DNA from: a virus
Strand: one strand, 5' to 3'
IMG/VR virus record: IMGVR_UViG_3300046704_000071
Span: 1 to 24,902 of that record
Length of the DNA: 24,902 bases
The notes under the pieces were generated by a model. It did not search any database and was not told where the DNA came from. It was given only the letters and a program-made list of their open reading frames with translations. Positions 1 to 24,902 of the stretch are shown piece after piece (the stretch's first letter is position 1; each line of letters begins with the position of its first letter). The position numbers were made by a program, and so were the translations under genes.

Positions 1-522
1 TTATTCTGTGGTTTCAACTATGCCGAGCTTGACGACATGATCAAAATCGCATTGAGGGCAGGCCCATCTGCGGCTTGAAAGCCGCCAGATGGAATAAATC
101 AGGCCGGGCAGGATGAGGAAAAACCATAAAATCAGTTCTATTGCAAAGGAGCCTTTTGTAATATATTGGCCGAAGCCCTGGTATTTGCAATTAGGGCATT
201 CAATGCGCATCCTTTTTTTCTTGGCGGCGATCCTGTAGAAAATAAAAGGGAAGATTACAATAAAGAGCATAAATATAGGCATTGCGATGCGTTCATTTTT
301 CCCTGCGAACATGCCTATGATCATCATGCCGACGAACCAGCACCCAATGCATACAAATACCTTGGCCCAGACCGGGAGCAGGCGCAGAGTCGTTATGAAA
401 TCTTTTTTTGCGAGTTCAACTGTCGGGGTAGAAACTGGCTGCTGCGGAATAGAGGCAGGTTTCTTTGGTGCGCTGCCTACCGCATTCAATGCTTCGCGTT
501 TGAGCCTTTCCATCTCGTCCAT
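1..522 (-). CDS. Membrane protein with LITAF-like split zinc ribbon
   Basis: A 173-residue protein with a Pro/Ser-rich N-terminus (about 1-45), two hydrophobic segments (about 50-73 and 79-99), then CPNC at 109-112, a third hydrophobic stretch with a central LPG (about 126-147) and CPQC at 155-158. A CxxC - hydrophobic - CxxC order resembles LITAF-type domains, where a membrane-inserted helix interrupts one zinc ribbon; that assignment is inferred from pattern only. The start is supported by GGAGG just upstream of the ATG on the minus strand. It lies beyond the repressor and reads away from the lytic genes, the usual place for a gene expressed in the lysogen. Its role is unknown; surface alteration or superinfection exclusion is possible but not shown. 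Confidence 0.75.
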   Translation of the reverse strand: MDEMERLKREALNAVGSAPKKPASIPQQPVSTPTVELAKKDFITTLRLLPVWAKVFVCIGCWFVGMMIIGMFAGKNERIAMPIFMLFIVIFPFIFYRIAAKKKRMRIECPNCKYQGFGQYITKGSFAIELILWFFLILPGLIYSIWRLSSRRWACPQCDFDHVVKLGIVETTE

Positions 523-567
523 ATGAACCTCCAGAAAAGTAGTTTCTGCCCCCTCCCAAGGACTATT

Positions 568-804
568 CTACCTGCTCTGCTGCAGAATAGCGGCTCTCGA
601 CTTTACCAACAAACAAGGTCCCCGGCATGGCCTGTGATTAAGCAGTTCATCAAACAACAGACTTATGCTGCGATAAAGCTGTTCAATATCGTGCTGACAT
701 GCCTGGCAATCAAAAAGACTAAGCTGATTTCCGCTCCCTTTTTTTTGTGCTTTTACTTTTACCGGCGCTGCTCTGCTCGGAGGTAAGAGTTTTAACAATG
801 GCAA
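568..804 (-). CDS. Possible small TTG-start protein downstream of repressor
   Basis: A 78-residue frame that begins at a TTG inside the 3' end of the repressor gene and ends about 45 bases before the leftward membrane protein gene. GAGAGGG lies nine bases before the TTG, but those bases also encode repressor residues, so the site may be chance. The product has CxxC and CxxxC pairs and the helical-looking stretch DIEQLYRSISLLFDELL; I recognise no family. It would fill an otherwise gene-free 196-base gap. Treat as tentative: the gap could simply be repressor 3' untranslated sequence. Confidence 0.27.
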   Translation of the reverse strand: MPLLKLLPPSRAAPVKVKAQKKGSGNQLSLFDCQACQHDIEQLYRSISLLFDELLNHRPCRGPCLLVKSRAAILQQSR

Positions 805-1090
805 ATATACGATCCCTCTCTTGCGGATGGCGGGATATGTATGTCTGGAGTTCTTCAGCTATTTGAGCGCAGTCGCCCTCGAGAGTCGGGGCATAAGCGG
901 CATCGCCATAAAGAAGATACGCTGGATTTACTTTTAGAAATTCTGCTATGGCAAACAGGTATTTGGGGCGTGGTGACGCAGCTCTGCCCTTGAACCAATT
1001 GTTGACGGTATTGCTCTTTGCGCCGATCGCCTTTGCAAGCGCATATTGAGTAACGCCGCGCTGTTCCATCACTTCGATTAACCTTTGCAT
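719..1090 (-). CDS. XRE-family phage repressor (CI-like)
   Basis: A 123-residue DNA-binding protein. Residues about 3-60 form an XRE/Cro-CI helix-turn-helix: the GVTQYALAKAIGAKSNTVNNW segment spans helices 2 and 3, followed by LFAIAEFLKVNPAYLLYG, typical of lambda-type repressors. The C-terminus is short and ends in a basic Lys/Arg tail (KSTKKRER), with no S24 peptidase Ser/Lys dyad, so release by RecA-stimulated self-cleavage is unlikely. I chose the ATG at 1090 rather than 1111 because AGAGGG precedes it at the right distance. It is transcribed divergently from the cII-like gene, and its own promoter spacer contains a perfect palindrome, so autoregulation is likely. Predicted role: holding the rightward lytic promoter off. 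Confidence 0.9.
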   Translation of the reverse strand: MQRLIEVMEQRGVTQYALAKAIGAKSNTVNNWFKGRAASPRPKYLFAIAEFLKVNPAYLLYGDAAYAPTLEGDCAQIAEELQTYISRHPQERDRIFAIVKTLTSEQSSAGKSKSTKKRERKSA

Positions 1091-1116
1091 AAAGCCCTCT
1101 TTTTTGAGCATGCATA

Positions 1117-1145
1117 ATTATTGAGCCTTTTAGCGCTAAATTCAA
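1117..1145 (-). promoter_or_regulatory. Leftward repressor promoter
   Basis: On the minus strand TTGAAT (1145-1140) and AATAAT (1122-1117) are separated by exactly 17 bases, a good sigma-70 promoter placed just ahead of the repressor start at 1090. The spacer contains the palindrome TTTAGCGCTAAA, so repressor binding there would control its own synthesis. Confidence 0.65.
1129..1140. promoter_or_regulatory. Palindromic operator TTTAGCGCTAAA
   Basis: A perfect 12-bp palindrome within the leftward promoter spacer. Related half-sites recur in the same intergenic region: GACGCTATTT (1148-1157), ACGCTAAATA (1207-1216, inside the rightward promoter spacer) and TATAGCGCTT around 1252-1261. This arrangement is what a dimeric XRE repressor usually binds, but binding is inferred. 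Confidence 0.6.
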
Positions 1146-1199
1146 GGACGCTATTTAAGGACACCAAACATCCACTTTCAGCACATCTTAAAAAAGGTG

Positions 1200-1228
1200 T
1201 TGACAAACGCTAAATATAGTGCTATTCT
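1200..1228 (+). promoter_or_regulatory. Rightward early promoter (PR-like)
   Basis: TTGACA (1200-1205), 17-base spacer, TATTCT (1223-1228): a near-consensus sigma-70 promoter. It faces the CII-like gene and the long early operon, divergent from the repressor promoter. An operator-like ACGCTAAATA lies in its spacer, consistent with repression in the lysogen. Confidence 0.75.
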
Positions 1229-1484
1229 TGGACATGGGTCAGACAAATTCCTATAGCGCTTCCGGCCAGAAAACCATAGCAATCCCTTTATTCCAAAGTT
1301 TGCAGGCGCGCTCTGCTGCCGATTGTCTGACCCACAGCCATACGGCACAAGCCCCTGCAATGCATGCTGTCCGGGGATCGGTAAGGCTTCACCTCCTTTC
1401 GGTCCCCGGCAGTAATGTTTTCCATGCCTTAATCGTATCACTCGGCTTTTCAATGCGGAAGTATAACTTCGAGGGGGTTTTATA
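1229..1484 (+). other. Structured 5' leader of the early transcript
   Basis: About 255 bases between the rightward promoter and the CII-like gene with no convincing gene. It holds a 100-bp segment bounded by 12-bp inverted repeats (1235-1334), a second hairpin with arms CCGGGGA (1371-1377) and TCCCCGG (1403-1409), and in that loop CACCTCCTTTC (1390-1400), identical to the anti-Shine-Dalgarno end of 16S rRNA. A GTG-initiated frame at 1219 starts inside the promoter -10 region and is not credible. Confidence 0.5.
1235..1334. repeat. 100-bp element with 12-bp terminal inverted repeats
   Basis: TGGGTCAGACAA (1235-1246) and its exact reverse complement TTGTCTGACCCA (1323-1334) flank 76 bases. GGGTCAGAC-type ends are reminiscent of REP/MITE elements mobilised by IS200-like REP-associated transposases; this is from memory of such ends, not a search. 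No flanking target duplication is evident. Confidence 0.5.
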
Positions 1485-1949
1485 ATGCGCAGCCATGAGG
1501 CGATACAGTCTGCGATAGCCGGCCAGACGGTCGAACACGCCAAGTCCCTGCACCTGGCCACGGTGACGGTGAACAAGTGGCAGGAGCCTACCGGAGATTT
1601 CACAGATAGCGGGGCATTCAATCCCCTTGACCGCATCGAGACGATGACCAAGACGGCACTCGATCTGAAGAGCCCATCGCCGTATTCGATGATCCATTAT
1701 CTCAATGAGGCATTCGGCTTTCTCTGCCTGAAGATGCCCGAGGGCGAAGCGACGGAACTGACCAAGGACCTGATGAAGAGCGTTGAGGAATTTGGCCAGT
1801 GGATGCAGGAAGTATCGAAAGACCTTATCGACGGAAAAATAGATGCGGCAGAGGCTAAACGTATTCGCATAAAGGGCATGAAGGCCGTTAGGGCCATATT
1901 GACCTTTATCGGAGAGGCCGAAGAGTCGGCCGGGAAGGCGGACAGATGA
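1485..1949 (+). CDS. CII-like phage regulatory protein (CP76 type)
   Basis: A 154-residue protein. Its N-terminal HEAIQSAIAGQTVEHAKSLH and VTVNKWQEP read as a helix-turn-helix, followed by GAFNPLDRIETMTK and SPYSMIHYLNEAFGFL, the layout of the phage regulatory protein CII (CP76) family found immediately downstream of rightward phage promoters. The C-terminal half is helical and charged (KSVEEFGQWMQEVSKDLIDGKI). The family is described as regulating the lysis-lysogeny choice. GAGGGGG precedes the ATG. The 3' end overlaps the next gene by 4 bases (ATGA), marking it as the first gene of the early operon. Its target site was not identified. Confidence 0.8.
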   Translation: MRSHEAIQSAIAGQTVEHAKSLHLATVTVNKWQEPTGDFTDSGAFNPLDRIETMTKTALDLKSPSPYSMIHYLNEAFGFLCLKMPEGEATELTKDLMKSVEEFGQWMQEVSKDLIDGKIDAAEAKRIRIKGMKAVRAILTFIGEAEESAGKADR

Positions 1950-2209
1950 AGGCTTTGTCTTTATCTGATACTGGCTCGACGCCTAAAACTCAGGGTCCCT
2001 TCCTTGCGCGGATTGACAGCTCGGAGCCCTCGGTCGACGCTCGGCTTAGAAAACTGGAAGCACTCGTATTAATGCCTGCACAGAAAGAAGGCTTTGTCGA
2101 TCGCGTTGAATACGATCTGGCGATCCGCGCGATTGCAAATGGTGACAGGTGCAAGAAACTCGATGCCTATATAAAAAAGGGCGGGAGGATACCGAGAGAT
2201 GAAAATTAG
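1946..2209 (+). CDS. Hypothetical early protein (87 aa)
   Basis: I do not recognise the family. The N-terminal 30 residues are Ser/Thr/Pro-rich and probably flexible; residues about 30-87 look helical and charged (VDARLRKLEALVLMP, VEYDLAIRAIANGDRCKKLDAYIKKGGRI). It is translationally coupled to the CII-like gene by an ATGA overlap and overlaps the next gene by 11 bases, so it is expressed at the start of the early transcript. No catalytic motif is visible. Confidence 0.65.
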   Translation: MKALSLSDTGSTPKTQGPFLARIDSSEPSVDARLRKLEALVLMPAQKEGFVDRVEYDLAIRAIANGDRCKKLDAYIKKGGRIPRDEN

Positions 2210-2492
2210 CGACTGGATGAACAGGCCTATTTTTACGGGCTGGGCGATTGTGCTGATATTCACTGTTGCAATGGGGCTCGGCTCTGTGCTCGGCGTCATT
2301 GGCGGGCTGGTGATCGAAGATCATTTTACAACGGCCAAGGAATCATACGTCGAGGGGTGGAACGACTCCGTATTTATGCGCCAGCCGAAATATGATGATC
2401 TCGATGTTTTCAAGCAAAAGAAACGCGTGACGCTGACTTATGGCGGGATGTCTGACGAGGGGCTGAGGCAGGTATTTGAGGGCCAGCGATGA
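2199..2492 (+). CDS. Small single-pass membrane protein
   Basis: A 97-residue protein with one clear transmembrane segment (about 12-38, GWAIVLIFTVAMGLGSVLGVIGG) and a soluble charged C-terminal domain (KESYVEGWNDSVFMRQPKYDDLDVFKQKKR). No lipobox or cleavage motif is apparent. It starts 11 bases inside the previous gene and ends overlapping the next by 4 bases. Family unknown; early phage membrane proteins of this size often affect host envelope functions, but nothing here identifies one. Confidence 0.7.
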   Translation: MKISDWMNRPIFTGWAIVLIFTVAMGLGSVLGVIGGLVIEDHFTTAKESYVEGWNDSVFMRQPKYDDLDVFKQKKRVTLTYGGMSDEGLRQVFEGQR

Positions 2493-2797
2493 TAGATACT
2501 CCGCTCAGCATAGGGGCAGCAGGCTTTTCGATATTTCTGTTGCTTGTCATTTACTGTGCCTGCTGCAAAGCGAAGAAGAGCGGAGAGATTGAGGATAGCG
2601 CGCCGGGCAACTGCGGAATTGATGAGGCACTCGAAAAAATAACTATAGCGGGACTGCAGGGCAGCGCTGGGGCCCATAACCCTGGTCAGGTCGGTTCGAG
2701 TCCGGCTCCCGCCACCAATTTGGGGACAGCAACGAGGGGGCAGCATCGTCGTAATAGAAACAAGGGATCCCGCCGAGCTCTGGCGGACAAAAAGTGA
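2489..2797 (+). CDS. Membrane-anchored small protein whose 3' half overlaps a tRNA
   Basis: A 102-residue frame with a transmembrane segment at about 8-26 (AAGFSIFLLLVIYCACC) followed by a basic/acidic stretch. From about residue 53 the codons run straight through the tRNA-like sequence at 2647-2717, giving a low-complexity Gly/Ala/Pro peptide (AGLQGSAGAHNPGQVGSSP) and then a basic tail. The N-terminal part is probably a real gene, coupled to its upstream neighbour by ATGA. The C-terminal half is likely a by-product of tRNA sequence lying in an open frame, suggesting the original stop codon was lost when the tRNA arrived. Confidence 0.5.
   Translation: MIDTPLSIGAAGFSIFLLLVIYCACCKAKKSGEIEDSAPGNCGIDEALEKITIAGLQGSAGAHNPGQVGSSPAPATNLGTATRGQHRRNRNKGSRRALADKK
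2647..2717 (+). tRNA. Initiator-like tRNA-Met(CAT) with shortened D arm
   Basis: A 71-base tRNA fold including encoded CCA. The acceptor strands AGCGGGA (2647-2653) and TCCCGCC (2707-2713) pair except A1xC72. The anticodon stem TGGGG/CCCTG encloses CCCATAA with anticodon CAT at 2675-2677. The variable loop is 5 bases and the T arm is canonical (GTCGG, TTCGAGT, CCGGC). The unpaired 1:72 position and three stacked G:C pairs (29-31 with 39-41) are initiator-tRNA hallmarks. Oddities: C33 in place of the near-universal T33, and only 14 bases between acceptor and anticodon stems, so the D arm is abbreviated (for example CTGC-AGG-GCAG). It could be a functional phage tRNA, a decaying one, or captured attachment-site sequence. 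Confidence 0.6.
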
Positions 2798-2908
2798 GCT
2801 TTACCGGCAATAGTGCCACAACTGGCGAGGATAGGGCCTGCAGCCCGACAAGGAGAAGCCTACTCTTTCCTTGCCAGTACCCTTTAGGCGGCATGACAGG
2901 AGGCAGTC
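2718..2908. other. Gap after the tRNA with one weak hairpin
   Basis: Apart from the tail of the preceding frame (to 2797) no gene is seen. CCGCC-GAGCTCT-GGCGG near 2769-2785 can form a five-pair hairpin without a T-run. The segment ends in the strong ribosome binding site GGAGG of the next gene. Confidence 0.4.
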
Positions 2909-3208
2909 ATGAGAAAAGTCATTAACTGGAGCATAAGCAAAGAAGATCACGAAGTTGTAAGAAAAGTTGTAAAACGCGCCATAAAGAGTGGGGCTGTGTC
3001 TTCGGGCATGGATTTTGAAATGGACCTCACAGCCGCTCATTTGAATGGTTGCCCAATTGATCTTAAGAAGCTTCTCGAAGCTCCCGATGCCGACTTCCTA
3101 CACGATGTCTACGGCATAAAAAGGCACATTAACAGAACGACCGGCGAACTGGAAGATTGCTTTCTCCCTAGATCCGCGCGGCCAGCCCTGAGCGAGGTGG
3201 CACAATGA
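2909..3208 (+). CDS. DUF6874-type phage protein
   Basis: A 99-residue soluble protein. It shows the order EDHEVVRKVVKRA, MDFEMDLTAAHLNGCPIDLKKLL, DFLHDVYGIKRHINRTTGEL and FLPR at the C-terminus, which I recognise as the DUF6874 pattern common in small phage early genes. The conserved His/Asp/Arg residues (HDVYGIKRHINR) suggest a ligand- or nucleic-acid-binding site, but no function is established. ACAGGAGG precedes the ATG at ideal spacing. It restarts the operon after the tRNA gap and overlaps the next gene by 4 bases. Confidence 0.82.
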   Translation: MRKVINWSISKEDHEVVRKVVKRAIKSGAVSSGMDFEMDLTAAHLNGCPIDLKKLLEAPDADFLHDVYGIKRHINRTTGELEDCFLPRSARPALSEVAQ

Positions 3209-3672
3209 GCATCGAACCTAAACCATACCAGACTTCCAGCACATCGGTTGCCAAGAGCCAAGAAGAGATAAGACGCCTGCTTTCCCGATACGGCGCCGAC
3301 GGAGTGCAGTTCTCTGAAGATTGGAAAGCCATGATATTGCAAATTCGCTTTCTTTATCGCGTCGGCAATATACAGCATTCTCTTTTATATGCAGTGCCCA
3401 TTCCGAAGGCGCAGCCAGTTTCCGAAAAGGGCAGGCCACGCACGGCCAAGCAAGTAGAGGTGCTTCAGGAGCAACTTGAACGCGGCGTCTGGAGGGCTGT
3501 GTTCTGGAATATCAAAAGCGGCATGGAAGCGGTCGCCTTTGGCATAAAGAATTTTGAATCAGCATTCCTGTCGCACTTTGAGATCCCCAACTCAAACAAG
3601 ACCATAGGCGATGTTATTATTCCCCGCCTGGCTGCCGGCAAGTTAACCTTGCAACTGGATAATAAGTCATGA
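3205..3672 (+). CDS. Conserved hypothetical phage protein (155 aa)
   Basis: The N-terminal segment QEEIRRLLSRYGADGVQFSEDW followed by ILQIRFLYR is a pattern I associate with unnamed proteins of phage replication/recombination blocks, but I cannot give a family. A basic middle (KGRPRTAKQVEVLQEQLERGVWRAVFWNIKSGMEAVAFGI) precedes a hydrophobic-charged C-terminus ending IIPRLAAGKLTLQL. There are no membrane segments and no obvious catalytic residues. ATGA coupling on both sides, within a block that also encodes a possible ssDNA-binding protein, makes a nucleic-acid role plausible but unproven. Confidence 0.75.
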   Translation: MSIEPKPYQTSSTSVAKSQEEIRRLLSRYGADGVQFSEDWKAMILQIRFLYRVGNIQHSLLYAVPIPKAQPVSEKGRPRTAKQVEVLQEQLERGVWRAVFWNIKSGMEAVAFGIKNFESAFLSHFEIPNSNKTIGDVIIPRLAAGKLTLQLDNKS

Positions 3673-3815
3673 GCGTAATCATTAAAGTCGGTGGGGATGC
3701 AGTGGCCTTTATCAGCGGCCTTCCGGAGCGGGTAAGGGAAGTAGTCCAGGATAAGATCGAGTATTATCACGAACGGTACATCGGGGAGCGCGTTACGACA
3801 AAGGAAAAGGTATGA
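3669..3815 (+). CDS. Very small protein (48 aa)
   Basis: A 48-residue frame starting MSVIIKVGGDAVAF and ending RVTTKEKV. It overlaps both neighbours by exactly 4 bases (ATGA at 3669-3672 and 3812-3815), the operon's standard coupling, which is the main support for it. The middle (LPERVREVVQDKIEYYHERYIG) is a likely amphipathic helix. No family recognised. Confidence 0.65.
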   Translation: MSVIIKVGGDAVAFISGLPERVREVVQDKIEYYHERYIGERVTTKEKV

Positions 3816-4006
3816 CACTGCTAATCTCTAAAGCTGCCATAAGACGCGAATTCCACAAGTGCGGCGTAAAGGTTTCGGCCAGCTCGATGGACATTTTAAA
3901 TAATCGCATGCAGCGGAGTATCGCAGAGGCCGCAGCCAGGGCGCGGAAGCAAAAGAGGCCGATCGTAAACGACGAACACTTTTTTGAATTATTTCCGGAG
4001 GAGTAA
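3812..4006 (+). CDS. Histone-fold-like small protein
   Basis: A 64-residue basic protein. Its pattern follows the archaeal/bacterial histone fold: short helix (KAAIRREFHKCG), VKVSASSMD loop, long central helix (ILNNRMQRSIAEAAARARKQ), KRPIV loop and final helix (DEHFFELF). The -VS..S...L......I..AA..A+...+..V...H- spacing matches HMf-type histones, where the K-R-P/T-I/V loop contacts DNA. Length is that of a single histone fold. ATGA overlap upstream; TAATG overlap with the OB-fold-like gene downstream. Assignment is by eye. Alternative: an unrelated small helical DNA-binding protein. Confidence 0.65.
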   Translation: MTLLISKAAIRREFHKCGVKVSASSMDILNNRMQRSIAEAAARARKQKRPIVNDEHFFELFPEE

Positions 4007-4620
4007 TGTCAGAACGCAAATCAGTTCAATATTTCAACCGTGGTGTAGTTTGGGGCAGGGTGTCAGGCATAAAGCATGACAAGGCTGAGGGCACTGGCAC
4101 GCCGTTCCTGGCTATCACCATCGAGACGCCGAATGAATTGTATGGCAATATCCGCACATATGGCCGTTTATGGGGCAGGGATAAAATAGCGGCCTTTGAA
4201 GATCATCATAAAAAGCATCCGGGTGAGGCTTACCGCTTCGAAGGTTTCTTTGATCAATATGAAAAAGGCGATGAGCGGTACAGCAATTATACCTTTTTCC
4301 AGTGGCAGCATCTTCCGGACGGCTTTGAGTATCGAGCGGCGTTTGTTCTTACCGGCACGATCGAGTTTATCAGGGATGATTTATTCGGTCTGCATGTAGT
4401 ACGCAGCGGAGTGGGCGATAGGGAAGATACTGAACAGCATTACGAATTTTACGTCCTCGACGCCCAGAAGCTCGCCGGGATCTTCAACGGCGATAACGTC
4501 AAGGTCAAGGGAGTAATCAGATATAAGGATCCGCACGACTACTTTGGTGACGTGCCCGAGGGACCTGTGCGGCCGTACTGTATGGGAATTGAAAAGGTCA
4601 AAGAGAAGGAGAAATTCTGA
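4006..4620 (+). CDS. Probable OB-fold ssDNA-binding protein
   Basis: A 204-residue protein with two beta-rich halves. The first (about 8-103) runs NRGVVWGRVSGIKHD, TPFLAITIETPN, YGNIRTYGRLWG and YRFEGFFDQYE; the second (about 110-198) runs FVLTGTIEFIRDD, LFGLHVVRSG, YEFYVLDAQ and NVKVKGVIRY. Alternating strands with a G-x-V/I start and an aromatic-rich surface (Y, W, F) look like tandem OB folds, as in SSB-like phage proteins. No acidic SSB tail is present; the C-terminus is Lys/Glu-rich. Position in an early replication block supports, but does not prove, ssDNA binding. Confidence 0.55.
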   Translation: MSERKSVQYFNRGVVWGRVSGIKHDKAEGTGTPFLAITIETPNELYGNIRTYGRLWGRDKIAAFEDHHKKHPGEAYRFEGFFDQYEKGDERYSNYTFFQWQHLPDGFEYRAAFVLTGTIEFIRDDLFGLHVVRSGVGDREDTEQHYEFYVLDAQKLAGIFNGDNVKVKGVIRYKDPHDYFGDVPEGPVRPYCMGIEKVKEKEKF

Positions 4621-4991
4621 TGGAAGAGACGATGGCGCGGCCAAACGCATCACCCTGGCATATTGAGTATTACGACAAGGCGCTGCATCAGATGGCGGCG
4701 CATGCCCTTGATAAAGTCACCGAGGGATGGCTTGATTTTCTCCGCACGAAATACCCCGAGCAGTACAAAAAGTACGAAGCGGCCATGCAGGTGATTATCG
4801 ACCTATGGGGCAATCCGGCGCCTACGGCCATGGAGGCCTGGAAGCGTGCCGTAAAGGTAGAGGTCGACGCCACGAAGTGGGCGCTCGACCGGTTTAACGA
4901 AGAGCATGTCACCGGCACGAATGTCGATCTGGGCGAATGCAAAGAGATCATTATTTCATGGGAATCGAAGGGGGAGGCTGTCCATGCCTGA
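4620..4991 (+). CDS. Hypothetical helical early protein (123 aa)
   Basis: A soluble, helix-rich protein (YYDKALHQMAAHALDKV, EGWLDFLRTKYPEQYKKYEAAMQVIIDLW, MEAWKRAVKVEVDATKWALDRF) with many aromatic residues. No family recognised. The ATG overlaps the preceding TGA by one base, and GGAG eleven bases upstream serves as the ribosome site. It ends 8 bases inside the next gene. Confidence 0.7.
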   Translation: MEETMARPNASPWHIEYYDKALHQMAAHALDKVTEGWLDFLRTKYPEQYKKYEAAMQVIIDLWGNPAPTAMEAWKRAVKVEVDATKWALDRFNEEHVTGTNVDLGECKEIIISWESKGEAVHA

Positions 4992-5589
4992 GGGAAAAGA
5001 AAATAAAGCAGAGCAATACGGTGAATTATTCCGGGTGTTGCATGGCGCATATACGCAGGCCAGTGACGGCAAGGGCAGGGCGCGGCATGCTGAGCTGAAC
5101 GAACCGTTTGAGGAACAGAAGATCTGCGAGATTACACGCCGGCTGCGGGGCAACGTCGCAGCGGGAGCATTATTCCCGGCTGTTAAGAAATGCTATGAAT
5201 CAGGCCGCCTGCCAAAGGACCGGGCGATAGCGGAGCTGCAGGGCGCGATTAATTACATAGCCGCCGCAATCATTGTTATGGAAGAGCAGCCGGAACTTAA
5301 ATTTGAACCGCCTATTTATGGCCCGTCTCCTCTTGCAGAAATTTTTAAAAGCATAACGGACAATATTTCCAAGAGGATGGGGATTTCACCTGATTTGTTA
5401 GGCATACCGCCAAAGGCAGAAGAGGACAGTGACCGTAAAAAGAGATTCATTAATCTATTTGGTCCGGTAATTGGGATCGCACAACACGAAGACAGAAAGC
5501 GCAGCTGGCCGTGGTATGGCCGGCTACAGCATTGGTTGTTTGTTAGTTGGCGGTGTCCCGCTTGCAAGGCAGCTCGGGCAAAGAAATAA
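4984..5589 (+). CDS. Hypothetical protein with C-terminal CPxC (201 aa)
   Basis: I place the start at 4984 because GGGGGAGG lies six bases upstream and the overlap with the previous gene becomes 8 bases; the frame itself stays open further upstream. Residues 1-125 are soluble and helical (ICEITRRLRGNVAAGALFP, AIAELQGAINYIAAAIIVMEE). The rest is Pro/Lys-rich with a Trp-rich C-terminus (SWPWYGRLQHWLFVSWRCPACKA) whose CPAC could be half a zinc ribbon. No family recognised. Confidence 0.62.
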   Translation: MPEGKENKAEQYGELFRVLHGAYTQASDGKGRARHAELNEPFEEQKICEITRRLRGNVAAGALFPAVKKCYESGRLPKDRAIAELQGAINYIAAAIIVMEEQPELKFEPPIYGPSPLAEIFKSITDNISKRMGISPDLLGIPPKAEEDSDRKKRFINLFGPVIGIAQHEDRKRSWPWYGRLQHWLFVSWRCPACKAARAKK

Positions 5590-6062
5590 TGGAGCGCAAT
5601 CCCACTATAAAAATCGTGCTGGACACCAGCGAGAAAAAGGATCTGCGCTCGCCGCTGGCAAAGGCCCGGGATGAATGGTTCGCGAGCGAAGAGGGGCAGA
5701 AGTGCTGTGACATTTCTCTTATCCGCTATTACGAGGTTAAAGAAGCCCCTCGATATTTACACAACAGGCTGGCAGCTGCTTTCCTTGCCGGCGCGGCCGC
5801 TCAGGAGAAGATCGCAGCAGCGGTACCGACACCGAAGATTGGCAGAACTTTTGATATTATAGTCGACCGCGAAGGTGGTAAATATATCGCCAATACATTG
5901 CATTCAAAAATTAAGGCTACATCTATTTGCGGAGCACAGGAAGCTATCAGATTGCTGGTTTGCAAAATCGGGATAAAGGGTATGTACCGAGCATATCAAT
6001 CACCCAATAAAGAGGCACGAGCCACATCAGTCAAATATATCATCGAGGAAGTGTTGGGATGA
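5589..6062 (+). CDS. Hypothetical protein (157 aa)
   Basis: The ATG at 5589 overlaps the previous TAA by one base, matching the operon's coupling; the ribosome site is weak. N-terminal residues (KARDEWFASEEGQKCCD, NRLAAAFLAGAAAQEKIAAA) look helical and the C-terminal half alternates strand and helix (RTFDIIVDREGGKYIANT, GAQEAIRLLVCKIGIKGMYRAY). No known motif. It ends with ATGA coupling to the DUF5131 gene. Confidence 0.65.
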   Translation: MERNPTIKIVLDTSEKKDLRSPLAKARDEWFASEEGQKCCDISLIRYYEVKEAPRYLHNRLAAAFLAGAAAQEKIAAAVPTPKIGRTFDIIVDREGGKYIANTLHSKIKATSICGAQEAIRLLVCKIGIKGMYRAYQSPNKEARATSVKYIIEEVLG

Positions 6063-6703
6063 ACAGGTCCGATATCGAATGGACTGAGTTTACGAGCAAC
6101 CCGGTGCGCGGGGCTTGCCGACACGCCTGTTTCTACTGTTACGCCGAACGGATCCGGAAGCATTACGGACAGCCGGCTGAATTATCCTGGCATCCGGAAG
6201 AGCTGGCAAAGATCGAGACGCGCAAAAAGCCCGCTGTTATTTTTATGGGGTCGATGCATGATCTCTTTGGGCACTGGGTGCCGGCGGACTGGATTGAGCG
6301 GATCCTCGATACGGCGAAAAGATGCCCTCAGCACACCTTCCTTTTCTTAACGAAAAACCCGAGTCGGTATAACTATTTTGAATTTACGCCGAACTGCTGG
6401 ATCGGATATACGGACGACGGCATAGCGGACCTGCGCAACTGGGTGCATTTCAAGGGCAGGAAGAACCGCTTTGTTTCTTTCGAGCCGCTCATTGGCGAGA
6501 ATGTCTCTTTTCATCCTGACCTGATCGATGCCGCAATCATAGGGGCCATGACCGGACCTAAAGCCATAAGACCGTATCTCTGGCAGGTGCAGGGGATTAT
6601 GAGGGCTATGACAGGCAAGCCTGTATTTCTGAAGGATAACCTGCTGTCTCTTTTCCCCGAGCTGCCCAAGAGGCAGGATACAGCATGGGAGCTGCCGGCA
6701 TGA
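6059..6703 (+). CDS. DUF5131 (phage Gp37/Gp68-type) radical-SAM-like protein
   Basis: A 214-residue protein opening with SDIEWTEFTSNPVRGAC and the cysteine motif C20-x3-C24-x2-C27 (CRHACFYC), the arrangement that binds a 4Fe-4S cluster in radical SAM enzymes. Further conserved blocks are FMGSMHDLFGHWVP, HTFLFLTKNPSRY, WIGYTDD, FVSFEPLIGE, IIGAMTG and KPVFLKDNL, which identify the DUF5131 or three-Cys-motif family. The biochemical reaction is unknown. Many relatives sit beside a TcmP partner gene; none is present here. ATGA overlap upstream; 4-base overlap downstream. Confidence 0.92.
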   Translation: MNRSDIEWTEFTSNPVRGACRHACFYCYAERIRKHYGQPAELSWHPEELAKIETRKKPAVIFMGSMHDLFGHWVPADWIERILDTAKRCPQHTFLFLTKNPSRYNYFEFTPNCWIGYTDDGIADLRNWVHFKGRKNRFVSFEPLIGENVSFHPDLIDAAIIGAMTGPKAIRPYLWQVQGIMRAMTGKPVFLKDNLLSLFPELPKRQDTAWELPA

Positions 6704-6870
6704 TGCGCGAAAAGGCGAGACAGGAAGAGCAGATCAGGAAACAGGCTCGGCTGGCAGCGCGTAAGGATTCACTGAACGGTACAAAGACCGAGAACCCGTA
6801 TAACACGGTGACTCGGTTCACTGCTCATCGGATTTGGCAGCGGGCATATAAAGAGGAGAAGGGCTCATGA
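6700..6870 (+). CDS. Small basic protein, weakly RMF-like (56 aa)
   Basis: I favour the ATG at 6700 (ATGA overlap with the preceding stop) over the in-frame ATG at 6685. The product is strongly basic (EKARQEEQIRKQARLAARK) and ends with NPYNTVTRFTAHRIWQRAY. An NPY followed by W-x2-aromatic is seen in ribosome-modulation-factor-like phage proteins, but this is a short, weak resemblance. It overlaps the next gene by 4 bases. Confidence 0.6.
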   Translation: MMREKARQEEQIRKQARLAARKDSLNGTKTENPYNTVTRFTAHRIWQRAYKEEKGS

Positions 6871-7103
6871 AATATCAGTTAGAAGGCACAACGATTGAAG
6901 CGATCGACACCTATGTACGCATTACTTTGGGGAATGGAAAGGTAGAGGTAACGAAGCGGCAATGTCCGTCGGCAATGGATGTTGCCATGATGTTATATCG
7001 CCTGCAGGGATATCCGGGGAATAAGGCGCAGCTGACGGCATGCAGTCGAGCGGCTGACGATGCGAGGAATAATAAAGTTGAGTTGGCACTATTATCTCGG
7101 TGA
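6867..7103 (+). CDS. Hypothetical protein (78 aa)
   Basis: A small soluble protein with a beta-looking N-terminus (YQLEGTTIEAIDTYVRITLGNGKVEV) and a helical remainder (AMDVAMMLYRLQG, AQLTACSRAADDARNNKVEL). GAGGAG lies upstream and the start overlaps the previous stop by 4 bases. No family recognised. Confidence 0.62.
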   Translation: MKYQLEGTTIEAIDTYVRITLGNGKVEVTKRQCPSAMDVAMMLYRLQGYPGNKAQLTACSRAADDARNNKVELALLSR

Positions 7104-7118
7104 CTAAAGGAGAAACAA

Positions 7119-7457
7119 ATGAAGACAGGCATTGAGTTAATTGCGGCTGAAAGACAGAGACAGATAGACGTTGAGCGATATAGGGCCTATAACGACGATA
7201 AGCAAACAAGCGGCGAACTGGCTATTGCAGCTGCCTGTTATGCCGTTCATGACATCAATGATCACGGCGCTCATTTTGAAGTATTGCGGCTTTACGGCCA
7301 CGGCGATCCGCGCGAGGGCGAATGCGAAGACGCATGGCCTTGGGGGGCTGATTTTGACAAGCGCGAAGAGCATTCACCTCTAAGAAAGCGCATCATAGCG
7401 GGCGCATTAATGGCCGCTGAGATAGACCGTATGCTGAGAGCGGGGATAACGGAATGA
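7119..7457 (+). CDS. Conserved phage protein, MazG-like helical pattern
   Basis: A 112-residue protein starting GIELIAAERQRQIDVERY, then GELAIAAACYAV, the WPWG turn (ECEDAWPWGADFDKR) and RIIAGALMAAEIDRML. This arrangement is widespread in phage small-gene blocks, often annotated as hypothetical or MazG/dNTP-pyrophosphohydrolase-like. Paired acidic residues (E/D around AERQRQIDVE and MAAEID) could bind metal, but the ExxE-ExxD signature of MazG is not clear. AAAGGAG is well placed before the ATG. Fifteen bases separate it from the previous gene, an unusual non-overlap in this block. Confidence 0.75.
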   Translation: MKTGIELIAAERQRQIDVERYRAYNDDKQTSGELAIAAACYAVHDINDHGAHFEVLRLYGHGDPREGECEDAWPWGADFDKREEHSPLRKRIIAGALMAAEIDRMLRAGITE

Positions 7458-7609
7458 ATTTTAACCTCGCCGGTAGAATAGCCCTTGTCATTATTTCATC
7501 AGGAGCATGCGGCATAGCTTTTGGACTATGGCAGCACTCAGAAGCTGCCGGCTGGTTTATGGCCTTGTTCGCATACGTCACGGCAGTGCCGGGATGGGTC
7601 AAGGAATGA
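7454..7609 (+). CDS. Tiny two-helix membrane protein (51 aa)
   Basis: A 51-residue product, starting MNFNLAGRIALVIISSG, with two hydrophobic helices (about 6-25 and 32-47) split by WQHSEA. ATGA overlaps on both sides support translation. The two-helix layout resembles holin-like or envelope-modifying miniproteins, but the early location and lack of neighbouring lysis genes argue against a holin call. Confidence 0.6.
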   Translation: MNFNLAGRIALVIISSGACGIAFGLWQHSEAAGWFMALFAYVTAVPGWVKE

Positions 7610-7878
7610 GCATCATCACCAGAGACATTCCGGAGGGGTACATTTTAGGGCTGGGGCGGGATTATCCGCACCCCCCGATATCGCATTTATATGAGGGTAC
7701 ATTCAGTGAGCCGGGCTATCCAATGTGCCGACATGGCTGGAATAGAGACAACGGGCAGACTGCATCGATCTGGCGCGGGAACATGGGCAAGTACGGTGTT
7801 TGTGAAATTTGCCTGCGCCGCGCGAGGAAAGGGCTGAAAGGCGTTGAACCACGCCAGGAGACGGAGGAGGAAAAATGA
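7606..7878 (+). CDS. Small Cys/His protein (90 aa)
   Basis: Start set at 7606 by the ATGA overlap with the previous stop, although the frame is open further upstream. Early residues read DIPEGYILGLGRDYPHPP; the middle carries a possible zinc site (PMCRHGW and then GVCEICLRRARKG). The C-terminus is basic then acidic. No family recognised. It ends with ATGA coupling to the DUF5662 gene. Confidence 0.65.
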   Translation: MSIITRDIPEGYILGLGRDYPHPPISHLYEGTFSEPGYPMCRHGWNRDNGQTASIWRGNMGKYGVCEICLRRARKGLKGVEPRQETEEEK

Positions 7879-8354
7879 ACGATAGCAAGTTTAAAACCAT
7901 GCGGCATATCGAGACTGTGAGGAATTATCTTAATTCTGTTGTCCTGGCACTAATTTACCGTTCCGAAACCCATGATCAAAGCAAGCTGGAAAGCCCGGAA
8001 GTAGAGATTTTCGAGATCTATACCCCGAAGCTGCGCGACTGCACATATGATTCCGCTGAATACAGGCAGAATCTCGAAGAGATGAAGCCGGCCATAGCGC
8101 ATCATAATGACGTAAATCTGCATCATCCCGAGCACTATGCTGATGGAATCTCAGGCATGAACCTGATTGATTTGATTGAGATGCTTTGCGACTGGAAAGC
8201 AGCGACGATGCGCCATAACGATGGCGATCTTATGAAAAGTATAGAGATTAATCAAAAGAGATTTGGCTACTCTGATGAGTTAGCGGCTATCTTGCGCAAC
8301 ACAGCTCAATGGCTGAACGCTATCAATGTCAGGCATAAAGCACATGAAAGCTAA
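7875..8354 (+). CDS. DUF5662 family phage protein
   Basis: A 159-residue soluble protein matching the DUF5662 layout: N-terminal RHIETVRNYLN helix, HDQSKLESPEVEIF, YTPKLRDCTYDS, the histidine cluster AHHNDVNLHHPEHY, GMNLIDLIEMLCDWKAATMRH and a C-terminal NQKRFGYSDEL. The HD and HH-x2-H residues suggest a metal-dependent HD-domain-like hydrolase fold, but no activity is established. GGAGGAGG is close to the ATG. It overlaps the next gene by about 11 bases. Confidence 0.9.
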   Translation: MNDSKFKTMRHIETVRNYLNSVVLALIYRSETHDQSKLESPEVEIFEIYTPKLRDCTYDSAEYRQNLEEMKPAIAHHNDVNLHHPEHYADGISGMNLIDLIEMLCDWKAATMRHNDGDLMKSIEINQKRFGYSDELAAILRNTAQWLNAINVRHKAHES

Positions 8355-8661
8355 ACGCAAATGCCGCGTATGCGGCTGCACGGATGATAACTGCAGGGGA
8401 TGCATTGAAAAGACCGGCATGCCATGTCACTGGGTTGATGAATTTACAGACCTATGCAGCGCATGCGCAGTAGTCCCTGATTATAAGGGTCTTAAATGCC
8501 AGTACAGAAGATGCAAGAACGACGCCCAGGGCTATCACTGCAAAAGCTGCAATGTTGTCGTCTGCAAAGAGCATCAGGCAGCCTCAGGCGGCGGGAATCA
8601 CGGCGGCTTAACCGGCCAGATAGTGATTATGAAAAATCCTCGATGGAGAAGGATTAAATGA
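8344..8661 (+). CDS. Two-module zinc-binding phage protein
   Basis: A 105-residue protein. Module 1 (about 7-41) is CRVCGCTDDNCRGC, an intervening GMPCHW and LCSAC, a recurrent phage domain with many cysteines. Module 2 (about 52-77) is CQYRRC, YHCKSC and VCKEH, a B-box-like zinc pattern. I prefer the ATG at 8344 (shorter overlap) over 8326; neither has a strong ribosome site. A zinc-stabilised scaffold that binds nucleic acid or protein is the inference. The C-terminus is basic (NPRWRRIK). It is coupled to the next gene by ATGA. Confidence 0.75.
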   Translation: MKAKRKCRVCGCTDDNCRGCIEKTGMPCHWVDEFTDLCSACAVVPDYKGLKCQYRRCKNDAQGYHCKSCNVVVCKEHQAASGGGNHGGLTGQIVIMKNPRWRRIK

Positions 8662-9083
8662 TCAAGCATCAAATAAAATTTCCCTTTGCCCGGCGGCCGC
8701 ACATTCTCACTGTTGAGCCGACGAGGGATAATCTTGAATACCGCTGCATGAGGGAGCTGCAGGCCCTCTGTCAAGTTCTGGTTGTTCCGCATACGGGCAC
8801 CAAGGCCATTTTAATAGAAAGAATATTACTCGTTTGGGACCTTAGGCAAACACTAAAAGATATTCAGACCCCAGATGAATTGACGACTCGTTTCAAGGGG
8901 AAAGAATTAAAGGCAATGTGCAGGACGGCAAGGTTATTCTGCTCTGCAGGGAAGAAATATCACCACGCGGCGAGCCTCTTAAATTGGCGCAACGCCTGCA
9001 GGAATAAGGGTCAGCAACGGATCAATGAAGCCAGGGCACAGCAGGGAAAATCTAATATTGAACTTCTACCGGTGAAAGTATGA
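8658..9083 (+). CDS. SAP-domain protein
   Basis: A 141-residue basic protein. Residues about 31-60 (MRELQALCQVLVVPHTGTKAILIERILLV) follow the SAP consensus: Leu-rich helix, turn, G-x-K, then LIERI. SAP domains bind DNA. The C-terminal half has repeated Arg/Lys/His helices (LKAMCRTARLFCSAGKKYHH, NWRNACRNKGQQRINEARAQQ), compatible with further nucleic-acid contact. It sits directly before the primase-helicase with ATGA overlap, so a replication accessory role is plausible. Confidence 0.7.
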   Translation: MIKHQIKFPFARRPHILTVEPTRDNLEYRCMRELQALCQVLVVPHTGTKAILIERILLVWDLRQTLKDIQTPDELTTRFKGKELKAMCRTARLFCSAGKKYHHAASLLNWRNACRNKGQQRINEARAQQGKSNIELLPVKV

Positions 9084-12000
9084 CTGATTATGAGACCATT
9101 AAACAGCGCCTGTCTCTTCTCGATATAATCACCGGCGACACGGGCTATATGATGAAGGGAGCTCATCTGTCAGAATGCCCTTTCTGCAACGGGCATGACT
9201 GTTTTTCTATCTTTGGCGAGAACAATTCGCAATACAAATGTTTCCAGTGCGAAAAGACCGGCGATGTATTTACGTTCCTCGAGGATTATCACAATCTGAC
9301 GAAGATGGACGCGCTGCACAGGGCCGCTGAGAGGGCCAATATTGAGCTTTCAGCCCCGGAGCCAAAGCCTGACAAGGCCGAGAGCCTGCAGGAGCAGATC
9401 TACCGACTCGCCGCGGGCCACTATCACGCCAATATGACGGCCGAAGGCTCTAAGGGTATTGAATGGTTCTGCGGCAAGCGAGGGCACTTCACGGGAACTC
9501 TGGATAGGATGCAGGCGGGCTGGGCCACGAACAAGCTGATCCCCTATCTTCAGGAGCAGGGCATTCCTGCAGAGGATGTGTTGAAATACGGCCTGGCAAA
9601 AGACAAGGATGCTGAGAACAAGCCGATCGAGATAAAGGATTACTTCTGGCATGATCTGGCCATATTCCCTATCATCGATCATGCCGGCAAGGTGCTTTCA
9701 TTTACCTGCAAGGACCCGCAGAAGAAGTATCCGGGCCTGATGCTGAAAGGCAAGAGAAAGACCTGGTTCCTTAATCATTCGGCGCTGGGGCGGCATCAGG
9801 AAACTATTATCGTTGAAGGCGAAAACGATCTGGCAAGTCTGCTGGACGCAGGGCATGATAATGTTATCGGGACTGCCGGCTCTCCATGCGAAGAGCAGAT
9901 TACTCTGCTGAAAAACTTCTGCTCGAACAAGACGCTCTATCTATGGTTTGACAAGGATGTGCAGAAGGACCCGAAGAAGGATTCGGGCGGGCCGCATCAC
10001 ATCAGATATATCTATAAGCGGCTGAATGAGTCAGGGATTACGGTATACGTTATTATGCAGCCTGGAGAGGGCAAGGACCCAGACGATTACATTCAGGGGC
10101 TGCTGAAGGCCGGGAAGTCGGTGACGGAGATCCGCGCGGCAATAAGGGCACTAAAAAGCGACGCCCTGGAGCCGCTTGCATGGGAGCTGGAGCAGTTAAA
10201 GGTCCTGGGCAATGCTACGGACCGGCTTGAGCTGTTCAAGGCGCGTGAGCTGCCTCAGGCGCTTAATATGCTGCCCTCAATGGCTGATCAGGAAGCATAT
10301 GTGGATATGGCGGCCAAGGCTATAGGGGTTTCTCCGAAGGCGATCGAGGAGATGATTTCACAATGTGTGGATCTGTACCAGAAGATGTCAAAGGAATTCG
10401 GCAGCGAGGCGGGTATAAGAAAGGCTGATCCGCTGCGCCTGGCTGAGAGTATCTTCCGCTGGTTCAACAACGGCTCGGGCGCTCGGTTCTTTAAGGCGCA
10501 GGATAAGATGTGCCTGTTCTATCAGCGCAAGATCTATGAGATCGACAATAACCTGGACTTTAATACCCTTATGCAGCGGCTTACGAAGCTGGCCGCCGTG
10601 GAGAAGCCGGGCAGCACGGTATGGTACTTTCTGCGCAATCTCTGCAATCTGCACGGCGAGCCGGTAGACCTGATGAGCTGGCTGTATACGGACCGGGAAC
10701 GTGACACAGTCTACCTGAACCTGAACAGTGCCCATAATAAGATAATCCGCGTAGCACCGAACGAGAATCCCACGGCTATCGACAACGGGACCAACGAGAA
10801 CGCCGTATTGCTGTCGAGCAGTCCGCAGATCAGGAGTTTTGAATTACTACAAACCCAAAGCGAAGCCGAAGGCTTCGCGGCGCTGAAACGCCTTTTGATG
10901 GATACGACGCCCTGCGAAATGCCGCAGAAATACTTCCTTATTTGCTGGATGATTTCGCTGTTTCTGATGGATCTGCAGGGGGACAGGGGTTTGATGCATA
11001 TTATCGGGTCCTCGGGCCTTGGAAAGTCGAAGGTGGCAGAGCGCGTTTCTTATCTTATATACGGCGAGAGCTATGTCGGCAAAGGTACCGGCGCGGCGGA
11101 GACCCGGGTGGCTACCAGTAATCCGATCTTATTTATGGATAACCTTGAAAACCGCAATCTCACGCTGGGCGTGCTCGATCTGCTGTTATTCATCGCCAAT
11201 AGCCAGCACAAGCCAAAGGCCAAGAGCGGCTCTGATACGGAGGTCCTTTACCAGAAGCTGAAAACTATGTGCCTGAGCGACGGGATTGAGCCGTTTCCGG
11301 GTAGGCATCCGGAACTGATCAGTAGGACTTTTCCGCTGATCCTCGATGCTCGCTTTAAAATGCACGGGTACATGCACGATGAGACGGTCAGGCAGATCCT
11401 TAAGAGCCGGAACCTTATGCTTTCCTCTATCCTGCGGATGATCGGCCATGATGTGCTGCCGCGCCTGGCCGAGAGATCGGACTGGTCGAAGAAGCTGCAG
11501 ACCGATTATCCGGGCCACAATAAGGAAAGGAACAATGAGCATATATGCACTATGCTGCTGATCCTCGAGGGCGTGCTGAAATATCTGCCCAGCCAGAAGG
11601 GCGATGTGCCTGTGAAAAAGCAGGCCTCGGATTTATTGGACCACTGGATCACGACCTATGAAGAGCAGGCGCAGCAGACGGCCGTGACTTCGAACACGCT
11701 GCTGGTGCTGATGGATGGCCTGGCGCGCGAGATCCTCATCAAGATGCGGGGCAAGACTAAGGCCGAGCTCGACTATCAGGCCCACAATGAATTCGGCGAG
11801 AAGCCGGTCAAGATCTTCGACGATCCGGAGTACCTTGAGACGTTCTTCCTGACTGAACCCTTTGAGGGACTAAGCGAGGACGAAGATGAGTTCACCGGGC
11901 AATATCAATACCTGGAGTTTATTGTGACGGCAGCGGACCTGTTTACGATCTTCAACAGATATTGCGCTAATCAGCATATTCGCAACCCGTTTGAGACTCC

Positions 12001-12154
12001 TACTGCCCTGGGCGCTCGCATATCTAACGATCGGGCAATCATGGAATCAGGCGGTTGGGACTACATTTCGAGGAAGGAAGGGCAATCACAGTATAAGAAG
12101 ATCATGGGCAAGTGGTACTGGCGCTTCCAGAAGAAGCTGAGGGCAATGCTATAA
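9080..12154 (+). CDS. Primase-helicase replication protein
   Basis: A 1024-residue multidomain protein. Residues 33-57 form a DnaG-type zinc module (CPFC at 33-36, NGHD, CFQC at 54-57). A Toprim domain follows with IIVEGEND (E246) and LWFDKD (D291, D293). A linker leads to a helicase-type ATPase with Walker A GSSGLGKS at 643-650 and a hydrophobic strand ending LFMDN (about 684-688) as Walker B. The 200-residue C-terminus may hold DNA- or origin-binding helices. It would prime and unwind DNA at the adjacent repeat-rich region, making phage replication fairly host-independent at initiation. ATGA overlap with the SAP gene; the phased repeats begin about 120-170 bases past its stop. Confidence 0.93.
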   Translation: MTDYETIKQRLSLLDIITGDTGYMMKGAHLSECPFCNGHDCFSIFGENNSQYKCFQCEKTGDVFTFLEDYHNLTKMDALHRAAERANIELSAPEPKPDKAESLQEQIYRLAAGHYHANMTAEGSKGIEWFCGKRGHFTGTLDRMQAGWATNKLIPYLQEQGIPAEDVLKYGLAKDKDAENKPIEIKDYFWHDLAIFPIIDHAGKVLSFTCKDPQKKYPGLMLKGKRKTWFLNHSALGRHQETIIVEGENDLASLLDAGHDNVIGTAGSPCEEQITLLKNFCSNKTLYLWFDKDVQKDPKKDSGGPHHIRYIYKRLNESGITVYVIMQPGEGKDPDDYIQGLLKAGKSVTEIRAAIRALKSDALEPLAWELEQLKVLGNATDRLELFKARELPQALNMLPSMADQEAYVDMAAKAIGVSPKAIEEMISQCVDLYQKMSKEFGSEAGIRKADPLRLAESIFRWFNNGSGARFFKAQDKMCLFYQRKIYEIDNNLDFNTLMQRLTKLAAVEKPGSTVWYFLRNLCNLHGEPVDLMSWLYTDRERDTVYLNLNSAHNKIIRVAPNENPTAIDNGTNENAVLLSSSPQIRSFELLQTQSEAEGFAALKRLLMDTTPCEMPQKYFLICWMISLFLMDLQGDRGLMHIIGSSGLGKSKVAERVSYLIYGESYVGKGTGAAETRVATSNPILFMDNLENRNLTLGVLDLLLFIANSQHKPKAKSGSDTEVLYQKLKTMCLSDGIEPFPGRHPELISRTFPLILDARFKMHGYMHDETVRQILKSRNLMLSSILRMIGHDVLPRLAERSDWSKKLQTDYPGHNKERNNEHICTMLLILEGVLKYLPSQKGDVPVKKQASDLLDHWITTYEEQAQQTAVTSNTLLVLMDGLAREILIKMRGKTKAELDYQAHNEFGEKPVKIFDDPEYLETFFLTEPFEGLSEDEDEFTGQYQYLEFIVTAADLFTIFNRYCANQHIRNPFETPTALGARISNDRAIMESGGWDYISRKEGQSQYKKIMGKWYWRFQKKLRAML

Positions 12155-12300
12155 TGAAGGGAAGCAGAGACATAAAAGGTACTATTAAGGTAAGAGATTC
12201 AATTACTTATCCTCTTTTTTTGCCTGCAAACCCAAAATTAAAACAGCAATTTTCTCTTAAACTATCTTCCCATCTTCCCCTAAAATTAATAACTATATGA
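12154..12300 (+). CDS. Doubtful short frame after primase (48 aa)
   Basis: An ATG overlaps the primase TAA by one base, as elsewhere in this operon, and gives 48 residues (MKGSRDIKGTIKVRDSITYP at the start). The ribosome site is poor, and the 3' half is built from the AT-rich and CTTCCC-repeat DNA of the presumed origin. Probably not a gene. Confidence 0.2.
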   Translation: MKGSRDIKGTIKVRDSITYPLFLPANPKLKQQFSLKLSSHLPLKLITI

Positions 12301-12473
12301 TATATAAAGATAATATTAATATAAAGTTAGGGGAAGATGTAGGGGAAGTTTAGGGGAAGTAAGGGGAAGTTTAGGGGAAGATGAAAGCATGGTCTGTGTA
12401 TCTTCCCTTAAATGTAAGTACCTGTAATCACAAAGAAAGACTGAGGTTAGGGGAAGTAGGGAAGCAGGGGAAG
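12266..12473 (+). repeat. Iteron-like AGGGGAAG array
   Basis: AGGGGAAG occurs at 12329, 12341, 12352, 12362 and 12373 (steps 12, 11, 10, 11, about one helical turn), again at 12449 and 12466, with the variant AGGGAAG at 12458. Inverted copies are CTTCCC at 12266, CTTCCCCT at 12274-12281 and CTTCCCTT at 12402-12409. Helical phasing would put a bound initiator on one face of the DNA. Confidence 0.85.
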
Positions 12474-12476
12474 CAC
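12281..12476. other. Candidate phage replication origin
   Basis: A very AT-rich tract (about 12281-12328) abuts the five phased repeats, directly 3' of the primase-helicase gene. AT-rich unwinding DNA beside iterons and an initiator-type gene is the standard layout of an iteron origin. Function is inferred from layout only. Confidence 0.6.
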
Positions 12477-12526
12477 ACTTAAGCCTGGTCTAAATGAACA
12501 GGCAGCCGGATCGGGAGGGTTAGAGG

Positions 12527-12721
12527 GTGAATGACTATGAAAAAAATAGGTTGTTAATACTTATTTATTATTCATACATAAGGGTACTTCATGCCTTGAT
12601 GGGTAAGGGATTGAAGTCACTCGTTCAGCTGTCTATATTGGCAGGTTTGCTTCATGTGGCATGGAGCGGACGGAAAGAACGGAATGTAACACAACCACTA
12701 TATATGGGATTTTGGGTATAG
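12527..12721 (+). CDS. Doubtful GTG-start frame (64 aa)
   Basis: GGGAGGG lies eight bases before a GTG giving MNDYEKNRLLILIYYSYIRV and two hydrophobic stretches, then a short basic tail. It is compatible with a small membrane protein, but composition follows the AT-rich region and no family is recognised. Confidence 0.27.
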   Translation: MNDYEKNRLLILIYYSYIRVLHALMGKGLKSLVQLSILAGLLHVAWSGRKERNVTQPLYMGFWV

Positions 12722-12767
12722 TGATAATTACTTTGAAACATAACTTATTAATAAATAAGGAAAGGCT

Positions 12768-12986
12768 ATGACCGTTAATAATCATTATGTTAAATCGGGA
12801 TACAGATCGGCAGAGGGTACCCCCCCTCGAAATATAGGTTCATTTCTCTATCCCCACCCACCCATTACCTGCTATAAATTGGGGAGGATTTCCAAGGGTT
12901 TTTTCTTTATTCTCGATCTAAGACAGGCTTTTACTGTCTTCTTTGGTTTTCAAAAAGTGGGGGGTCTGGGGGGAGCGCCATGTTAG
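12768..12986 (+). CDS. Doubtful frame overlapping integrase start (72 aa)
   Basis: AAGGAAAGG lies right before the ATG, but the predicted peptide is of odd composition (PPRNIGSFLYPHPPITC, then FFFILDLRQAFTVFFGF, then Gly-rich) and its codons run through the hairpin at 12920-12940 and the G-runs. It ends 7 bases inside the recombinase. Probably regulatory DNA rather than a gene. Confidence 0.22.
   Translation: MTVNNHYVKSGYRSAEGTPPRNIGSFLYPHPPITCYKLGRISKGFFFILDLRQAFTVFFGFQKVGGLGGAPC
12920..12949 (+). terminator. Possible terminator before integrase
   Basis: AAGACAG (12920-12926), a 7-base loop and CTGTCTT (12934-12940) form a perfect seven-pair stem followed by the T-rich CTTTGGTTTT. It is moderately terminator-like and could separate replication transcription from the recombinase gene. 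Confidence 0.45.
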
Positions 12987-13978
12987 AGCAATATCTTTCA
13001 GGGTTTGAACGGTATCTGAAGGTTCTGGAGGGCTTGAGCTCCGCGACGGCGAAAGCGTATGTTTCAAAGGTTGCTGAATTTGAAGCCTGGCTATTAAATA
13101 AAGAGCAATTTTGTGGTGAATTAACAGGCCTGCAGCGCGAGCATATAGAGCGCTATCTCGAATGGTGCTTCTACAGCCTGAGCAACTCAAATCAAACGAG
13201 GCATACGAAACTGACGGCATTGCGAAAATTCAACCGCTATCTCCGCTATGAAAAGGTTCCAATTGATGATTTTACACAAGACATCCCGAGGCCAAAGATT
13301 CCCAAGCCGCTTATGCAGGCGTTTCTCAAAGAAGAAACTCTACGGATGTTCGCGCAATGTGAGATAACCGCCGAAAAAGGTATCAGGGATATCTGCATAT
13401 TGATCTGCGCGGCGTTCGCCGGCTTGCGCATTAGTGAGATATACAGCTTGACCATTACGGATGTCCTGGATGACGGCAAAGATATCGATCTAAATATTCT
13501 CGACACGAAACATGATCGCAATAGAGTGGTGTATTTATGGAAGGCGCCGGCAATGTTCATACGACAGTATCTTTTAATTCGCATCGGACAGGGAGCCAAA
13601 GGCCGCGCCCCGTTATTTATATCTTACAAGCGAGGCGGCAAGGCCAAAGGGAACCGCCTGACTGCCGTCGCGATCGACAATTTGATAAAGGAACTTGCCG
13701 AAAAGGCTGGAGTGCAGCGTCATACCATTAAAAACCACATGTTTAGGGCCATGCATGCGAACGACCTGCAGAGCGTCAAGGGCTATACCATGCCCGCGAT
13801 TATGGAACGCCTCGGGTGGGCCGATCTGCAGACGGCCGGGCAGTACCTGGTACGCCGCGAACGGATCCACCGGATGTATAACTCACTACATGAATTCTGG
13901 ATCGACTTTCCTAAAATCTGGACGAAGGGAGCCGCAAATAATGCCGATGACGGGGGTGGTAACGATGCCAAAGAATGA
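12980..13978 (+). CDS. int: Tyrosine recombinase / phage integrase
   Basis: A 332-residue protein. The N-terminal SAM-like core-binding domain (about 1-95, SSATAKAYVSKVAEFEAWLL and TRHTKLTALRKFNRYLRY) precedes a catalytic domain with Arg150 (GLRISEI), a Lys-containing strand near 177, His253-x2-Arg256 (HMFR), Trp280 in place of the second His (LGWADL) and the nucleophile Tyr289 (GQYLV). These are the R-K-H-R-W-Y residues of tyrosine recombinases, which cut and rejoin att sites. Compact size fits XerC/D-like or simple phage integrases. GGGGGGAG precedes the ATG. Its position between origin and late activator, away from the lysogeny switch, is unusual, so dimer resolution is a possible alternative role. 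Confidence 0.9.
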   Translation: MLEQYLSGFERYLKVLEGLSSATAKAYVSKVAEFEAWLLNKEQFCGELTGLQREHIERYLEWCFYSLSNSNQTRHTKLTALRKFNRYLRYEKVPIDDFTQDIPRPKIPKPLMQAFLKEETLRMFAQCEITAEKGIRDICILICAAFAGLRISEIYSLTITDVLDDGKDIDLNILDTKHDRNRVVYLWKAPAMFIRQYLLIRIGQGAKGRAPLFISYKRGGKAKGNRLTAVAIDNLIKELAEKAGVQRHTIKNHMFRAMHANDLQSVKGYTMPAIMERLGWADLQTAGQYLVRRERIHRMYNSLHEFWIDFPKIWTKGAANNADDGGGNDAKE

Positions 13979-14303
13979 CAACAGGGAAGCACTTGAATCA
14001 TTTTTCGTTCGGCTGGAAAAGGAACACCCGTTACCCGTGGCGAAGAGAGTAGTTTATGCGTTTATTCAGGAATGTGGAAGCCTAAGGATAAGCGTGCCCG
14101 ATTTTAATGATATCTTCCGGATGCAACGTGACGCGAAAATCCGGGCCGCCTTCAATGGGGGGAACCATAAAGAATTGATGGCCCGCTGGGGGATGTCAGC
14201 TTCACAGATACGACGTATTGTGAAGCCGAGGGGGAGTGATCGCCGAACGCGAGAGAGACGGGCAACTGAACGCCTGACAGGCGACCGGAGAAAGGGCGGA
14301 TAG
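13965..14303 (+). CDS. Mor-family late transcription activator
   Basis: A 112-residue protein; Mu Mor is about 129. The middle VPDFNDIFRMQRDAKIRAAFNGGNHKELMARWGMSASQIRRIVK shows the Mor/C hallmarks: R-D-x-x-I, F-x-G-x-N-x-x-E-L and a helix-turn-helix at about 67-86. The N-terminus provides the dimerisation-type helices (VAKRVVYAFIQECG). The C-terminus is a basic Arg-rich tail (RRTRERRATERLTGDRR). I chose the ATG at 13965, with GGGGGTGG upstream; ATG 13941 is an alternative. Mor proteins bind a dyad upstream of promoters that lack a good -35. Two such promoters with a shared motif follow at 14345 and 19728. Confidence 0.8.
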   Translation: MPKNDNREALESFFVRLEKEHPLPVAKRVVYAFIQECGSLRISVPDFNDIFRMQRDAKIRAAFNGGNHKELMARWGMSASQIRRIVKPRGSDRRTRERRATERLTGDRRKGG

Positions 14304-14344
14304 GTTCCCCAGTTTATTGAGAGGCACCTGTGAAAAAAAACTTC

Positions 14345-14383
14345 CATGATCTGCCAGATCATGACGCTGTAATCTGGTATAAC
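14345..14383 (+). promoter_or_regulatory. Probable Mor-dependent promoter 1
   Basis: A perfect dyad, CATGATCT-GCC-AGATCATG (14345-14363), stands in place of a -35 box, followed by the extended -10 TGGTATAAC (14375-14383). TCTGCCAGA ends exactly 16 bases before TGG, identical in spacing to the copy at 19733-19766. The site begins 42 bases after the Mor-like gene, so the activator probably drives the downstream cassette and may sit next to its own target. Confidence 0.75.
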
Positions 14384-14601
14384 ATAATTATTAGCGTACT
14401 ATGTTTCCGGAGCTGGTTTTAAATTTTGGGAGGCTGTCATGAAAAAGGTATTATAAATACATTCGGATATATCGGCGACTCCCGCGTGAGCTCTGCCAAG
14501 CCCGAAATCTTCCATTCGTAGGATAGTGATCAACTCACTGAGCTCTGATCAACCCGCCGAAAAGGTTTCGGGTGTTTTTTATTTTAAGGAGGATCCGGCA
14601 G
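14384..14601 (+). other. Attenuator-like leader with MKKVL mini-ORF
   Basis: After promoter 1 a GGGAGG-preceded mini-ORF encodes MKKVL (14439-14456). CCCGAAA (14501-14507) can pair with TTTCGGG (14566-14572), which is also the 3' arm of the terminator hairpin at 14557-14571, so two foldings exclude each other. GAGCTCTG and TGATCAAC are each present twice between these elements. No larger gene is present. Confidence 0.5.
14557..14580 (+). terminator. Leader terminator before the DUF2292-like gene
   Basis: CCGAAA-AGG-TTTCGG (14557-14571) followed by GTGTTTTTT: a short stem with a T-tract. It would stop transcription before the DUF2292-like gene unless the upstream CCCGAAA competes. Confidence 0.6.
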
Positions 14602-14754
14602 ATGGTAGACAAGAAAGACCTCACGTGGAAGAGAAAGCTGGCAGCGTTGCTCTCAGAGCACCCCGATATTGGAGACAAGATGACCGGCCAGGTAACGATT
14701 CACATGAATGAAGGCGGCATATCAAAGGTTTACTCGAACAAAGAAGTGAAGTAA
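14602..14754 (+). CDS. Small DUF2292/YezD-like protein (50 aa)
   Basis: AAGGAGGATCC gives a near-ideal ribosome site, so the ATG at 14602 is secure despite the length. The C-terminal GQVTIHMNEGGISKVYSNKE is a beta-hairpin pattern like the DUF2292 (YezD) family of small proteins (G-x-V-T-I ... G-x-I-x-K-I). The N-terminus is basic and helical (KKDLTWKRKLAALLSEH). Function is unknown in the family. It stands alone between two terminators directly behind promoter 1, so it would be among the first and most abundant products of Mor activation. Confidence 0.75.
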   Translation: MVDKKDLTWKRKLAALLSEHPDIGDKMTGQVTIHMNEGGISKVYSNKEVK

Positions 14755-14768
14755 CGGTTAGCTGATAA

Positions 14769-14820
14769 CTCCCAGAGGGGAGCGCTATTAGACCCGGGCA
14801 GAAATGTCCGGGTTTTTTTT
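14769..14820 (+). terminator. Strong intrinsic terminator
   Basis: ACCCGGGCA-GAAA-TGTCCGGGT (14792-14813), nine pairs with one G-T, followed by eight Ts (14813-14820). A smaller hairpin CTCCC-AGAG-GGGAG (14769-14782) precedes it. Read-through or a separate promoter is needed to express the ParB/glycosyltransferase pair. Confidence 0.9.
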
Positions 14821-14830
14821 GGGGTAAACG

Positions 14831-15418
14831 ATGGAAATAACAATAATACCGATTACGGAGCTCAAGCCGGCGACTTATAACCCGCGGCGGATCGCGCGCG
14901 AGACCTTGCGGACCTTAAAGCGTAATATTGAGGAGTTCGGCTTCATTGATCCGATGATCGTCAATAAGGACCTGACCATAATTGGCGGGCACCAGCGCCA
15001 TAAAGCAGCCCTGGAACTGGGGATGAAAGAACTGCCCTGCGTCGTCCTCGATCTGTCCAAGTCTCGAGAGAGGGCACTAAACCTCGCGCTCAATAAAATA
15101 TCGGGCGAATGGGACAAGGTAAAGCTCGAATTACTCCTGAAAAGCATCGAGGATGTTGATCTTTCCTTCACGGGTTTCAATGAAGATGAACTCATTGATC
15201 TCATCAAAGACGAAAAGCCCGAGACTCCGCAGTACGACATCGCCCCCCGCCTGATGGAAAAGCACAATTACGTCGTCCTGTTCTTTGACAACGTCCTCGA
15301 CTTCCAGGTTGCCTGTGAAATATTCAGTGTGAAGATGATGCGGGAAGATACGCGGCAGCATGTCGGCCTGGGCAAGGCGATCGACGGCAAGGAGTACCTG
15401 AGGAAGATAGGCAAATGA
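14831..15418 (+). CDS. ParB-like N-terminal domain protein (DNA-modification associated)
   Basis: A 195-residue protein. Residues 1-75 form the ParB/Srx-like nuclease domain: ITELKPATYNPRRI, LKRNIEEFGFIDPMIVNKD and GGHQRHKAALELG at 52-64, then LDLSKSRERALNLALNKISGEWD. This version, with the ALNLALNK segment and no ParB helix-turn-helix, is usually beside phage DNA methylases or other DNA-modifying enzymes; here the neighbour is a glycosyltransferase, coupled by a 4-base ATGA overlap. The C-terminal 60 residues are a small alpha/beta extension (YVVLFFDNVLDFQVACEIF). GGGGTAA is a usable ribosome site. Predicted role: DNA-targeting or nuclease partner of modification. Confidence 0.88.
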   Translation: MEITIIPITELKPATYNPRRIARETLRTLKRNIEEFGFIDPMIVNKDLTIIGGHQRHKAALELGMKELPCVVLDLSKSRERALNLALNKISGEWDKVKLELLLKSIEDVDLSFTGFNEDELIDLIKDEKPETPQYDIAPRLMEKHNYVVLFFDNVLDFQVACEIFSVKMMREDTRQHVGLGKAIDGKEYLRKIGK

Positions 15419-16134
15419 TCTGCGTTATCCCTTCTGCCGGCAGGCCGGATACGATGACCACGACGAAGATCATCCCCACTGCCTGCGTCTGTGTGCCCGA
15501 GTCACAAGTGGCTGAATACCGCAAATATCATGACAGGATCGTAGGGCATCCGGAAGATGTCTACGGCATGGGCCAGAAGCGGCAGTGGATCCTCGACAAC
15601 TTTGAGGATGAGATTATCTTTATGGCCGATGACGATATCTCTTTTCTCTGCTATATGGGTGATGGCGACGAAGGCTCGGGCGGGCACCGGATCCGCATCA
15701 AGGACCCCGGCCACATATGGGAAGTGGTGATGAACACGGCCGCGATCGCCCGCTCGCTCGGTACAAACCTCTTTGGCTTTAACGAGATCCCTGACTTGCG
15801 CAAGTTCAATTATATCGATCCGTTCAGCACCAGGGACCGCATCAACGGCTTTGCCATGGGGATCATCAAAGACGGTCAGAGATTCGATCCGCGCCTGGTG
15901 GTGAAACAGGATTATGACTTCTTCATGATGTCTCTATATTGGAAGCGCTTCATCTGGCGCGATGACCGGTATTCCTTTGTCGCAAAACACTATACGAACA
16001 AGGGCGGGCTCTGCGCCCACCGGTCCACATCAAAAGAGATCGAGTGCATCAAGATTTTACAAGAGAAATTCGGCTCCCAATACGTCGGCACGGTCAAAGA
16101 TAAACCCTGGAAGGTCGTAATAAAAAAACTCTAA
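15415..16134 (+). CDS. GT-A glycosyltransferase, TET-associated (TAGT) type
   Basis: A 239-residue cytosolic protein. It opens with an ICVIPSAGRPDT strand-loop and a CVCVPESQVAEYRKYH segment, then the family-typical GMGQKRQWILDN, and FMADDDISF with the metal-binding D-x-D at about 72-74. Later RINGFAMGI, QDYDFFMMSLYWKR and GGLCAHR fit the second half of the fold. I assign it to the TET-associated glycosyltransferase-like group, known mainly from phages that glycosylate oxidised or hydroxymethylated bases. No TET/JBP oxygenase or hydroxymethyl-base synthase is in this window. It overlaps the ParB-like gene by 4 bases. Glycosylating another substrate, such as protein, remains possible. Confidence 0.75.
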   Translation: MICVIPSAGRPDTMTTTKIIPTACVCVPESQVAEYRKYHDRIVGHPEDVYGMGQKRQWILDNFEDEIIFMADDDISFLCYMGDGDEGSGGHRIRIKDPGHIWEVVMNTAAIARSLGTNLFGFNEIPDLRKFNYIDPFSTRDRINGFAMGIIKDGQRFDPRLVVKQDYDFFMMSLYWKRFIWRDDRYSFVAKHYTNKGGLCAHRSTSKEIECIKILQEKFGSQYVGTVKDKPWKVVIKKL

Positions 16135-16238
16135 GGCTTGCGGGCAGTCCTTTTGCATCCCAAGATTAAACGCTCCCATAACAAAGACATCAGTTTTCGG
16201 GCAGTATTCTTGCTTTTCCCCTTCAAAATTCCCCTAAA

Positions 16239-16263
16239 AAAAACGCTTTACAATCGCGTTTTT
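16239..16263 (+). terminator. Terminator-like hairpin after glycosyltransferase
   Basis: AAAAACGC (16239-16246), loop TTTACAATC, GCGTTTTT (16256-16263): an eight-pair arm ending in Ts and preceded by As, so it could act in both directions. Only three pairs are GC, so termination may be weak. Confidence 0.45.
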
Positions 16264-16275
16264 CAGTGGGACAAT
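16247..16275 (+). promoter_or_regulatory. Possible sigma-70 promoter
   Basis: TTTACA (16247-16252), 17-base spacer, GACAAT (16270-16275), about 43 bases before the gene at 16318. It overlaps the preceding hairpin. It does not share the Mor-type motif, so it might express the clamp/ParB group independently of Mor. Confidence 0.45.
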
Positions 16276-16317
16276 AAGCACAAGGCAGGGTTGCAAAAAC
16301 AAAATCAGGAGGAACGC

Positions 16318-16530
16318 ATGAAAAAGCAAATCGCGCATCTCACCTTCAAGGGCAAGCCGCTCTGCGAGCACGGTTATCACCACTGGCTGATCTGGAATAC
16401 GAATTGCGAGCAGCCATCAATCAGGGACGCAAGAGAGGAAGCCGCACGCTTAAACAGAAAAGACAGGAGCAAGCATCGGCGCATCAAGGTTGTCGTCGGT
16501 CACTGCCCTATCAAGTCCTACTATAGATGA
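16318..16530 (+). CDS. Hypothetical basic protein (70 aa)
   Basis: AGGAGG precedes the ATG at 16318, which I prefer to longer in-frame starts. The product is basic with LCEHGYHHWLIWNTNCEQPS and GHCPIKSYYR; the Cys and His residues could bind zinc. The helix REEAARLNRKDRSKHRRIK suggests nucleic-acid contact. No family recognised. It overlaps the next frame by 4 bases. Confidence 0.65.
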   Translation: MKKQIAHLTFKGKPLCEHGYHHWLIWNTNCEQPSIRDAREEAARLNRKDRSKHRRIKVVVGHCPIKSYYR

Positions 16531-16718
16531 GCAAAGTGCAGCAAGCGGAACGTTATGAGTATGGCAACTTGAACAGTGGCATCCGCTATATAAATAAGAA
16601 ACTGTTGGAGTTGCGAGGAGAGACGTACCGGTACGTCTCTAAGGGAATGAGGCGCGTGACCTTAAGTCATGCGCCCCATCCGGAGCTCCTCACTGTCAGG
16701 AAAGGAGGCTGCCTATAG
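16527..16718 (+). CDS. Hypothetical protein crossing a palindrome (63 aa)
   Basis: Supported mainly by ATGA coupling to the previous gene. The product is basic (YEYGNLNSGIRYINKKLLELRG). From about residue 31 the codons pass through a perfect 22-bp palindrome (16619-16640) and a second hairpin (16651-16675), so the 3' half may be constrained as DNA or RNA rather than protein. No family recognised. Confidence 0.45.
   Translation: MSKVQQAERYEYGNLNSGIRYINKKLLELRGETYRYVSKGMRRVTLSHAPHPELLTVRKGGCL
16619..16640. repeat. Perfect 22-bp palindrome
   Basis: Arms AGAGACGTACC and GGTACGTCTCT with no loop. Even symmetry suits a dimeric DNA-binding protein; as RNA it would be a strong hairpin, but no T-run follows. 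It lies 155 bases before the clamp gene and 1.6 kb before the ParB gene, making it a candidate parS-like site. Confidence 0.85.
16651..16675. repeat. Second inverted repeat near clamp gene
   Basis: GGCGCGTGAC - CTTAA - GTCATGCGCC: ten pairs with one G-T, ten bases after the 22-bp palindrome. Possibly part of the same regulatory site, or an mRNA structure in the clamp leader. Confidence 0.7.
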
Positions 16719-16794
16719 GAATAATAGCAGAAAGCACCGGAGCTGGCAAGCGTCGTCAGTATTAACCCATAACTCAAAACTAAAGGAGATTGTC

Positions 16795-18243
16795 ATGAAA
16801 GATACGAAGAAAAAGGCAGCAAAGCCCGCCACAAAGAAGGCAGTCGTGAAGTTCGCTCCGGTCAAGGCGCCGGCCGCCAAAGAGATCAAGAAAGCAGCAG
16901 CGGTACCGCCTGCAAAAGAGACCAAGGCAGCGGCGGTCCTGAATGTAACCTTTTCGAGGCAGGAACTGTTGAGCTCGCTTAAAGTCGCTGCAGGCTGCGT
17001 CGAGAAGAAAGGTACGCTCCCGATCCTCAGCCATATCCTGTTCGATATCGCAAGCGGAAAGTGCAGGCTTGCGGCAACGAATCTCGAAATGCGCTGGACC
17101 CGCACGATAGACTGCAAGGGTGACGCCGTGAAGCGCTGCATCCCCGCAGAACTGCTGCTTAAAGAGGTCTCCGCGATAGAGGACATGAACATCGATATGT
17201 CTTTCGCGGAACATACCGTCAAGGTCCACAAGCGTTGCGAGATCTACACGCTTTCAGCAGATGAGTTCCCTGCCGGCATGGACTTCAAGGGGGTCACCCT
17301 GGACGTCGACCGCATCCCTACCGCTCTGAAAAGGGTGATCAGGGCCGCAGGCGAATCAGACACGCGCTATGTGCTTAACGGCGTGTTTCTGGATTTGAAC
17401 GCCGGCACGATGGTTGCCACTGACGGCAACAGGCTGCACCTGGACAATATCACTGTCCGCGGTGAGGGCATACCGGCAGCCGGCAGGATCCTGCCGCGCA
17501 AGGCAGCTGAGCTGATCATGAAATATCCGGTAAAGAACAATGCAGGGCAGCTGCGCGATATCAAGCGGGGGGTCAGTCCTGCAAAGGGCAAGCATACGTT
17601 GACGGTCTACGGGCAGAAGGTAGAAGCCGGATACGAGGTCAACAAGACCGGCTACATGACCATTGAGTGGAACGGGCCTGTGAGTTCGTCAGGGTACCTG
17701 TCTGAGAACGAGTACAAGGGCAAGGACCTGATAGCGAAACACGATATGGCCGATTACCTGCAGGGCAGGGCAGAGGCCAAATATCGCGCCCTGTATGAAA
17801 CCCAGACCATGACCGTGGGAGACAGGCATATCAGCCTCCCGATAGCGGAAGGCGTGCTCACGGTGAAGTGCATTGAGGGGCAGTATCCCGATTACAAGAA
17901 AGTCGTGCCCACGAAACTGCCGATAAAGTTGCGCTTCCAGAGCAAGGACTTATTTCAGGTCCTTGGCGGGGCGGTACCGGTAGACCAGAAACTCAAGCTC
18001 ACGATTAACGGGAACCTGAGGATACAGACCGAGAACGCCGGCGTCGGGTCGTACAAGTGGCAGATAGCCTGCTCCTCGATCGGAAAGGCCAAGGGCGAAG
18101 TCGGGTTCATCGTCAATTCCACTTACCTGCTCGACGCCATCAGGGCATATGCAGCGGAGTCGGCTGTTGAGATCGAGATGTCAGAGGGCCTGTCTCCTAT
18201 CCTCATTAACCAGAAGGCAGTAGTTATGCCGATGAGAGCATAA
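16795..18243 (+). CDS. dnaN: DNA polymerase III beta-like sliding clamp with basic tail
   Basis: A 482-residue clamp; host DnaN is about 370. The ATG at 16795 has AAAGGAG upstream. Residues 1-48 are a Lys/Ala/Pro tail (KKKAAKPATKKAVVK) like histone-H1-type tails. The clamp begins at VTFSRQELLSSLKVAAG with TLPILSHILF and ATNLEMRW (domain 1), LKRVIRAAGESDTRYVLNGVFLD and ATDGNRLHL (domain 2), and ends AVVMPMRA, equivalent to the DnaN C-terminus. Between about 232 and 360 domain 2 is enlarged by some 65-75 residues before CIEGQYPDY. Clamps encircle DNA and tether polymerase and repair proteins. First gene of a clamp-ParB-RarA-like trio. Confidence 0.9.
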   Translation: MKDTKKKAAKPATKKAVVKFAPVKAPAAKEIKKAAAVPPAKETKAAAVLNVTFSRQELLSSLKVAAGCVEKKGTLPILSHILFDIASGKCRLAATNLEMRWTRTIDCKGDAVKRCIPAELLLKEVSAIEDMNIDMSFAEHTVKVHKRCEIYTLSADEFPAGMDFKGVTLDVDRIPTALKRVIRAAGESDTRYVLNGVFLDLNAGTMVATDGNRLHLDNITVRGEGIPAAGRILPRKAAELIMKYPVKNNAGQLRDIKRGVSPAKGKHTLTVYGQKVEAGYEVNKTGYMTIEWNGPVSSSGYLSENEYKGKDLIAKHDMADYLQGRAEAKYRALYETQTMTVGDRHISLPIAEGVLTVKCIEGQYPDYKKVVPTKLPIKLRFQSKDLFQVLGGAVPVDQKLKLTINGNLRIQTENAGVGSYKWQIACSSIGKAKGEVGFIVNSTYLLDAIRAYAAESAVEIEMSEGLSPILINQKAVVMPMRA

Positions 18244-18256
18244 CGGAAGGTTGACC

Positions 18257-19123
18257 ATGAAAAAGCAAGTCATAGAATTGCAGCTTAACAAGGTTTTCCC
18301 AAACCCTGATCAGCCGAGAAAGCATTTTGATCAGGACCGGCTGGATGAGCTCGCCATGAGCATCAGAGAGTATGGCGTGCAGGAGCCGATCAAAGTAGTG
18401 CCCCGAGAGGGGCGCTACATGATCGTGATGGGTGAACGGCGGTGGCGGGCTTCCGAGCTCGCCGGCAAGTCGACCATACCATCTATCATAGAAAACCTTA
18501 ACGCCCATCAGGTTGAAGAGCTGGCGTTGCTCGAAAACATCCAGCGGGAGGACCTGAACATCATCGAACAGGGCAAGGCCTATCAACGCCTTATAGACAG
18601 AGGCTGGACAGTCGAGGACATGGCCCGAAAGTTTGGCTATAAGAAAACGGGGCCCATCTACGACCGGTTGAGTCTCCTCAGCCTGGCAGCGGACTATCAG
18701 GACATGGTCATTAAAGGCAGCCTGACGCCCGCCCAGGCCTATGAGATGAGCCGCTTGCCTCAGGCACAGCAGGATATTGTTTTTGCGAAGATACGCTCAG
18801 GCGAGCTCAACACGCAAAACAAACTCTATGCCTTTGTAACGGCCCTGATAGCGATCGACAGTCAAGAAAGCATCTTCGCCCTCACGCCCTTATCCTCACA
18901 AGAGAGCGAGTCGATCATGGCCTTCTCGGGACTCATGGGCAGTATCGAGAAGTTTCTAAAACAGATTCATCAGGAAGACCGCCTGAGGCATCTCGAAAAG
19001 GCGGTGCTGCATACCGACATAAGCACCGAGCGGCTTGACCTGATCATAGGGCAGCTGCAGAAGATACGCCGCACTATTTTAGTGGGCGAGGGTGTGCAGA
19101 AGGCACAGGAGATAGCTGCATAA
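18257..19123 (+). CDS. parB: ParB/Spo0J-family protein
   Basis: A 288-residue protein with the full ParB order: LQLNKVFPNPDQPRKHFD, SIREYGVQEPIKVVP, GERRWRAS at 59-66 (CTP/phosphate-binding box), LLENIQREDLNIIEQGKAY at 91-109 and a helix-turn-helix at about 117-140 (TVEDMARKFGYKKTGPIYDRLSL). A helical C-terminal region follows. ParB proteins load at parS and slide as CTP-bound clamps; others act as transcription factors. No ParA gene is in the window and I saw no canonical parS, but a 22-bp palindrome lies upstream. The ATG at 18257 is chosen over the in-frame TTG at 18251. It lies 13 bases after the clamp gene. Confidence 0.92.
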   Translation: MKKQVIELQLNKVFPNPDQPRKHFDQDRLDELAMSIREYGVQEPIKVVPREGRYMIVMGERRWRASELAGKSTIPSIIENLNAHQVEELALLENIQREDLNIIEQGKAYQRLIDRGWTVEDMARKFGYKKTGPIYDRLSLLSLAADYQDMVIKGSLTPAQAYEMSRLPQAQQDIVFAKIRSGELNTQNKLYAFVTALIAIDSQESIFALTPLSSQESESIMAFSGLMGSIEKFLKQIHQEDRLRHLEKAVLHTDISTERLDLIIGQLQKIRRTILVGEGVQKAQEIAA

Positions 19124-19132
19124 GGAGGAACG

Positions 19133-19711
19133 GTGACACTCTTCAAATTAATGACGAAAAACGGTTACAGATTTTCAGAGGCAGCCAGCGCGCTGCAGAA
19201 GACGATCCGGCGCGGCCTCGAGGAACAGGCCATGTATTGGGCCATCGAGCTGGAGGACGGCTTTCATGAATACCTCTGGCGGCGGCTGCAGGTGATCTCC
19301 GTCGAGGATATCGGCATAGCGGACCCGCACGTTGTCCTCTATGTGGCCGAGATGCGGAAGCTGTATCTGGAACTCCGCAAGGAATACGACAAGGCGCCGG
19401 AGAAAAAGTCGCGGTCATTCCGCATGGTCCTGGCAAACGCGATACTCGCCATGTGCCGGGCAAGTAAGAGCCGCATAGGCGATGAATTCCAGATCGTCAT
19501 TTACGGCCGGCGCGAGAGAGGGCTGCACCTGGACGTTCCGGATTTCGCGCTCGACATGCATACGGCAAAGGGCCGCAGCATGGGGCGCGGGCCTGAACAC
19601 TTCTGGACCGAGGGAGTGCGTCTGTTCAACATGAAGAAGCTTAAAAACCCTTATACGGATGAGGCCGTGCGCTACCGCACCGGCCGCGAAGAGGAGGCCA
19701 CCGACGAATAG
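19133..19711 (+). CDS. Stand-alone RarA/MgsA C-terminal-like domain
   Basis: GTG start at 19133 with AAGGAGG well placed. A 192-residue protein: ASALQKTIRRGLEEQAMYWAIEL, YLWRRLQVISVEDIGIADPHVV and RMVLANAILAMCRASKSR match the C-terminal half of RarA/MgsA (host motif EDIGLADP), the helical region that forms tetramers and contacts partners. The AAA+ ATPase half is absent. In the host the full-length protein rescues stalled forks and interacts with SSB. A phage copy lacking the ATPase could bind or poison the host protein, or serve the adjacent clamp. Final residues (NPYTDEAVRYRTGREEE) are acidic. Confidence 0.8.
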   Translation: MTLFKLMTKNGYRFSEAASALQKTIRRGLEEQAMYWAIELEDGFHEYLWRRLQVISVEDIGIADPHVVLYVAEMRKLYLELRKEYDKAPEKKSRSFRMVLANAILAMCRASKSRIGDEFQIVIYGRRERGLHLDVPDFALDMHTAKGRSMGRGPEHFWTEGVRLFNMKKLKNPYTDEAVRYRTGREEEATDE

Positions 19712-19727
19712 ACAGACGAAATAGTTT

Positions 19728-19766
19728 CATACTCTGCCAGAAGGCGGAGCGAAAATTTGGTATAAC
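19728..19766 (+). promoter_or_regulatory. Probable Mor-dependent promoter 2 (packaging genes)
   Basis: CATACTCTGCCAGA (19728-19741), 16 bases, then extended -10 TGGTATAAC (19758-19766). It matches promoter 1 at CAT, TCTGCCAGA, AAT and TGGTATAACA with the same spacing. Only the left half of the dyad is conserved. It lies 37 bases before the small terminase start. Confidence 0.75.
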
Positions 19767-19799
19767 AAGCCCAAAGGTCGTAAGACTGGAGGGCTTGTT
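19764..19799 (+). repeat. Inverted repeat at the terminase start
   Basis: AACAAGCCC (19764-19772) and GGGCTTGTT (19791-19799) are exact nine-base complements, with GGTC-GTAA-GACT inside. The left arm covers the -10 box, and the GGAGG ribosome site lies at the right arm, so this could be an operator or a translational switch if transcription starts early enough. Confidence 0.7.
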
Positions 19800-19802
19800 G
19801 TT

Positions 19803-20693
19803 ATGGACAAAAAACGGGAAGAAAAAATTGCAGCACTCAACGAAAAGCTCCGCTATATAAAAATAAGCCTCAGCAACGCCGCCAAGAAACTCAACAATGG
19901 AGACATAGTTCAAGCCTCTATCATAGAGGACCTTCATACGAAAAAAGAGGCCATTCAGGCGCAAATTAAGGCACTAATCGCAGGGGACGCAACCCCTAAT
20001 ACCGGCCAGCCTGCAAAGGACGAAGAAAAGGCCTGTATAGGCATTCCAGAAAGACTCCGTATTCCCCGCTGCTATACCATGTCGCCTGAGGCTATAGACC
20101 AGCGCAAGAAAGCGGCCAAGAGCCCGGCCAAGTCCGAGGCCATGAAAGGGAACAGAAACAGCTGGAAGACCGGGAAATACGCCCAGGGCTTTGTTCAGAA
20201 ATTCGTAAAGCCCTGCCTGTCTACCTGCCCGCATTATCCGTGCTCGCTTGTCAATGATGGCGATACAGAGCCAGGCGGCGTCTGCCTCGACAAGGCGCAG
20301 ATCATAGACACCTTCAGCGCGATCATGAAGTCCCTCAGTGAGAAGAGCAATCCTGAGCGTCACAAGGACCTGCAGGAGATCATGGCGCTCAAGGTCGGCA
20401 GCGCGATGCAGATTGCCGATCTGCTGATGGAATCTATCCTGCGTGACGGCCCGATCGTGAAGAGCGAGGTATGGGACAAGGACGGCAATGTAGTTGGGCA
20501 CAAGATAGTCAGTCACCCTTCACTGTTCATGCTGCCCAAGATGCTGGCCGATCTTAACCTCTCGCTCGGAGATCTGAATGTCACGCCCAGGGCGCAGGCA
20601 AAGGTTGACGATGATGAGAAGGCAAATAAAACCCTGGCTACCATCCTCGGCGGGGTTGCCTCCAAGCTGCAGGATAACGGAGGCAAGACTTAA
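19803..20693 (+). CDS. Small terminase subunit-like protein
   Basis: A 296-residue protein. Residues 1-60 are a Lys/Glu coiled-coil-like segment. The middle carries KGNRNSWKTGKYA at about 115-127, the GN-x-N-x2-K-x-G-x-Y motif of many small terminase DNA-binding proteins, and a Cys cluster (C138, C142, C147, C161; CLSTCPHYPC) that may bind zinc. The rest is helical oligomerisation-type sequence, ending TLATILGGVASKLQ. Placement directly before the large terminase, with a one-base TAATG overlap, supports the role of recognising phage DNA for packaging. Length exceeds typical TerS (about 150-200). Confidence 0.75.
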   Translation: MDKKREEKIAALNEKLRYIKISLSNAAKKLNNGDIVQASIIEDLHTKKEAIQAQIKALIAGDATPNTGQPAKDEEKACIGIPERLRIPRCYTMSPEAIDQRKKAAKSPAKSEAMKGNRNSWKTGKYAQGFVQKFVKPCLSTCPHYPCSLVNDGDTEPGGVCLDKAQIIDTFSAIMKSLSEKSNPERHKDLQEIMALKVGSAMQIADLLMESILRDGPIVKSEVWDKDGNVVGHKIVSHPSLFMLPKMLADLNLSLGDLNVTPRAQAKVDDDEKANKTLATILGGVASKLQDNGGKT

Positions 20694-22582
20694 TGCCCGT
20701 GCTCGATACGGTTCAGCCTGTCAACCTCGCTGATCTCGGCAAGGACATAGTTATCCCCCGTTCCTTTTTCGAGGCCTGGCTTGAGCGTTTTGACTGGACA
20801 TGGCACCAGATCGCAAGGGGCGAATTCCCGGAGCCGTACGAATCCCTTGACGAATTCCAGCTCGCCTGCATCATGTCCGATCCTGTTTTGTGGTGCCAGG
20901 CCTTTCTGCGCGAACCCGAGGATCCTGATCATCAGGACCCGTATAACTTTTTCGGGTACCAGCAAGGCGGCATCAGGTATCGCAGCAATAAAGTGTACGA
21001 CTGCGGCTCTGAGACAGGGAAGACCAGAGATATCGTGGCGGACAATCTCTTTTATGCGTACACCTTGCCAAACGGCTCGGGTCTGGTCGGCGCTCCGCAG
21101 CAGACGCATCTCGATGAAATCATCGAGGCCATGACCGATCAGTTTTCATGGAATGACGACCTTCTAGGTTCACTGAAGCGTCACAAGAAACATCCGCATC
21201 ATGCCATGTATTTTACTAACGGCTTCAAAATAGACTTCCGCCCAGCCGGCCATGACGGTGAAGCCTTCCGTGGTGTCCACGTTCGCACCTTCGCAAAACT
21301 CGACGAAGCCGCGAAAATGAAAAATCCCAAACAGTGGTCAGAGTTCTGGCGCGCAATGAAGCCCGGCTGTGTTGCCGCTATTTATTCGGTCACTGACGGT
21401 GACCGGTCCTGTGATTTCTTCAAACTCAAGGAAAGGGCCAAGAGCACCAGCGTTATTAATATGGCGGCGGAAGAAAAGCCCGCAGCAGCTGAACAGCAAG
21501 AGACTGAGTTTAAACATATGCCCCGGCATTTGCGGACCATGAAGTTCAAACACTTCTGCTGGCCCAAGACCATGATGCCTGCTCCTTACTGGTCGGAAGA
21601 GCGTAGGCAATTCTATATCGAACAATACGGCGGGGAAGACAGCCCTGGCTACAAACATAACGTTCTGGCCGAAGACGGCGACCCCGAATACAGCGTATTC
21701 CCATGGGAGCAGCTCCGGCATTGCGTGAAAGAGATTATTGAATATCGCTGCCTCAAGGTGCTGGTCGAAAGGGCACGGAATGAGGTCATAGTCAGCGGCT
21801 ACAAGATCGAGATGGTACCGGGCGATAGCGGGCCGGTCCCGCGCAAGATCACGCTCGCCAATTCCATTTTGCGCATGACCGGGTTTTTCGATTACTCGAT
21901 AAGGCCCGATGGCTCCATGAACGACAGTGAATTCCGCAAACTGATAAAGGGCTTTTTCGTCGCCGTCCCCGGGCTGAAGCGCGGTGGGGCTGACTTCGGT
22001 TTTTCCGGTGATCCCACTGAAATACTCATAAAGAACATTATCGGCAAGCGCAAGCGTACCATAGCGAGACTCAACCTTAAACACGTCACCTACGACCAGC
22101 AATGCCAGGCCCTCGATGCGCTCGATGACATTTACGGCCCGCAGGAGTCGATGAGCTGGGGCACTGACTACGGCAATGCCGGCAGCGCGGTCGCTCACGA
22201 CCTTGCGGGGCTGCCTCAGTATAAGCACAAGCATTATGACGACCGCCTGCACGGGTTCCAGTTCGAGAGCACGACTGACAACATAGATGAAGATGGCACG
22301 CCGATTATCGACAGCAAAGACGGCAAGCCTGTAAAGATCACCCTCAAGGAGTTGTCTACGGACCACATGACAAAGTTTATCCAGCGGCTTGATGTCGAAT
22401 ACCCGCCGGATCCCGACCTGCTCACCTATTACCCGAACCATACAGTCAGCACTGCCGGCAAGCATCGCACCTATAAAAAACAGGACGATCACCTTATAGA
22501 TGCTGACCGCGCCGAAACCCTGGCCGGGCTTCTCGGCTGCGCTGTTGAAGACTATTTCGCCTGCGGAGGACATACGAGATGA
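20693..22582 (+). CDS. terL: Large terminase subunit (packaging ATPase-nuclease)
   Basis: A 629-residue protein. The ATPase domain has a deviant Walker A CGSETGKT at 104-111 (Cys where the first Gly would be), and the strand FAKLDEAAK with Asp204-Glu205 as Walker B and catalytic Glu. LVGAPQQTHLDEI and GEAFRGVHVRTF are typical neighbours. The C-terminal RNase H-like nuclease begins at GADFGFSGDPTEIL (Asp434), then WGTDYGNAGSAV, and acidic DHMTKFIQRLD later. The enzyme pumps DNA into the prohead and cuts it. GGAGG lies eight bases before the ATG. The C-terminus overlaps the portal gene by 4 bases. Confidence 0.9.
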   Translation: MPVLDTVQPVNLADLGKDIVIPRSFFEAWLERFDWTWHQIARGEFPEPYESLDEFQLACIMSDPVLWCQAFLREPEDPDHQDPYNFFGYQQGGIRYRSNKVYDCGSETGKTRDIVADNLFYAYTLPNGSGLVGAPQQTHLDEIIEAMTDQFSWNDDLLGSLKRHKKHPHHAMYFTNGFKIDFRPAGHDGEAFRGVHVRTFAKLDEAAKMKNPKQWSEFWRAMKPGCVAAIYSVTDGDRSCDFFKLKERAKSTSVINMAAEEKPAAAEQQETEFKHMPRHLRTMKFKHFCWPKTMMPAPYWSEERRQFYIEQYGGEDSPGYKHNVLAEDGDPEYSVFPWEQLRHCVKEIIEYRCLKVLVERARNEVIVSGYKIEMVPGDSGPVPRKITLANSILRMTGFFDYSIRPDGSMNDSEFRKLIKGFFVAVPGLKRGGADFGFSGDPTEILIKNIIGKRKRTIARLNLKHVTYDQQCQALDALDDIYGPQESMSWGTDYGNAGSAVAHDLAGLPQYKHKHYDDRLHGFQFESTTDNIDEDGTPIIDSKDGKPVKITLKELSTDHMTKFIQRLDVEYPPDPDLLTYYPNHTVSTAGKHRTYKKQDDHLIDADRAETLAGLLGCAVEDYFACGGHTR

Positions 22583-24765
22583 AAATATTGGGGTACGAGA
22601 TCAGAAAGGCCCAGGGCGTGACATCAGAGGCGCAGATCAGGGAGAACAATCCGCAGGGGCCGTATACAAAATACTTTCAGGACTATGTGTTCAGAAAGGT
22701 CTCGGGAGAGTTCTATGAATTTCTGAGAGAGGCCATCCCGATAATTGACTCGGGGATCCGCAGGCTCATTTCTTTAAATGGCACCATCAAGATCATCGGT
22801 GACAAGCCTGAGGTAGTCGCGGCACTCGAAGACTTCTGCCTTAATGTGCCTGTCAACGATCAGCAGAAAGGCATGCAGGCCTTTATTGAGAATTTCGCCA
22901 ATGAAACCTTCGAACAGGGCTTCAGCATAAGCGAATTTACGGCCACGCCCGACATGAAGGACATCGCCGGCCTGCGAGTTGCGGACAGTAAGAACATCAC
23001 CTTTTGCAGGGACGCTAAGACAGGCAGGGCCGAGCCCTGGTACAGGTATCCGGGCAATCAGCCGAGACTGACTAACTCAACGCCGGGCACCTTGATAGAG
23101 CGGATCCTGAATGCGCGGTATGTCCAGACAAGGAGCGTCAACGGGATAGATGAGGTCAGGCTTAATCCGTCCAATATACTCTATAACTCCATCAACAATG
23201 AAAATTCCGACCCTGGCGGCGTTTCGGTCATGCGCTCGATGGAGTTCGTCTCCCAGATCCTCGCTACTTTACAGAACAGCATCAAGAGTGTGGGAGAGCG
23301 TTTCGGCGATCCCTCTTATCATGTGCATTACAAGGCCAGCAAGATCGGCGCCGAGGAGACCCTTGAGACCCGCCGCCTGGTCATGTATAACGAATTCCAG
23401 AAGGCAATAACCGCCAAACGCCAGGGATCGAGCGCCGATTTCGTGACGGCCGGCAGCCAGGATTCCGACGTAGTGGTAAAGGTAATCGGCCATGACGGCC
23501 AGATACTCGAGTACGAGATCCCGCTGCGGCATGTGCTTGAACAGATCGTCAGCAAACTTAACCTGCCGGCGTGGATGCTCGGCATTTACTGGAGCACGAC
23601 GGAGCGCATGGCTACCCTCGAGGTTGAGGCCGCGCTGCAGGATGCCAAGATACGCCAGCTTTCCATGCTGCACGAGCTGATAAGGCTTTTCTCCGTCTAT
23701 CTCTCGCTCAGGGGCTTCAAGTGGAACACCGTTACCACGTCAGTTGATCGGCCGGGTGACTGGGGCATAGTGTTCGAGACGCCTAACCTGCGTGATCTGG
23801 TCGCTCAGGCGCAGGCCCGCTTCCTCAATGCTCAGGCTGATATGATGGGTGCTGCGGGCAACACCGCGCCGGGCACTCAGACGCAGGTAACCGTTGGCGC
23901 CGCAACGGTCGAGATACAGGGCATGAAGTTTCCCCTGGTCACAAGGACGGGACTAAAAACATATTCCAGCGCTTGCGGATGCCCGGACCATCAAAGGAAA
24001 GAACTGCGCCGGCCGAAGCCCTGGCCTGAGCTCGATGATCTTGAAACAAAATATCTGAACGAACTGATGTATGACTGGAACGAGCTCGGGGGCAGGGTCA
24101 CTTCGATCCTTGGGTTCACGGCAGAGGGCAAGGCTGCGGGCGCGGAAGTACAGAAAGACGACAACCAGGTTTTTTCGCTTTCCGGTGATCAGATAGACCA
24201 GATAAAGAGGGCGCTCGAGCAGTACCTGCAAAACTACAAACCGTCCGAGGCTGACTCCTCGATCCGTTATTTCTACGGCCAGGCCCTCAGCCTCGGTTAT
24301 CTGCATGCTTCATACGAGGTCGGCAGTCAGCAGTCTCTGCTTAACATCCTGAAAAACTCCGAGATCTATAACAGCCTTTGCAAAAACGGGTTTGACCTGG
24401 TCAAGAACAACGCAACGCGCAGGATCATCGATCAGATAATTCCAGAGATGCAGAGCTACTCGCTCTCCGGCTCAAATCCTAAAGAGGTGGCTGGCCGGCT
24501 CGAAAAACTGTTTGGCGATCAGAACGCTAACTGGGACCGTCTCGCACGTTCGGAAATGAGCATGGCGGCCGAGGACGCAAAGCTTGCTGAATGGAAAGAG
24601 CGGGGCATAAAGACCACGGAATTCACCCCCGCGCCTGATGCGTGTCCCATCTGCATGGCGCTGGCCGGCGAATATCCCATTGGGACCGCGCCCGTGCCGG
24701 TGAGAGATACGCACCCAGAGTGCAGGTGCAGCAACCGACCGGGGAAAGGCGAGGTATCGGGATGA
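22579..24765 (+). CDS. Mu gp29-like portal fused to MuF head protein
   Basis: A 728-residue fusion. The N-terminal about 430 residues are DUF935/Mu gp29-type portal: YTKYFQDYVFRKVSGEFYEFL, FEQGFSISEFT, ILYNSINNENSDPGGVSVMR, PLRHVLEQIVSKLNLPAWMLG and TLEVEAALQDAKIRQ. After a linker with CGCPDHQRKELRR the C-terminal third is MuF (gp30-like): NATRRIIDQIIPEMQS, LFGDQNANWDRLARSEMSMAAEDAKLAEWKERG and the final ACPICMALAGEYPIG ... HPECRCS. In Mu these are separate proteins. The portal forms the DNA entry ring; MuF is a minor head morphogenesis protein. ATGA overlaps on both sides. No sign of a frameshift. Confidence 0.9.
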   Translation: MKILGYEIRKAQGVTSEAQIRENNPQGPYTKYFQDYVFRKVSGEFYEFLREAIPIIDSGIRRLISLNGTIKIIGDKPEVVAALEDFCLNVPVNDQQKGMQAFIENFANETFEQGFSISEFTATPDMKDIAGLRVADSKNITFCRDAKTGRAEPWYRYPGNQPRLTNSTPGTLIERILNARYVQTRSVNGIDEVRLNPSNILYNSINNENSDPGGVSVMRSMEFVSQILATLQNSIKSVGERFGDPSYHVHYKASKIGAEETLETRRLVMYNEFQKAITAKRQGSSADFVTAGSQDSDVVVKVIGHDGQILEYEIPLRHVLEQIVSKLNLPAWMLGIYWSTTERMATLEVEAALQDAKIRQLSMLHELIRLFSVYLSLRGFKWNTVTTSVDRPGDWGIVFETPNLRDLVAQAQARFLNAQADMMGAAGNTAPGTQTQVTVGAATVEIQGMKFPLVTRTGLKTYSSACGCPDHQRKELRRPKPWPELDDLETKYLNELMYDWNELGGRVTSILGFTAEGKAAGAEVQKDDNQVFSLSGDQIDQIKRALEQYLQNYKPSEADSSIRYFYGQALSLGYLHASYEVGSQQSLLNILKNSEIYNSLCKNGFDLVKNNATRRIIDQIIPEMQSYSLSGSNPKEVAGRLEKLFGDQNANWDRLARSEMSMAAEDAKLAEWKERGIKTTEFTPAPDACPICMALAGEYPIGTAPVPVRDTHPECRCSNRPGKGEVSG

Positions 24766-24902
24766 TGGACTTAGAGAAAATGCTTCAACAGACAGCCTGC
24801 GCAGGCTGCCTTATAAGGAAATGCCCTGAGCGGAATGTGAATGTCGCTTACTGCTCGGACCGCAAGCCGCAACTGTTATTGATCGAGAAAGAGAAAAAAT
24901 AG
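24762..24902 (+). CDS. Small Cys-rich protein after the portal (46 aa)
   Basis: ATGATG overlaps the portal stop by 4 bases. The product has C-x2-C ... C ... YC spacing (ACAGCLIRKCPE and AYCSDRK), which could bind a metal, and a Lys/Glu tail. No family recognised. Its TAG ends exactly at the window edge. Confidence 0.6.
   Translation: MMDLEKMLQQTACAGCLIRKCPERNVNVAYCSDRKPQLLLIEKEKK

Follow-up and report, generated by a model that had tools for sequence, protein, structure and literature searches.

The window analysed here is an entire IMG/VR record, a 24.9-kb fragment of a viral genome, and all the genes and sites described in this paragraph lie on its plus strand. A gene for a Mor/C-family activator of 112 aa (mor, 13965–14303) overlaps a tyrosine recombinase gene (12980–13978; PF00589, E 9.4e-19). 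Behind mor lies a candidate activator site with an extended -10 element (P1, 14335–14384), followed by a cargo block of five genes (14831–19711): a ParB-like gene (14831), a glycosyltransferase-like gene (15415), a sliding-clamp homologue (16795), a second ParB-like gene (18257) and an MgsA-C-like gene (19133). A second candidate site of the same type (P2, 19718–19767) has as its first gene the small terminase gene terS (19803–20693), whose homologues occupied the same place in all relatives with 33–43% identity. Next come the large terminase gene terL (20693–22582; PHROG terminase large subunit, E 2.8e-14) and a portal or minor head protein gene (22579–24765), which matched the PHROG portal family with E 4e-51 and also that of minor head proteins.

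The initial annotation had assigned the 112-aa protein to the Mor family. This was supported by the match to PF08765 (E 9e-12; 45.4 bits against a curated cut-off of 24.9) and by a match to the PHROG late transcriptional activator. The AlphaFold model of the protein had a pLDDT of 85.5, and when it was compared by Foldseek, ranks 1–7 were all Mu C or Mor chains with probabilities of 0.97–1.0, at modest single-chain TM-scores of 0.36–0.45. The Mor-family profile also matched 1rr7 with an E-value of 2.4e-11.

Two matching copies of a promoter-like motif had been reported at P1 and P2. The pattern TCTGCCAGA-N16-TGGTATAACA was indeed found, exactly, at 14350–14384 and 19733–19767, on the same strand and in non-coding DNA in both cases. 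The upstream CAT (14345 in P1, 19728 in P2), the AAT ahead of the -10 and the extended -10 itself, TGGTATAAC, were all present as described; TGGTATAAC occupies 14375–14383 in P1 and 19758–19766 in P2, and TCTGCCAGA of P2 occupies 19733–19741. Neither site has a TTGACA-like hexamer at -35, again in agreement with the initial annotation, the letters of this region being CAGATC in P1 (14355–14360) and CAGAAG in P2 (19738–19743). P1 follows the Mor-family gene, with 41 bases from the stop codon to CAT, and P2 lies just upstream of the terminase genes as stated, with 35 bases between its end and the terS ORF (19803). P1 also holds a feature that had escaped notice, a perfect 19-bp palindrome CATGATCTGCCAGATCATG, composed as CATGATCTG-C-CAGATCATG, at 14345–14363.

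Two copies by themselves may mislead, and the pair could be a duplicate that exists in one phage by chance. When up to three mismatches were allowed in TCTGCCAGA-N16-TGGTATAACA, the window held two matches only, P1 and P2, and shuffled sequences held 0.01 on average, with two matches in none of 100 shuffles. These shuffles, together with the leave-one-out ranking and the recurrence in 13 phages given below, refute a chance origin, which we consider to have a negligible probability.

Since the window is only a fragment, the wider scan was done on relatives, which were gathered by a TerL profile and comprised 67 loci. For each locus, the region before terS was compared with the remainder of the locus to find pairs of sites. 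One locus, L012, was a near-identical longer contig of the same phage (TerL 100%) that runs past the end of the window. It carried P2 again plus a third site, P3, with the sequence TTTGCCAGA-N16-TGCTAACAAT, 5.2 kb downstream; P2 and P3 have ATAGTTTCAnnnTnTGCCAGAAGGCGG and the -10 in common. Near-identical pairs in the same orientation within one genome were found in 13 independent phages of the clade with TerL identity of at least 55% (L012/window, G004, G005, G009, G010, L037, G014, G015, G016, G017, G018, G020 and L051). The two sites of a pair were identical at 28–38 of 38 positions, compared with 24–30 in controls made by reversal and by reverse complementation. Pairs at the low end (28–30) fall within the control range by identity, and the case for them is their position and spacing.

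P2 preceded terS, followed by terL and portal, in every case. P3 was located 4.6–6.9 kb downstream of P2 across the clade, always before an orthologous scaffold-like gene (about 370 aa, phrog_16951), a cement protein gene (PF09956) and the capsid gene. Core and TGnTA were a constant distance apart in the 13 phages, and P2 of G010 has TGCCA in place of TGnTA. In all, 14 phages besides that of the window had a counterpart of P2 directly ahead of terS. The best-scoring pair of G014 was P1 and P2, and its P3 was located by the per-phage pattern. G008 has a clear P2 and, at the P3 position, an operator with a poorer -10, and in L013 P2 alone was seen. G005 and L013 carry a variant, TGACATAAACTGACA, of a different arrangement and without a recognisable TGCCAG core.

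The letters of the sites were phage-specific, for example AAAGTGACACCCTCTGCCAGCC in G004 and TTCCCATCTCTTGCCAGAACG in G020. When the viral collection was scanned for the exact pattern, the matches outside the same phage had neither the flanking motif nor the gene context, and several of them were evidently one repeated coding sequence. The exact string being phage-specific, the family could be reached through protein-led searches only. When four near-complete records were scanned with per-phage patterns at a tolerance of about 30% mismatch (G004, 42.0 kb; G005, 50.0 kb; G015, 43.5 kb; G018, 41.9 kb), each gave exactly two sites and no extras. The motif is conserved in relatives in its position, orientation and spacing, and no surplus of random matches was seen in these four records; both outcomes favour the initial annotation. 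The two predicted targets counted there are present, but the pair is incomplete because P3 lies before the capsid genes. The conserved core of the predicted regulon is P2 and P3.

More distant relatives (TerL 31–38%) often had the Mor gene, and their site pairs were only at control level. A possible exception is a different repeated core, TCGGACGAC, shared by the distant phages L057 (9170 and 17804) and L058 (2036 and 12017), with one copy shortly before terL and the other 8–9 kb downstream. These copies are possibly operators of a diverged Mor.

A weight matrix was trained without the window phage and scored on 49,714 positions of both strands. In this leave-one-phage-out model P1 ranked first (45.3) and P2 second (29.9), and the third-ranked position (17.4) was the opposite strand of the P1 palindrome. 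P2 and P3 likewise took ranks 1 and 2 in most of the remaining phages; the sites of G014 and G015 were found in part and those of G005 were missed. When the -10 was removed and the operator columns were used alone, both window sites were still recovered, each then followed by TGGTATAAC, and both sites were recovered in about half of the other phages, with TGnTA following.

The operator reads approximately gTGnCATnnTCTG-C-CAGAncatGtcc, a dyad that spans positions -54 to -24 or so and includes a -35 region with no -35 hexamer. Its axis lies near -36, where 0.56 of the positions were complementary against a mean of 0.25 (sd 0.06) at other axes; the numbering assumes that +1 is 15 bases past TG, a predicted start site. 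A reading of the operator as direct repeats (TKnCA every 10 bp) was rejected, as the dyad about -36 describes it best and the apparent repeat arises because the core is palindromic. The -10 is weak because the last T of the canonical -10 is not conserved, which counts against the promoter reading. In G014, G015 and G020, terS begins at the predicted +1 itself, its ATG standing precisely 15 bases past the TG box. This agreement supports the assignment of the -10, and it suggests that the terS mRNAs of these three phages are leaderless. The positions of these starts are L041:5132 (G014), L044:7502 (G015) and L089:6422 (G020).

Because P1 is near the recombinase gene and P2 near terS, the sites might also be arm-type or crossover sites of the tyrosine recombinase, or packaging signals. 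P3, however, lies 4.6–6.9 kb past P2 and far from both genes, neither kind of site calls for a TGnTA box at a fixed distance, and the link between operator and recombinase is slight once Mor is taken into account (r 0.09). We consider this explanation very unlikely. Even less probable is a role of the palindromes as parS-like centromeres of the two ParB-like proteins (genes at 14831 and 18257). The perfect 19-bp palindrome of P1 does stand just ahead of a ParB-like gene, and two such genes lie between P1 and P2, but only two of ten site-bearing records had a ParB_N match and several records of 42–56 kb had none. The fixed TGnTA spacing, the single orientation and the placement before terS and capsid genes suit promoters instead, and the ParB/parS reading was rejected as strongly disfavoured, site-bearing genomes being mostly without ParB_N.

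Among the phages compared, only the window phage and G014 have a further site upstream, roughly 5 kb ahead of P2, and P1 is an accessory site. The reading of the sites as a late regulon is supported for P2 and P3, which precede morphogenesis genes, but less so for P1. P1 precedes ParB-like and other cargo genes that are not typical late genes, so that its late role is the least secure point of the reading. In both the window and G014, the short stretch after P1 ends in a terminator-like hairpin. In the window this hairpin (14557–14571, plus strand) resembles an intrinsic terminator about 190 bases past P1, with a weak consensus and a score little above shuffles. A 50-aa ORF with a good ribosome site and no family match (14602–14754, plus strand) is flanked by this hairpin and another at 14790–14815. 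The stretch after P1 was also considered as a small RNA, and this was rejected when its 201-nt fold was no better than shuffles (z -0.25); an Rfam search of the window gave no match. In G018 and L051, P2 itself is directly behind mor. We infer that the ancestral order was mor-site-terS and that the cargo was inserted together with a duplicated site.

Several observations concern the cargo genes themselves. In G014 (L041:150–350), P1 is followed by a short glycine- and lysine-rich ORF and then the terminator-like hairpin, beyond which lie a PAPS-reductase-like gene and a ParB-like gene. In the window, the first ParB-like gene overlaps the next gene by 4 bases (14831–16134 for the two), and this glycosyltransferase-like gene (15415) matches beta-glucosyl-HMC-alpha-glucosyltransferase (phrog_842), possibly pointing to a role in DNA modification. 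The sliding-clamp homologue (16795–18243) has all three Pfam domains of the DNA polymerase III clamp and an N-terminal extension rich in lysine and alanine.

The recombinase next to mor has the catalytic residues R, K, HxxR, H/W and Y, and these boxes were conserved in 12 phages. It overlaps or abuts mor, directly upstream, in about two dozen loci, and the pair was kept even at TerL identities of 31–38%. The near-complete relatives carried two or three tyrosine recombinases, several times with one at the record edge. The initial annotation had spoken of a phage with a tyrosine integrase; a tyrosine recombinase is confirmed, but because relatives carry two or three of them, the prophage integrase is probably another copy than the one linked to mor. 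A serine recombinase was sought and none was found. The Mu transposase family PF02914 had no match in the window record, which is a fragment, or in eight relatives, and Mu as a positive control gave E 2.4e-139. By eye, a frame on the minus strand at 719–1111 resembles a Cro/CI-type helix-turn-helix repressor, which fits a temperate phage. It is conceivable, if rather doubtful, that this is a large temperate clade in which the late activator is tied, through an overlapping operon, to a second, catalytically intact tyrosine recombinase other than the prophage integrase, and that DNA rearrangement or multimer resolution by this enzyme may couple to the onset of late genes.

The sites could be real conserved promoters that serve another activator or repressor, such as a host factor or a different phage regulator, with Mor an incidental neighbour. 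Co-variation of the operator with the recognition-helix segment of the Mor helix-turn-helix alone was not significant (r 0.32, p 0.066), which leaves some room for such a regulator. Nearly all relatives, however, have a Mor-family gene ahead of their terminase genes; none was seen in G014 and G020, both fragments. Divergence of the operator also tracks that of Mor (Mantel r 0.59, p 0.0005) more closely than that of TerL or the recombinase: the correlation persisted given TerL (r 0.46, p 0.013), and the recombinase added nothing given Mor. In addition, phage-specific site letters do not suit a host factor, and Mu sets Mor/C targets directly after the activator gene. Another regulator is therefore unlikely, and the link between Mor and the sites is supported by gene conservation, fold, co-divergence of operator and Mor, and the layout in Mu.

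The motif, with its spacing and its dyad, was established at the sequence level, as were the placement of the sites, the order of the genes, the conservation and the Mor fold predicted for the activator. On this basis, P1, P2 and P3 are very probably activator-dependent, sigma70-type promoters of morphogenesis genes under the Mor/C-family protein of 13965–14303. We infer the binding, activation, use of the host polymerase, timing and read-through. The Mor/C-family protein would bind the dyad (about -54 to -24), replacing the missing -35 contact, and would position the RNA polymerase of the host at the extended -10, TGnTA. In PDB entries 9l0x (Mu C) and 9l0y (Mor), both with RNA polymerase, there are apparently four activator chains each, so that a site of this extent, longer than one dimer footprint, would not be odd. 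P2 would transcribe terS-terL-portal, and P3 the scaffold-like, cement and capsid genes and presumably, by read-through, the tail genes. P1 would be an extra copy at the apparent ancestral place of P2, right behind mor, now driving a short leader and, through read-through, the inserted cargo genes.

Mor/C proteins occur in many phages. To our knowledge, their targets outside Mu have been largely guesswork, and a limited literature search brought up papers on Mu only, with no mapped Mor/C regulon from a phage unlike Mu. In 13 phages, whose hosts are mostly uncultured, the full predicted circuit can now be read in the sequence: an activator and, ahead of terS and of the capsid genes, sites specific to each phage. 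It would give a handle on late promoters of phages that cannot be grown, and the naturally matched Mor variants and operators could serve for decoding DNA recognition. The nearest named phage by TerL (35%), Microcystis phage MACPNOA1 (KY697807), resembles the window in a XerD-like gene that overlaps a small gene directly ahead of terS and terL, but its small gene lacks a Pfam Mor match and no site pair above control was found.

The closest parallels are in Mu. The predicted structure of the 112-aa protein has the Mu Mor fold, and P1 has the same place relative to mor as Pm, which immediately follows mor, and Plys, which immediately follows C. At Pm, the Mor dyad overlaps a -35 region without a hexamer, as in P1 and P2, but it is centred at -43.5 and Pm has no extended -10 (PMC4287176), whereas the dyad axis here is near -36 and an extended -10 is present. 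Only one activator was found in the part seen, unlike the cascade from Mor to C in Mu. The Mu late regulon (C; Plys, PI, PP and Pmom) likewise has one small Mor/C-family activator and promoters without a -35 box, and these too have non-consensus -10 elements (PMC4461284). It differs in that its site letters are unrelated, the motif model giving no match at Pm or Plys when Mu was scanned, and in that an extended -10 is present here and no separate lysis or tail promoter was found; moreover, the activator gene here overlaps a tyrosine recombinase gene and there is no Mu transposase. In layout, Plys comes immediately behind the C gene, with the lysis, terS, terL and portal genes downstream of it, comparable to P2, and a second promoter, PI, stands before the head genes, so that P2 and P3 are arranged like Plys and PI (PMC4461284). 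We conclude that the predicted circuit is genuine and conserved, a late regulon of the Mu type in a clade apart from Mu. The same layout recurs in no fewer than a dozen phages that are only distantly related, which suggests that the late switch of Mu is used by a large group of non-transposing phages, and that late control of the Mu type is not tied to transposition.
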